Source: Tissierellia bacterium
GTDB lineage: Bacteria; Bacillota; Clostridia; Peptostreptococcales; Acidaminobacteraceae
Length of the DNA stretch: 57,982 nt
Direction: 5' to 3'
NCBI GenBank assembly: GCA_012727635.1
Contig: JAAYGQ010000066.1
Location: forward strand, 1-57,982
A program made the position numbers and the translations under genes. The notes beneath the pieces were generated by a model. It saw nothing but the letters and a program-made list of their open reading frames with translations. It did not search any database and was not told where the DNA came from. Positions 1 through 57,982 of the stretch are shown piece by piece. Position 1 is the first letter of the stretch, and each line of letters opens with the position of its first letter.

Positions 1-365
1 CCGGCCACTCGGTAATTGGGATCTATATCCAGAACATGAAAGTTCTCTTTAATAATCGCACTACAAAAAGAATGGATAGTAGAAATCTGGGCCCGGGGAA
101 GTTTTTTAAGCTCCTGGGCAAAAAAAGCACCCCTAGCTCCCCTGCCTTTTTCCACCAGTTGCCGCCGGATTTTTTCTTTCATATCCTTGGCTCCGGCTCG
201 GGTAAAAGTTATCACTAAAAACTCATCTAAGGAATACCCTTCTTCTAAAAGCTTTAGGATTCTCGCCGTAAGAACAGCGGTCTTTCCTGAGCCGGCAGCT
301 GCCGATACAAGGATATCTACTCCCCTAGTATTGATGACTTCTTTTTGCTGATCGGTCCACCTCAT
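1..365 (-). CDS. addA: ATP-dependent helicase/nuclease subunit A (AddA), N-terminal part, truncated by window edge
   Basis: Reverse translation from ATG at 365 reads MRWTDQQKEVINTRGVDILVSAAAGSGKTAVLTARILKLLEEGYSLDEFLVITFTRAGAKDMKEKIRR...: UvrD/AddA Walker A (AAAGSGKT) and Q-motif. Start overlaps the addB stop (TAATG). Confidence 0.93.
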   Translation of the reverse strand, partial: MRWTDQQKEVINTRGVDILVSAAAGSGKTAVLTARILKLLEEGYSLDEFLVITFTRAGAKDMKEKIRRQLVEKGRGARGAFFAQELKKLPRAQISTIHSFCSAIIKENFHVLDIDPNYRVA

Positions 366-3300
366 TAGAGAACCTCCATAATCTGTGTATCACTTAATTG
401 CTCGAAAACGTCATAGTTGGCTCCAGGGCTCCGGGGATCAAAGCGGCAAATGGCTTTGTACTCACAGCTATCACAGGCCTTGGTGAAACCCGGCCCGCCT
501 TTAGGGTCGTACATTGGCAGTATCTCCATAGAACCTTCAAGAATTTTATCCACATAGGACTGAGCAAAATCCCTACTCCTCTGCAGAAGATGTTCTGCCT
601 GCTGGGAATCCAGAACCTTACTTCCCTTGTAGTATTCTCCTTTTTTGCTGATTTTCAGGGGCAAAATACCCCTACCCACCTCGGGGTCATAGGCCAGGGC
701 CAGGGACTCATCACCAATAAAGAGTCCGTCGTATTTGAGAAAGGCCCTTTGATCTTTAGCACTCGCTGACCCTTTAAGGTCCTCCACTATTGGATCATGC
801 AGTCGGAAGTAAAATACACCGGCGGGTTGCGACTGGGGTTTTTCCGATCGAAAACCATCGATATAGAGCATGAGCTGAAGATCGATTCCCTGGAACACCT
901 TATTTAAATCGAAACTTTTTCCTCCGGTTTTATAATCAATGGCAACAAAATGATCTCCTAGGATATCCACCCGGTCGATGATGCCGCGAAAGGTATAATT
1001 GTCTTCTTCGATGGTAAAACTCTGCTCAAAATAGCGTGGCTTAAATTGACTCTTATCACTTTGACTAATAAGATAGTCCAGAAGAACTTCTAGAGTAATT
1101 AAACTCCGTTCTAGCAGATAGCTACCAGCTCCTCCCGATAGAAAAGCTCCATAATCCTCTTTCTCCTTAAGAAGTTCCTGGGAAATCTCCTTTATATAAG
1201 AAGGGATCTGGCTTCTGTCAAAAAGACCCTTAGTATAGTCCGCCATGGCCTTTTCCATAATCTCGTGGAAAAAATTGCCGATATCCATTACATCAATTTT
1301 ATAGGCCTTTCTTTTTCTTGCCTTGAGATCGTCATTGACAAAATATTGGAAGGGACAGCGCCGAAATCGCTCCAAACGAGAAATCGAAAGATATAACCTT
1401 TTATCGGCCCTTTTTAAAGGAGCTAGGGGTTGGGGCCCTTCCAGTATTTTCCGGATTTCATCCAATCTATCTTGAGATAAGCCATAGATGATTTCTTCTC
1501 TATTTTCTCTAAGGGCTCTAAGCCCATAGCGAAAACTCATTGAAGAATTAAGGGGATAATAATCTCTAAGATAGGCATCGCTATGGGCGCTGGAATAAAA
1601 CACAACCGAAGTTCGCTCCATTATTCTTTCCATAAAAATAGAGGGAATTTTGCTTTTTCCTTGAAGATCCGCCAAGGCATAGCTAAAAAAATATTTCTTT
1701 TCAACAAGGCTAAGGGCAGTAAATAAATCCAGCCTATCGAGCTCTTCCTTGTGCTCGAAATTATCGTAAAGCGCAAAACCTTGCTCTTGAAGTAGGCGTT
1801 TGTCTTCTTCTTTTAAAAGAAGGGCCTCTGCATATTCCCGGGGTAAAAGTCCATCGTTCATGCCACAAAAGTATAGATAGTCCACGGGATCATGGGTACT
1901 ACGAAAAAGAGTAGCAAGGCGTATTCTATCGACGGCGGGAGGGATAATTCCTAGACTCATCTTTGAGAGTCCCACTACAATTAGCTTGCTATAGGCTGAA
2001 AAGGAAATTGCTTCGTCGGGGCCAACAGAACTCAGCTGAGAAATAAGTTCGAGAAGACTCTCCCAAAGCTGGGAAAGAAGCTGGGCCTGTTCGCCCTCTC
2101 CTTTTCCAGCATAGAAGTTGGATTCTTCTTCCAATCTTTTAGCAAATTCCAACTCCTCTAATAACTGCCTTAAAAGTATTTCAAAGTTCGCTGGATTCTC
2201 TTTTTTCTTAAAAGACTCTTCATAGGAAAGAAGAACTCCCAGGAATTTATGGCGTAGCGCCTCCATGGCCTCATCGGAGAAACTTTCTCTAAATCTTTTT
2301 CCCCCAATACCTCTACTAAAGCAATAATTTTCAAATAGATCCAGTTCCTCCCAGTCTTCTTCCGGAACATAGCCCTTTAAAAATCCCAAAACTTCCTCCC
2401 GACGAAGTCCTCTTTCATAACTTCTGAGTAAGGAAAGAAAAGTTTGAATCATAGGGCTCTCGAGAATGGAACGTCTTCTGTCGCTAAAAAGTGGAAGTCC
2501 CAGATAGGTAAATATTTGTCTAAAGACAAAGTCATAGCTTTCCATATCAGAAACTAGTATTTTAAAGTCACCATATTTAAGGGAGGGATCCTCCTTCATC
2601 CGCTTAAGAATATGTAGTCCTACAAACTCCGCTTCGGTATAGGGATCTTTAGCAGAAAATACCTCAGGGTGAAGATTCCTATTTTCTCCTTCCTCGTAGA
2701 GGAGTTCTTGGCAAAAGAGGATTCTTTCGTCTAGGGGGTTTTTATAGTAAAGAAGTCTGCAGCTAAAGGCTCGCTCCAGAGCCTCCTTTGTTCTTTTAGT
2801 CGGCATAAAAATATCGTCCTCTTCGAAGCTAAGGACAACATGAATTTTAGTATGGGGGTTCATAGCCCCAAGCATCCGCCACTGTCTATAATCCAGGGCT
2901 TTATAGCCCAAAATCCAGACCTCATCGGTGGAATAGAGCCCCTCCACGGGACTTTTATCAAAAACATCCAGAGCGGCACCCTCATAAAAACTTTCGCCCT
3001 TAATTTTCTTCTCATAGCCCTGGTATATAAGACCCAACTCCTTTAGTCTTCCACTTTCTTCCAGCTGAAGAATTGTCTGCGCTAAAATGCCAGTTCTTTC
3101 AAAAAGTTCAATAGCTGAACTTAGTTCTTCGTAAAAACCCTCTTTATCGAAGCTCTTACCGTAGAGAGGAAGTTCATCCTTAAGCTCCTCTACTACTCTG
3201 CGAAGAAGAAGGTACTTTCCTACATCACTGATCATCTCTTCACAGTCATAGCGCTCCATAGCCCGGGTAAGTAGCCTTGAAAAACTTGTAACCTCATGAA

Positions 3301-3457
3301 ATAGAAGCCCGGAAAGGTCCATGGTCTCAATGATATCCCTTTCCAGATCCAGGGTAGCCTGCTCCGGCGTAATTACCGAGGCGCTAGGGGCCGATAAAAT
3401 TTCTTCGTATATCCGCCGCCTTTTTTCTTTACTGTCTCGACCCAGATGTAAAACCAT
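365..3457 (-). CDS. addB: ATP-dependent helicase/nuclease subunit B (AddB)
   Basis: About 1030 aa; C-terminal nuclease region with DYKTGG and Fe-S cysteines (CPFQYF ... CDSCEYKAIC); adjacent to addA. Start at 3457 preferred over 3472 because GGAG lies just upstream. Confidence 0.93.
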   Translation of the reverse strand: MVLHLGRDSKEKRRRIYEEILSAPSASVITPEQATLDLERDIIETMDLSGLLFHEVTSFSRLLTRAMERYDCEEMISDVGKYLLLRRVVEELKDELPLYGKSFDKEGFYEELSSAIELFERTGILAQTILQLEESGRLKELGLIYQGYEKKIKGESFYEGAALDVFDKSPVEGLYSTDEVWILGYKALDYRQWRMLGAMNPHTKIHVVLSFEEDDIFMPTKRTKEALERAFSCRLLYYKNPLDERILFCQELLYEEGENRNLHPEVFSAKDPYTEAEFVGLHILKRMKEDPSLKYGDFKILVSDMESYDFVFRQIFTYLGLPLFSDRRRSILESPMIQTFLSLLRSYERGLRREEVLGFLKGYVPEEDWEELDLFENYCFSRGIGGKRFRESFSDEAMEALRHKFLGVLLSYEESFKKKENPANFEILLRQLLEELEFAKRLEEESNFYAGKGEGEQAQLLSQLWESLLELISQLSSVGPDEAISFSAYSKLIVVGLSKMSLGIIPPAVDRIRLATLFRSTHDPVDYLYFCGMNDGLLPREYAEALLLKEEDKRLLQEQGFALYDNFEHKEELDRLDLFTALSLVEKKYFFSYALADLQGKSKIPSIFMERIMERTSVVFYSSAHSDAYLRDYYPLNSSMSFRYGLRALRENREEIIYGLSQDRLDEIRKILEGPQPLAPLKRADKRLYLSISRLERFRRCPFQYFVNDDLKARKRKAYKIDVMDIGNFFHEIMEKAMADYTKGLFDRSQIPSYIKEISQELLKEKEDYGAFLSGGAGSYLLERSLITLEVLLDYLISQSDKSQFKPRYFEQSFTIEEDNYTFRGIIDRVDILGDHFVAIDYKTGGKSFDLNKVFQGIDLQLMLYIDGFRSEKPQSQPAGVFYFRLHDPIVEDLKGSASAKDQRAFLKYDGLFIGDESLALAYDPEVGRGILPLKISKKGEYYKGSKVLDSQQAEHLLQRSRDFAQSYVDKILEGSMEILPMYDPKGGPGFTKACDSCEYKAICRFDPRSPGANYDVFEQLSDTQIMEVL

Positions 3458-4058
3458 AGTATCTCCTCTCAATAAAATATAAAATAAGACTTGTTATGCT
3501 GAAAACAAAAAGGATCAGCAAAGTGAAATAATAAAAGAAAGCTTCAGGCAGAAGGGTAATGAGCTTACTATCAGCAGGAAAAAGCCAAAGATCATTATTA
3601 AAAAAAACGCGGTGCATCAAAACAAAGGCTCTTTCAAAGAAGGCTCCGGCCAAGGCTAAAAAGGCCAAAAGCCCTAGAGACGTAAAAAGCTGATCGCGCA
3701 GCAGCCTTGTCTTTAGAAAATGCGATGACAAAATTGCAATCAATAAGAAAACCAGAGCAGCCCGGGCAAGCCGCGTAAAAAGAAGCCTTACTTCGGCCAT
3801 ATGAAAGACTTCCTGGGCACCAAAAAGACTCTTCCCATCTTTTTCAATAAGAAGATGTTCCTGGTAACCATATAAGTAATCCCTCATGGCCAAATTAGCT
3901 TCCTGTAGAAAAGCTTTATCGTAGCCACTGGAGCGCTCTACACCGCTAAAACCTTGAATTAGATCATAGACCGGCACCAGAGAGCAAAGAATCAGTAAAA
4001 TTCCTAGGAGCAGCCCAAGGCTAAAAAATAAAGATGGTATTTTTCTTAGCATATTCAC
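3429..4058 (-). CDS. TIGR01906/DUF1461-type integral membrane protein
   Basis: About 209 aa with several TM segments and an extracellular FxGxxEVxHMxEVR-like region; family assignment by recognition. Confidence 0.7.
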   Translation of the reverse strand: MNMLRKIPSLFFSLGLLLGILLILCSLVPVYDLIQGFSGVERSSGYDKAFLQEANLAMRDYLYGYQEHLLIEKDGKSLFGAQEVFHMAEVRLLFTRLARAALVFLLIAILSSHFLKTRLLRDQLFTSLGLLAFLALAGAFFERAFVLMHRVFFNNDLWLFPADSKLITLLPEAFFYYFTLLILFVFSITSLILYFIERRYYGFTSGSRQ

Positions 4059-4085
4059 CTCTACATTATTATAACATAGGCCTAT

Positions 4086-4110
4086 GAAAAAACCCCCGTA
4101 GAGGGGGTCA
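4086..4110 (-). terminator. Intrinsic terminator of potD, overlapping its stop codon
   Basis: Minus strand ACCCCC TCTAC GGGGGT TTTTT. Confidence 0.85.
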
Positions 4111-5148
4111 TTGATTCTTTACATCCTGCCATAAATCATCATACACTTTTATAAAAGGCCCTGGATCTCGAAACACCTCCAGCTCCTTTAGTTTATTTTT
4201 AGGAGGGTAGGCTACCTCTGAATCCCTAAGCTCTTCCTCTAAAAGTTCCTTTGCTGCTGAACTGGGAATGGAGTAATAAACAAACTCGGAATTTTGTGCG
4301 GCATTTTCCGGACTCAGCATAAAATTGATAAAGGCTTCGGCATTCTCAGGATTTTTGGAACCAGCAGGAATTACCATGGCGTCAAACCAAAGATTTGAAC
4401 CTTCCTTTGGAATAATGTACTCAAGATCTTCATTATTCGATAGAGCGTCCATAGCGTCGCCGGAATAGATAACCGCTAGGGCTGCTTCTGCATTAATCAT
4501 GACATCCCTAGTCTGATCAACAAGATAGGCATAGACAAGGGGATATTGTTTTTCAAGAAGTTCCTTAGCCTGCTCCATCTCGCCGGAATCTACAGAATTC
4601 ATAGAATATCCTAGATATTTAAGGGCTATTCCCAGTGAGTCCCTGGAAGAGTCCAACATAATAATTTCTCTGCTATACTTCTCGTCCCAGAGAATCCCCC
4701 AAGAATCGACGACATCGTCTACCAGGGTAGTATTGTAAATAATCCCCAAGGTGCCCCAGAAAAAAGGCGCTGAATATTCCTGATGGGGGTCATAGACATG
4801 ATTAAGATACTCGGCATCGACATATTTTATATTGGGCACATTTTGCCAGTTGATTTTTCGCAGCATACCATCTTTTATCAAACGTTCAATCATATAGTCC
4901 GAAGGCACCACCACATCATAATTGGTCCCTCCACTTTTCAATTTGACATACATATCTTCATTGGTGTTAAAGTTAGAGTAAATGACGGTAATCCCTGTTT
5001 CTTCTTCGAATTTTCTTAAAAGATCTTTGTCTATATAACTTCCCCAGTTATAAATATTCACAACTTCTCCACGGTTTTGTCCTTGGCTACAACCACTTAG
5101 AAAAAGCAGTAGGAGAAGAAGACCCACAATGATTCTTTTTGCTTTCAT
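4108..5148 (-). CDS. potD: Spermidine/putrescine ABC transporter substrate-binding lipoprotein
   Basis: Lipobox LLFLSGCSQ, then VNIYNWGSYIDKDLLRKFEEETGI (PotD signature). Confidence 0.93.
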   Translation of the reverse strand: MKAKRIIVGLLLLLLFLSGCSQGQNRGEVVNIYNWGSYIDKDLLRKFEEETGITVIYSNFNTNEDMYVKLKSGGTNYDVVVPSDYMIERLIKDGMLRKINWQNVPNIKYVDAEYLNHVYDPHQEYSAPFFWGTLGIIYNTTLVDDVVDSWGILWDEKYSREIIMLDSSRDSLGIALKYLGYSMNSVDSGEMEQAKELLEKQYPLVYAYLVDQTRDVMINAEAALAVIYSGDAMDALSNNEDLEYIIPKEGSNLWFDAMVIPAGSKNPENAEAFINFMLSPENAAQNSEFVYYSIPSSAAKELLEEELRDSEVAYPPKNKLKELEVFRDPGPFIKVYDDLWQDVKNQ

Positions 5149-5156
5149 TTTCCCCC

Positions 5157-5924
5157 CTAAGTGACTTTTTCAGTGCGCAGATTCATAAGAACCAGAAGAA
5201 AGAGCACAATAATAAACATAATAGCTGAAAGGGCATTGATCTCAGGGTTGATTCCCCTTCTGGCCATAGAGAAGACCAGAGTGGAAACTGTTTCAATTCC
5301 ATTTCCCGTTGTAAAAAAACTGATTACAAAATCGTCGATGGAAAGAGTAAAGGCCATTAGGGCACCGGAGAAAATCCCCGGCTTAATATAGGGAATGATA
5401 ACCTTTGTCAAGGTCTGGGATGGTGTGGCCCCAAGATCCATAGCCGCTTCGGGAAGGGAAGAAGGCATTTGTTTGAGTTTTGGAAGAACCGATAAAACCA
5501 CATAGGGCACAGTAAAGGCTATATGGGCAAGAATCAGTGTTACAAGGCCAAAATCCAAACCCAAAATCCTATACAAAACCATAAGGCCTACGGCCATGAC
5601 GATATCGGGATTGAGTACAGGGATTTGATTTATTCCTAGAATCGCCGCCCTAAGCTTTTTTCGATAGGGACTAATGCCAATAGCACCTAAAACTCCTATT
5701 ATTGTCGAAACCACCGTGGTAATGGAGGCCACTAAAAAGGTATGGTAGACCGCCGAGAGAATTTCCTTATCGCTGAACAGTTTTTTATACCATATCAGAG
5801 AAAACCCATCCCAGCTGCCCCGGGTACGCCCTTCATTAAAGGAGAAAATAATAAGTACAATAATGGGTGCATATAAAAAGCCATAGACCAAAAATAGATA
5901 AAAGCGTTTTATAAATTTACTCAC
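5157..5924 (-). CDS. potC: Spermidine/putrescine ABC transporter permease
   Basis: EAAMDLGATPSQTLTKVIIPYIKPGI permease EAA loop; operon with potABD. Confidence 0.93.
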   Translation of the reverse strand: MSKFIKRFYLFLVYGFLYAPIIVLIIFSFNEGRTRGSWDGFSLIWYKKLFSDKEILSAVYHTFLVASITTVVSTIIGVLGAIGISPYRKKLRAAILGINQIPVLNPDIVMAVGLMVLYRILGLDFGLVTLILAHIAFTVPYVVLSVLPKLKQMPSSLPEAAMDLGATPSQTLTKVIIPYIKPGIFSGALMAFTLSIDDFVISFFTTGNGIETVSTLVFSMARRGINPEINALSAIMFIIVLFLLVLMNLRTEKVT

Positions 5925-6771
5925 GATCCACCTCCGCCGTCGAAGTTACTGAGCCAGTCCCCATTTCGTCTTCGCCCCTTGTAAAAATAAGGGAGAAAAG
6001 AAGGAAAACCATTAGCACCACACTCATGGCCGAGCCATAGTGCCAGTCTCCGGTTACGGTAAACTGCTGCTCAATAACGTTTCCTATAAGATTGGTCTTA
6101 TTTCCTCCAAGGAGGGTGGTGATTTCAAAGGTGGATATAGCCGGGATAAATACCATAGAAATCCCCGAGGCCACACCGGGTAGAGACAGGGGAAAGATTA
6201 CCTTAATAAAGGTCATCAGCTTATTGCAGCCAAGATCCGCCGCCGCTTCTATAAGGCCTTCGTCCATCTTGTCAATAACCGTAAATATGGGCAGAACCAT
6301 AAAGGGCAAAAAGTTGTATACCATACCCAGGATAACGGCTCCTTCTCTATAGAGAAGATCCAGTTCTGCAGCGCCAATATAGCGAAGAAAGCTGTTGATA
6401 ACACCATTTTTCGATAGAATTGTAACCCAGGCATAGGTGCGAAGAAGAAAATTCATCCACATGGGCACCATAATTAGCATAATCGCCAGGGTCCTATAGC
6501 GGGCTTCCAGCCTACTGATGGCATAGGCTAATGGATAACCTACAACAAGACAAATCAGCGTGGTAAAAAAGGCTATCTTTAACGAGCGCCAAAGGGTCCC
6601 TAAACTACTGCCGGCAAAAAAACGCACAAAGTTTTCCGTGGAAAAGTTTCCACTCTCTCCAGTAAAAGCGTAGTAGAGCACCATTAAAAGCGAAATAACG
6701 ATAAAGAGCAGAGCCCAAATAAAATATGGGGTAGCTGCCTTCTTAAAGCTCCTCATCACCCTCAACCTCAC
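5917..6771 (-). CDS. potB: Spermidine/putrescine ABC transporter permease
   Basis: EAAADLGCNKLMTFIKVIFPLSLPGVASG permease loop; overlaps potA and potC. Confidence 0.92.
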   Translation of the reverse strand: MRLRVMRSFKKAATPYFIWALLFIVISLLMVLYYAFTGESGNFSTENFVRFFAGSSLGTLWRSLKIAFFTTLICLVVGYPLAYAISRLEARYRTLAIMLIMVPMWMNFLLRTYAWVTILSKNGVINSFLRYIGAAELDLLYREGAVILGMVYNFLPFMVLPIFTVIDKMDEGLIEAAADLGCNKLMTFIKVIFPLSLPGVASGISMVFIPAISTFEITTLLGGNKTNLIGNVIEQQFTVTGDWHYGSAMSVVLMVFLLFSLIFTRGEDEMGTGSVTSTAEVDRE

Positions 6772-7801
6772 CCTTTCTCATTATGTGGATATTATCGGGT
6801 TCCACACAAAGTCCTACCGGTTCTCCAATGCTACGAGGAATCGTGGAATGGACAAGATAAATCTCCGCCGAAGTGGCGATTCGCATTTCATAGTGAACCC
6901 CCATGAAAAGACAGGAAAGCACTTCTCCTTGCAAAGTTCCCTTTTCCACCGAAACAATCTCCACATCTTCGGGGCGAATAACCACATCCACCGCTTCATT
7001 GGGATAAAAATCTTCATCGACGCACACAAAGTGCTTACCGGAAAAACTCACATCATAGTTCTTATGCATAATCCCTTCCAGGATATTGGATTCACCGATA
7101 AAGTCAGCTACAAAGGCGTTTATGGGTTCATTGTAAATATCCAGGGGGGAACCGATTTGCTGAATGATGCCTTCGTTAAGTACAATGATCCGGTCACTCA
7201 GGGTCAGGGCCTCTTCCTGATCATGGGTAACAAAAACAAAGGTTATGCCAAGCTCCCTTTGAATCCGTTTAAGCTCCACTTGCATATCCTTTCGGAGTTT
7301 CAAATCTAGGGCCCCTAGGGGTTCATCCAGCAGTAGAACTTCAGGGCGGTTAATTAGAGCCCGGGCCATGGCAATGCGCTGCTGTTGTCCGCCAGAGAGC
7401 GAATCTACCCAGCGTTTTTCAAATCCCTTAAGATTGACAAGTCCCAACATTTCGTCCACCCTGGGTTTTATTTCTGCCTCGGGTACTTTTTTGATGCGCA
7501 GCCCAAAGGCCACATTGTCATAGACATTCAGGTGGGGAAAAAGAGAATACTTTTGAAAAAGAGTATTCACCGGCCGAAGATAGGCCGGCACCTGAGTTAT
7601 ATCCTTGTCATCAAAGATGACTTCTCCACTATCGGGGGTCTCAAAGCCTCCGATAAGACGGAGTATGGTGGTCTTTCCACAACCCGAAGGGCCCAGGATG
7701 GTCAGAAACTCATCCTCTTCAATCTCTAGATTGATTTGGTTTAAAACCTGATGATCCCCAAAGGACTTTTCAATATTTCTTAGCTCTATTTGTGTTGCCA
7801 T
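6743..7801 (-). CDS. potA: Spermidine/putrescine ABC transporter ATP-binding protein
   Basis: GPSGCGKTT Walker A, LSGGQQQR signature, LLLDEP Walker B, TOBE region. Confidence 0.94.
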   Translation of the reverse strand: MATQIELRNIEKSFGDHQVLNQINLEIEEDEFLTILGPSGCGKTTILRLIGGFETPDSGEVIFDDKDITQVPAYLRPVNTLFQKYSLFPHLNVYDNVAFGLRIKKVPEAEIKPRVDEMLGLVNLKGFEKRWVDSLSGGQQQRIAMARALINRPEVLLLDEPLGALDLKLRKDMQVELKRIQRELGITFVFVTHDQEEALTLSDRIIVLNEGIIQQIGSPLDIYNEPINAFVADFIGESNILEGIMHKNYDVSFSGKHFVCVDEDFYPNEAVDVVIRPEDVEIVSVEKGTLQGEVLSCLFMGVHYEMRIATSAEIYLVHSTIPRSIGEPVGLCVEPDNIHIMRKGEVEGDEEL

Positions 7802-7811
7802 GGTTTCTCCT

Positions 7812-8351
7812 TTAAAAATTTGGCGGTGTAAATATCCACAGAAGCTTGGCCTGCTGATTTGAAGTATTCATAATACTATGAGTCCGGTTTGCTTCAAAGT
7901 AAAAACAGTCCCCTGTAACGATCTGATATTGTTCTTCGCCATAGTTGAGTCCAACCTGGCCCTGGAGCACATATCCAAAGGCCTCGCCTTCAAAGGGGGT
8001 ATATAACTTACTGCTTCCACCGACTTCAAGCTCAAGCAAGATGGGTTCCATTTGGTTTTTCTGGGCATCGGGAACAATCCAGGAAACCTTTGAGCCAAGC
8101 TTTTCATAAAGGGCTGTAAAGGCATCCTCTTTATAATAAACAACATGTACAGCGTTTTCTTCTTTAAAGAAATCTGACATATTTGTGCCAAGAGCCATAA
8201 CTATAGACTCCATAGTGTCCACAGAGGGGCTGGTGTTTCCGTTTTCAAGCTGAGAAATGAAACCCTTTGTAAGATCTGACCGATGGGCCAGTTCTTCCTG
8301 AGTCAATCCCATTTTTTGTCGTAAATTTCTGATTTTCTCTCCAATTTCCAT
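7812..8351 (-). CDS. XRE-family HTH regulator with C-terminal cupin domain (PuuR-like)
   Basis: GEKIRNLRQKMGLTQEELAHRSDLTKGFISQLENGNTSPS HTH plus cupin; directly upstream of potA. Confidence 0.9.
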   Translation of the reverse strand: MEIGEKIRNLRQKMGLTQEELAHRSDLTKGFISQLENGNTSPSVDTMESIVMALGTNMSDFFKEENAVHVVYYKEDAFTALYEKLGSKVSWIVPDAQKNQMEPILLELEVGGSSKLYTPFEGEAFGYVLQGQVGLNYGEEQYQIVTGDCFYFEANRTHSIMNTSNQQAKLLWIFTPPNF

Positions 8352-8440
8352 TACTTCCTCTTTCTAAAAAGAACACTATACTAAACTTAATATATATTAT
8401 TATACTATTATAGCAAAGGCAAGGATTTTTTTCACCAAAT

Positions 8441-8468
8441 AAAAAACATAACCCTCAGGGCTATGTTT
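8441..8468 (-). terminator. Intrinsic terminator downstream of the LTA-synthase-like gene
   Basis: Minus strand AAACATAGCCCTGAGGGTTATGTTTTTT. Confidence 0.8.
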
Positions 8469-8492
8469 GTATACTTTCTTTTAAAGATTCCC

Positions 8493-10508
8493 CTAGGGGC
8501 TCTCTTCTCCACTTTCTTCGGTATATTCATTGTCATCTTCGATGAGCTCATCAGGATTTTCTACTTCCTCTTCGGACACATCGGGAGCTCCACTGGGAGA
8601 CGGCTTCTTAATCCGGTAGGGCTCAATCTTCCTATAATAGTCGCTCTCAAGGATCAAGCGAGAATAGTGGTATTTTTTCTCCACCATAATCCTTAACTCT
8701 TTGAGCTCCTCCTGGGTGTAGCCCTCACTTTTATCCCTCATATTGTCATAATAACCTTGGGGAGTCATAAAGCTTCCTGTCACAAATTCCACCATAGGAA
8801 AGCTGTAGCTGAAAAGGTCTCTTCCCATCATAAGACGAGAGTCGTACTCCAGTCCAAATAAATTTGAAAGGGTAGGAAGCAAATCTAAAGCCGTGGATAG
8901 ACGGCGCACCCTCACCCCTTCCAGAGAAGGTGTGTAAAAAATGATTCTACTTCGATAGATCTCGTTATCTACTAGTTCTTTACCGGCTAGCTCTTCCATG
9001 GTGCTTTTTTTAAGTCCATAGGGATAGTGGTCCCCCTGGAGGACGATTAGAGTTTTATCCATCAGACCCTTATCTTCTAGGGCCTGGACCAAAGTCTCCA
9101 TAGCCTGATCTAGTTCGATATTGCAGGCAATATAGGCCTTAGCCTCTTCCGAGAGAGGAAGATTTTCCACTTTGTCCTGATGCTTTTTGCTCATGGCATT
9201 ATTGACAAAATCATAGGGCATATGGCCACTTACCGTAAGATAATAGGTATGGAAAGGCTCTTTATCAATATAAAAAGGAAGGCTCTTTTCTATCATTTCC
9301 TGGTCGCTCTCGGGCCAAGTTTTTTCAAGCTCTAGTCCTGCCCCCAGGCCGTAGAAGTTATACCCAAGATTGCCATGGGTTTTATCTCTCTTGTAGTAGG
9401 AATGGTCATGGTTATGAAAGGCGTTGCTATGATAGCCCAGGCGGTTAAATTGATTTCCATAGGCCTGGGGAAGGAGATTGTCTCTGGATTCCGCCATGCT
9501 CCAAATGCCCGACACGGGAAGCAGCCCCGTTAAAGCCGCATATTCGGCATCGGTGGTACTTACACCCCAGATGGGGTTATAGAAGTTTTCAAATTGGACT
9601 CCCCCCTCCATCAAGCGGTGAAGGGTCGGTGTCAAATTTTCATCGACGGCCCAGTGGCTAAAGCTCTCGGCTGCAACGTATATAAGATTATATCCTGCAA
9701 GGCGTCCAGTAAAAGTGTTCTTGGCAGTCGGCTTTCGGCTAAGAAGGTAGGATGTGATTTCTGCAGTAATTGGATCGCTTTCCTGTTCTAAAAACTTGCC
9801 TAAATCATAGGCTACATTTTCACCACTTCGAGGAACAATCGTCTCCTCGGGAGGGTAGTAGGGGTTCTTTTGCCTCATGAGCTGCCGCTTTATCTCACCA
9901 TAGGCATTGCCTATAATGCCTAGGTTATGAACTCCCACCACTGGCTCATTGCTAGAAGCCAGTATGTTTACTGGCGAAAGGTCTGCACGGTTTGTCATAC
10001 CAAGTAAAGTCGCCAGCACCAGTACATTGAGCACAAAAAGAAGACCGTAGTCTATGGCACCGCCACGGGGTACCCAGATTAGACGACTGCCTATAAAAAG
10101 AAAAAGCAATAGGGGCAAAAACAAAAGAAGCCAACGAAGATCACGGAGCATGTAGATAATAATAATCTTATAAAAAGAAAAAGCCTTCGTTCCATTCATC
10201 ATAGAATAAAAAGTCAAATAGGTTTTAAAAATAGAAAAATAAACAAATTGCACCACAAAAAGCAAGGTAATCAAAACAAACCAGATCCTAATGAGGATTC
10301 GGCCTATGGGTCGCGGCACAAGGTGAAGAATTCCCATACTAACAAGTACAAAGGCTAGCGCAAACCAAACCATAAAGAAAAGGCCCAGTCCAAAAAACGC
10401 CTGTCCCGACTGCCATCTGAGAATGATTTCCATGAAGATTGTGCTTAAAAAGAGATAGAGGAGTAGTCCTCTCTCACTACGCACCACTTCAAAGTAACCA
10501 AAGTACAT
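8493..10508 (-). CDS. LTA synthase family membrane sulfatase
   Basis: Five N-terminal TM segments then sulfatase domain: YVAAESFSHWAVDENLTPTLHRLMEGG, NHDHSYYKRDKTHGNLGY, LQGDHYPYG. Confidence 0.9.
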   Translation of the reverse strand: MYFGYFEVVRSERGLLLYLFLSTIFMEIILRWQSGQAFFGLGLFFMVWFALAFVLVSMGILHLVPRPIGRILIRIWFVLITLLFVVQFVYFSIFKTYLTFYSMMNGTKAFSFYKIIIIYMLRDLRWLLLFLPLLLFLFIGSRLIWVPRGGAIDYGLLFVLNVLVLATLLGMTNRADLSPVNILASSNEPVVGVHNLGIIGNAYGEIKRQLMRQKNPYYPPEETIVPRSGENVAYDLGKFLEQESDPITAEITSYLLSRKPTAKNTFTGRLAGYNLIYVAAESFSHWAVDENLTPTLHRLMEGGVQFENFYNPIWGVSTTDAEYAALTGLLPVSGIWSMAESRDNLLPQAYGNQFNRLGYHSNAFHNHDHSYYKRDKTHGNLGYNFYGLGAGLELEKTWPESDQEMIEKSLPFYIDKEPFHTYYLTVSGHMPYDFVNNAMSKKHQDKVENLPLSEEAKAYIACNIELDQAMETLVQALEDKGLMDKTLIVLQGDHYPYGLKKSTMEELAGKELVDNEIYRSRIIFYTPSLEGVRVRRLSTALDLLPTLSNLFGLEYDSRLMMGRDLFSYSFPMVEFVTGSFMTPQGYYDNMRDKSEGYTQEELKELRIMVEKKYHYSRLILESDYYRKIEPYRIKKPSPSGAPDVSEEEVENPDELIEDDNEYTEESGEESP

Positions 10509-10680
10509 AGTTCCTCCTTTAGGACTTCAGGGGCTGCCCGATGAAGCTCTATTAATACTTCTTTGTCCTACAGTTATGCTATTTTACAACAAAGTACTAT
10601 AAATGGCAAGTTTTAGTCATTTACCCCTTCTTTCGCCTTGTTTATTTTCCATAATCCCTCTTTTAACCCCACTTGCCTTC

Positions 10681-10708
10681 TTGAAGAGCCCCTAAGGACT
10701 GGTATAAT
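10681..10708 (+). promoter_or_regulatory. Sigma-A-like promoter for leucine dehydrogenase
   Basis: TTGAAG - 16 nt - TATAAT upstream of the CDS at 10760, which has AAAGGAG. Confidence 0.7.
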
Positions 10709-10759
10709 AGAAGTGGACCTATTATTCCAAGGTCATCCTAATTTAAGAAAGGAGTTTTC

Positions 10760-11821
10760 ATGATAATTTTTGATCTGATGCAGGAGCATGACTACGAACA
10801 GCTGGTATTCTGCCAGGACAAAGCCACGGGCCTTAAGGCCATTATTTGCATCCATGATACCACCCTGGGCCCGGCCCTGGGGGGCACTAGAATCTGGGAC
10901 TATGAAACAGAAGATGAAGCCATCATCGATGTACTTCGACTTGCACGGGGCATGACACTGAAAAATTCCGCCGCTGGCTTAAATCTAGGCGGGGGCAAAA
11001 CCGTAATCCTAGGAGACCCCAAGAAAATTAAAAGCGAAGCTTTCTTTAGAACCTTTGGTAAATACGTCGAAGGCCTAAGTGGACGCTACATAACAGCCGA
11101 AGATATGAACAGTACTACCCAGGACATGGCCTGGATCAACGATGAAACCGATTATGTTGTCGGACTTGAAGGCAAAAGCGGCAATCCGTCGCCGGTAACT
11201 GCCCTGGGAGTTTTTAGGGGCATTGAAGCGGCCTGCAACGAAGTCTATGGCAGTGATGATCTCACGGGAAAAGTGGTCGCCATTCAGGGCGCCGGCGCCG
11301 TGGGCTACACACTATGTAAGCATCTGCATGAATGTGGGGCAAAAATCATCGTAACCGATATCCGCAAAGAAAGCATTCAGCGCATTGTCGATGACTTCGG
11401 CGCCACTGCCGTAGAACCCGATGAAATTTATGCAGTGCAGTGCGATATCTTTGCTCCCTGTGCCATGGGCGCCGTTATCAACGATTTCACCATTGATAAA
11501 CTCCAATGCAAAATTGTCGGCGGCAGTGCCAACAATCAACTGGCCGAAGACAAACACGGCAAGATGTTAGAAGATAGAGGAATCCTCTATGTTCCCGATT
11601 TTGTCATCAATGGCGGAGGGGTAATCAATGTCTTTGAAGAGCTCAAGGGGTATAATGAAAAGCGGGCTCTTTCCCGTGCCAGTGCCATCTATGACACCTG
11701 TAAGAAAATCTTTTCTATCGCTAAAGAAGAAGGAATTCCCACCCATGAGGCCGCCGAACGTATGGCCAATGAGCGCATCGAAGCAATGTCCAGAGTAAAT
11801 TCTCTTTATTTAGACCGCTAA
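10760..11821 (+). CDS. Leucine dehydrogenase / Glu-Leu-Phe-Val dehydrogenase
   Basis: [22 protein letters not shown] catalytic Lys, GAGAVG NAD motif, [13 protein letters not shown]. Confidence 0.9.
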
Positions 11822-11824
11822 ACC

Positions 11825-11849
11825 AAGGGTCCCTGGGGGGACCTTTTTT
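11825..11849 (+). terminator. Intrinsic terminator of leucine dehydrogenase
   Basis: AAGGGTCCC TGG GGGACC TTTTTT just after the stop codon. Confidence 0.75.
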
Positions 11850-11875
11850 ATTTTCTCATTGCCTCTACTTTAAAT

Positions 11876-11911
11876 AAAAAAAGACTGTCTTAAAAAAGGC
11901 AGCCTTTAACT
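11876..11911 (-). terminator. Intrinsic terminator of the phosphofructokinase gene
   Basis: Minus AAAGGCTG...CAGTCTTTTTTT. Confidence 0.75.
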
Positions 11912-11916
11912 AAATC

Positions 11917-13149
11917 TTATTCTCGTTCTTCGCCATGCTTGACAAGAAAAGTCTTTGGGATGGGAGGACTACGAAGTACTGCAATCTCAGGGATATTTCC
12001 ACCGACTAGGGGCTTGGCATAATGAATAAAGGCTTCACTGACATAATTGCCCTCTTCATTCATAAATTCTCTGGGCATGGTCTTACTATGACGAGCTACT
12101 TTTTCTATGGGGACCAATTCGTAGTGAACTCGGTAGGGGGGAATACGGCGCATGGCCACGGAGCCTGAGAGTCCCTTAAAAGCGAGCTTTGCTCCTACTT
12201 CACCAACTTCTCTTGCTTCTTTGGCATCCACATCGCTACGCACACCTAAGAAAGAGCGCTGTAAATAACCAAAGGTATCGGCCCTGACTCTGGAAATGTT
12301 CAATCTTTTTTTAACGGCCTCAGCCAGCATATCCCCTAGCAAACCATTGCCCGAGAGCTGTACATTGCCATGGGAGTCTGTTTCGTTTTCCATAAGATTT
12401 ACGATAACAGGGTTGCCCTTACCATCTTCGATGCCTTCACTAACGGCAATGGTACAGCGTCCAATTGTATTGTAAACCCTTTCCACATCATCTAAAAACT
12501 TTTCCAGATCAAAGGGAATTTCCGGCACATAGACTAGATGGGGGCCCTCGTCTTCGGATTGTTGGGCCAGAGCTGCTGCTGCTGTTAGGTAACCGGCATG
12601 GCGACCCATAATAATACCTATATAAATACCACCCATGGCCATATTGTCTTTTTCAACCCCTCGAAAGGCCTGGAGAACGTAGCGTGCTGCACTTCCAAAG
12701 CCGGGGCTATGGTCATTTTCCATTAGATCGTTGTCTATGGTTTTTGGAATATGTACCGCCACCAGATCATAATCTTCGTTTAGGGCATACTCTTTGATGA
12801 TTCGCACGGTATCGGCGGAGTCATTTCCCCCAATATACAAAAAATACCGAATATCATGATGGCGCATTACTTCAAACATGCGCATTAAATAAGCTTCATC
12901 GGGTTTGACACGGGTGCTCAAAAGAATGGATCCCGGTGTGACTGCAATGCGTTCCAAATTTCCTTCGGTTTCATAGGCAAGATCCACAAAGTTTTCCTCT
13001 GCAATGCCCTGAATACCGTGGAGTGCTCCATAGATATGGGTTACATTGGGATTACGCCTTGCTTCTTTTATAATGCCCACCAGAGATTCATTGATCACCG
13101 CCGTCGGTCCACCTCCCTGGGCAATCAGCATCTTTCCAATTAATGGCAT
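11917..13149 (-). CDS. pfp: 6-phosphofructokinase, PPi-dependent type
   Basis: LIAQGGGPTAVINESL, GGNDSADT and PKTIDNDL motifs; start at 13149 preceded by AAGGAG. Confidence 0.88.
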   Translation of the reverse strand: MPLIGKMLIAQGGGPTAVINESLVGIIKEARRNPNVTHIYGALHGIQGIAEENFVDLAYETEGNLERIAVTPGSILLSTRVKPDEAYLMRMFEVMRHHDIRYFLYIGGNDSADTVRIIKEYALNEDYDLVAVHIPKTIDNDLMENDHSPGFGSAARYVLQAFRGVEKDNMAMGGIYIGIIMGRHAGYLTAAAALAQQSEDEGPHLVYVPEIPFDLEKFLDDVERVYNTIGRCTIAVSEGIEDGKGNPVIVNLMENETDSHGNVQLSGNGLLGDMLAEAVKKRLNISRVRADTFGYLQRSFLGVRSDVDAKEAREVGEVGAKLAFKGLSGSVAMRRIPPYRVHYELVPIEKVARHSKTMPREFMNEEGNYVSEAFIHYAKPLVGGNIPEIAVLRSPPIPKTFLVKHGEERE

Positions 13150-13271
13150 AGTCCTTCTCCTTTCCAACTTTCTTTTACCTTCAGTTTAGCATAAGAATAC
13201 AAAAGAAGTAATCCATGCTAAGCTTTCTTTTTTATCCAATAAAAGGTAGAATAGACTTCAGGAGGGCCGTT

Positions 13272-13769
13272 ATGAAGGTATACACACTTTGGACACAAAT
13301 GAGTCAAGAACTAAATCAGACCCAATCAGCCGCTTTCTGGCAGGAATACTTTGCCACGGAAACAAAAATCTATGAACAACTTCTCAAAAAAAAGGATCCC
13401 CAGATCCACGGGACCTTAGAGGACCTCGCCAAGGAATATGGCGTCGAAAATCCAGTATTTGCTGGTTTTCTTGATGGCATCAATGAATCCATTGAACCAA
13501 CTATTGAACTAGAAGAACTGGAAGAAACCAGCCTCATTGATGTTAAGGTAGTTTACGAGAAACTCTTCTACAACATGATGGAAGCCAAAGCCGATTGGCT
13601 CTACAATCTGCCCATCTGGGAAGAGATTCTTGAGAGCGATAAACGCGGTGAGCTGCGCAGAGCCTATCTAGCTGCCCACACTCGCAGTGTTACGAAAATC
13701 GGTAGGAATGATCCCTGCCCCTGCGGCAGCGGTAAGAAATACAAATACTGCTGCATGAATCAAAAGTAG
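13272..13769 (+). CDS. SEC-C zinc-binding motif protein
   Basis: C-terminal [18 protein letters not shown]; start at 13272 preceded by GGAGGG. Confidence 0.88.
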
Positions 13770-13797
13770 AAGCCCTCATTAACTTCTACTTTTTTTT
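13763..13797 (+). terminator. Intrinsic terminator
   Basis: AAAGTAGAAG-N10-CTTCTACTTTTTTTT at the SEC-C gene 3' end. Confidence 0.85.
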
Positions 13798-13809
13798 AGG
13801 AGGCTCCCA

Positions 13810-15003
13810 ATGAAACTTACAAGCAAAGAACAAAATGAAGCTCTAGCCCTACTAAGAGAATTAATAAAAATCCCCAGCGGCTACTTTGATGAAGAAAACA
13901 TTATGAACTTCACTAAGATGGTGGCTCAAAATTATAATCTTCCCGCAAAACTCCACAGATATAGCTTTAAACCTCTAGAATTTGAAGGCCTTAATCTCTA
14001 CGGCCTAATCGAAGGGGAAGGGGGCCCTCTTATCTATCTTGGAGGCCATCTGGATACGGTACATCTGGCTTCGGGTTGGACAAAACCACCCCTAGGGGCC
14101 ACTTTGGAAGAAGGTCGACTCTATGGCACCGGAGCCCTTGATATGAAGGCGGGCTGCGCTGCAATTCTCTACACACTAAAGTTATTTCTCCGGGATTATC
14201 CCAAATTTAATGGAAAAATCCTCTACCACTTTGCTTCAGTGGAAGAAGGACCCTACGGCCTGGGCACAACCTTTTTTATAAAGGATATTCTAAAGCAAGT
14301 GCCGGATTTTGCCCTTATCGCCGAACCTTCTTCAGCCCTAGCTGAGCTCGATAACGCCAGCATTAGCCTAGGAGCCAAGGGGGGCTACAATTATAAAGTT
14401 TATCTAAAGGGCCTAAGCACCCATGCCGCTACACCGGAAATGGGCATTAGTGCCGCCGAAGATGCGGCTAAACTGGTTTTAGAACTCAACCATGTAGAAA
14501 CCCTGGAAGATCCACTCCTTGGAAAAGGAGCCAGTTGCGTTATCGCCCTTCACAGCGCCAGCGGCGCCTGTAGTGTTCCCGATGAAGCCGAAATAGAAGT
14601 ATTTCGCCACTGCGTACCAGGAGAAAGTATGGCAACCATTGAAGCAGAAATCCACGATGCCATCGCCAGAGCAGAGCTTAAATGTAGCTATACTATTGCA
14701 TTCAGAGAGCCTCCCGCCCAGGGCTTCGATGGTGGCTTTCCACCTTATACTACCGACAAAAACAATCCCTATGTTCAAAGACTCGAGACCATTCTAAAAG
14801 AGGAAATCGGAAAAGAGCCTGCCTATACCTCTTCTAAAGCCATAGGCGACTTTAATCTTATTGGTGGAGTCCTGGGTGTTCCCACGGTGCTCTATGGACC
14901 CCGGGGAGAGAATATCCACAGTGCCGATGAATATGTAACGATCTCTACCTATTACGAGACCATCCATGTACTCTATGAATTTCTAAAAAAGAGCTTGACC
15001 TAA
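13810..15003 (+). CDS. M20 family metallopeptidase (ArgE/DapE-like)
   Basis: GGHLDTV, GTGALDMKAG, EEG motifs; SD AGGAGG. Confidence 0.9.
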   Translation: MKLTSKEQNEALALLRELIKIPSGYFDEENIMNFTKMVAQNYNLPAKLHRYSFKPLEFEGLNLYGLIEGEGGPLIYLGGHLDTVHLASGWTKPPLGATLEEGRLYGTGALDMKAGCAAILYTLKLFLRDYPKFNGKILYHFASVEEGPYGLGTTFFIKDILKQVPDFALIAEPSSALAELDNASISLGAKGGYNYKVYLKGLSTHAATPEMGISAAEDAAKLVLELNHVETLEDPLLGKGASCVIALHSASGACSVPDEAEIEVFRHCVPGESMATIEAEIHDAIARAELKCSYTIAFREPPAQGFDGGFPPYTTDKNNPYVQRLETILKEEIGKEPAYTSSKAIGDFNLIGGVLGVPTVLYGPRGENIHSADEYVTISTYYETIHVLYEFLKKSLT

Positions 15004-15010
15004 AAAGCAC

Positions 15011-15045
15011 AAAAAAAGCAGCGATAAAGTTTCGCTGCTTTTTAA
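15011..15045. terminator. Bidirectional terminator between convergent M20 and arginase genes
   Basis: AAAAAGCAGCGA taaagtt TCGCTGCTTTTT. Confidence 0.85.
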
Positions 15046-15055
15046 CTCTTACTCT

Positions 15056-15964
15056 TTAAATAAGCCATTCTCCCAAAAGAGAACCCGCCAGTGCAACGGC
15101 GGCTTCGGCTGTTTTGTTCTTATCATCCAAGATCGGATTTACTTCGACAAATTCAACGCTTACTAAATTGACATTCTTAGTAACTAGTTCTAGGGAAAGA
15201 TGAGCTTCTCTGTATTCCATCCCGCCCGGGACAATCGTACCCGTACCCGGTGCAAAGGCGGGGTCTAAAACATCAACGTCGAAGGAAACGTGAACTCCAT
15301 CGGTGCCCTGGGAAGCAATGGCCATGGCTTTATCCATCACCCATTGTATTCCATTAAGGTCAATTTCATGCATGGTAAAAACAGGTATACCCAGTTCTTT
15401 AAGAGCCCTTCGTTCTCCACTGTCAAGGTCCCGGCAACCTACATAGGCAATATTTTCTTTGCTTAGTTTAAATTCGCTGCCACCGATGGCAGAAAGACGA
15501 TCCAGGCCCCTGCCTAAAAGCGAAGCTACAGGCATTCCGTGGATGTTTCCTGAAGGAGAGGTCTCACCGGTATTAATATCCCCATGGGCATCAAACCAAA
15601 TCACTCCCAACCTAGGGACATTTTTTAATACACCTTTAATGGTTCCAATAGCTAAAGAGTGGTCCCCACCAATAACCAGGGGAAAGCGTCCGGCCTTCAT
15701 TACCTCATCCACCTTAGCTGCCAGTTTTTCGTTGGCCTCTACCACCGAAGCAAGATTCTTATGATTGCTACTGTCCTTGCCGGTTTCTACGGCATGAAAG
15801 GAAATGTTTCCTTCATCTTGAACGTCATAACCAATTTTTTCAAGTCTTTTTTTAATACCTGCATAACGAATGGCATCGGGCCCTAAACTAGCACCACGCT
15901 TAGATGCTCCAAGATCCAGTGGAACGCCTATGATGGATAGTTTTGAATTAATTCCGGGGTTCAT
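15056..15964 (-). CDS. rocF: Arginase
   Basis: GGDHSLAIG, WFDAHGDINT, SFDVDVLDP, EFVEVNP; start at 15964 preceded by GGAGG. Confidence 0.93.
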   Translation of the reverse strand: MNPGINSKLSIIGVPLDLGASKRGASLGPDAIRYAGIKKRLEKIGYDVQDEGNISFHAVETGKDSSNHKNLASVVEANEKLAAKVDEVMKAGRFPLVIGGDHSLAIGTIKGVLKNVPRLGVIWFDAHGDINTGETSPSGNIHGMPVASLLGRGLDRLSAIGGSEFKLSKENIAYVGCRDLDSGERRALKELGIPVFTMHEIDLNGIQWVMDKAMAIASQGTDGVHVSFDVDVLDPAFAPGTGTIVPGGMEYREAHLSLELVTKNVNLVSVEFVEVNPILDDKNKTAEAAVALAGSLLGEWLI

Positions 15965-15996
15965 ATTTTCCTCCATTTCAAATTCTTTGCAATTCA

Positions 15997-16024
15997 ATTA
16001 TAACAAACTCACCACTTCTTTCAA
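15997..16024 (-). promoter_or_regulatory. Promoter of the arginase gene
   Basis: Minus strand TTGAAA - 16 nt - TATAAT. Confidence 0.7.
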
Positions 16025-16199
16025 GGATTGCTTATAGGTTCTGCCCTTTTAATAGCTCAAAAAGTGGCGTGGTTGATTTTCTTAAAAACTCCTGCCCTTA
16101 AAACATTTTCTAGAGTACCTCTTAAATCAATCATAGCTAAATAATGAGCTAAAAGTTTATCTTGTTGATTTCTTCCTTTGTTAAATAAAGCTTACTAAA

Positions 16200-16892
16200 T
16201 TATAAGAAGCCTGCCATGGCGGCTAAAAATAGTGCCGGCAGCATATTTGCCACGGATAGCTTGCTATCCAAAAGAAGATTTAATCCGATGGCAAAAATCA
16301 TTACGTTTCCCACTATGGATGTATTATGCAGCACTGAATCGGTTAAAAAGGGAGCCAAAAACCCTGCCAAGAGAGTAAAGCTTCCCTGCCAAAGGCCCAG
16401 GGGGAGGGCCGAAAAAAGAACCCCTCTTCCATAGTAATTGGCTAATATAAAGGCGGTAAAACTATCCAGTACGGTTTTTGCTAGGAGAATGGAGATATTG
16501 CCAAAAAGAGCGTCTTCAAAGGCACCAATAATGCCCATGGCGCCAATGCACATTGTCATGGAAGCTATAAGAAAACCTTGAACAAAGCCTTCTTCACCGC
16601 CTCCATAGCGAGCCTCGAGTCTTTCTCCAAAGCCTTCAATGGCCTCCTCAATGCCCATATAGGCCCCCAGCAGAGTCCCTAGAACCATGGTTATAAGCAT
16701 CATCAGCACGTCGCCCTCAGAAGAACCAAGACGGCTTAACACTCCCGACAGGCCCAGTATAACGACGCTAAGGCCCTGGACTCGAATCAGTTGACTACGC
16801 AAACTTTGTGAGATGCCACGGCGCATAAAAATCCCTGCTCCTCCACCCAGCAGTACTCCAAGAACATTGATCAGTGTTCCAATACCGCCCAC
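16200..16892 (-). CDS. DUF554 family membrane protein
   Basis: IGTLINVLGVLLGGGAGIFMRRGI start and GAMGIIGAFEDALFGN motif. Confidence 0.9.
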   Translation of the reverse strand: MGGIGTLINVLGVLLGGGAGIFMRRGISQSLRSQLIRVQGLSVVILGLSGVLSRLGSSEGDVLMMLITMVLGTLLGAYMGIEEAIEGFGERLEARYGGGEEGFVQGFLIASMTMCIGAMGIIGAFEDALFGNISILLAKTVLDSFTAFILANYYGRGVLFSALPLGLWQGSFTLLAGFLAPFLTDSVLHNTSIVGNVMIFAIGLNLLLDSKLSVANMLPALFLAAMAGFL

Positions 16893-16914
16893 AATCCACC
16901 TCCTATGTAAATTT

Positions 16915-16946
16915 AAAAGTAAGAAGGGTAAACCCTTCTTACTTTT
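16915..16946. terminator. Terminator downstream of yhaM-like gene
   Basis: AAAAGTAAGAAGGG TAAA CCCTTCTTACTTTT, GNRA-size loop, T-rich on both sides. Confidence 0.85.
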
Positions 16947-17892
16947 ATTCTTCTTCCAACGGTTTATAAACGGTGCGCCTACCTAGGCTAAAGACAGGGC
17001 TACTAAAGTGCCCCCCTTCTAGATCCAAGGTTGCTTTTTGCATATCATAGATGCGAGCATCGATGATATCAAGATAGTGGAGCAGTTCTGCTTCGGGGAA
17101 CATAGGTTTTTTTGGTGAACCGTATTCGGGTTCATAATGGTGGGACAAAACCATATGCTGTAAAAGAAGTTTGGTTTCCTCATCGCAGCCCACATCTTCA
17201 GCAATTTCCTGAATCCGATTGATGCCGGTGATAATGTGGCCTAGCAGTATGCCTTCTTTTGTATAGGTAGAGACAATCCCCATCTCATTGGCGCTCATCT
17301 CGGTTATCTTTTCAAGATCATGGTAGAGAACTCCCGTAAAAAGTAGATCTCCATCCAAATTATAGAGCTTAGCCAGCATTTCTCCGGCTTTATACATTCT
17401 CAAAACATGATAAAGCAGTCCTCCACGAATGGCGTGGTGATTGCTTTTTGCAGCAGGATAGTAGAGCATCTTTTCTTTATGAAGCTCCAAGGCCGCTATG
17501 GCCATTTTTCTCAGAGATTCCTTTTCTACTTTTTGGGCCCTATCGTAGAGCTCCTGCCACATGGTTTCTCCCTCATAGGGAGCCGAGCTTATCAGCTGCT
17601 TATAATCCACTTCGTCGTCATCGCCGATGGGTCTGTGCTTAATGATTTTCAGCTGCATTTGATCCATCCACAGAGTGACATCACCCCGTATCTTAGAAAC
17701 ATCTCCGGTTTCATAGAGCTTTTCCTGGCCATCTTGGATGTTCCAGATCTTGGCATTTATATGACCCGAGGCATCTTCTAAAACGAGATCAAAATATTTG
17801 TTATTATTGGCACTGGTGCGCAGATTGAGTTCTCTAATCAAATAGAAGCCTTCAATGCGTTCGCCAACTTCAAAGTCTCGAATCAGTTTCAT
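16945..17892 (-). CDS. yhaM: 3'-5' exoribonuclease YhaM family (OB-fold + HD domain)
   Basis: OB-type N-terminus (FYLIRELNLRTSANNNKYFDLVLEDASG), HD motifs HHAIRGGLLYHV and YHDLEK; start at 17892 has GGAGAG. Confidence 0.88.
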   Translation of the reverse strand: MKLIRDFEVGERIEGFYLIRELNLRTSANNNKYFDLVLEDASGHINAKIWNIQDGQEKLYETGDVSKIRGDVTLWMDQMQLKIIKHRPIGDDDEVDYKQLISSAPYEGETMWQELYDRAQKVEKESLRKMAIAALELHKEKMLYYPAAKSNHHAIRGGLLYHVLRMYKAGEMLAKLYNLDGDLLFTGVLYHDLEKITEMSANEMGIVSTYTKEGILLGHIITGINRIQEIAEDVGCDEETKLLLQHMVLSHHYEPEYGSPKKPMFPEAELLHYLDIIDARIYDMQKATLDLEGGHFSSPVFSLGRRTVYKPLEEE

Positions 17893-17914
17893 ACTCTCTC
17901 CTTCAGTGTCAAAG

Positions 17915-18649
17915 TTATTTTGTAACAGGAAATTTCTCTCGGAGTTCTTCCATATAAGCACTGTAGAGGGCCTGTTGTTTATTTTTCCTAAGTTCTTCTA
18001 GTATCTCAGGAAGGGCCTGCTCAAAGCTTTTCACACCTTCGGGCACTTTGTTGTCCACTTGGATTAAATGAAAACCAAATTGTGTTTCTACAGGCTCAGA
18101 GATTTGCTTGGGCTCAAGATTAAAAGCCACTTCTTCAAATTCCGGAACCATACGTCCACGTTCGAAAAGTCCAAGGGCTCCGCCATTGTCCTTCGACGGG
18201 CAGGTGGAATATTCCAGGGCCAGTTCGCTAAAACCTTCCCCTTCGTCCAGTCTCTTTTTAAGGGCACTGGCTTCTTCTAGCGTTTCTACAAGAATATGAC
18301 TGGCAGCTACCTGCTCAGAACTAACATAGGCTTCTTTATTGTCATTGTAATAGTTTAAACTTTCTTCTTGTGTGGGCTCGGCCTGCTGTAAAACTTCATT
18401 GATTGCCATTCCCTTTAAAACTTCTTTTCCAATCTTTTCCATTTCTTTTTTATAGGCCACAGAATCCTGAAGCTTCTTTGCCAAGGCATCCTGATACAAA
18501 AGTTCTTGGTTAATCAGTTCTTCCAGTATGACATCTTCTCCCAAGCTCGCTAGCTGCTGAGCGTACTCCGGGGGCATGGAAGCCAGAAAATCCTGTAAAT
18601 CCTCATTTGTTAAAGCTTTGTCTGCCACATGGGCTAGTGCATTGTTCAT
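17915..18649 (-). CDS. Parvulin-type peptidylprolyl isomerase
   Basis: ASHILVETLEEASALKKRLDEGEGFSELALEYSTCPSKDNGGALGLFERGRMVPEFEEVAF. Confidence 0.92.
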   Translation of the reverse strand: MNNALAHVADKALTNEDLQDFLASMPPEYAQQLASLGEDVILEELINQELLYQDALAKKLQDSVAYKKEMEKIGKEVLKGMAINEVLQQAEPTQEESLNYYNDNKEAYVSSEQVAASHILVETLEEASALKKRLDEGEGFSELALEYSTCPSKDNGGALGLFERGRMVPEFEEVAFNLEPKQISEPVETQFGFHLIQVDNKVPEGVKSFEQALPEILEELRKNKQQALYSAYMEELREKFPVTK

Positions 18650-18811
18650 TGTTCACGTCCTTTCTTCTACTTAATTGTTATACCCAGATAATATTTGCAT
18701 ACACCTTTATTATGCCATCTTTGCTGTCTTTGGGAAAGGACTTTACTCTTTCTTCTTTTCTAAGTAAAAACCTTGACTCATTCATTTCTTCTTTGTATAA
18801 TTTGTTTAAGT

Positions 18812-18987
18812 ATCAGTGAAAAGACAAAGTACCGGGTTTTCTGTCCCAAAGCGAGCCGAAAAGGGTGGGAGTTCGGCGGACATACCCCGAGAATGGACCT
18901 TGGAGATACTTCGCTTGAAAAAGCGTTACCCTAGAGAACCAAGTAGGTGGTACCGTGCTTATGCGCCCTATTTTCGGGTGCTTTTTT
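18812..18987 (+). promoter_or_regulatory. T-box leader (tRNA-Trp-sensing) upstream of trpS
   Basis: AGGTGGTACCG antiterminator motif at 18945-18955; specifier-like GAA-TGG-ACC (UGG codon 18894-18896); terminator GCGCCC tatttt c GGGTGC TTTTTT at 18963-18987; followed by trpS. Confidence 0.95.
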
Positions 18988-19000
18988 AATAGGAGGAACT

Positions 19001-19993
19001 ATGAAGAAAAGAATTTTCAGCGGCATCCAGCCCTCGGGGGATTTAACCCTAGGCAATTACCTAGGAGCCCTTCGTAATTGGCCCCGCTTTCAGGAGGACT
19101 ACGATGTAGTTTACTCCATAGTGGACCTGCACGCCATTACAATCAAGCAAGACCCAAAGCTCCTACATGAAAGAACTCTTTTAAACCTGGCCCTTTATAT
19201 GGCCGCCGGTATTGATCCCGAGAAATCCATCCTCTTTATACAGTCCCAGGTGGCCGAACATACGGAACTGTGCTGGATCCTTGCCTGTCACGCCTATATG
19301 GGTGAACTCTCACGCATGACCCAGTTTAAAGATAAATCTTCCCGTATTAACCAGAATGACAGCATTCCCTCGGGCCTCTTTAACTATCCTACTCTTATGG
19401 CAGCGGATATTCTACTCTACCAAGCCGAGCTGGTCCCCGTTGGAGAGGATCAGTCCCAGCATCTGGAACTAACCCGGGACTTGGCCCTTCGCTTTAATAA
19501 TGCCTATGGCAAGACCTTTAAAATCCCTCAGGGGCATTTCAACCCCTTTGGAGCTAAAATCTATGACCTTCAAAATCCCACAGCGGTGATGAGCAAATCT
19601 TCGGAAAACAAAAATGGTATACTCTTCTTAATGGAAGAAGAAAAAAGCCTACGAAAAAAGATTGCCCGTTCGGTTACTGATAATTTGGGGAAGATCCATT
19701 ACAATGATGACCAGCCCGGTGTAAAAAATCTTTTGAATATTTATGCCCTGCTTAGCAATAAGACCATTGATAAAACCCTCCTGCACTTCCAGGAGAAAGG
19801 GTATAAAGAGCTCAAAGACGAGGTTAGTGAAGTTGTTCTCAATGAACTTCTTCCTCTACAAAAACGTACCCGAGAGTATTTAAACGATCCCACGGAACTA
19901 AAAAAGATTTATGAGAAGGGCGCAGATAAAGCCAGAGTACTAGCAAAACCAACGCTGGACGACGTAAAAAATAAGCTAGGCTTTGTTCTTTAA
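19001..19993 (+). CDS. trpS: Tryptophanyl-tRNA synthetase
   Basis: FSGIQPSGDLTLGNYLGAL (HIGH-equivalent) and AVMSKSSEN (KMSKS); SD AGGAGG; preceded by T-box. Confidence 0.97.
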   Translation: MKKRIFSGIQPSGDLTLGNYLGALRNWPRFQEDYDVVYSIVDLHAITIKQDPKLLHERTLLNLALYMAAGIDPEKSILFIQSQVAEHTELCWILACHAYMGELSRMTQFKDKSSRINQNDSIPSGLFNYPTLMAADILLYQAELVPVGEDQSQHLELTRDLALRFNNAYGKTFKIPQGHFNPFGAKIYDLQNPTAVMSKSSENKNGILFLMEEEKSLRKKIARSVTDNLGKIHYNDDQPGVKNLLNIYALLSNKTIDKTLLHFQEKGYKELKDEVSEVVLNELLPLQKRTREYLNDPTELKKIYEKGADKARVLAKPTLDDVKNKLGFVL

Positions 19994-20009
19994 AGCCAAA
20001 GGAGGGTGT

Positions 20010-21494
20010 ATGAATATTGCAATAAAAGATGGTCAACTGGTAACTTTCGACGAATCTATGGCCAATCGCCATGGCCTTGTGGCCGGTGCCACAGGTACGG
20101 GTAAAACCGTTACCATTAAACTGATGGCCGAAGAATTTGCCAAGGCCGGCGTTCCTGTTTTTATAACCGATATAAAGGGAGATATCTCCGGCTTCTTAGA
20201 AGCCGGAGCACTTAGTCCAAAACTGGCCGAGCGCCTGGAAAAAATCGGTGCACCCACGCCGGAGTTCGAAAGTTTTACTGTCAATTTCTGGGATATCCTA
20301 AAGGAAAACGGGATTCCCCTTAGAGCCACCATAAGCGAGATGGGGCCTCTACTTCTTAGCCGGCTTTTTAATCTTAATGACACCCAAACCGGTATACTCT
20401 ACGCACTTTTTAAGATTGCCGACGATCAAGGTCTACTTCTTTTAGACTTTAAAGATCTCTCGGAAATGCTTAAATTCCTCTATGACAATACTTCTGAATT
20501 GTCCAAGGAATACGGAAACATGAGTAAGGCATCCATCGGAGCCATCCAGCGCAGCCTGCTTATTTTAGAACAGCAAGGAGCCAAGGAGTTCTTCCAGGAA
20601 CCGGCTTTGGACGTTCGAGATTTTCTTCAAAGGGATTCCAGTGGAAAGGGAATAATTAACATCCTCGATGCAAGAAAAATCTATCACAATCCTGATATCT
20701 ACTCTGCTTTTTTACTACTGCTTCTTTCAAGCCTCTATGAAGAGCTGCCGGAAGTGGGCGACCTACCCCTACCAAAGCTTGTGTTCTTTTTTGAAGAAGC
20801 CCATCTTATCTTCCAAAACGCCTCCAAGGTACTCCTCGAAAGAATTGAGCAGATTGTCAAACTAATCCGCAGTAAGGGTGTTGGGGTATTTTTCATTACA
20901 CAAAATCCCAGGGACATTCCCGACAATATCCTAGCCCAGCTAGGTAGCCGGATGCAGCACGCCCTTAGAGCCTATACCCCCGCCGAGCAACGAGTAGTAA
21001 AAGCTGTGGCAGACTCCTTTAGAAGCGATGGACAAATGAATGTGGCCGAGGAGCTTCTTGCTCTTAAAACCGGCGAAGCTCTAATCTCCACCCTGGACGA
21101 AAGTGGAGCCCCAACTCCTGTAATAAAGGCCTTTATTCTAGCTCCCGCCTCCAGCATGGAGCCTGCTTCAGCCCAAAGCGTGGAAAACTCCATCAAAAAT
21201 TCCTATTTTTATAACAAATACGAAAGAACCTTCGATTCCCATTCGGCCTATGAAATTCTTAGGGAAAAAGCCGATCGTATGGCCGAAGAACAGGAGAAAT
21301 CCCAGTCAGAAAAGTCAGAGTCTAAAGACAAAAAAGAAGAAAAGGATGGTGGTTTTTTTGACAGCATCCTTAAGCCCCGCTCCAACAGAGACACCCCTGT
21401 GGAGCGCATGGTAAAAAATACGATGGGTTCACTCGGTTCTCAACTTGGAAAGGAAATCTTCCGCGGGGTCCTCGGAGGAATGAAAAAACGATAA
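20010..21494 (+). CDS. HerA-like / YjgR (DUF853) family P-loop ATPase
   Basis: GLVAGATGTGKTVTIKLMAEEFAKAGVPVFITDIKGDISGF, FFFEEAHLIF; SD GGAGGG. Confidence 0.88.
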   Translation: MNIAIKDGQLVTFDESMANRHGLVAGATGTGKTVTIKLMAEEFAKAGVPVFITDIKGDISGFLEAGALSPKLAERLEKIGAPTPEFESFTVNFWDILKENGIPLRATISEMGPLLLSRLFNLNDTQTGILYALFKIADDQGLLLLDFKDLSEMLKFLYDNTSELSKEYGNMSKASIGAIQRSLLILEQQGAKEFFQEPALDVRDFLQRDSSGKGIINILDARKIYHNPDIYSAFLLLLLSSLYEELPEVGDLPLPKLVFFFEEAHLIFQNASKVLLERIEQIVKLIRSKGVGVFFITQNPRDIPDNILAQLGSRMQHALRAYTPAEQRVVKAVADSFRSDGQMNVAEELLALKTGEALISTLDESGAPTPVIKAFILAPASSMEPASAQSVENSIKNSYFYNKYERTFDSHSAYEILREKADRMAEEQEKSQSEKSESKDKKEEKDGGFFDSILKPRSNRDTPVERMVKNTMGSLGSQLGKEIFRGVLGGMKKR

Positions 21495-22100
21495 ATGATA
21501 ACAACTTACTTACAAGGTCTTGCCCTGGGTTTTGCCTATGTAGCACCCCTGGGAATGCAAAATATCTTCGTAATAAACAATGCCCTGATGCGGGAGAAAA
21601 AACAAGCCATTCTTACTACCTTGGCAGTGATATTTTTTGATATCACCCTGGCCATGGCCTGCTTCTATGGTATAGGCATGCTTATGGAAACCCGCCCCTT
21701 ACTTCAAAAGATTGTTATATATGTGGGGGGGGCCCTAGTAGTCTACATCGGAATTACCTTACTAGTGGGAAAAGTTCAAGAAATCGAAATTAAAAAAGAT
21801 GAGCATAGTCTGAGTAAAGCCATTTTACAAGCTGGCATTGTCACCTGGCTTAATCCCCAGGCCATAATCGATGGTACACTTTTTCTAGGAGCCTTTAGAG
21901 CTTCCCTAGACCCTCTTATGGCAAAGTACTTTATCGGCGGGGTTATGAGCGCTTCTTTTCTTTGGTTTACATTTATTTCTCTAGGTGTTCACTTCTTTAG
22001 AGGGCTTATAAACACCAAGGTCCTACAGTGGATCCAGTGGATTTGCGGCGCAGTACTGGTATTCTACGGAGGCCGACTCTTACTTAGTGGTATATTTTAA
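21495..22100 (+). CDS. LysE/ArgO family amino acid exporter
   Basis: GFAYVAPLGMQNIFVINNAL, WLNPQAIIDGTLFLGAF; ATG directly abuts the upstream TAA. Confidence 0.9.
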   Translation: MITTYLQGLALGFAYVAPLGMQNIFVINNALMREKKQAILTTLAVIFFDITLAMACFYGIGMLMETRPLLQKIVIYVGGALVVYIGITLLVGKVQEIEIKKDEHSLSKAILQAGIVTWLNPQAIIDGTLFLGAFRASLDPLMAKYFIGGVMSASFLWFTFISLGVHFFRGLINTKVLQWIQWICGAVLVFYGGRLLLSGIF

Positions 22101-22137
22101 AAAAAAGAACCCCTTCAAAAAAATGAAGGGGTTTTTT
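22101..22137. terminator. Bidirectional terminator
   Basis: AAAAAAGAACCCCTTC-N8-GAAGGGGTTTTTT between convergent genes. Confidence 0.88.
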
Positions 22138-22156
22138 ACGCTATGCTTTTTCTTCT

Positions 22157-23038
22157 CTAGACTTTTCTTCCCAAGGGCCTCTGCTTAAGTAATTTATTGA
22201 AAATTCCTTCGCTTACTAGGATGGCAAAAAAGATACAAAGATAGCCCAGGGCCATAGGAAAATTTATAGGGTCTTTATAAAATAAAACACCAAAAAAAGT
22301 TCCGACGGGAGCTTCAAGGCTTAAAAGTATGGCGGCTCTACTGGCCGTAGTATACTTTTGTCCTGTGGTCTGAAGGGTATAGGCAAAAAAAGTATTTATC
22401 ACCCCAATATATATAAGGGCCATAAAGGGCTTTGCCCCCATGGGAGCAAAGCTTTTAAAAATAAATCCCGCAATAATAGAAAAAAATGCCGTGACACCAA
22501 TCTGGACAAAATTTAGATGAAGGGGTCGCTGATCTTTAACAAATTCTGCCGAGAGTACCATATGCAGTGCTACAACCAGGGCCCCCGACAAAAGAAAATA
22601 ATCCCCAGAGTTAAGATTACTAAAATCTCCGGAGTTCATTAGGAATATTCCAAAGAGACTTAAGGCTGCTGCGACAAAGGTCCGCATTCCCGGTGGGTTT
22701 TTTTTATAAACCCAATCAATAAAGGGTACGAAAAGCACATAGGTCCCAGTTAAAAAGGCCGTCTTCGATGTATTTGTCAGCCTCTGTCCCTCAAGAAGAA
22801 GATAGAAAAAGCTGAACATTAATACTCCTAGAATAAGGCCTTTTTTTACTGTTTTTTTTGTAATATCTCCTCTGCTTTTTAAAACCAGGGGTAATAGACA
22901 TAAAAAACCAATGAAAAATCGCAGGGCCTGGATCTGAAGGGGGCTCACTCCCATTTTTAAGGCATATTCCACAACAGAATAACCAAAGCCCCAAAATATG
23001 CTAACGGCTATAAGGGCCAGCTCTCCTTTATACTGCAA
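22157..23038 (-). CDS. DMT superfamily (EamA) transporter
   Basis: Ten TM segments, EamA repeats. TTG start at 23038 (LQYKGELALIAV) proposed because GGAGG lies 6 nt upstream; ORF-track start 23077 has no obvious SD. Confidence 0.85.
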   Translation of the reverse strand: MQYKGELALIAVSIFWGFGYSVVEYALKMGVSPLQIQALRFFIGFLCLLPLVLKSRGDITKKTVKKGLILGVLMFSFFYLLLEGQRLTNTSKTAFLTGTYVLFVPFIDWVYKKNPPGMRTFVAAALSLFGIFLMNSGDFSNLNSGDYFLLSGALVVALHMVLSAEFVKDQRPLHLNFVQIGVTAFFSIIAGFIFKSFAPMGAKPFMALIYIGVINTFFAYTLQTTGQKYTTASRAAILLSLEAPVGTFFGVLFYKDPINFPMALGYLCIFFAILVSEGIFNKLLKQRPLGRKV

Positions 23039-23618
23039 GCCTCGCCTCCAGTACGTAATAGCCTCCTTTTTTATCAAGAATTACCACATTTTCATAAAGC
23101 TCTTCCAACTTTTTTTTCGCACTGAGCATGCCTTGCTTTTTTTGAATAACAATAATCAGCCGACCCTCGGGAGCAAGATGATGCCTTGCCTCTTCAAAAA
23201 GACCGTAGATAATCTCTTTGCCCCGGCGTATTGGAGGATTAAGAAGAATTGTATCGTAGGCCTTTTCGGTGGCAGAAAAACCATCGGAATAGAATACCTC
23301 TCCCTGGGCTCTGTTGAGTTTCAGATTTTCCTTGGCAAGATGAAGGGCCCTTTCGTTTACATCCACCATATCGCAAAGGATGCCTCTGTTCAGATAGACT
23401 AGAACCCCAACGGGCCCATAGCCGCAGCCAAGGTCTAGAACCTTTCCCGAGAGGCTATTCATACTGGTCTTTAAGAGAAGGCCCGTACCAAAATCAAGGC
23501 GATCTCTACTGAAAACCCCATGATCCGTAATAAAGGGATAGCTCTTATTATCAAAATGTAGCTCAATTCTCTTTGGATCACTGGGGGTTTTTGTTTTCTC
23601 ACTAAAGTAATGTTCCAT
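23028..23618 (-). CDS. Class I SAM-dependent methyltransferase (RsmC/RlmG-like)
   Basis: VLDLGCGYGPVG motif I and LLNPPIRRGKE (NPPF/I) motif. Confidence 0.9.
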   Translation of the reverse strand: MEHYFSEKTKTPSDPKRIELHFDNKSYPFITDHGVFSRDRLDFGTGLLLKTSMNSLSGKVLDLGCGYGPVGVLVYLNRGILCDMVDVNERALHLAKENLKLNRAQGEVFYSDGFSATEKAYDTILLNPPIRRGKEIIYGLFEEARHHLAPEGRLIIVIQKKQGMLSAKKKLEELYENVVILDKKGGYYVLEARLAV

Positions 23619-24183
23619 CCTCTACTCCTTTAAAAACAATAAGATGAAAAAATATTCCTGGAGCCGCAAGCTCATCAAATTCAAGTTCCATTCTTTTTCC
23701 CCAGGTAGAAAAAATAAGCCTATCACCGGAAAAACCCGTAATCACCATAAAATGATTTACATAGGGTGTGCTTCCTGGGGGGCCAAGAACCATTATAGCA
23801 GGAAGCTGGCCCTTAAGAAGGGCTCTTTTCGCTTCTACTAGGGCTCTTTTGCGAATAAATCGAAAGACCTTTGCCTCTAAGAATAATCCTCGTAGCCTAA
23901 AAAAACGCAAACTTCTCTGGGTCCACAATCCAGGACTGATGATGCCATAGGTATCTTCTTTTATCTGTGGATTAAAAAAGTGCAGGGGTTTAAGCCAGTA
24001 ATATAAAGCCCTGGCCAGGGCCATATAATCCTCTTTTCTGATTTTGTTTTCCTTCTTAAAATAATAATAAATATTGCTTGAAGCAATCACCCCGCAGCCG
24101 CCAGCTGCCCAGAGACTTTTTTCAAACCAGGATTGATTGCCGCCATAACTTCCCTGAACATCGGGGAAATTTTTTAATTCCAT
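23602..24183 (-). CDS. C39-like cysteine peptidase-fold protein, hypothetical
   Basis: WAAGGCGVIASSNIYYYF (Cys) and YVNHFMVITGFSGDRLIFSTWGKRMELEFDEL (His) resemble the C39-like/papain-like motif order; no close family recognised. Confidence 0.5.
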   Translation of the reverse strand: MELKNFPDVQGSYGGNQSWFEKSLWAAGGCGVIASSNIYYYFKKENKIRKEDYMALARALYYWLKPLHFFNPQIKEDTYGIISPGLWTQRSLRFFRLRGLFLEAKVFRFIRKRALVEAKRALLKGQLPAIMVLGPPGSTPYVNHFMVITGFSGDRLIFSTWGKRMELEFDELAAPGIFFHLIVFKGVEDGTLL

Positions 24184-24195
24184 TTTTATCTCCTA

Positions 24196-24312
24196 TGTGG
24201 ATTCTTTTTGCTTATTTGTGGAAAGTTCTAAGTCTCAAAGCCTTTAATAGAGCCATTTTCCTAAAGTTATCCACAGTATCCACAAAATATCCACAGTTTT
24301 GCCTGTGGATTA
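24196..24312. promoter_or_regulatory. DnaA-box cluster
   Basis: TTATCCACA at 24267-24275 (9/9), gTATCCACA 24276-24284 (8/9), aTATCCACA 24287-24295 (8/9), inverted TGTGGATtA 24304-24312 (8/9), plus two weaker inverted sites TGTGGATtc 24196-24204 and TGTGGAaAg 24217-24225 (7/9 each). Confidence 0.8.
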
Positions 24313-25290
24313 GAGAGGTAGATTTGCCTTGGCATTAAGAGAAAGGGGAGCGATATCTCCTTTTAGAGCTTTATAATATCCCGCCGCTCCAATCATAGCT
24401 CCGTTATCGGTACAGATAGAAAGGGGAGGTATAAAGACCTGGGCAGGAATATCCTTTAGCACCTGCCTAAGCCTCTGATTGGAAGCCACACCCCCGGCTA
24501 TAATTAGTTTTTTTTGGCCGGTTTGTTCCAGAGCTTCTAGAAGCTTGTCTCGTACTATGGAAAAAACCCTTTCTTGAAAAGAAGCCGCTAAATCGGCCTT
24601 TTCTTTTTCACTAAGTTCTAACTTATCGGCTAAGTTTTTCACCGCTGATTTGATGCCGGAAAAAGAAAAATCCAAAGATCCTTTTTCCAACATCGCTTTT
24701 GGAAGAGCAAAAACCCCTTGGCCTCTTTTGGCTATTTCCTCTACTCTAGGCCCACCGGGGTAGGCAAGACCAAGAATCCTTGCCACCTTATCAAAGGCTT
24801 CTCCTAAAGCGTCATCGCGAGTGCCTCCCAGCAGTTTATACTGCCCATAATCCTCGGTAAGATAAAAATGACTATGACCACCGCTTAAAATAAGGGCTAA
24901 AAAGGGGGGCTCCAGCTCGGGAAAGGCAAGATAATTCGCTGCCACATGACCATCGAGGTGATGAATGGCGTAGAGGGGTTTATTAAGACCATAGCTCAGT
25001 CCCTTGGCATAGTTCAGTCCCACAAGAAGGGGGCCAATTAGGCCGGGACCCTGGGTCACAGCTACGCCATCTATCTCTTCAAGGCTTTTTCCCGCTTCTC
25101 GTAGCGCCATAGCCACAACGCCATCGATGCGCTCCACATGGGAGCGAGAGGCAATCTCAGGAACCACCCCTCCGTAGGGCTGATGGATAGCAATCTGGGA
25201 GTGGATTACGCTAGAGAGAACTTTTCTTCCATTTTCCACCAGGGCTGCTGCGGTTTCATCACAGCTGGTTTCAATTCCCAGTATTAGCAT
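24310..25290 (-). CDS. tsaD: tRNA N6-adenosine threonylcarbamoyltransferase TsaD
   Basis: MLILGIETSCDETAAALVENGR, HHLDGHVAANYL, LILSGGHSHFYL, CTDNGAMIGAAG. Confidence 0.97.
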   Translation of the reverse strand: MLILGIETSCDETAAALVENGRKVLSSVIHSQIAIHQPYGGVVPEIASRSHVERIDGVVAMALREAGKSLEEIDGVAVTQGPGLIGPLLVGLNYAKGLSYGLNKPLYAIHHLDGHVAANYLAFPELEPPFLALILSGGHSHFYLTEDYGQYKLLGGTRDDALGEAFDKVARILGLAYPGGPRVEEIAKRGQGVFALPKAMLEKGSLDFSFSGIKSAVKNLADKLELSEKEKADLAASFQERVFSIVRDKLLEALEQTGQKKLIIAGGVASNQRLRQVLKDIPAQVFIPPLSICTDNGAMIGAAGYYKALKGDIAPLSLNAKANLPL

Positions 25291-25921
25291 TCTTTTCCTC
25301 CAGTCGCCTTTTGGCTTCAACTTCTCTGAGGTAAATGGGCGCCAGCTCTTTACAATCATGCCCATCCAAATAGGCCTCTATCACTCCCTGGGCCAGAGGC
25401 CCCGGTGAAACAAACCGAAAGGGCGAAGCCTCTTCTTTAAAGGCCTCTAGTTTTTCACCAATAAAAACAATATCTTGATTCAGAGCCCTTAGTTCTTCTA
25501 GATAATCGCTGAAGGCTCCGTTAAAGGGCTCCTTCTCATAGAGCCCGTAGCTGGCAGCGTAAACATTGCCTCGCCGGGCATCCATCATGGGTACAATAAT
25601 GTCCGCTATAGCGCCATAACTCCGCGAGCGCAGGCTATTGACGCCATAGCAGGAAAGGCCCGCTCCCCGGGCAAGGCCCAGAGCCGTTGCAAGACCTATG
25701 CGTATCCCAGTAAAACTACCGGGGCCCAGTCCCACTACTATAGCGTCCATATCCCTTAATTTATAGCCCACTTCCCTAAGGGCCCGGTCCATCAGAGGCA
25801 TAAGCTCCCTGGCATGGCCAAAGTTCGATGGAGTCTCAAAATTATGAAATTCCCCATCGTATATACAAAGGGAGCAGATGCTACTCACCGTATCAAATCC
25901 CAAAATCTTTTCGCCGTCCAA
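25271..25921 (-). CDS. tsaB: tRNA threonylcarbamoyladenosine biosynthesis protein TsaB
   Basis: ILGFDTVSSICSLCIYD, GPGSFTGIRIGLATALGLA. Confidence 0.95.
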   Translation of the reverse strand: MDGEKILGFDTVSSICSLCIYDGEFHNFETPSNFGHARELMPLMDRALREVGYKLRDMDAIVVGLGPGSFTGIRIGLATALGLARGAGLSCYGVNSLRSRSYGAIADIIVPMMDARRGNVYAASYGLYEKEPFNGAFSDYLEELRALNQDIVFIGEKLEAFKEEASPFRFVSPGPLAQGVIEAYLDGHDCKELAPIYLREVEAKRRLEEKNANTGN

Positions 25922-26309
25922 AGCGCAGCCTCCTTATATTTTCTTCCCCCTCTTTAATTTCAAGGCAGAGGGCCTCTTGAGGGATTAGTTCCAGGCCCAC
26001 CTGGGGCCACTCGATAACAATTTTTCCGGGTTTTTCAAAATACTCTTCAAAACCCAAGGCCAAAAGTTCCTCTTCATCCTCAATGCGGTAGAGGTCCATA
26101 TGGTAGAAGGTCCCCCCTTCGAAGGGGTGTTCTTCTACAATGGAAAAAGTAGGGCTTTTTATACCCTCTATACCCAGAGCAGCGCCATAGGCCTTGGTAA
26201 AGGTCGTTTTACCCGCTCCTAAATCTCCTATTAAAAGCAGGATGGGGATTTGTTTTTCTGCCAGTTCTTTTGCATAATTGTTAAGTTCTTCGATTGAATG
26301 AATTAGCAC
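25893..26309 (-). CDS. tsaE: tRNA threonylcarbamoyladenosine biosynthesis ATPase TsaE
   Basis: GDLGAGKTTFTKAYGAALGI, SPTFSIVEEH, FYHMDLYRIEDEEEL, IVIEWPQ. Confidence 0.95.
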   Translation of the reverse strand: MLIHSIEELNNYAKELAEKQIPILLLIGDLGAGKTTFTKAYGAALGIEGIKSPTFSIVEEHPFEGGTFYHMDLYRIEDEEELLALGFEEYFEKPGKIVIEWPQVGLELIPQEALCLEIKEGEENIRRLRFGRRKDFGI

Positions 26310-26318
26310 GATTACTCC

Positions 26319-27059
26319 TTAATATAAAGTCTTGTAAAGAAGCACCAGTAGGGCGATATGCACAGGATAAAACCAGTATACAAGATATTTAGGAATCTTG
26401 CGTCCTGGGAGTCTTTCCGTGAGATAAATCAGGGGTAAAGCCACAATGCTCCTCCATTGAAAGAAAAGGCCATCCATATTGACAATGCCTTGAAACAAAA
26501 AACTCGGGGAAAACCGCAACCCATAGATAAACATGGTAGAAAGACTCCCGTAGAGACTTACAAGAATATATCCCAAGGCTTGCCGGTAGGGATCCTGAAC
26601 CATATAAAAAAGAAGGCTCAGCATAATGCCATAGCTTCCATAGCCTATAGAAAAGAGAGGGTAGAAATACTCCACAAGGTCCGGTAAAAATACTAGGCAG
26701 GCACCCAGTAGATAAAGGCTCTTTTTATTTTTCCCCTCTTCATAGAGGTAAAGCACCATAAAACTCAAAACAAACTGAAAGAGCTGATTAAAACCATAGA
26801 GCTCAAAAATTGCTCCAGGATTTAGAAAACTATAGGGCACCTGGCTAATAAAAGCAAAGAGAAGAAGCCTTTTAAAATAGGCACTTCTATTAGAACTATA
26901 GCGAAAGCCCTGGGCAAGGCTCCAGGCGAAGATAGGAAAGGCAAGCCTTCCAATGCTTCGAAAGAGACTCTCTGCTGGAAAAAACAGCACCCCTATATGA
27001 TCGATGAGCATGCTTATAAGGGCAATATAAATAATAGCAGCATTTCTCTTTTTTTCCAT
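26319..27059 (-). CDS. TraX family membrane protein
   Basis: ALISMLIDHIGVLFFPAE, GRLAFPIFAWSLAQGF, YWFYPVHIALL; start at 27059 preceded by GGGGG. Confidence 0.85.
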   Translation of the reverse strand: MEKKRNAAIIYIALISMLIDHIGVLFFPAESLFRSIGRLAFPIFAWSLAQGFRYSSNRSAYFKRLLLFAFISQVPYSFLNPGAIFELYGFNQLFQFVLSFMVLYLYEEGKNKKSLYLLGACLVFLPDLVEYFYPLFSIGYGSYGIMLSLLFYMVQDPYRQALGYILVSLYGSLSTMFIYGLRFSPSFLFQGIVNMDGLFFQWRSIVALPLIYLTERLPGRKIPKYLVYWFYPVHIALLVLLYKTLY

Positions 27060-27480
27060 GGCGCCCCCTAAGTCCAAGGGTCTTTTTCAGAAAGAAGCTA
27101 TGATATTCTTCTAAAATAAGGCCGCTCCCATATTTTTTTAATATTTCCCACTAGTGAAATAATCGCTTAGGCCCAGGAACAAACCATTATGGTTCAAAAC
27201 CAAGCCTTGGCTATATTAAGGCTATTATAATATAAAACACTGGGCTTTGAATACTTATATATAAGACTGTATCCTTAAAGCTACTGCCTAAAATTAAAGG
27301 AGCCCTTCCCATCATAGACCTTTTTCTTCTTTTAAGAGGGAGCTCTACTTTAACTCATGTTAAAGACCATTGGGGCAATGGGTATTCTAGGCTTTATTTT
27401 TTCTATCCTAGAATATTTTTCTACTGAGCTTGTTAAGTTTGAGCTTGCCCTATTAAACTGAGCAACTTTTCAAAGTGTTC

Positions 27481-28587
27481 CTATCCCAGTTTACTCTTTA
27501 CCATATGGAATAAAATATTTGTTCCCTTTATAAGGGCCGAGGGATCAAAGCTCATGTCAGGATGATGTAGCCCCGGGGTTAAATCGGCTCCCAGCCCAAT
27601 ATAGCCTGTTTTAATCCCCAAATCCCTTGAATAAAAATGGAAATCTTCTCCTCCAGGAGTAGTGATGATTTCTAGGCTTTCTCCCAATTCTTTAACGATA
27701 GCCTTTCTAGCCAAATTTGTCAGTTCATGGCAGTAGTCTGCTGCTGGAACTCCTCGGATAAAGTCTATTTGGGCCTGGGCACCAAGAGATCTTGCCCCAT
27801 ACTCCACGGCCAATTTGACCTTTTCTAAGATGTCTTCCATCACCTCATTGTTTTGAGCTCTAACATCCACTACTAATTTCGCTGCACTGGGAATCAGATT
27901 AAAAGTATCGGTTCCCCCTTTAAAAGAAGTTACCTTTACTGAGTGTGAAACCGAAGGATCGGCCTTTATAGCGTTTAGGCCATTTACAATGGCCACAGCG
28001 GCATCTACAGCGTTGATACCCAAGTGAGGCCTTGCCCCGTGGGCATTGAGCCCCTTTACACTTATATCCACACGATTGGAAGCACCGTGCACTAAAGCGG
28101 GAGTTGCTTGTCCCAGTCTGGCTTCTTGAATGGGTCTTAAATGGATGCCCAGCATTTCTTCTACTTCTGCGAGCATACCACTTTGGATCATTTTAGCGGC
28201 TCCGAAGAGTCCTTCTTCGGCGGGCTGGAATACAACATACAATTTACCCTTGTTTATACCTGTCTGTTTTACTTGCTTTGCCAGGCCCAGTACCATACTG
28301 GAGTGAGCGTCATGACCACAGGCATGAACATTGTAGGTTTTTCCGTCTTTTTCAAACTCCAATGCATCCATATCAGCTCTTACAGCCAGTACTGGACCAG
28401 GACTTCCACTGTCTAGTATGCCTATAACTCCGGTGCCGCCGACTTTTTCGATAACTTCATAATCAAGCTCTTTTAATTGCGATGCGATATAGGCCGATGT
28501 TTGAAATTCTTCGAAGGCGATTTCCGGGATACTGTGAAGTTTATTAAAGACATTTATAATGTATTTTTCTAATTCTGAACTCTCCAT
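27481..28587 (-). CDS. M20 family amidohydrolase (aminoacylase/hippurate hydrolase-like)
   Basis: ALEFEKDGKTYNVHACGHDAHSSMVLGLA, GLNAHGARPHLGINAVDAA, TPGGEDFHFYS. Confidence 0.9.
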   Translation of the reverse strand: MESSELEKYIINVFNKLHSIPEIAFEEFQTSAYIASQLKELDYEVIEKVGGTGVIGILDSGSPGPVLAVRADMDALEFEKDGKTYNVHACGHDAHSSMVLGLAKQVKQTGINKGKLYVVFQPAEEGLFGAAKMIQSGMLAEVEEMLGIHLRPIQEARLGQATPALVHGASNRVDISVKGLNAHGARPHLGINAVDAAVAIVNGLNAIKADPSVSHSVKVTSFKGGTDTFNLIPSAAKLVVDVRAQNNEVMEDILEKVKLAVEYGARSLGAQAQIDFIRGVPAADYCHELTNLARKAIVKELGESLEIITTPGGEDFHFYSRDLGIKTGYIGLGADLTPGLHHPDMSFDPSALIKGTNILFHMVKSKLG

Positions 28588-28939
28588 TTATTCTCCTTTG
28601 TAGCTGCCATTATCCAGAATAATTAGTTGTCTAATCATTATCTTTTATAATTATTTAAAAGCCCCAATTAAACAACGGGGCCATCTTATTTGCTAACTCT
28701 TTATGGATAAATTTATTATTTGACTAGTAGTGTATTTTCTTTACATGATCTCCCTGCAAATAGGCCGGTAGATCCCTTGCAACATTAATGTTTGTAACCA
28801 TTGAGCCCAGTATCCTGCTGCCTTTTTAGTCTCTGCCAGTGCTCTTTTGAATATTCAGACCCATCTGTAGCTACTAAAATCTTTTTCTTCCTTCCCCTCC
28901 TTCATTTAAGTATAAAATCTACTGGAAACAAAGCTTAGT

Positions 28940-30118
28940 TTACCCTTCTAGTAGTTTGTTTCCAGTAGCTTTAATGGCTATTGCACCCAGGGGCGCGGTA
29001 ATTATAATCGATAATACAGCCAGAGAAAGTATTAAATCTCCCGATTCCACGCCCGCTGATAGCGGAATTGCTCCAATTGCTGCTTGCACTGTGGCTTTAG
29101 GAATATAGGCAAATATACAAAATAGCTTTTCTCTCATCTTTAGATTGGTTCCTACTAGAGATAATAATACCCCTATACTTCTCGCAATTAGACCGATAAA
29201 AATTAAGAATACTCCTTTTAAACCTGCATCAAGAGCCAAAACTACATTTACTTGAGCTCCCACTAAGACAAATAGTAATATTTCTGCAAATACCCAGACT
29301 TTATCAAACTTCGAGGCAATTCTCCTTCCTACTTTAGGCATCTTTTCATAGATTATAAATCCTATAGCCATTACACCTAGAAGTCCTGCTATATCAATTT
29401 TTGATTTTATCATTGTTTCGAAACTTGTTAATAAAATTGCTGAACCCAGTATATAAAGAGTTTTCTCTGTATCTCTTATATCATAGCTTTTAAATATTTT
29501 AATTAGTACTATGCCTATTATACCTCCAGATACAACGCCTAGAACAATAGACAAGGGTATACTAAATATTGTTGCTCCTATATTGACACGTCCCCCACCA
29601 TACATTCCCATAAATGCAGAAAATATAGTGATAGCAAATACATCATCAATGGAGGCTCCGGCCAAAATTAAAGTGGGTATGTTCTTTTCTTTTCCGATCC
29701 CTTTTTCCATAAAATCGAGCATTGAAGGCACTATTACCGCTGGAGATACAGCGGCTATTATGAATCCCAATATTCCACCCTGTATAAAGGAAAAAGCAAA
29801 AAACTTCATCGATACATAGGCAATGGTAAAACCTTCGAACAATCCTGGAATAAAACTCAAATTAATCGCTGGTCTACCTACTTTTCTAAGATCTTCTCTT
29901 TTTATTCCAAGGCCAGCCCTTAGAAGAATAACGATTAAAGCAATTTTTCTAAAACCTTCCGATGCAATTAAAATTTCATCACTAAGCAAGTTAAATCCAT
30001 AGGGTCCAATTAAAACTCCGGCTAATATCATTCCCAGTAGACCGGGAACCTTAAATCTATTAAATAGTTTTTTCGAGAAAAGTCCAAATAATGTGATAAT
30101 TGCTAAACTGGTTGCCAT
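28940..30118 (-). CDS. Cation:proton antiporter (CPA/NhaP-KefB type), fluoride-riboswitch associated
   Basis: About 12 TM; FGLFSKKLFNRFKVPGLLGMILAGVLIGPYG; downstream of the crcB-motif RNA. Confidence 0.9.
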   Translation of the reverse strand: MATSLAIITLFGLFSKKLFNRFKVPGLLGMILAGVLIGPYGFNLLSDEILIASEGFRKIALIVILLRAGLGIKREDLRKVGRPAINLSFIPGLFEGFTIAYVSMKFFAFSFIQGGILGFIIAAVSPAVIVPSMLDFMEKGIGKEKNIPTLILAGASIDDVFAITIFSAFMGMYGGGRVNIGATIFSIPLSIVLGVVSGGIIGIVLIKIFKSYDIRDTEKTLYILGSAILLTSFETMIKSKIDIAGLLGVMAIGFIIYEKMPKVGRRIASKFDKVWVFAEILLFVLVGAQVNVVLALDAGLKGVFLIFIGLIARSIGVLLSLVGTNLKMREKLFCIFAYIPKATVQAAIGAIPLSAGVESGDLILSLAVLSIIITAPLGAIAIKATGNKLLEG

Positions 30119-30132
30119 ATATACTCCTTAAT

Positions 30133-30220
30133 TAAAATAAACTCCTACAAAAAATCATCCTTAGATGGCTTTTTGTAGGAGTCATTAGCTTTACGCGGTT
30201 AAGGTCAACCCCATGACCTA
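30133..30220 (-). promoter_or_regulatory. Fluoride riboswitch (crcB motif) with intrinsic terminator expression platform
   Basis: Minus strand GGTCATGGGGTTGACC TTAACCGCGTAAAGC TAATGACTCCTAC: P1 stem GGTCA/TGACC, loop GGGGT can pair with ACTCC (pseudoknot), invariant GCTAATGAC. CTCCTAC is also the 5' arm of terminator CTCCTACAAAAAGCCATC-TAAG-GATGATTTTTTGTAGGAG-TTTATTTT (30142-30181). Confidence 0.95.
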
Positions 30221-30443
30221 TAATACAACTATCATATCACACATTATAATATGTATTTGTATTTATTTAGAGAATATAAATACAGCACATCCTCTTGCTT
30301 AGATGAGAAATGACCAGTAAATCAATACCAGTAAAATAAAGGTATCTAGTCAATGCTGGACTAGACCAAATTAAGGATAGAATCTGAATACTGGCCTCTA
30401 TGAGTAGGTCCAGAGACATATAATGATCCCAAATTGCTAATGA

Positions 30444-31055
30444 CTACTTTGATATACTTTGTTTTGTCGCGCTTTTATAGCATTCTGGACTGTGATTGTT
30501 CATTACGCCTATGGCCTCTAGATAAGAATAGGTGGTTACACTTCCCATAAACTTAAAGCCGCGTTTTTTCAAGTCCTTGGATACTCTGTCGGAGAGTTCG
30601 TCCTTGGTCTTGGTGCCATCACCGTAAAGGATTTTCCCCTTAGTAAAGGACCAAATATAATTACTGAAACTTCCGAATTCCTCCTGTACTTTTATAAAAC
30701 TAGCGGCGTTACTGATTGTCGCTCTTATCTTTCCTTGATGCCTGACAATGCTTTTATCCTTTAGGAGTTCTTCAATCTTATTTTCACTGTAGTCTTTTAT
30801 CCTATAGGGGTCAAAGTCATCAAAGGCAAGCCGAAATGCTTCTCTCTTATTTAGTATAAGAAGCCAGGACAGTCCGCAGTGAAAGGATTCTAGGACAATC
30901 ATCTCGAATAGGTGTTTATCATCATAGGAGGCTAGGGCCCACTCATTATCATGATAATGGATATAGTTTTCATGTTTTTCCAAATTTGCCCAAGGGCAGC
31001 GCTTTATTTTGTCCTCTTGTTTTTCCTTCAGACTATTCATGTTCTTGATTTTCAT
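30444..31055 (-). CDS. tag: DNA-3-methyladenine glycosylase I
   Basis: RCPWANLEKHENYIHYHDNEWALASYDDKHLFEMIVLESFHCGLSWLLILNKREAFR. Confidence 0.95.
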   Translation of the reverse strand: MKIKNMNSLKEKQEDKIKRCPWANLEKHENYIHYHDNEWALASYDDKHLFEMIVLESFHCGLSWLLILNKREAFRLAFDDFDPYRIKDYSENKIEELLKDKSIVRHQGKIRATISNAASFIKVQEEFGSFSNYIWSFTKGKILYGDGTKTKDELSDRVSKDLKKRGFKFMGSVTTYSYLEAIGVMNNHSPECYKSATKQSISK

Positions 31056-31094
31056 TTCTAAAATCCCTTTCGTTCTAATACCGATGATTCCAAA

Positions 31095-32900
31095 CTAGAA
31101 CTCATTGTAGTCCTTGTACTTGTCTCTTAGTTCCACCATCTCCACGGGGTAATCGGTTATGAGAGCGTCTACTCCCAGCTCTAATAACCTCTTTGCTTTA
31201 TAATCGTCATTAATAGTCCAAGCAAAGACCGCCTTCCCTGCTTTGTGGACTTCCCGTATCATATTTTTATTGATAAGGGATTCCTCTGCACTAATAAAAT
31301 CCACCGGCATCTTAGCCATTTTTTTAGCTGAAAAGGTTCCGATTTTTCCTATAAAAACATAGCCCATAGTAAGCTCTTCGTATTTATCGTTAAACTCTTT
31401 TATAATCTCCCCTTCGGAGGTATGGAATATTGTTTCTTCTAGTATCCCTTCCTTTTTTAATATCTCGATGGTCTTATCTACTATACTGACTTTCTCTTTT
31501 CCATGGGTCTTAAATTCCAATAATAGTTTGGTTTTACCCTTTACTGCCCTTGAAAGTTCCTCCAGGGAGGGGATACTGTCTTTCTTATCCCCGGCGCTGA
31601 TTATAACTTTTTTAACTTCTTCTAAAGTCAAGTCACTTATGTTGGTAGATGTACTGCCCAGTCGCTTAAGATTGTTATCATGTATCACCACGGGAATATT
31701 GTCTTTGGTCAGTAGAACGTCCATCTCAACATAGTCAGCACCATTGGTGCCGGCAAATAAAAGCGTATCTATTGTATTCTCAACACCATACTCACCGCCT
31801 CTATGGCCTATTAGAAGCTGCTGGTCATAGATTGGTCTTACGCTTTCTTCGGCATAAATATTTGAGACTATTATCAGCGCTAGAGTCAAAGTTATAAATA
31901 CCTTTTTGTGATCCCTTGCCTTTGATAGTAGAGCCTGTACAAAATCAAGAGTTATTTCTAATATCTTCCAAAACTTTTTACCGAAATATCCTAATTCTAT
32001 TTTTTCACTGGTTTCTTCTCTGTTTATACTTTCCGAGTTAATATATGAATTATAACTTTCAAGACTAATGGACAATATAAAGGGCGAAATCAGTAGAGTA
32101 AATATTGTCATGGAAATATTAGAGGCTCCCCTTAATATCCGTAGTAGGATAAACTGGGCATTTTCCAGTACCATAAAGGGCAGATAGGTTAACATTACCC
32201 AAATTATCATTCCCGCTATTATTAAAAAGGCAATTTTAAAGCCTTCTCCTTTTATTGTCTTAAAACTAATCTTTGAAGCCTCTGTAAAGGATTTATCACT
32301 AAATACCATTACAGGCAAGGCTAAAAATAGCTTTGCAAATAAATAAACTAGAGCAATGGTCAATAGAAAAAATAATATTTCACTGCCGGGATACTTAGCC
32401 AGCTCACCGGTTATAAAATCCGGAATGGATAAAGCAGGTAGAAGGGAGGATTGTATTCCAATATTCAAAATGGGAATCAAAACCAGTATATATAATGCCA
32501 AACCTATTTGTCTGTTTTTTATGACGCTTTTAATTTTTAGTAGTGCCTTCTCAGTAATTTGTAAAAGATTTATCCCTTCTTTTTTCTTACTACTATCCAA
32601 TATAAGTAAAATAACGCTGAACTCGTAATACACAAGGGCTACAGATACGCTCATGACTACTACAACCATCAGAATTCCAGTAAAACTTAATAGGAACTGA
32701 GAGATCTCCCCATTAACCAAAATCTCATATCCACTGGCTCTTATAAACATAGAGACAATCACATTCAGAACTGGTTTAAACAATACTAACATCAGTCCCT
32801 TATAAATGAGCTCAAATAATAGTAGATATAAGCCCGCGTCATAAATCATTTCAAAGGAGTTTTTTAGTATCCTCTTTGTATTTAGTGTTTTTACCTTCAA
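31095..32900 (-). CDS. Membrane-anchored glycerophosphodiester phosphodiesterase
   Basis: N-terminal multi-TM domain, then IGHRGGEYGVENTIDTLLFAGTNGADYVEMDVLLTKDNIPVVIHDNNLKR. Confidence 0.93.
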   Translation of the reverse strand: MKVKTLNTKRILKNSFEMIYDAGLYLLLFELIYKGLMLVLFKPVLNVIVSMFIRASGYEILVNGEISQFLLSFTGILMVVVVMSVSVALVYYEFSVILLILDSSKKKEGINLLQITEKALLKIKSVIKNRQIGLALYILVLIPILNIGIQSSLLPALSIPDFITGELAKYPGSEILFFLLTIALVYLFAKLFLALPVMVFSDKSFTEASKISFKTIKGEGFKIAFLIIAGMIIWVMLTYLPFMVLENAQFILLRILRGASNISMTIFTLLISPFILSISLESYNSYINSESINREETSEKIELGYFGKKFWKILEITLDFVQALLSKARDHKKVFITLTLALIIVSNIYAEESVRPIYDQQLLIGHRGGEYGVENTIDTLLFAGTNGADYVEMDVLLTKDNIPVVIHDNNLKRLGSTSTNISDLTLEEVKKVIISAGDKKDSIPSLEELSRAVKGKTKLLLEFKTHGKEKVSIVDKTIEILKKEGILEETIFHTSEGEIIKEFNDKYEELTMGYVFIGKIGTFSAKKMAKMPVDFISAEESLINKNMIREVHKAGKAVFAWTINDDYKAKRLLELGVDALITDYPVEMVELRDKYKDYNEF

Positions 32901-33029
32901 CTTCTATCCTCCGTAATTATAGTTATTAAATTCCAAAGACAAATGTTATCTCACTATAGCATACCCATCCCTTGTAAAAAACTTAGTTCTAAAAATCAGT
33001 TCTTTCATTAACCTTTATCTCATAGAACA

Positions 33030-33066
33030 AAAAAAACTCCTCAGTCTTGAAAAATAGAAGGAGTTT
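33030..33066 (-). terminator. Intrinsic terminator
   Basis: Minus AAACTCCT...AGGAGTTTTTTTT. Confidence 0.8.
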
Positions 33067-33292
33067 ATCGTAAGAAAATACCCGTCATTAGCTTAATGGT
33101 TAACAATTACTATACCCAAGAAGCATTTTAAGCTGTGGCTAGAGCTTTGATGCATTGAAGTAATCCCCTTTTCATAGGCAAGGTTGAATTCCGATTTAAC
33201 CCTATCTTACATATGTGAAAGGCACCAAATAATATGAAATTACTTGGTGCCCCATTTACTGCTTCATAAGGAGAGGACTGTAAACAAATAGT

Positions 33293-34399
33293 TTATTGTT
33301 TTTCTAGTGCTTTTAATAAAGCATCAACATACTCTTGTCCTATAGCTTCGCCTATTGATTTATAGACTCCTTCAGCTTTGGCCAATACTTCATCGATAAA
33401 ACTTGGTTCAAATTCAATCAATTCCATACCACCATCGACGAGTTTTTGTCTGTTGTCGTCATTAATTTTGGCCAGGTCGGCTTCGATTTCTACGGCTGCT
33501 TCATCTACAGCTTTTTGAAGTACTTCTTGATACATTGGGTCTAAGCTGTCAAATTTCTCCGCGTTTATCAAGAACTGATTACAATATAAGATATGATGGG
33601 TCATTATAAGGTAATCTTGCACTTCTTGGAAATTTGCCCCAACATTTGTGTCCGTTGCATTTTCTTGTGCATCTACTAGACCTTGTTGCAATGATACATA
33701 AACTTCAGGCCATGGAAGTGGGGTGGGGGAAGCGCCTAGCGCTTTCCAAAACGCCATATGGTTTGGATTCTCCATGGTTCTAATTTTCAGTCCGTTGAAA
33801 TCATCAATGGTCTCTATGTTCTTGTTAGAGGTGGTTTCACGGTAGGTGCCGCCTTGAAGGTAATGTAAGACATACATGTTTTTAGCTTTGTAAGCTTCGT
33901 TTATCATCTCTGTAAATTCGCTATTATTTAGTGCATAATCAATCGTTTCGGCATCATATTTTGCAAATACCATAGGAAGGTCAAAAATTGCCACTTCGGG
34001 AACAAAGGATACTGTTTGCGCCGTCTGAGCTATAACAAAGTCAATATCTCCTGCTAACATTTGTCCTTGAAGCTCTTGATCGTTTCCTAACTGGCTGTTG
34101 GGAAAATAATCAATGGTTAATTGGCCATCGGTCATTTCCTCTACTTTTTTTGCTATTAATTGGCCATAGAGTTGTGCTGCAGCTCCGACTCCTGCATTAT
34201 CAGCACCAATTAGCTTAACGGGATCCAAAGCTGCAAATCCCTCTGCTGGTTCTTCTACTGCAGGTGCTTCTACTGCTGGGGTTTCTGCTGCTGGGGCTTC
34301 TGCTACTGGGGCTTCCGGGGCTTCGACTACAGGTTTAGAACAAGCAACTACTGAAAGTGTCATCCCAATAATCAATAATAAAATTAGTAACTTCTTCAC
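33293..34399 (-). CDS. TRAP transporter substrate-binding protein DctP
   Basis: Lipobox SVVACS; FNGLKIRTMENPNHMAFWKALGASPTPLPWPEVYVSLQQGLVDAQEN. Confidence 0.93.
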   Translation of the reverse strand: MKKLLILLLIIGMTLSVVACSKPVVEAPEAPVAEAPAAETPAVEAPAVEEPAEGFAALDPVKLIGADNAGVGAAAQLYGQLIAKKVEEMTDGQLTIDYFPNSQLGNDQELQGQMLAGDIDFVIAQTAQTVSFVPEVAIFDLPMVFAKYDAETIDYALNNSEFTEMINEAYKAKNMYVLHYLQGGTYRETTSNKNIETIDDFNGLKIRTMENPNHMAFWKALGASPTPLPWPEVYVSLQQGLVDAQENATDTNVGANFQEVQDYLIMTHHILYCNQFLINAEKFDSLDPMYQEVLQKAVDEAAVEIEADLAKINDDNRQKLVDGGMELIEFEPSFIDEVLAKAEGVYKSIGEAIGQEYVDALLKALEKQ

Positions 34400-34444
34400 T
34401 TTATTCCTCCTCTTTCTTTTTTGTCTATCACTTAAATTCCTGTA

Positions 34445-35728
34445 TTACAGGAATGCAAGGCTGAGCCATGGAATATAGGTTATTATAAACAATGCTACTC
34501 CAAATGCTAGAATAAAAGGCATTGCTTTTTTTGCTACATTCATAGGTGGAGTATCGCTTAGGGTTCCGGCCACAAATAGATCCAATCCAAATGGTGGGGT
34601 TGCAAGACCTATGGAGAGACAACATACCATAATAACTCCAAAATGCACTGGGTCAACTCCTAAAGATCGTACAGCAGGTAGAAGTATTGGAGATAATATT
34701 ACGATTGCGGGGCCTGTATCCATAACCATTCCCAGTAGGATGAAAATCACTACTATTCCGGTTAGAACAGAGAAGCTTGATGTGAAATTATCAAGTATAA
34801 AGTTCTCGATTAAGATCGGTGCCTTTGCTAGAGCTAGAACACGACCAAAGGCTATAGCGAATGCCAGCACAAAACATAGGGGTGCGTAGGTCTTAACTGC
34901 CTTTGCTAAAAATGGGATTATGCTTTTAGCTGTAAAGGACTTATAAATCACCATAGAAACAAATAATGAATAAAAAACAGATATCACTGCTGCTTCGGTT
35001 GGTGTTACAAGGCCTGAGTATATACCCCCAAGAACGATAACCGGGGAAAGCAAAGCCCAAAAACTTTCTTTTAGCAAAAATAGAAAACCATTGCTCCTTA
35101 ATTCCTTCATTTTCTTGTTTATTTTTTCTTTATCTTCGCCTTTTTTTATGCAATATACTACGGCATATATCATCATGGAGAGTCCAATGAGTATACCTGG
35201 TAATATTCCACCAAGAAAAAGCGCTCCTGTAGATACCCCCGTTGCCAATGAATACAATACAAAAGGAATGGAGGGGGGTATTATTACTCCAAGTCCTCCG
35301 GCCGTCGCTACCATACCAGCAGACCATGTCTTGTCATAACCCATCTCAACTAGAAAGGGAATCGTCATGGAGCCAACTGCGGCTGTAGTTGCAGGGCCTG
35401 ATCCGGAAATAGCACCATAGAAAAGACATGTGAGTATAACAGCACAGGGGATTCCACCGGGTAAATTTCCAACAAAGTATGCAAAGAAGTTAAACAATCT
35501 CCGAGAGATTCCCCCTTCAGCCATTAAAACTCCTCCGAGTATAAACAACGGAACGGCTAGTATCGGGGTTGTGTCTGAACCTGAAAAACTATTGGCGATA
35601 AGTTGCTGTATAGAGCTTCCGGTTCCTCCTAATAACAAAGGCATAAGAGAACCAATCACCATGCTCATGGTAATGGGAATCGCAAAACCCAATGCAACGA
35701 TAAAAGCTAAAAATATCCACAGTGCCAT
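34445..35728 (-). CDS. TRAP transporter large permease DctM
   Basis: FYGAISGSGPATTAAVGSMTIPFLVEMGYDK, GVIIPPSIPFVLY, TPPFGLDLFV. Confidence 0.95.
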   Translation of the reverse strand: MALWIFLAFIVALGFAIPITMSMVIGSLMPLLLGGTGSSIQQLIANSFSGSDTTPILAVPLFILGGVLMAEGGISRRLFNFFAYFVGNLPGGIPCAVILTCLFYGAISGSGPATTAAVGSMTIPFLVEMGYDKTWSAGMVATAGGLGVIIPPSIPFVLYSLATGVSTGALFLGGILPGILIGLSMMIYAVVYCIKKGEDKEKINKKMKELRSNGFLFLLKESFWALLSPVIVLGGIYSGLVTPTEAAVISVFYSLFVSMVIYKSFTAKSIIPFLAKAVKTYAPLCFVLAFAIAFGRVLALAKAPILIENFILDNFTSSFSVLTGIVVIFILLGMVMDTGPAIVILSPILLPAVRSLGVDPVHFGVIMVCCLSIGLATPPFGLDLFVAGTLSDTPPMNVAKKAMPFILAFGVALFIITYIPWLSLAFL

Positions 35729-36336
35729 TATTCATCACCCCCTAAAATGTCAGACTTGCCAACAAGGGGACCTGTAGTAGACTTTACTTCCTCTTTTGCT
35801 TCCTTCAATGTCGATTCCATTGTGGTTTCTGCTTGGATATTGAAATTCTTGAAATTCTTGAATATTTCTTCTGCCATTCTTAACGCTCCCAATCCAAAGC
35901 CCACTATGGTAGATATATACATAATCCACATGGGTATTTGCATAGCCGGAGATGATTGCCCTGTTATTCGTATTTTATTCGTATAAATAACAGAATAATA
36001 AAATAGAACTCCAAATAGACCTAAGATAATAAGGTTGGTCAGAATTTCAATGGTTTTCCTCATTTTATGAGGCAGTAAATCCATTAATAAACCAACTCTT
36101 AACATATTTCCTTTTTTTATGGTGTAACCCAGGGAAAGAAATACCGTCCATATGTAGCAATATCTTGAAAATTCTTCTGGCCAGCTCATAGATGAAAAAA
36201 AAGTTCTAGCAATAACTTGTGTCATCATGACGGTTGAAATCATTGCCAATAGTATAATCAAAATGCTTTCTTCGAAATGTTCATCTAGCCATTTAATCAC
36301 TGACACTTTTGCCTCCTTTCTTACTTTGAAAAGCAA
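35728..36336 (-). CDS. TRAP transporter small permease DctQ
   Basis: WPEEFSRYCYIWTVFLSLGYTIKKGNMLRVGLLMDLLP. Confidence 0.92.
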   Translation of the reverse strand: MLFKVRKEAKVSVIKWLDEHFEESILIILLAMISTVMMTQVIARTFFSSMSWPEEFSRYCYIWTVFLSLGYTIKKGNMLRVGLLMDLLPHKMRKTIEILTNLIILGLFGVLFYYSVIYTNKIRITGQSSPAMQIPMWIMYISTIVGFGLGALRMAEEIFKNFKNFNIQAETTMESTLKEAKEEVKSTTGPLVGKSDILGGDE

Positions 36337-36352
36337 AGTACCACATCAACGA

Positions 36353-37231
36353 CTATACTTCCTCTTTATGCGAAAGAATATCAAATAGCTCTTGCCTCAT
36401 TGCTTCTATGGGTGCAGGTTTTCCACTCCAAAGTTCAATTTGTTCAGCTCCTTGATACAAAGACATCCCTAATCCGTTTAGCACCTTGCAGCCCATTTGC
36501 TCGGCTTCTATAAGAAACCTTGTTTTGCTGGGATTGTAAATAGCATCAAAACATAATTGTCCTTGCTTTAAGTATTCTTTGTCAATGGGTGTCTCATCGA
36601 CCGATGAAGGCATTCCTAACCCAGTATTATTCATCACAACGTCTGATTGTGCCAATTTTTCTTTTAGCCTCTTAGTATCACTTAGGTCTACTATCTCTGC
36701 TATAGGGCTGAAATTTTGATTTATATCATGAACCAGTTGCTCTACTTTAGACAGAGTTCTACTTCCAATATATATCTTCTTCGCTCCGTTGTATGCCAAT
36801 ACACTGCAGATGGCTCGGGCTGATCCTCCTGCCCCTAGGCAGAAAAATGTGGCTTCCGAAAGATTCAAATCAGGAGCTTCCTCCTTTAGCGATCTGTAAA
36901 AACCAAGACCATCGGTATTATAAGCTATCAGTTTCCCCTCTTTAATAACTACAGTATTGCTCGCCTGCATTTTTTCGCAAAGAGGATCTATTTCGTCCAC
37001 ATATTTTAATACTTCCACTTTATTTGGTTTTGTTACAGCAAAACCAGCAAAATTCATATGGCGCAAGCCATTAATCACATCACCTAAGTAATCATTTTCT
37101 ACTTCAGTATAAAAATAAAGCATATCGGATCCCATGGCTCTATAGGCTGCATTTTGCATACGAGCCGCATAGGATTGGGATAACGGCTTCCCTAGAAGGG
37201 TAATCATTTTTGTATTGATATTTACAGGCAT
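36353..37231 (-). CDS. AroE-like shikimate/quinate dehydrogenase family protein
   Basis: GKPLSQSYAARMQNAAYRAMG, FAVTKPNKVEVLKYVDE, NTDGLGFYRSL, LGAGGSARAICSVLAYNGAK. Confidence 0.85.
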   Translation of the reverse strand: MPVNINTKMITLLGKPLSQSYAARMQNAAYRAMGSDMLYFYTEVENDYLGDVINGLRHMNFAGFAVTKPNKVEVLKYVDEIDPLCEKMQASNTVVIKEGKLIAYNTDGLGFYRSLKEEAPDLNLSEATFFCLGAGGSARAICSVLAYNGAKKIYIGSRTLSKVEQLVHDINQNFSPIAEIVDLSDTKRLKEKLAQSDVVMNNTGLGMPSSVDETPIDKEYLKQGQLCFDAIYNPSKTRFLIEAEQMGCKVLNGLGMSLYQGAEQIELWSGKPAPIEAMRQELFDILSHKEEV

Positions 37232-37275
37232 TCCTTTTCCCCCTTATTATTAAATCTTCTTATAAATATTCTACC

Positions 37276-38097
37276 TTATTCTATGCCATTTTCTTTGAAA
37301 TATTCTTTTGCACTTCGCAGGCACTCGGCTGCGTGGCCATAGGCTCCTCGTTTTTGGAACTCTGTTGAGTTGGGAAGCTCTATAGAAATCGCATTTGGTG
37401 GCATAGCTAGAAGCATACCTTTAAGATCTATCCCTCCTTTTCCAGGATACAGTCTACCTTCTCTTGCAACCCCAATCATGCTCGAGTCCTCAAGGGAAGG
37501 AATTGCTGCGGGCCCATCGCATAGATGAATAAACCCAAATTTATTTCTATCTATCTTTGATAAGTCATCTACAGTAACATTGGATCTGTGAGCATGTAAA
37601 GTGTCTACCATAATAAAGGCATTGGGCCGCTTTATAGCATCTAAGATCTCTAAGGATTCCTTCAAGTCCGTCACCCCGGCAAAAGTAACAAATTCAAGAT
37701 TTACTTTTAAGGAATATTTGGCTGCCATATCACAAATTTTTGCGAATTCTTCCAGTATATACTCTTTGTCTTTGGTCCAAATACTTGAAAGAACGTCTGT
37801 AGCACCTAATTCTGCCGCTGCTGCGAAAGCAGATTCGTAATCAGCCACATTTAAATCTTCTCTCACTCTTGCCAGTTCTATGTCCATAAGCTTTATATTG
37901 TTATCCAATAAAGCTTTTTTTATTTCTTTAAACAAAACCGGATCTTTATCAAATTGGAATAAAGGCTCATTCGGCAAATGCATAGGTATTGGTCTTAAAC
38001 TAACAAAATCATACCCTGCATCTGCTGCTATTTTTATTTGATCCACGGGACTTGTCCCAGGAATAGTAAGATAAGCCAATGAGAATTTTCTAGCCAT
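37276..38097 (-). CDS. Sugar phosphate isomerase/epimerase-like TIM barrel (AP endonuclease family 2 fold)
   Basis: IKIAADAGYDFVSLRP, NLEFVTFAGVTDLKESLEIL, DTLHAHRSN, HLCDGPA, YPGKGGIDLKGML. Confidence 0.85.
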   Translation of the reverse strand: MARKFSLAYLTIPGTSPVDQIKIAADAGYDFVSLRPIPMHLPNEPLFQFDKDPVLFKEIKKALLDNNIKLMDIELARVREDLNVADYESAFAAAAELGATDVLSSIWTKDKEYILEEFAKICDMAAKYSLKVNLEFVTFAGVTDLKESLEILDAIKRPNAFIMVDTLHAHRSNVTVDDLSKIDRNKFGFIHLCDGPAAIPSLEDSSMIGVAREGRLYPGKGGIDLKGMLLAMPPNAISIELPNSTEFQKRGAYGHAAECLRSAKEYFKENGIE

Positions 38098-38295
38098 ATT
38101 AATCTCCTTCTAACAAAAAATATTTATTTGTTTCAAAATGGTGTGGAGTTAAGTTATATCCTGTTACTTATCTTGCACTCTAGCAAAATTATCATATCTT
38201 TTAGCGGCGTATAAATATGTATGAAGTCATAACTGTCTTTTCGATAGAAGAGGAACATACAGGTCGGGGATTACTCCCAACCTGTATGTCGTTAC

Positions 38296-39387
38296 TTAAT
38301 TCTTGCTTTTTTCTAAAGCTTCCATAAAGGTGTTAACGACGTCATCACCTAAATCAGTTTTCAACATCTCCTTAACAACATCGGCTTTTTCTTTTAGTTT
38401 ACTTATTTCTTCTTCAGAAAAATCAATTGCCTCAAGTCCAGCGTCAACCAAACCCTTTAGATTTGTAGTGCTACTATCAGCCATTAATCCAGCGGCATAT
38501 TCTTTAGCTTCTAGTGCTACTTCATCAAACATTTTTTTATAGTCATCTGGCATACTCTCATACAATGCCTCGTTTACCAGAAATAGGTTCGGATATATTA
38601 TATGGTGAGTATTGATAATATACTTTTGCACTTCTGCGAACTTCGCTGCCAGGGCCGTATCATATGGGTTTTCCTGAGCATCGACTAATCCTTGCTGTAG
38701 AGACAAATACAACTCTCCAAAAGCTAAAGGTGTGGGGCTTGCTCCTACATTTTTCCAAAAAGCTATGTGATACTTGTTCTCTAAAGTTCTGATTTTTAAT
38801 CCTTTAAATTCTTCGATATTTCTTACTTCTTTGCTTGATGTAGTTTCTCTAAATGTAGCGGCTTGAGCAAAGGACATTCGTTTGTAACCTGCCTCTTTAA
38901 AAGCTTTATCTAAAATCTTTGTATATTCGCTGTTGTTTAACACCTCATCAATCTCTTCTTTAGTGTATCCGTAAAAGGCGTAGGGTAAATCTAACATAGC
39001 CAGTTCGGGAATGATTGATACCGCCGGTGCTGGTTGGAAGACCATGGCTGAAATATCTCCGGACTTTAAGCTTTGGAGCATCTCTCCGTAGGTTCCCAGT
39101 TGAGAGCCAGCATATACATCAGCTGTTATTTTCCCCCCGGATTTTTCTTCTATTAATTCCTTAAATTTAATACAATATAAATCTCCGATTGATCCCTCAG
39201 CTGCACCGTGGCCCATAATATAATTAAAACTTGGGCCTTCGGCAACAGGTGGTGTGGTTGCTTCACTCGTCGTTGGTTCCGGCGCACTGGCAGGAGGAGT
39301 TGGTTCGCTGGAAGTTGCAGCGCCTCCGCTACAGGCTGTAAGTACTAACGATAAAACAAGAATTGATATTAAAATCAGTTTTTTCAT
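38296..39387 (-). CDS. TRAP transporter substrate-binding protein DctP (second copy)
   Basis: Lipobox SLVLTACSGG; FKGLKIRTLENKYHIAFWKNVGASPTPLAFGELYLSLQQGLVDAQENP; start at 39387 with GGAGAG. Confidence 0.93.
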   Translation of the reverse strand: MKKLILISILVLSLVLTACSGGAATSSEPTPPASAPEPTTSEATTPPVAEGPSFNYIMGHGAAEGSIGDLYCIKFKELIEEKSGGKITADVYAGSQLGTYGEMLQSLKSGDISAMVFQPAPAVSIIPELAMLDLPYAFYGYTKEEIDEVLNNSEYTKILDKAFKEAGYKRMSFAQAATFRETTSSKEVRNIEEFKGLKIRTLENKYHIAFWKNVGASPTPLAFGELYLSLQQGLVDAQENPYDTALAAKFAEVQKYIINTHHIIYPNLFLVNEALYESMPDDYKKMFDEVALEAKEYAAGLMADSSTTNLKGLVDAGLEAIDFSEEEISKLKEKADVVKEMLKTDLGDDVVNTFMEALEKSKN

Positions 39388-39443
39388 CTTTTCTCTCCTT
39401 TTCATTTACAATATTATACTTTAAAGTTTATCTCTAAATAGTT

Positions 39444-40730
39444 TTATAATAAGATTAAACTTATTGCTGGAATAAAAGTTATTAAGAGTAGAGCAATGGT
39501 ATAAACCGCAATCAGTGGCATGGCTTTTCTACCTACTTTGAGTACTGGCGTTTCTATTAAAGGTGCCGTAACAAAAAGGTTTAATCCAAAGGGTGGTGTG
39601 ACTAAACCAATGGCCAAACAACAAACCATAATTACTCCAAAATGCACTAAATTAATATTGAAAGCCTCCAATGTTGGAACTAAGATTGGAGCCATAATTA
39701 CTATCGCAGGGCCGGTATCCATAACCATTCCAAGTAAAAAGAAAAACACTACGATTATTAATAAAAATGGTACAGCTGATGAAAATGTGTTTGCAAACAT
39801 AAGCGATATCATTTGTGGAGCTCTTAATAATGCCAGTACTCTTCCAAATGCAGTGGCAATGGCTAAAATGAAAATTAGTGGTGCATAACCTCTAACCGAA
39901 GAAATTACAATATCCCATATTTTGTTGAATTCAATCGTTTTATATACAAATAAACTTATTATCAATGAATAAAAGACTGAAATACAAGCTGCTTCTGTAG
40001 GTGTGAAATAACCTGAATATATTCCTCCTAGAATGATTAATGGGGATAGGAGTGCCCAAAAACTATCTTTTAGAAGTCGCACCAGCCCCAGTGATCTCAA
40101 TGCATCATAATTCTTTTGTATCTTTTCCTTATCTTCGCCATTTTTTTTACAATAATAATAGGTGTAAAATATAAGGACCGATCCTATCAGTATTCCAGGA
40201 AGGACACCAGCGATGAATAAATTTCCAACCGACGTACTAGTAGATGTTCCGTACAGAACAAAGGGTATACTAGGCGGGATTATTACACCTAAACTGCCAG
40301 CTGTAGCTATTAACGCTGCACAAAATACTTTATCATAGCCCAATTCAATTAATATTGGCAGTGTCATACCTCCTACTGCCGCCGCCGTCGCTGGGCCAGA
40401 ACCGGATATTGCTCCATAAAACAAACAGGTTAGAACTGCCGCTGATGGCATTCCTGCTGTTCTATTTCCTATAAAATAGGCTACTACATTGAATATTTTC
40501 TTCGAAATACCGCCTCTGGCCATCAAAACTCCTGCCAGTATGAATAACGGTACAGCTATAATGGGTGTGCTATCAGCTCCTCCAAAAAGGGCTCTTATCA
40601 CCGCTTCGTTTGATGTGGATCCAACGGCACCCATAAGTTTTGGCCAAAATGTTGCGATACCTATTCCAGTTACAATTGGAAGGCCAATCATAAGGCAAAT
40701 TCCAAAAATCAAAAACACTATACCCGCCAT
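39444..40730 (-). CDS. TRAP transporter large permease DctM (second copy)
   Basis: FYGAISGSGPATAAAVGGMTLPILIELGYDK, GVIIPPSIPFVLYG. Confidence 0.95.
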   Translation of the reverse strand: MAGIVFLIFGICLMIGLPIVTGIGIATFWPKLMGAVGSTSNEAVIRALFGGADSTPIIAVPLFILAGVLMARGGISKKIFNVVAYFIGNRTAGMPSAAVLTCLFYGAISGSGPATAAAVGGMTLPILIELGYDKVFCAALIATAGSLGVIIPPSIPFVLYGTSTSTSVGNLFIAGVLPGILIGSVLIFYTYYYCKKNGEDKEKIQKNYDALRSLGLVRLLKDSFWALLSPLIILGGIYSGYFTPTEAACISVFYSLIISLFVYKTIEFNKIWDIVISSVRGYAPLIFILAIATAFGRVLALLRAPQMISLMFANTFSSAVPFLLIIVVFFFLLGMVMDTGPAIVIMAPILVPTLEAFNINLVHFGVIMVCCLAIGLVTPPFGLNLFVTAPLIETPVLKVGRKAMPLIAVYTIALLLITFIPAISLILL

Positions 40731-40743
40731 GCTGCCCCTCCTT

Positions 40744-41247
40744 TTATTGTGTTTGTAAAAAATCTTCTTTTTCTATTGAAGACTCTCCGGTGGAAATCAA
40801 ATAAATTTGTTGAGCGCACCTTATTGTCGTAAGAATAAACCCAAGGGGAATTATAAGATACACTAAAAACATCGGTATCTCCATCGCTGGAGAACTCTGT
40901 GTACTCATCCTTATTCCTCTTACGGTCAAAATTGAGTAATAGCTCATAAAGGAGAAGAATACTATATTTATTAATTGTAGTGTAATCTCTACTATCTTTT
41001 GTATTGTTCTGGGCAGATTATGAACCAATAAATCTACCCTAAGAATAATCCCTTTTTTTATTGTAAAAGATATACTCAAAAATACCGACCACAAATAAAA
41101 ATATCTGCACAGTTCTTCTGCCCAAACAAGGGATTCCCCTATTAGCCTCATGAATATTTGTAGCAACATGACACAAGATATTCCAATTAGCAAAGAGCCC
41201 ATTAAATATTCTTCAAAATGCTCGTCAAGCGATTTTATAATTTTCAT
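40744..41247 (-). CDS. TRAP transporter small permease DctQ (second copy)
   Basis: LVWAEELCRYFYLWSVFLSISFTIKKGIILRVDLLVHNLP. Confidence 0.92.
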   Translation of the reverse strand: MKIIKSLDEHFEEYLMGSLLIGISCVMLLQIFMRLIGESLVWAEELCRYFYLWSVFLSISFTIKKGIILRVDLLVHNLPRTIQKIVEITLQLINIVFFSFMSYYSILTVRGIRMSTQSSPAMEIPMFLVYLIIPLGFILTTIRCAQQIYLISTGESSIEKEDFLQTQ

Positions 41248-41344
41248 ATATCACCACACTTAATATTTGTATCAATGGAATACCATTTCATCTTTTCCAA
41301 CATAGTATTCCGTTGACACATGTTATATACACTTTTCTTGGTAA

Positions 41345-43162
41345 TTATTTGTGTGATCCAGAGTGATCCGGAGCTATATATTCGCCATCTTTATTCTTTA
41401 GCACTTTACCGAAGGCAACATTCTCTTTTGGATTATAAATGTCATTTATATTCCAGCATCCCGGCGTGGGTACTCCAATGTTTTCCATGGGCACATCAAG
41501 TAGGAAGGGTTTGTTGCTTTTTATCGCTTCTTCTAAAGCAGGTCTAAAAGCTTCTGCTGAATCAATTTTTATTGAATCCACTCCATAGGCTTGGGCAACT
41601 TTAGCCCAATCCGGGGAATAGGGTTCACCATCGGGGGTTGTAAAAACTGTACCGAATTTGGTCTTGTAATTTGCATAGGTTAAACCTGCAATGGTTCCAA
41701 AGGCTGAATTGTTCATTACTATCCAAATTACAGGAATGTTTTGCTCAACGGCCGTTGCTAAAGTCGATGGGTTTATCCCAAACCCGCCGTCACCCACTAA
41801 AGTAAGTACCACTTTGTCTGGTGCTGCTAGTTTCCCACCAATTAGGGCCGATGCTCCAAAACCCATGGTAGCCAGACCCGAGCTGTGATGAATCGTTCCT
41901 GGAATAGTCACATCAAACTGCTGGGCCACACCATTCTTATTCCAACCTACATCAGTGTATATCAGTGAATTTTCAGGAATAGCCTCTTTTACATCCTTTA
42001 AGATTCTTTGAGGAGTCATGGGAAAACGGCTATCTTCAGAGATTGCGATATTTGAATTTTTAAAGAGTTCTTTATTTTCTTTGATTCTTTCCTTCAATTC
42101 TGGCTTGCTCTTTCCTTGAGGGCAAATTTTCTTGGCTTCCTCTAGAATTTGTACAAGAGCTTCCTTCAAATCTGCAATAGCCCCTATGCTAACAGGATAA
42201 TTTCGCCCGATTTCCGTTGGGTCAATGTCAATTTGCATGAATTCACTTTTATTCATGTCAAAAGTAACACCGGGATACCAACTTGAACTGTCGGCTTCTG
42301 CAAATCTAGTACCAAGTCCAAGTATTACATCGGCGTTTGCTGTGAATTTATGGGTAAATTCCATACCCCAGAAGCCGGTTTGACCTAACATTAGAGGATG
42401 AGTATCAGAGATACACCCCTGACCCATTAAAGTTCTTGAAACCGGTATATCTAAAAATTCAACCAAGGCTTGAAGTTCCTTGGAAGCGTCAGCTAACAAA
42501 ATTCCGCCGCCGGCATGAATTATAGGATTTTTTGCGTTGATCAGTTTTTCCGCGATGACTTTTGCCGCCGATGGGGCTAAGGCAGGTTTAATGGTTGTGT
42601 GTGAGTCTAAGTAGGTTCTCCTAAAAAGATCCTCCTCAATCTCTACAGAGAAAACATCCATTGGGACGGAAATCAGAACCGGTCCAGGCCTACCACTTTC
42701 TGCAAGCCTAAAGGCCTTATCCAGAATATCAGGGAGCGCCTCAGGATCATCGATTCTCCATGCTCGTTTGACTATTGGTTTTAGAATTTCATATTGCGAA
42801 GCGTCGCTGTGAAGGTTCACTTCTTGGTGGGGGTGCTTTCCATAATAATAACGAGGCACATCACCAGCAATAACAACCATAGGAATAGAGTCAAAGGATG
42901 CATTGGCCACGCCGGTCACTGTATTTGCAAGACCGGGTCCAAGGTGGGATAGTACGACCCCTGCTTTCTTTTTAACCCTTGCATAGCCATCGGCTGCCAT
43001 AGCAGCCAACTGTTCATTTCTAAAGGAAATAAATTCTATTTTTTCGCTTTTTGATAATTCATCTAAAAACGCAATGACAGTATGTCCACAAAGGCCAAAT
43101 ATATACTCCACTTCGCGTCTTTCAAGATAATCTACCATCAATTCGGATACTAGTTTTTTCAA
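41345..43162 (-). CDS. Thiamine-diphosphate-dependent enzyme (acetolactate synthase / carboligase / decarboxylase superfamily), specificity unknown
   Basis: ISFRNEQLAAMAADGYAR (catalytic Glu), GPGLANTVTGVANASFDSIPMVVIAGD, GDGGFGINPSTLATAVEQNIPVIWIVMNNSAFG (ThDP GDG...NN motif). Confidence 0.9.
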   Translation of the reverse strand: MKKLVSELMVDYLERREVEYIFGLCGHTVIAFLDELSKSEKIEFISFRNEQLAAMAADGYARVKKKAGVVLSHLGPGLANTVTGVANASFDSIPMVVIAGDVPRYYYGKHPHQEVNLHSDASQYEILKPIVKRAWRIDDPEALPDILDKAFRLAESGRPGPVLISVPMDVFSVEIEEDLFRRTYLDSHTTIKPALAPSAAKVIAEKLINAKNPIIHAGGGILLADASKELQALVEFLDIPVSRTLMGQGCISDTHPLMLGQTGFWGMEFTHKFTANADVILGLGTRFAEADSSSWYPGVTFDMNKSEFMQIDIDPTEIGRNYPVSIGAIADLKEALVQILEEAKKICPQGKSKPELKERIKENKELFKNSNIAISEDSRFPMTPQRILKDVKEAIPENSLIYTDVGWNKNGVAQQFDVTIPGTIHHSSGLATMGFGASALIGGKLAAPDKVVLTLVGDGGFGINPSTLATAVEQNIPVIWIVMNNSAFGTIAGLTYANYKTKFGTVFTTPDGEPYSPDWAKVAQAYGVDSIKIDSAEAFRPALEEAIKSNKPFLLDVPMENIGVPTPGCWNINDIYNPKENVAFGKVLKNKDGEYIAPDHSGSHK

Positions 43163-43177
43163 GGTTTTTCCTCCTAA

Positions 43178-44650
43178 TTATGCTTTATTCTCTCTCTTTG
43201 GGTCGTAAAATTCACCAAATAATTCTTCGTCCGATGGCCTATCCTCAGCTATCTCTTTGGAGACCCAGGTAACATTCATGTAATGGTGAAGATGAACGTT
43301 TTCTGATGTTGCGTTGCCTCCCCATGTCCCACAACCTATGCTGGATGTCATAGGCATTCCATTTGTAAAGGATCCGGCATTTGCTTTTGACTGGGGTTGT
43401 CTTACCATGATTCGCCCTACGTTGGCTTCTAGAGCTAGCCTGTGGATATGATCTTCATTATTTGAATAAATCCCTACGCTGTGTCCCTTACCACCGACTG
43501 CATGTATTGCCATAATTATATCTATAGCCTTTTGGAACTCTCCTTCATATTTATGTACTGCAAGCAGAGTCGATAGTTTTTCCCGGCACCAAACGTCATC
43601 GTAATCTTGTGTAAATGAGCCGGTACCCTTTGCAATTAAGAACTTTCTATCTTCTGGTATTGAAAAACCTGCAAGTTCTGCCATCCTCTGGGGAGACTGA
43701 GCCACGGAGTCCGGTAGTCTATGACAACTTTCATCCCACATTATTTTTTTAATGGATTCTTGTTCTTCTTCATTTAATAAGTATCCGCCCACTTGAACCA
43801 GTTCTTTTACAGCATCATCGTAGATGCTTGCTTGGATTACGATATTTCCATCGGCCGAACACCCTGAACCAAAGTCCGATGTCTTGGAGAGCATGGTATT
43901 GTAGGCAGCTTGGTGAAGCTCGTCTTTGGCAGATTCATCCCAAATCATTGTCGCATTGCCGGCACCTACTCCATAGGCTGGAGTTCCTGAGTGATAGGCT
44001 CTTCTCACAACCCCTTGGCCACCCGTTGCGATAACCAGGTCACACTTGGTATTGAGTGCCTCGGACAAAGCTTTGTTTACTTTGGCTTTTCCCTGTCCAA
44101 GGATTTGTATAAGGTCTTCCGGTGCCCCCACTTCTCTGAGGCCTTCCCTCATCAGTTCGATGGTCTTCCCACCGGTTTTTACCGATCGTGGGTGGGGAGA
44201 GAAGATGATTGCGTTTCTTGCTTTAAGTGCATATATGGCATTTCCTGCCGGGGTTAAATCGGGGTTAGTGGCGGGAACCACACAGGCTATTACCCCTACG
44301 GGTTTTCCATATTTTACGATGCCCTTTTCTGGGATTTCTTCAATGATTCCAACACTTTTTTGACGCAGTGCGTCTCTTAGAACCCCTCGGATTTTGAACT
44401 TCTTATTTTCCCTGCTAACAAAATCCCCCATTTTACTTTCTTCGATACTCATTTTTACCAGTTCTTTAAAGGTCTGGGTATTTGCAACCTTCCACGCAAT
44501 GGCCTGGATTGTGCGATCGATGTCCTCCTGAGTCCACTTCTCAAAAATCTTCTGCGCTGCATCGGCCCGTGCAAATTTTTCTTCGATTTCATCTATTTGG
44601 TCTTGAGTAAGTTTTGAATAAACTTCCTCCATAGAACTCATCCTGCTCAT
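43178..44650 (-). CDS. CoA-acylating aldehyde dehydrogenase superfamily (possibly sulfoacetaldehyde/succinate-semialdehyde type)
   Basis: PVGVIACVVPATNPDLTPAGNAIYALKARNAIIFSPHPR, GAGNATMIWDESA, catalytic Cys in SDFGSGCSADGNIVI. Confidence 0.85.
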   Translation of the reverse strand: MSRMSSMEEVYSKLTQDQIDEIEEKFARADAAQKIFEKWTQEDIDRTIQAIAWKVANTQTFKELVKMSIEESKMGDFVSRENKKFKIRGVLRDALRQKSVGIIEEIPEKGIVKYGKPVGVIACVVPATNPDLTPAGNAIYALKARNAIIFSPHPRSVKTGGKTIELMREGLREVGAPEDLIQILGQGKAKVNKALSEALNTKCDLVIATGGQGVVRRAYHSGTPAYGVGAGNATMIWDESAKDELHQAAYNTMLSKTSDFGSGCSADGNIVIQASIYDDAVKELVQVGGYLLNEEEQESIKKIMWDESCHRLPDSVAQSPQRMAELAGFSIPEDRKFLIAKGTGSFTQDYDDVWCREKLSTLLAVHKYEGEFQKAIDIIMAIHAVGGKGHSVGIYSNNEDHIHRLALEANVGRIMVRQPQSKANAGSFTNGMPMTSSIGCGTWGGNATSENVHLHHYMNVTWVSKEIAEDRPSDEELFGEFYDPKRENKA

Positions 44651-44747
44651 ATTATTACCTCCTAATCGATATTTGTCTTGTTTTCATTTACAAGCAATAC
44701 AGTGAAGTATGTCCACCGTAAAAGTAAACTCATTCTAACTATCATTT

Positions 44748-45659
44748 CTATCTTATTAGATCTTTAGATCTGCCAGCTTTTAGAAGATATGAATCCGTAT
44801 CATGACCTACTAAGCACTGTACAGACCTCGCAATTTCCATCAATTTGTTGATATCGATACCGGTTTCGATTCCCATCTCATCGAGCATATGTACAACATC
44901 TTCAGAAGCAATATTTCCTGCTGCCCCAGGTACAAAGGGACATCCTCCCAGACCTCCAAAAGAAGAATCAAAATGAGTAATCCCCGCTTGCATGGCTGCT
45001 AGAATATTTGCCATGGCCATTCCTCTTGTATTATGAAAATGCAACCACCATTTCACATCTGGATAGGATTTTTGCATTTGAGTACAAACCTTATAAACTT
45101 GATTTGGAACAGCCATACCCGAGGCATCCGAGAGGGAGATTTCTCTTACTCCAACCTTCAAATAGGCTTCAACTATACTCTTAACTGCTTTTAAACTGAT
45201 TTCACCTTCCCATGGTGATCCAAAGGGCATGGAAATAGAACCCGACACTTCGATATCCTTTTGCCTAGCTAGATTGTAGCTTTCTTGAAACCCGGCAACA
45301 CTCTGTTCGGGAGTCATATTAATATTAGCTAAATTGTGGCCCAAGCTGGCAGAAACGTTTAGTTTTACTTTGCGACATCCACATTTTATCGCCCGCTCTA
45401 TTCCTTTTTTATTGGCAACCAGTGCTCTGAACTCCACGTTTGTTATATCTTGCAATCGGAAAAAAAGCTCATCGGTATCAGCCATTTGAGGAACAGCTTT
45501 TGGGCTCATGAAAGAACCTAGCTCGATTACCTTAAATCCTGCACTAATAAGCTTATTAGCAACCTCCAGTTTATCTGAAGTATCAAGTGTTTTTGCTTCA
45601 TTTTGTAGTCCGTCCCTAAGCCCGACCTCGCAAAGCACGATATCCGATGGTAACACCAT
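44748..45659 (-). CDS. Hydroxymethylglutaryl-CoA lyase family protein
   Basis: LCEVGLRDGLQNEAK, WWLHFHNTRGMAMANILAAMQAGITHFDSSFGGLGGCPFVPGAAGNIASEDVVHML. Confidence 0.9.
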   Translation of the reverse strand: MVLPSDIVLCEVGLRDGLQNEAKTLDTSDKLEVANKLISAGFKVIELGSFMSPKAVPQMADTDELFFRLQDITNVEFRALVANKKGIERAIKCGCRKVKLNVSASLGHNLANINMTPEQSVAGFQESYNLARQKDIEVSGSISMPFGSPWEGEISLKAVKSIVEAYLKVGVREISLSDASGMAVPNQVYKVCTQMQKSYPDVKWWLHFHNTRGMAMANILAAMQAGITHFDSSFGGLGGCPFVPGAAGNIASEDVVHMLDEMGIETGIDINKLMEIARSVQCLVGHDTDSYLLKAGRSKDLIR

Positions 45660-45898
45660 TTTTATTCCTCCTGCCTTAAACCTGATAAGTTTACTACTTT
45701 AATATAACTATATTTTATTTGCTATTGATTGTCCAATACCGATTTTGTATAATGATTATAGAAACTCTCTATAGTAACAAGATGGCAACATTAAGTTTAA
45801 TGTAGTTATCATATTATTTTATAGCTATTCATTTTAATCTTTGGATAGATTGTTCCTATAATATTTCATTAATTCATTCATACAGAAGGGAGAATAAA

Positions 45899-46822
45899 AT
45901 GACTCTTCAACAACTTATATACTTTGTTAAAATGTCTAACACATTGCATTACACAAATGCAGCAGAACAGCTTAACATTTCTCAACCAAGCCTAAGTTAT
46001 TCCATAGGCGAACTATCAAGAGAACTGGGCGTCCCTTTATTTGAGAAAAACGGGAAAACAATTTCCCTATCTGAATATGGAGAAGCATTCTTACCCTATG
46101 TCGAAAGTGCGCTAAACATCCTTCAACAAGGAGAAGCCCAGCTTGTAACTATGAAAAATCCTTCCAGTGGAAACATCAATCTAGGCTATATATATAGTGT
46201 GAGCTTTGATGCCATTCCCTATCTGATTGATCAGTTTTATACCTATCAAGGCAACAACAATATTCATTTTAACTTTCAAGTGAATATAACAAATACACTA
46301 ATTGAAAAGCTATTGGACGGAAGATTGGATGTGATACTGGCTCCTCTACCGGAGGTGGCCAATGAGAACATTGAATCCATTCCCTTCTTTAAACAGGAGC
46401 TTTTTCTAGTTGTTTACAATGACCACCCCTTGGCTATTAAAAAAAGTGTCAAACCCGAAGACATCGGCAACGAAAAGTTTATTGCAATCAACAAGAGAAC
46501 CGACCTTTTCTTACAGACCGATGCACTATTTAGAAGTCATAACTTAGTCCCGGAAATAGAGTTTGTCGTGGATGAATGCAATTCAATGGCTGCCTTTGTT
46601 GGATCCAAATTGGGAATAACAATTATGCCCAAAATCCCGTCTCTTTCTAGTTACAATGTAACGGCGATACCCTTTGAAGGAAGTCCTCTTACTAGAACTA
46701 TTTATTTGCATTGGAACACTAGAAAACAGATGTCGCCAGCACTAAATAGCTTTTTAGAACATTATAAATCCACTATAGTTATTGATGGATTGTATATGAC
46801 CGATCATAGAAATCCAGTCTAA
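45899..46822 (+). CDS. LysR family transcriptional regulator
   Basis: MTLQQLIYFVKMSNTLHYTNAAEQLNISQPSLSYSIGELSRELGVPLFEKNGKTISLSEYG; divergent from the catabolic operon. Confidence 0.95.
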   Translation: MTLQQLIYFVKMSNTLHYTNAAEQLNISQPSLSYSIGELSRELGVPLFEKNGKTISLSEYGEAFLPYVESALNILQQGEAQLVTMKNPSSGNINLGYIYSVSFDAIPYLIDQFYTYQGNNNIHFNFQVNITNTLIEKLLDGRLDVILAPLPEVANENIESIPFFKQELFLVVYNDHPLAIKKSVKPEDIGNEKFIAINKRTDLFLQTDALFRSHNLVPEIEFVVDECNSMAAFVGSKLGITIMPKIPSLSSYNVTAIPFEGSPLTRTIYLHWNTRKQMSPALNSFLEHYKSTIVIDGLYMTDHRNPV

Positions 46823-46826
46823 AAAC

Positions 46827-46876
46827 AATAAAACAAAAGACTGAAAATACTGGTATTTTCAGTCTTTTGTTTTATT
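46827..46876. terminator. Bidirectional terminator: perfect 24-bp inverted repeat with 2-nt spacer
   Basis: AATAAAACAAAAGACTGAAAATAC tg GTATTTTCAGTCTTTTGTTTTATT between convergent lysR and MFS genes. Confidence 0.88.
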
Positions 46877-46941
46877 CCTTCAGCAAACACTATTACAATG
46901 CCTTATTTAATCATAAGTGATTGTATCAAAATAGTTTTATC

Positions 46942-48102
46942 CTATAAATATTCCAATCTATTTGCAGAATAAAGAGCAAATACACCTAGGAGACCAACCA
47001 CAACAAAACCGAGGGTTAGTCCAAAATAATCACCTATACTTCCTAATATAATTGGTCCAATAACCATCCCTATGCCATATAAAGCTTGAAATACCCCCAT
47101 GGTCGTTGCCATCACTTCTTTTTTTACTCCGCTAATCACCATGGCCATTAAGAGTGAGAAGACGATGGCATTGCCTATGCCTGCAACCATTTGAACAATA
47201 TAAAATACGCTTAAATTTGGTATAAAGGGTGTTATAAAGCATACCAGTGAAATCAAAACAAAGCCAAAAAGAAGGGTGTTTTTTTGCCCAAACCTAAAAG
47301 TCATCACCGTATTTGCCCATATAGAAAAGAAGATTTGTGGAAAAGTGAATAAAGTAGACAAAAGACCCAACTGGAGATTATTGGCACCTAGATTACCGGC
47401 TATTATCGGTGTGAACCCAAAGTTTGTTGCAAAGGTTATAAACTGTAATAAAGCAGCCAAAAGTGAAATATGTATCACCTTCGTATCCTTCATAACCCTA
47501 GAAAATCCCAAGGATGATGCAGCTGTAGGCTTATCTTTATCAACCTTTTCTTCGTAAATAAAAAATCCTATGACTAAACTAACCAAACTTATAATCATGC
47601 TTAATAAGAAAATGGCTTTAACCCCAAAGCCAATAGCGACGAATCCCCCTATAAACATAGCTATCAATTGACCTAATTTGCTATTGGCTGTTATAATGCC
47701 CACGGCTCTATTGGATTCTTCCCTATCATAGTAACTAATATAAAGGATAGAAAAATTCACCCAGGTCGCCGCCGCGATTCCCGCTATGAGTCTAGCCCAC
47801 AATAAAGAGAAGGGACTTGAGAATAGATATAATATGGCTGCACTAATTACTGCACAAATAATACCCATAATAATGAATATTTTTCTCATCCTCAATTTGT
47901 CAGAAATTATACCAATAGGTATTCTCAGTAATGTTTGGGTTAATCCATAGGCACCTCCGATTAAGCCAATCAATTTGTAGGATGCTCCAAGCTCCTTGGC
48001 ATAATTGGACAGTTGGGGAACATAGGCATAAATGGAAAACCAAAATAAAACTGTAACTGTTGAAAATAGCGTTTTTTTACTAATCACAAAATATCTCCGC
48101 AT
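46942..48102 (-). CDS. MFS transporter
   Basis: GLIGGAYGLTQTLLRIPIGIISDKLRMRK; 12 TM pattern. Confidence 0.9.
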   Translation of the reverse strand: MRRYFVISKKTLFSTVTVLFWFSIYAYVPQLSNYAKELGASYKLIGLIGGAYGLTQTLLRIPIGIISDKLRMRKIFIIMGIICAVISAAILYLFSSPFSLLWARLIAGIAAATWVNFSILYISYYDREESNRAVGIITANSKLGQLIAMFIGGFVAIGFGVKAIFLLSMIISLVSLVIGFFIYEEKVDKDKPTAASSLGFSRVMKDTKVIHISLLAALLQFITFATNFGFTPIIAGNLGANNLQLGLLSTLFTFPQIFFSIWANTVMTFRFGQKNTLLFGFVLISLVCFITPFIPNLSVFYIVQMVAGIGNAIVFSLLMAMVISGVKKEVMATTMGVFQALYGIGMVIGPIILGSIGDYFGLTLGFVVVGLLGVFALYSANRLEYL

Positions 48103-48173
48103 AGAACGTTTGAGATTAATCTATATGAATGCAAATCCCAATTTATTGAACATATAGATTAATTCTTAGTAGT

Positions 48174-49349
48174 TTAGTAGACAAATCTCTTGTTTGTTTC
48201 ATTTGATAGATAGGCAGCATATATTGCCTTTGTTGTATCATAGGCCAGCTTAAAATCTGATAAGGGCTCTCTATCAAAGGCAATGGACTCCATAAAGTCT
48301 ATAAGTTCATCGGTAAAACCTCTTAGAATTTCATCGGCTATAAAGGCTTTATTCCAACCTATTGTAGAAGGTAACATTTCGGAGAATTTTATGTTTTCCA
48401 TGCCTTCATTGTCTAACATATACACATTGAGTGCATCGGTAGGAGTCAAATTATTCATCATTACAGCATTATTAGCATATATTTCTACATAGTTTTTTGT
48501 TCCGCCCAATACAGTATCCGATGCCATAACCACTGCTTTACTGCCATCGGTAAATGAAATCGTAACATTGGCAAAGTCCTCTACATCATTGACCCTTGTC
48601 GTATGATACTTGAGTTGATCTTCAGATAAACCGCCGGTAATTTGTCCCATATCAGCAATGATGCTCTCAATTTCTATTTCCTCACCGCTGTATTTCGCCT
48701 CTTCTTTTTTTATATATAGGACTCCAGCCAAGGGGTGGCTCCCAACTCGAATAAATGAGCCTCCTCCTGTTTTATCCCATTCTCCAGCTACAGGAGAACT
48801 GGACCCTTTTAAGCTTTCCTCGCCTTTAAGAAACAATACCGTTGACTTCTTATTTTTCAATATTTCTACGGACTTTTGGATACTGGGAGCATATACATAA
48901 TTTTCTGCATACATAAACTTTTGACTATTTCTTTCAATGGCAGATTTTATTTCTTCGAGCCCAGCCATGACTTCTTTATACATTTTTTCTTTGCTAACAT
49001 GCTTACCGATGGGTCTTATATCTTCTGGATTTCCAAAGTATCCAATCAAAGGTTTTTCACATATTACATGTTTACCTGCATCCAAAGCTTTTATAATCAT
49101 ATCCTTATGTAGAAATGGTGGGGTTACAATGTCAATCACATCTATTTCAGGGTCCTTTATCATCAAATCAAAATCTGTCTCCAGGGTTTCGAAATTATAC
49201 GTTTCCTTTATGGTCATGGCTTTATCCTCAGCAATGTCGCATATTGTCCTTAGTCTTACATCAACACTACTTATTTTTTTATACCCTTCACAGTGAAGGA
49301 TAGCTCCATAACCTGCACCTACCATACCTATTACGACAGTCTTTTTCAT
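48174..49349 (-). CDS. Gfo/Idh/MocA family oxidoreductase
   Basis: VVIGMVGAGYGAILHCEGYKKI, DVIDIVTPPFLHKDMIIKALDAGKHVICEKPL; start 49349 with GGAGAGAG. Confidence 0.92.
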   Translation of the reverse strand: MKKTVVIGMVGAGYGAILHCEGYKKISSVDVRLRTICDIAEDKAMTIKETYNFETLETDFDLMIKDPEIDVIDIVTPPFLHKDMIIKALDAGKHVICEKPLIGYFGNPEDIRPIGKHVSKEKMYKEVMAGLEEIKSAIERNSQKFMYAENYVYAPSIQKSVEILKNKKSTVLFLKGEESLKGSSSPVAGEWDKTGGGSFIRVGSHPLAGVLYIKKEEAKYSGEEIEIESIIADMGQITGGLSEDQLKYHTTRVNDVEDFANVTISFTDGSKAVVMASDTVLGGTKNYVEIYANNAVMMNNLTPTDALNVYMLDNEGMENIKFSEMLPSTIGWNKAFIADEILRGFTDELIDFMESIAFDREPLSDFKLAYDTTKAIYAAYLSNETNKRFVY

Positions 49350-49545
49350 AATTACTCTCTCCTTTATTTGTATATGAAACACCAATCATGGTTTCTCTAA
49401 GGCCAACACAGCTTTTATGAACCTTGTTACATGTTAGGATATCTTCTAATTCAGAATTATACAACTGAAAGATTTTAATGGACAAGCTTTAAGTCACAAA
49501 GCCAAATGCAATTCAATAGCTTTCTTTTTAATTTCCATACTTAAA

Positions 49546-49590
49546 AGATCCTTGAATCGCCTAGAGAGGGCCAAACTAAGGATCTTCTTT
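49546..49590 (-). terminator. Probable terminator
   Basis: Minus AAGATCCTTAG...CAAGGATCTTTT downstream of the 49595 gene. Confidence 0.6.
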
Positions 49591-49594
49591 TTAT

Positions 49595-50086
49595 CTAATA
49601 ATCTTGTTTAATAATCTTGCCCTTTTCATCTAAGTACATTTCTGTTATCTTTGAGAGCTTGGCTTCATCATTTTCCTTAATGCATTCCAGAGTCAAAATT
49701 TTTTTGCCGATGCCAGTTCCCTTTTTGAAGTTTTGCCTTAAGACTTTCATAAGTGAAACCGGGTGTTCCGGTTCCTTTAAAGAGACAAGGGAGCTATCGG
49801 GTTTTGAGATGGCTTCATAAATGAGCTTTTCAAAGTCTATATCATCAAGACCGGGAATAAGGAAAAACTCTACATCCTTTTTAAGATCATCAAAACCTTT
49901 AACCTGTACCGAAGTAAAATTAGACTTTGCGACACCCATAATCGAAGCCATAAGGGGCCTTATTCCGGCTGATCTGTGACCTGAAACCACAATAGAGTCC
50001 TTTCTCATTATGGCCTCTTCAATAAAGTGGCCCTGCTCCGGGCTCATCATGCCGGTATCCACAAACTTTTTAATCATTGGATTCAT
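49595..50086 (-). CDS. Hypothetical protein with degenerate P-loop, resembling the CpaF/PilT/VirB11 ATPase core
   Basis: MSPEQGHFIEEAIMRKDSIVVSGHRSAGIRPLMASIMG aligns by eye to CpaF ...IVVSGGTGSGKTTLLNAL, with the Walker A Lys-Ser/Thr replaced. Confidence 0.6.
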   Translation of the reverse strand: MNPMIKKFVDTGMMSPEQGHFIEEAIMRKDSIVVSGHRSAGIRPLMASIMGVAKSNFTSVQVKGFDDLKKDVEFFLIPGLDDIDFEKLIYEAISKPDSSLVSLKEPEHPVSLMKVLRQNFKKGTGIGKKILTLECIKENDEAKLSKITEMYLDEKGKIIKQDY

Positions 50087-50422
50087 TCATACACCTCCTA
50101 TTTGATTACCCTACTAATTTGAATCGTTTATTTTTGCTCATACTTAAAGCCTTCAAATCTGTGATAGTGCTAATAGAAATGATACCCCTAAATACCAAAG
50201 AATAATGATCTAGAGATAAGTATAATTTTTATCAGGATATAAATAGGAGGCCCTAGGAGTGCCGTGATTTGAAATCAGTAGTCTATCGAAAAAAGCATTA
50301 GAATCTACTATACCCATGGAGTCCATGCTTGCTACTACTCTAAATTCTTATCTATAGTATAATAAGATCTAGTGCTATAAATTCTATCTTACTTAACTTT
50401 GTAAAAGCCAGGAGGCTATTGA

Positions 50423-51391
50423 TTGAAAAAGATACTTATGGGAAAAATTGCCGATAAAATACTTAAGCTAAACTTAAATATGAAAAGTGGTGAACATCTA
50501 CTTATTGTCACTGAGCCAGAGAAGATATCTATAGCAGAAACCATAGCTGCATCAGCTATGAGAATGGAAATAGAGCCGGTAATTTCTATTATGATGCCCA
50601 GAAAGACCGATGGGCAAGAACCTCCTGAGATTATTGCCAGGGCTATGAAGGCCAGTGACGCCTTTTTGTCCGTTGTAGGAAAGTCTATCACCCATACCCA
50701 AGCCGTAAAGGACGCTATAGCCGCTGGTTCTAGAGGACTAGTCCTAACCCAGTTCAGCGAAGATATGATGATAGAAGGGGGCATGGAGGCGGATTTTCAG
50801 AGCCTGGCTCCCCTTTGTAAAGATATGGCCAAGGCGCTAGAGGACGGTGACAAAATTAGACTTACTACACCCCTGGGCACGGATCTAAGCTTTTCAGCCA
50901 CTGGCCGAAGGGGGAACGCTCTCTACTGCATGGTAGAAAAAGGCCAGTTTTCCACGGCGCCCACTATTGAAGCCAATGTTTCTCCCATAGAAGGCACAGC
51001 CCGAGGAAAAATCGTAGCCGATGCCAGCGTCCCCTATATTGGTATTGGGCTACTGGAAGAACCCATCTACTTTGATGTGGAAGATGGAAATATCGTTTCT
51101 ATTAAAGGCGGATACCAAGCCGATATGTTAAGAGAAGACCTAGCCAGTAAAAAAGATCCCGGTGTCTATAATATTGCAGAATTAGGCATTGAACTCAATC
51201 CAAATTGTAGATTTTTAGGACTCATGCTAGAAGATGAAGGGGTATTTGGCTCTGTTCACATCGGAATTGGTACCAGTATTAACCTGGGCGGAACTCTAAA
51301 GGCAGCCAGCCACTATGATCTAATCATGACTAAGCCAACGGTTGTTGTCGATGGCAGAACCATCTTAAAGGATGGAGAAGTGGTACTGTAG
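50423..51391 (+). CDS. Aminopeptidase-like protein (COG2309 / M29-related)
   Basis: SIAETIAASAMRMEIEPVISIMMPRKTDGQEPPEIIARAMKASDAFLSVVGKSITHTQA; SPIEGTARGKIVADASVPYIG; EDEGVFGSVHIGIGTSINLGG. Confidence 0.75.
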   Translation: MKKILMGKIADKILKLNLNMKSGEHLLIVTEPEKISIAETIAASAMRMEIEPVISIMMPRKTDGQEPPEIIARAMKASDAFLSVVGKSITHTQAVKDAIAAGSRGLVLTQFSEDMMIEGGMEADFQSLAPLCKDMAKALEDGDKIRLTTPLGTDLSFSATGRRGNALYCMVEKGQFSTAPTIEANVSPIEGTARGKIVADASVPYIGIGLLEEPIYFDVEDGNIVSIKGGYQADMLREDLASKKDPGVYNIAELGIELNPNCRFLGLMLEDEGVFGSVHIGIGTSINLGGTLKAASHYDLIMTKPTVVVDGRTILKDGEVVL

Positions 51392-51417
51392 GGTATTTAT
51401 TCACCCTCTTACTTTCC

Positions 51418-51463
51418 TAGGAATCAAAAAGAGCAGGCTTATAAGTCTGCTCTTTTGATTCCT
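51418..51463. terminator. Bidirectional terminator
   Basis: GGAATCAAAAAGAGCAGGCTTATAAGTCTGCTCTTTTGATTCC between convergent genes. Confidence 0.85.
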
Positions 51464-51484
51464 ATATATAATCCTTTTGTAATT

Positions 51485-52270
51485 TTATAAATCTTTGAGA
51501 ATATGATACACTCCCTCTTCATCATTAGAATAATCCGAAACTACATGCCACTGCTTTAATAGATCCGGATCGGAATTTTTCATTGCCACCCCTACCCTAG
51601 AGTATTTTATCATCTCCAAGTCATTGAGGGCATTGCCCGCTGCAAGGATTTCTTCCTTTTTAACATCCAAATAATCTGCCAGCATTTTTAATGCCTCTGC
51701 TTTAGAGGAGCCCTGGGCCATAAATTCAACTACGTAGGGAGTGGATCTGGCCGTAGTAATAGGTAAGTCTTTAAAAATCAGATCCACATCGTCTTTAGGA
51801 AGTTCTTCATAGACAAAAACAATCATATTGACGTCGTCTTTGATGTTTTCACTTAATTTACCCACCACCTTATATTCAATATCTTGATACTGGGCAAATC
51901 TCTTTGATGATTCACTGTCCTTTGCTATATAAAACACATCATCAATATACACTTTAATATACAGCCCTAGTTTTTCACTGTATTTGATGATTTCAATGGC
52001 GTCTTTAAGAGCAATCTTCTTTTCTCGTAGCTTTGCTCCCCCAGCTAGCTGTACAGCGGCTCCGTTATAGGAAATAATAGGCAAATCCAGTGCTAGTTTA
52101 TCCTTAATGTTTTTTGCTGCCCTGCTGGCTCGTCCCGAAGCAAGAACTACATATTTATCTTTTTCTATAAGATTCTCGATCTTTTTTTTGGTTCGATGGG
52201 AAATGCTTCCTCTACTGTCCAGTAAAGTACCATCGATATCCAGTGCAATAAGTTTAATTGGTTTGTTCAA
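51485..52270 (-). CDS. Cof-type HAD-IIB family hydrolase
   Basis: IKLIALDIDGTLLDSRGSIS, GNALNDLEMIKYSRVGVAMKNS. Confidence 0.93.
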   Translation of the reverse strand: MNKPIKLIALDIDGTLLDSRGSISHRTKKKIENLIEKDKYVVLASGRASRAAKNIKDKLALDLPIISYNGAAVQLAGGAKLREKKIALKDAIEIIKYSEKLGLYIKVYIDDVFYIAKDSESSKRFAQYQDIEYKVVGKLSENIKDDVNMIVFVYEELPKDDVDLIFKDLPITTARSTPYVVEFMAQGSSKAEALKMLADYLDVKKEEILAAGNALNDLEMIKYSRVGVAMKNSDPDLLKQWHVVSDYSNDEEGVYHILKDL

Positions 52271-52315
52271 AATTCAATTTACTCCATTTCTAATGCTTTT
52301 GTTTAACTCCCATAA

Positions 52316-52362
52316 AAAATAACTTCCCTATTACTTCTGATACCCAGGGAAGTTACTCTTAT
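52316..52362 (-). terminator. Intrinsic terminator
   Basis: Minus TAACTTCCCT...AGGGAAGTTATTTTTTA. Confidence 0.8.
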
Positions 52363-52365
52363 TTA

Positions 52366-53478
52366 TTACGTTATTGCCTTCTCTGTTTCTTTGTCAAAAA
52401 GGTGGATTCTGTTCCAGTGAACCCTTAATTCGACTTGATCATCGGCTCTTTTCTTGGTTTTCGGATCGACCTTTGCTACTATTTTCTCATCGAGCATGGC
52501 CAAGTACAAATAGGTTTCTGAACCCATCAGCTCAGCCACTTCAACTACCGAGGTGAGGGTAGAATAATTGTCTAACAAGGGATCCACTTCGGTCTCATGA
52601 AGGTTTTCAGGTCGAATACCAATTAGAATATCTTTTCCTAAATACCCCGCCTTGGTTAATCGCTCTTCCTTTTCACTACTGAGATTGACGATATTTCCAT
52701 TTAGTAGTTCAACCGCTATTTTCCCACTATTTTCTATTACTCTGCCCTGCAGTATATTCATTTGTGGGCTTCCTATAAAGCTAGCGACAAAAACATTTAC
52801 AGGATTATCGTAGACAAATTGTGGCGAACCCACTTGCTGAATATCTCCATCCTTCATAATAACAATTCTTGTGCCCATGGTCATGGCTTCTGTCTGGTCA
52901 TGGGTGACATAGATAAAGGTTGTGTTCAGCCTTTTATGAAGTTTCGCTATTTCAGTTCTCATCTGCACTCTTAATTTTGCATCTAAATTGGAAAGAGGCT
53001 CGTCCATTAAAAATACCTTGGGATCTCTCACCATGGCCCGGCCTAGAGCCACTCTTTGCCTTTGTCCGCCAGAAAGAGCCTTGGGTTTTCTATCCAATAG
53101 ACTTTCTATCTCCAAAATATCTGCAGCATTTCTTACCCTGCTATCAATTTCTGCCTTGTCCATCTTTCTAAGTTTGAGTCCAAAGGCCATATTTTGATAG
53201 ACCGACATATGGGGATACAAAGCATAGTTTTGAAAAACCATGGCTATGTCTCTATCTTTAGGATGAATATTATTTACCAGTTGATCTCCAATAAATATCT
53301 CTCCTTCAGTAATTTCCTCAAGGCCGGCTATCATTCTAAGAGTGGTGGTTTTACCACAACCCGAAGGGCCTACCAGTACTATAAATTCCTTATCTTCAAT
53401 CTCTAAATTGAAGTCTCTAACCGCCACCACATCGCCAGGATAAACCTTCTTGATATTTCTTAATGATAAATTAGACAT
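52366..53478 (-). CDS. Sugar ABC transporter ATP-binding protein (UgpC/MsmK family)
   Basis: GPSGCGKTTTLRMIAGLEEITEGEI, LSGGQRQRVALGRAMVRDPKVFLMDEPLSNLDAKLRVQMRTEIAKLH. Confidence 0.93.
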   Translation of the reverse strand: MSNLSLRNIKKVYPGDVVAVRDFNLEIEDKEFIVLVGPSGCGKTTTLRMIAGLEEITEGEIFIGDQLVNNIHPKDRDIAMVFQNYALYPHMSVYQNMAFGLKLRKMDKAEIDSRVRNAADILEIESLLDRKPKALSGGQRQRVALGRAMVRDPKVFLMDEPLSNLDAKLRVQMRTEIAKLHKRLNTTFIYVTHDQTEAMTMGTRIVIMKDGDIQQVGSPQFVYDNPVNVFVASFIGSPQMNILQGRVIENSGKIAVELLNGNIVNLSSEKEERLTKAGYLGKDILIGIRPENLHETEVDPLLDNYSTLTSVVEVAELMGSETYLYLAMLDEKIVAKVDPKTKKRADDQVELRVHWNRIHLFDKETEKAIT

Positions 53479-53559
53479 CAATTCACACCCTTCTAGATCA
53501 TCCATCTTGTTAATCTACATTGATTGTAATATCTGCAGAGGTCAATTATTAATGTCTAA

Positions 53560-54567
53560 TTAATAGGAAACCTTTGTCATATATCTTCTTGTAGAAAGAG
53601 GATGATTTCTTACTTGCGCCAAATTCTCAGAATAACGCTCTAAAATAGTGGATATAACAAAGGGTGACATATATCCTCTAATGTCTTCGGCTATTCCTGG
53701 TAGTGGATAATCCTTTGTATCAATGATCTCTGCGTTTTTATTATAAATAGCTGTAAAATCCGTTACTCGGTCCAATAAAGGTCTGGTCAAATCCTCACCT
53801 TTAAAGATCAGCAGTTTCGAATCATCGGTTACAATTTCAAAGGATCCGTGGAAAAACTCTCCTGCATGAACAGGATGGGCCTGAATCCACTGCATCTCCT
53901 CAATTATACAAACCGCATAGGAGTAGGTCTCTCCCCATAAAACGCCGGCTCCAATGGTCATTATAAAGTCAGCATCTTTGAAATCATTGGCAAATTTAAC
54001 GGCTCTGTCTTCTACCAAGTGTTTAATTCCAACCAAGTTTTCTGGTAGTTTTGCAATGGCTTCCATTACTTCTTCATACTTTTCAAAATTGTCTACTTGC
54101 TTCATTAGACTAAAGACAATTTGATAGAGCATAATGAGTTTTGAGTCGGTAACACCGCCCTTGGCCTCATTAGCAAAAATATAATCTACATTTTGTCCCA
54201 GTGGAGAATCGGCCTTACCGGCAAATCCAATGGTAGCTGCTCCCATTTCTCTAGCCATTTTTGCTGCTGCTACGGTTTCTTTGGTAGTTCCAGTATAAGA
54301 AGACAGAATGACTAGGGACTTATCGGAAAAAGTTTTTGGTTTAATAGCCACAAATTCTCCCGCATTGTACTCATAGACCGGAAGCTTGGAATTGGTTTCA
54401 AGTAAATATTTACAAGGGGACATAACAGCTAGGGAACCGCCACATCCAACTAAAAACACATTTTCAACGCCTTTTTCTACAATTTTCTCTACTGCTTCTT
54501 CAATATTTTTTCTTTCGTTTACGCCTTTTTCCAGTACTTCTTTGTATTCGGTAAAATCTTTAACCAT
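53560..54567 (-). CDS. SIS domain protein, FrlB-like fructosamine deglycase candidate
   Basis: VFLVGCGGSLAVMSPCKYLLE, LSSYTGTTKETVAAAKMAREMGA, HPVHAGEFFHGSFEIV. Confidence 0.8.
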   Translation of the reverse strand: MVKDFTEYKEVLEKGVNERKNIEEAVEKIVEKGVENVFLVGCGGSLAVMSPCKYLLETNSKLPVYEYNAGEFVAIKPKTFSDKSLVILSSYTGTTKETVAAAKMAREMGAATIGFAGKADSPLGQNVDYIFANEAKGGVTDSKLIMLYQIVFSLMKQVDNFEKYEEVMEAIAKLPENLVGIKHLVEDRAVKFANDFKDADFIMTIGAGVLWGETYSYAVCIIEEMQWIQAHPVHAGEFFHGSFEIVTDDSKLLIFKGEDLTRPLLDRVTDFTAIYNKNAEIIDTKDYPLPGIAEDIRGYMSPFVISTILERYSENLAQVRNHPLSTRRYMTKVSY

Positions 54568-54593
54568 AATATATCCTCCTCAAGATATCTTTC

Positions 54594-55430
54594 TTAACCT
54601 TTTACTCCACCGGAGGTAATTCCTCGGATGAATTGTTTTTGGAATATGATAAATAAAATTATCATGGGTAACGCGGAAATCGTAAGTCCCGCTAGTAATA
54701 TAGTCCAGTCGGTACTCAGTGTGCTTCGCAGGTTCATCAGTCCCACAGGAATCGTACGCAGTTTGCTGTCTTCAATAAATACTAAGGCAAACATAAACTC
54801 ATTCCATACCGATATTGCCGATAGCAGCGACGCCGCCGCCAGTATTGGTTTACTCATAGGAAGGATAATATACCAGAAAACCTTCCAACTGGTACAGCCA
54901 TCGATATAAGCAGAATCCTCTATTTCTCTAGGTAGAGTAACCATATAGGACCTAATGAGAAAAGTGGTAAAGGGAATCTGAAAAGCTGTATAGGGTATTA
55001 TCAGAGCCCAGTAGGTATTGTATATCTTTAGCTTTTGCAAAAGTTTATATAAAGAAATCAAACTCACCTGGGGTGATAACATTAAGCCGCCAATAATTAA
55101 TAGCAAAAATATCTTTTGGCCTTTAAACTCAAATCTACTTAAAGCAAAGGCACAGCAGGAGCTGAAAATTATTGTAAGGGTTATGGATACCGTCGTAACA
55201 AGAATGCTATTTAAGAAATATCTTCCAATTCCTATATCCCAAGCCTGTTTATAATTTCCCCAAATAAATTTCTCTGGCAGTGCCCAGGTGTTTAAAAATA
55301 ATTCTTTGTTGGTTTTAAACCCGCTGATAAGCATCCACAGAATAGGATAAATTATCATGATAGCAAATATTGTAAGCATTAGGAAAGTTATTAGGAATAA
55401 TATTTGACTACCCAAACTTCGGTCTTTCAT
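54594..55430 (-). CDS. Carbohydrate ABC transporter permease (MalG type)
   Basis: EDSAYIDGCTSWKVFWYIILPMSKPILAAASL. Confidence 0.93.
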   Translation of the reverse strand: MKDRSLGSQILFLITFLMLTIFAIMIIYPILWMLISGFKTNKELFLNTWALPEKFIWGNYKQAWDIGIGRYFLNSILVTTVSITLTIIFSSCCAFALSRFEFKGQKIFLLLIIGGLMLSPQVSLISLYKLLQKLKIYNTYWALIIPYTAFQIPFTTFLIRSYMVTLPREIEDSAYIDGCTSWKVFWYIILPMSKPILAAASLLSAISVWNEFMFALVFIEDSKLRTIPVGLMNLRSTLSTDWTILLAGLTISALPMIILFIIFQKQFIRGITSGGVKG

Positions 55431-55440
55431 ACTATCCCTC

Positions 55441-56343
55441 CTATTCTTCTTTATTTGCTTTCGAGGCTTTTAATTGGATTAGTGTGGTAACAAAGGTTAT
55501 TGCAAATATAATCGTTGCAATGGTGGCAGCGTAGCCCATCTCGTCATTTCTAAATCCCGATCTATAGAGGTAGGATGCCAGAACTTCCGTAGAACGTCCC
55601 GGACCTCCTGCCGTCATTACATAGACCTCATCAAAGACCTTGAATCCGCCGATCATTGTGATAATCATCGAAACTACGATGGTGTCGGCGACCTGGGGTA
55701 CTGTAATGTAAAAGAATTTAGAAAATGCATTGGCACCATCGAGCATAGCCGATTCATATAGCTCTTCGGGAATTTTCTGAATGGCTATAAGAAACAAAAT
55801 CATAATGTATCCGGTGTATTGCCACTGGGATGTGGCTATTACTGATAACATAGCTGTTTTACTATCACCTAACCAAGCTCTCGTTAAATTTTCCAAGCCA
55901 ATGGCCTTTAAAGCGGCATTTAGCAAGCCAATGTTGGGATTGTATATCAATTGCCATAGTAGTCCTACCACAGTAATAGAGATGACTGCCGGTAGAAAAA
56001 AGGTAGTTCTAAAAAATGTCTGATATTTTCTAAAGGCCTTTTCTTCTAATATTGCAGCTAACACCAATCCCAAACCCACTTGCACTATGATTGATATAAA
56101 GGCATACAAAGCGTTGTTCTTAAGAGCAATATAAAATACTGGATCTTTAAACAGTCTACGATAATAGTCTAAACCTACGAAAACTCTATCGGGAGAAAAA
56201 CTATTCCAACGAAATAAACTGTAAAAGAAATTCTGTATTATAGGGTAGTAAATAAATAAAACAACAAATATTACCGCGGGTAACATAAAAAATACAGCTA
56301 TTTTTTTGTTGCGGTACATATTCACCCTATCATCTCCCTTCAC
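55441..56343 (-). CDS. Carbohydrate ABC transporter permease (MalF type)
   Basis: YESAMLDGANAFSKFFYITVPQVADTIVVSMIITMIGGFKVFDEVYVMTAGGPGRSTEVL. Confidence 0.93.
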   Translation of the reverse strand: MKGDDRVNMYRNKKIAVFFMLPAVIFVVLFIYYPIIQNFFYSLFRWNSFSPDRVFVGLDYYRRLFKDPVFYIALKNNALYAFISIIVQVGLGLVLAAILEEKAFRKYQTFFRTTFFLPAVISITVVGLLWQLIYNPNIGLLNAALKAIGLENLTRAWLGDSKTAMLSVIATSQWQYTGYIMILFLIAIQKIPEELYESAMLDGANAFSKFFYITVPQVADTIVVSMIITMIGGFKVFDEVYVMTAGGPGRSTEVLASYLYRSGFRNDEMGYAATIATIIFAITFVTTLIQLKASKANKEE

Positions 56344-56371
56344 AAAAACGCGAGAAGTAAGTTTACATCAA

Positions 56372-57673
56372 TTATTCGGCTTCTTTTTGCACTTCCAAAG
56401 CCATATCCTGCACTTCTTTCATTATTTGTTCAGGGGTTTTGGTTCCATTTAAAAGCTCTTGTAAATTGGGTAAATATACATCGGAAATTTTAATATGAAT
56501 ATCGGTATCAAGCCACAGTGCCATACCCTCTGCTTGAGCAATGGCATTCATGCCTTCTACTAAATATTCGCTACTGTTGTCTAAACTTACGGCTCCAATG
56601 ATTGGACTGGGCCAACCGGTTACTTCCACTAACTCCAGAGAGTTTTCCATATTGGTTAAGAATTCTAGGAATTTTATTGCTTCTTCAGGATGCTTTGTTT
56701 TTCCTGAGATCATAAAGCCATCGGGGGCGCCGGTTAGATAATTCTTGTTTCCTTTGCCTTCGGTAATTTCCGGCATAGCGAAGAAATCCCATTTTCCCGG
56801 TAGTCCTTCTTCCATTTCTGAGAATTCTTCTAACTCAACATATACCATGGCCACTTGTTCTCCGTAGAACATCTCGCTGGCCATATTGTGCTCTGTTGAG
56901 TTAACGCCACTATTGAAGTAGCCCTTATCATTTAGTTCCTTGAAATATTCCAGGGCCTTTACATAACCAGGATCGGTAAATTCGCCGGTTTTTGGATTGT
57001 AATCTTTCATTCGTACTTCTTGCGGTACGAATTTTTGATTGAGTCCCGTTAAATAATGGCTTCCTGCCCAGGGGAAGATATTACCAAAGCCTATGGGAGT
57101 GATACCATTGGATTTTAGTGTTTCTAATACAACTAGGAACTCATCCCAAGTCTTTGGTTTTTCCAGATTGTATTTTTCGAACATTTCCGTATTGTAAACG
57201 AAAAATTTTCCATTAATACGAAGAGGAATACCATAGTTTTTACCTTCATAGGTAAAAGGCTCCAGTCCTGCTTCCATAATGCTGTTTTTCCACTGGGGAT
57301 TTTTATTTAGTGCATCGGTTAAATCCAAAGAGTTACCGGATTTTACAAACTTCGTGGCAAATTCTCCACTCCATGTAAAGAAGATATCCGGTTGCGTGTC
57401 GGTTCCCATCAGAATGCGCAGTTTGTCTTTGATTGGCTCGTCGCCGACAGCTTCAACTTTAATCTTTATGTTTTCGTTTTCTGCTTCAAATTTCTTGATC
57501 ATATCATCAAAATATACACTGTATTCCGGTTGAGGCCATTTATGTAGGAATTTTAATTCTACTACACCATCACCACTACCGGAGGCTTTATCATCGGAAC
57601 CGCAAGCTGTAAAAAGTATCAGTGTGAGAGCCAAAAGAATCATCAGTACTACAGATTTCTTTATCTTATTCAT
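56372..57673 (-). CDS. Carbohydrate ABC transporter substrate-binding lipoprotein
   Basis: Lipobox LILFTACGSD; extracellular solute-binding family 1 features. Confidence 0.93.
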   Translation of the reverse strand: MNKIKKSVVLMILLALTLILFTACGSDDKASGSGDGVVELKFLHKWPQPEYSVYFDDMIKKFEAENENIKIKVEAVGDEPIKDKLRILMGTDTQPDIFFTWSGEFATKFVKSGNSLDLTDALNKNPQWKNSIMEAGLEPFTYEGKNYGIPLRINGKFFVYNTEMFEKYNLEKPKTWDEFLVVLETLKSNGITPIGFGNIFPWAGSHYLTGLNQKFVPQEVRMKDYNPKTGEFTDPGYVKALEYFKELNDKGYFNSGVNSTEHNMASEMFYGEQVAMVYVELEEFSEMEEGLPGKWDFFAMPEITEGKGNKNYLTGAPDGFMISGKTKHPEEAIKFLEFLTNMENSLELVEVTGWPSPIIGAVSLDNSSEYLVEGMNAIAQAEGMALWLDTDIHIKISDVYLPNLQELLNGTKTPEQIMKEVQDMALEVQKEAE

Positions 57674-57702
57674 TACATTTACACTCCTTTTTAATATTAT
57701 CT

Positions 57703-57982
57703 CTAGAAATCAATGCCGTGGCCCAGTGCTCCATAATAGCCACAGACCCTGGCTGCTGCCCTGGCGGAATTTAGTAAAAGATCTTCGATCTTTTCTTTTT
57801 CTAATACTCCTACCAAAAGCCGTGAAATGAACCCGTCTCCAGCGCCTAATGTATCAACCACCTCCGTTTCAACAATCGATTGCTCATAATATTTACCCTG
57901 ATAGTACAGGAACGCTCCTTTGTCCCCCTTTGTTACTAGGACAAGTTCAGGCCCCAGGGAAGAAATATATTCTTGAAATTCC
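57703..57982 (-). CDS. PfkB family carbohydrate kinase (C-terminal part, truncated by window edge), FrlD-like candidate
   Basis: Reverse translation EFQEYISSLGPELVLVTKGDKGAFLYYQGKYYEQSIVETEVVDTLGAGDGFISRLLVGVLEKEKIEDLLLNSARAAARVCGYYGALGHGIDF*: PfkB DTxGAGD motif. Not in the supplied ORF track. Confidence 0.88.
   Translation of the reverse strand, partial: EFQEYISSLGPELVLVTKGDKGAFLYYQGKYYEQSIVETEVVDTLGAGDGFISRLLVGVLEKEKIEDLLLNSARAAARVCGYYGALGHGIDF

Follow-up and report, generated by a model that had tools for sequence, protein, structure and literature searches.

An NHA2-like cation:proton antiporter behind a fluoride riboswitch, a candidate stand-alone fluoride defence in bacteria

The window, i.e., the whole 57,982-nt stretch of DNA analyzed here, carries on its minus strand a fluoride riboswitch aptamer of the crcB motif (30169-30227), an intrinsic terminator (30134-30183), a ribosome-binding site, AAGGAG, lying 5 nt ahead of the ATG (30124-30129), and the gene of a 392-aa NHA2-like cation:proton antiporter (28940-30118). 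The upstream gene encodes a DNA-3-methyladenine glycosylase (30444-31055), and a terminator-like hairpin behind it (30344-30366, minus strand, consensus scan only) suggests that the riboswitch transcript may be separate from the glycosylase gene. Scanning of the minus strand revealed no consensus sigma-70 promoter for the leader at the scan threshold. Elsewhere in the window, positions 33293-44650 (minus strand) hold a catabolic cluster encoding two TRAP solute-binding proteins, a TIM-barrel isomerase-like protein, a TPP enzyme and an aldehyde dehydrogenase, which resembles inositol catabolism and gives no indication of a connection with fluoride.

Comparison with Rfam matched the minus strand from 30227 to 30169 (UGUAUUAUAGGUCAUGGGGUUGACCUUAACCGCGUAAAGCUAAUGACUCCUACAAAAAG) to RF01734 with 52.1 bits, well over the cut-off of 34 (E 1.4e-11 over the window), spanning all 64/64 model positions (1-64); this aptamer is the sole gathering-level RNA match within the 58-kb window. 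The original prediction had placed such a riboswitch at 30133-30220, and the RNA is indeed there and above threshold, with an aptamer that runs slightly beyond 30220. Direct reading also recovered the proposed P1 stem and the GGGGU/ACUCC pseudoknot with its one G-U pair. P1 is formed by GGUC (30218-30215) and GACC (30206-30203) and closes the loop AUGGGGUU, within which the 5' pseudoknot strand GGGGUU (30207-30212, minus strand) pairs with GACUCC (30178-30183, minus strand), the 3' strand, which aptamer and terminator share. This pairing, GGGGU(U) at 30212-30207 with (G)ACUCC at 30183-30178, comprises six pairs when the terminal U-G is counted, and the G-U lies among the inner five. Score and coverage, P1 together with the pseudoknot, and a competing expression platform place the RNA in the RF01734 class. 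A chance match is excluded by the score and by repeated occurrence of the aptamer ahead of related genes, and the window RNA is almost certainly a fluoride riboswitch.

Alignment of 57 related aptamers revealed that each of the six pseudoknot positions is paired in 56-57 of them, with covariation at positions 1, 2, 4 and 5. The G-U at position 4 recurs in 11 of the 57, which makes it a natural variant, and the terminal U-G wobble at position 1 is kept in 40. Position 1 of the 6-bp pseudoknot holds a wobble that is critical for switching in the Bacillus cereus system (PMC11077080), to which the terminal U-G found here is equivalent. The transcriptional crcB riboswitch of B. cereus (PMC11077080, PMC8752731) likewise combines a pseudoknotted aptamer carrying this wobble with a terminator that draws on the 3' pseudoknot strand as well. 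Unlike its B. cereus counterpart, the window RNA lies ahead of an NHA2-like antiporter gene rather than crcB, and it has the extra G-U at position 4 and a shorter middle hairpin, of only ~2 bp.

The minimum-energy fold of the leader contains a 15-bp plus 4-bp hairpin (30183-30140) followed by UAUUUU, which ends just upstream of the antiporter start. Its 5' arm is the aptamer strand GACUCCUAC, i.e., the 3' pseudoknot strand, and the folding energy of the leader is −37.2 kcal/mol vs −24.4 ± 3.6 for shuffled sequences (z −3.6), so that the predicted terminator sharing this strand proved real. We found a strong hairpin with a U-rich tract behind it in 48 of 51 antiporter leaders, and in most of the 51 the terminator-like hairpin begins within the same pseudoknot strand, a base overlap that supports the mutual exclusion of aptamer and terminator proposed at the outset. 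Because pseudoknot and terminator use the same bases, fluoride binding and termination would compete, and the leader would act as a transcriptional ON switch, in line with the established mechanism of this RNA class. Without fluoride, the terminator would capture the ACUCCUAC strand and transcription would stop; with fluoride bound, the pseudoknot would retain the ACUCCUAC strand and the antiporter would presumably be made.

The antiporter matches PF00999 (Na_H_Exchanger) with 149.5 bits (E 1.5e-43), and no other domain was found in the protein. Its nearest solved structures are those of NHA2/SLC9B2 (7b4l, 7p1i, 9qub; about 32% identity), retrieved at E ~1e-44, and a profile built from 11 relatives confirmed NHA2 as the closest relative. 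An NhaP identity was set aside, since NhaP structures are far more distant (E ~2e-7 vs ~1e-44); the Na+/H+ or K+/H+ antiporter of the original prediction thus stands as a member of the cation:proton antiporter family, here refined to an NHA2/SLC9B2-like protein. The AF2 model (mean pLDDT 81.7) superimposes on human NHA2 with a TM score of 0.83. Residues E95, D158, D159 and R313 align with E215, D278, D279 and R432 of NHA2, ion-site residues as named in PMC12072577, and are conserved at 98-100% among 148 relatives, from which the cation/proton machinery appears intact. The electroneutral animal-NHA-like clade is marked by a DD motif at positions 6-7, an Arg at position 8 and a TM3 Glu (PMC6181914), and the protein has all of these marks in a Na_H_Exchanger domain with NHA2 as nearest neighbor. 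By sequence, the antiporter is hence a member of a compact NHA2/SLC9B-like family of animal-NHA-like CPA2 proteins that probably exchanges Na+ (or K+/Li+) for H+ electroneutrally, as predicted from the motif residues only. With NHA2/SLC9B2 it shares the fold and the E-DD-R ion-site residues, whereas NHA2 comes from animals, has an additional N-terminal helix and is not known as fluoride-linked. The window protein is neither a Fluc, as the CRCB domain (PF02537) is absent from it, nor a CLC-F, as it has PF00999 only and lacks the Voltage_CLC domain (GNNLI/GMGLI, GREGT/V, GEVTP).

In the whole genome we found one RF01734 site, with the antiporter gene directly behind it. RF01734 occurs in 13 of the 41 genomes of the window's own family, where antiporters make up most of the downstream genes, the exceptions being two CitMHS/ArsB-like permeases and two apparent antiporter remnants. 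In a class sample of 392 genomes, in which family membership was set at E at most 1e-40, we located 67 antiporter-family sites, of which 51 are directly preceded by an aptamer, at 28-158 nt from where the match begins. Of the other 16 upstream regions, one yielded a sub-threshold match (19.9 bits) and the remainder, including one truncated at a contig end, no match, leaving about a quarter of the family members in this sample without a riboswitch. The aptamer also precedes the gene at 50 of 79 named antiporter loci from more than ten phyla. In a tree of 148 sequences (FastTree, no outgroup), the 107 riboswitch-linked members, which here include the 19.9-bit locus (L079, below the cut-off and labeled riboswitch-bearing in the tree only), are scattered throughout, with 24 changes of state. 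No recurrent neighbor gene or operon partner emerged across the 79 loci, which excludes crcB, or any other gene, as a regular operon partner and indicates that the switch typically has the antiporter as its only gene.

Two loci (L002 and L014, the latter at G033:C32:97200-97369) carry two complete fluoride aptamers in tandem ahead of one antiporter gene, about 40 nt apart and each followed by a terminator-like hairpin. At L012 and L015, from different genera, an apparent antiporter C-terminal end lies immediately behind the aptamer, as if the gene had been mostly deleted, although these remnants could be assembly or binning artifacts. The permeases that replace the antiporter behind the riboswitch in two own-family genomes (L011:1595-2896, L016:1626-2912) have a possible role in fluoride transport. 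In several lineages, a fluoride riboswitch is directly followed by the gene of a dynamin-like GTPase (L117:20-2024, minus strand; L200; L204; L209; and, as second gene, L205); PF00350 was found in the GTPases of L117 and L204, and an enolase gene adjoins in L200 and L205. The literature searched contained no paper linking dynamin-like proteins to fluoride riboswitches. At L196, L199 and L202, riboswitches precede genes, frequently two consecutive ones, whose large products look MutS-related by eye; crcB RNAs ahead of DNA repair genes had been reported before (PMC2864571).

We then set the distribution of Fluc against that of the antiporter. The antiporter is encoded by 63 genomes of the class sample and CRCB, above cut-off, by 75; only one genome has both, i.e., 1/63 antiporter genomes vs 74/329 others (one-sided Fisher p 7.9e-6; ~12 joint genomes expected). 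The antiporter of that sole joint genome, G413, is one of three divergent ones. Shuffling within families, which covered the 168 CLC-bearing genomes with complete family labels, gave 5.75 expected joint genomes vs the one observed (p 0.0027), a modest control at p 0.003. The depletion reappeared in a further phylum sample drawn from other classes, from which five listed genomes already in the class sample were left out: CRCB was detected in 0/15 antiporter genomes vs 87/170 others (p 4.2e-5). No CRCB was found in any of eight riboswitch-bearing genomes of the window's own family (0/8), nor in the window's genome, which is 92% complete in 250 contigs, so that an exporter gene could be missing from it. 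Being correlative, the exclusion could also stem from habitat or lineage. Antiporter and Fluc are both missing from most genomes of the class, and many bacteria lack the antiporter, Fluc and CLC-F altogether.

No CLC (PF00654) was found in the window's 92% complete genome. As antiporter genomes commonly carry CLC genes, we screened these for the three CLC-F signatures described in PMC11139923. Four riboswitch-linked CLCs, serving as positives, carry GREGT, GNNLI and GEVTP. Among the CLC matches listed, with G103 and G296 left out of the reading, only those of G271 and G412 show the CLC-F pattern, the latter with GNNII replacing GNNLI. The remaining listed CLCs mostly have GREGP (chloride type), GREGA or other variants; that of G388 has GREGV and that of G351 has GNNLI, each without the other two signatures. 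The CLCs were thus rejected as hidden fluoride exporters except in G271 and G412, and most antiporter genomes appear to show no recognized fluoride exporter among the CLC matches listed.

How a cation antiporter may defend against fluoride can be sketched from weak-acid physiology, according to which HF enters the cell and dissociates in the less acidic cytoplasm, and the equilibrium F- ratio tracks the pH difference across the membrane. By bringing H+ in and cation out, the antiporter would lower this pH difference; F- would then be re-protonated and leave as HF by passive permeation. Together, cation/H+ exchange and HF permeation would amount to net NaF or KF export with no F- channel involved, which would explain how a single cation antiporter might substitute for Fluc. 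H+-in/cation-out exchange would be the usual thermodynamic direction of such a protein, and relief of acidification would require an inward Na+ gradient. We regard HF-coupled cation/H+ exchange as a tentative mechanism, with somewhat less than an even chance of being the right one. That the antiporter is a stand-alone fluoride defence replacing Fluc or CLC-F is, from the comparative data, the reading we moderately favor. The whole proposal, in which an ON switch and an NHA2-like antiporter form a single-gene defence acting by HF-coupled cation exchange, is in our judgment evenly poised between right and wrong. A role of the antiporter in fluoride resistance or in pH/ion homeostasis under fluoride had been put forward in the original prediction, and the sole-site link, the solitary gene and the near-exclusion of Fluc strengthen it.

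The 2024 review (PMC11139923) reads such antiporters as accessory to pH homeostasis. Applied here, the antiporter would offset HF-caused acidification and loss of proton-motive force, and fluoride itself would be removed by another, unrecognized route or not at all. Na+/H+ antiporters indeed rank next after exporters among riboswitch-linked genes, which is ascribed to pH homeostasis (PMC11139923), C. difficile has a CLC and an antiporter listed jointly behind one fluoride riboswitch (PMC11477304), antiporter and CLC-F are both present in G271 and G412, and the cation/H+ site is intact. An accessory antiporter would nonetheless be expected alongside exporters, whereas Fluc is strongly depleted and CLC-F rare among the CLC matches listed, and the inward Na+ gradient would have to be large enough to reverse the exchanger; we consider this explanation somewhat unlikely. 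The exclusion of Fluc might alternatively reflect ecology or descent, if lineages with the antiporter favored niches suited to Na+/H+ exchange and happened to lack Fluc. Judged by record titles, many antiporter carriers are anaerobes of sediment or saline places, both genes are patchy, and the majority of class genomes are devoid of either, but the exclusion persists within families and in the further sample of other classes, and a fluoride sensor is present in most antiporter-family members, which makes this explanation unlikely.

Direct transport of fluoride by the antiporter, as F-/H+ or cation-F- co-transport, would turn it into a true exporter with an NhaA fold. Its genetic position is that of Fluc and CLC-F, Fluc is nearly excluded, and CLC-F proteins were themselves initially annotated as chloride transporters (PMC7266159). 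Every NHA2 cation/H+ core residue is conserved, however, and no anion-selectivity residue was identified in the antiporter, which renders direct transport improbable. Nor are we aware of any CPA2 protein with the NhaA fold that transports anions. Loss of switching through degeneration of the riboswitch, which the G-U at pseudoknot position 4 and the ~2-bp middle hairpin might suggest, is highly improbable given the score far over the cut-off, the natural occurrence of that G-U, the retained position-1 wobble, and the intact terminator and ORF.

The RNA class and its link to Na+/H+ antiporters are already known, and what we add is comparative. Fluoride riboswitches upstream of CPA-type Na+/H+ antiporters were described by Baker et al. 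2012, as cited in PMC11139923, in the same arrangement as here and usually read as pH homeostasis; beyond that work, the antiporter is assigned here to the animal-NHA-like CPA2 clade and found to be nearly exclusive of Fluc. The literature searched, with the 2012 primary papers outside it, contained no report placing these antiporters in the NHA clade or describing Fluc exclusion. Fluc/CrcB, the usual stand-alone fluoride defence, is likewise often under a fluoride riboswitch but is an unrelated small dual-topology F- channel, nearly exclusive of the antiporter. CLC-F F-/H+ antiporters, also often under a fluoride riboswitch, are proton-coupled like the window protein and present where Fluc may be absent, but they belong to an unrelated family and fold and move F- itself. 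Riboswitch-linked NHA-type antiporters, related to animal NHA2 and present in many phyla, may thus constitute a third kind of stand-alone bacterial fluoride-defence transporter that takes the place of Fluc or CLC-F, a proposal to which we give an equal chance of holding or failing.

Counts of riboswitch-linked Na+/H+ antiporters go back to 2012, and pH housekeeping has been the explanation given for them. Should the exclusion of Fluc prove functional, many anaerobes would defend themselves against fluoride without a recognized fluoride exporter. Organofluorine biodegradation would then gain a fluoride-tolerance part, and the antiporters would point to a family of fluoride-defence proteins with kinship to the NHA exchangers of animals.
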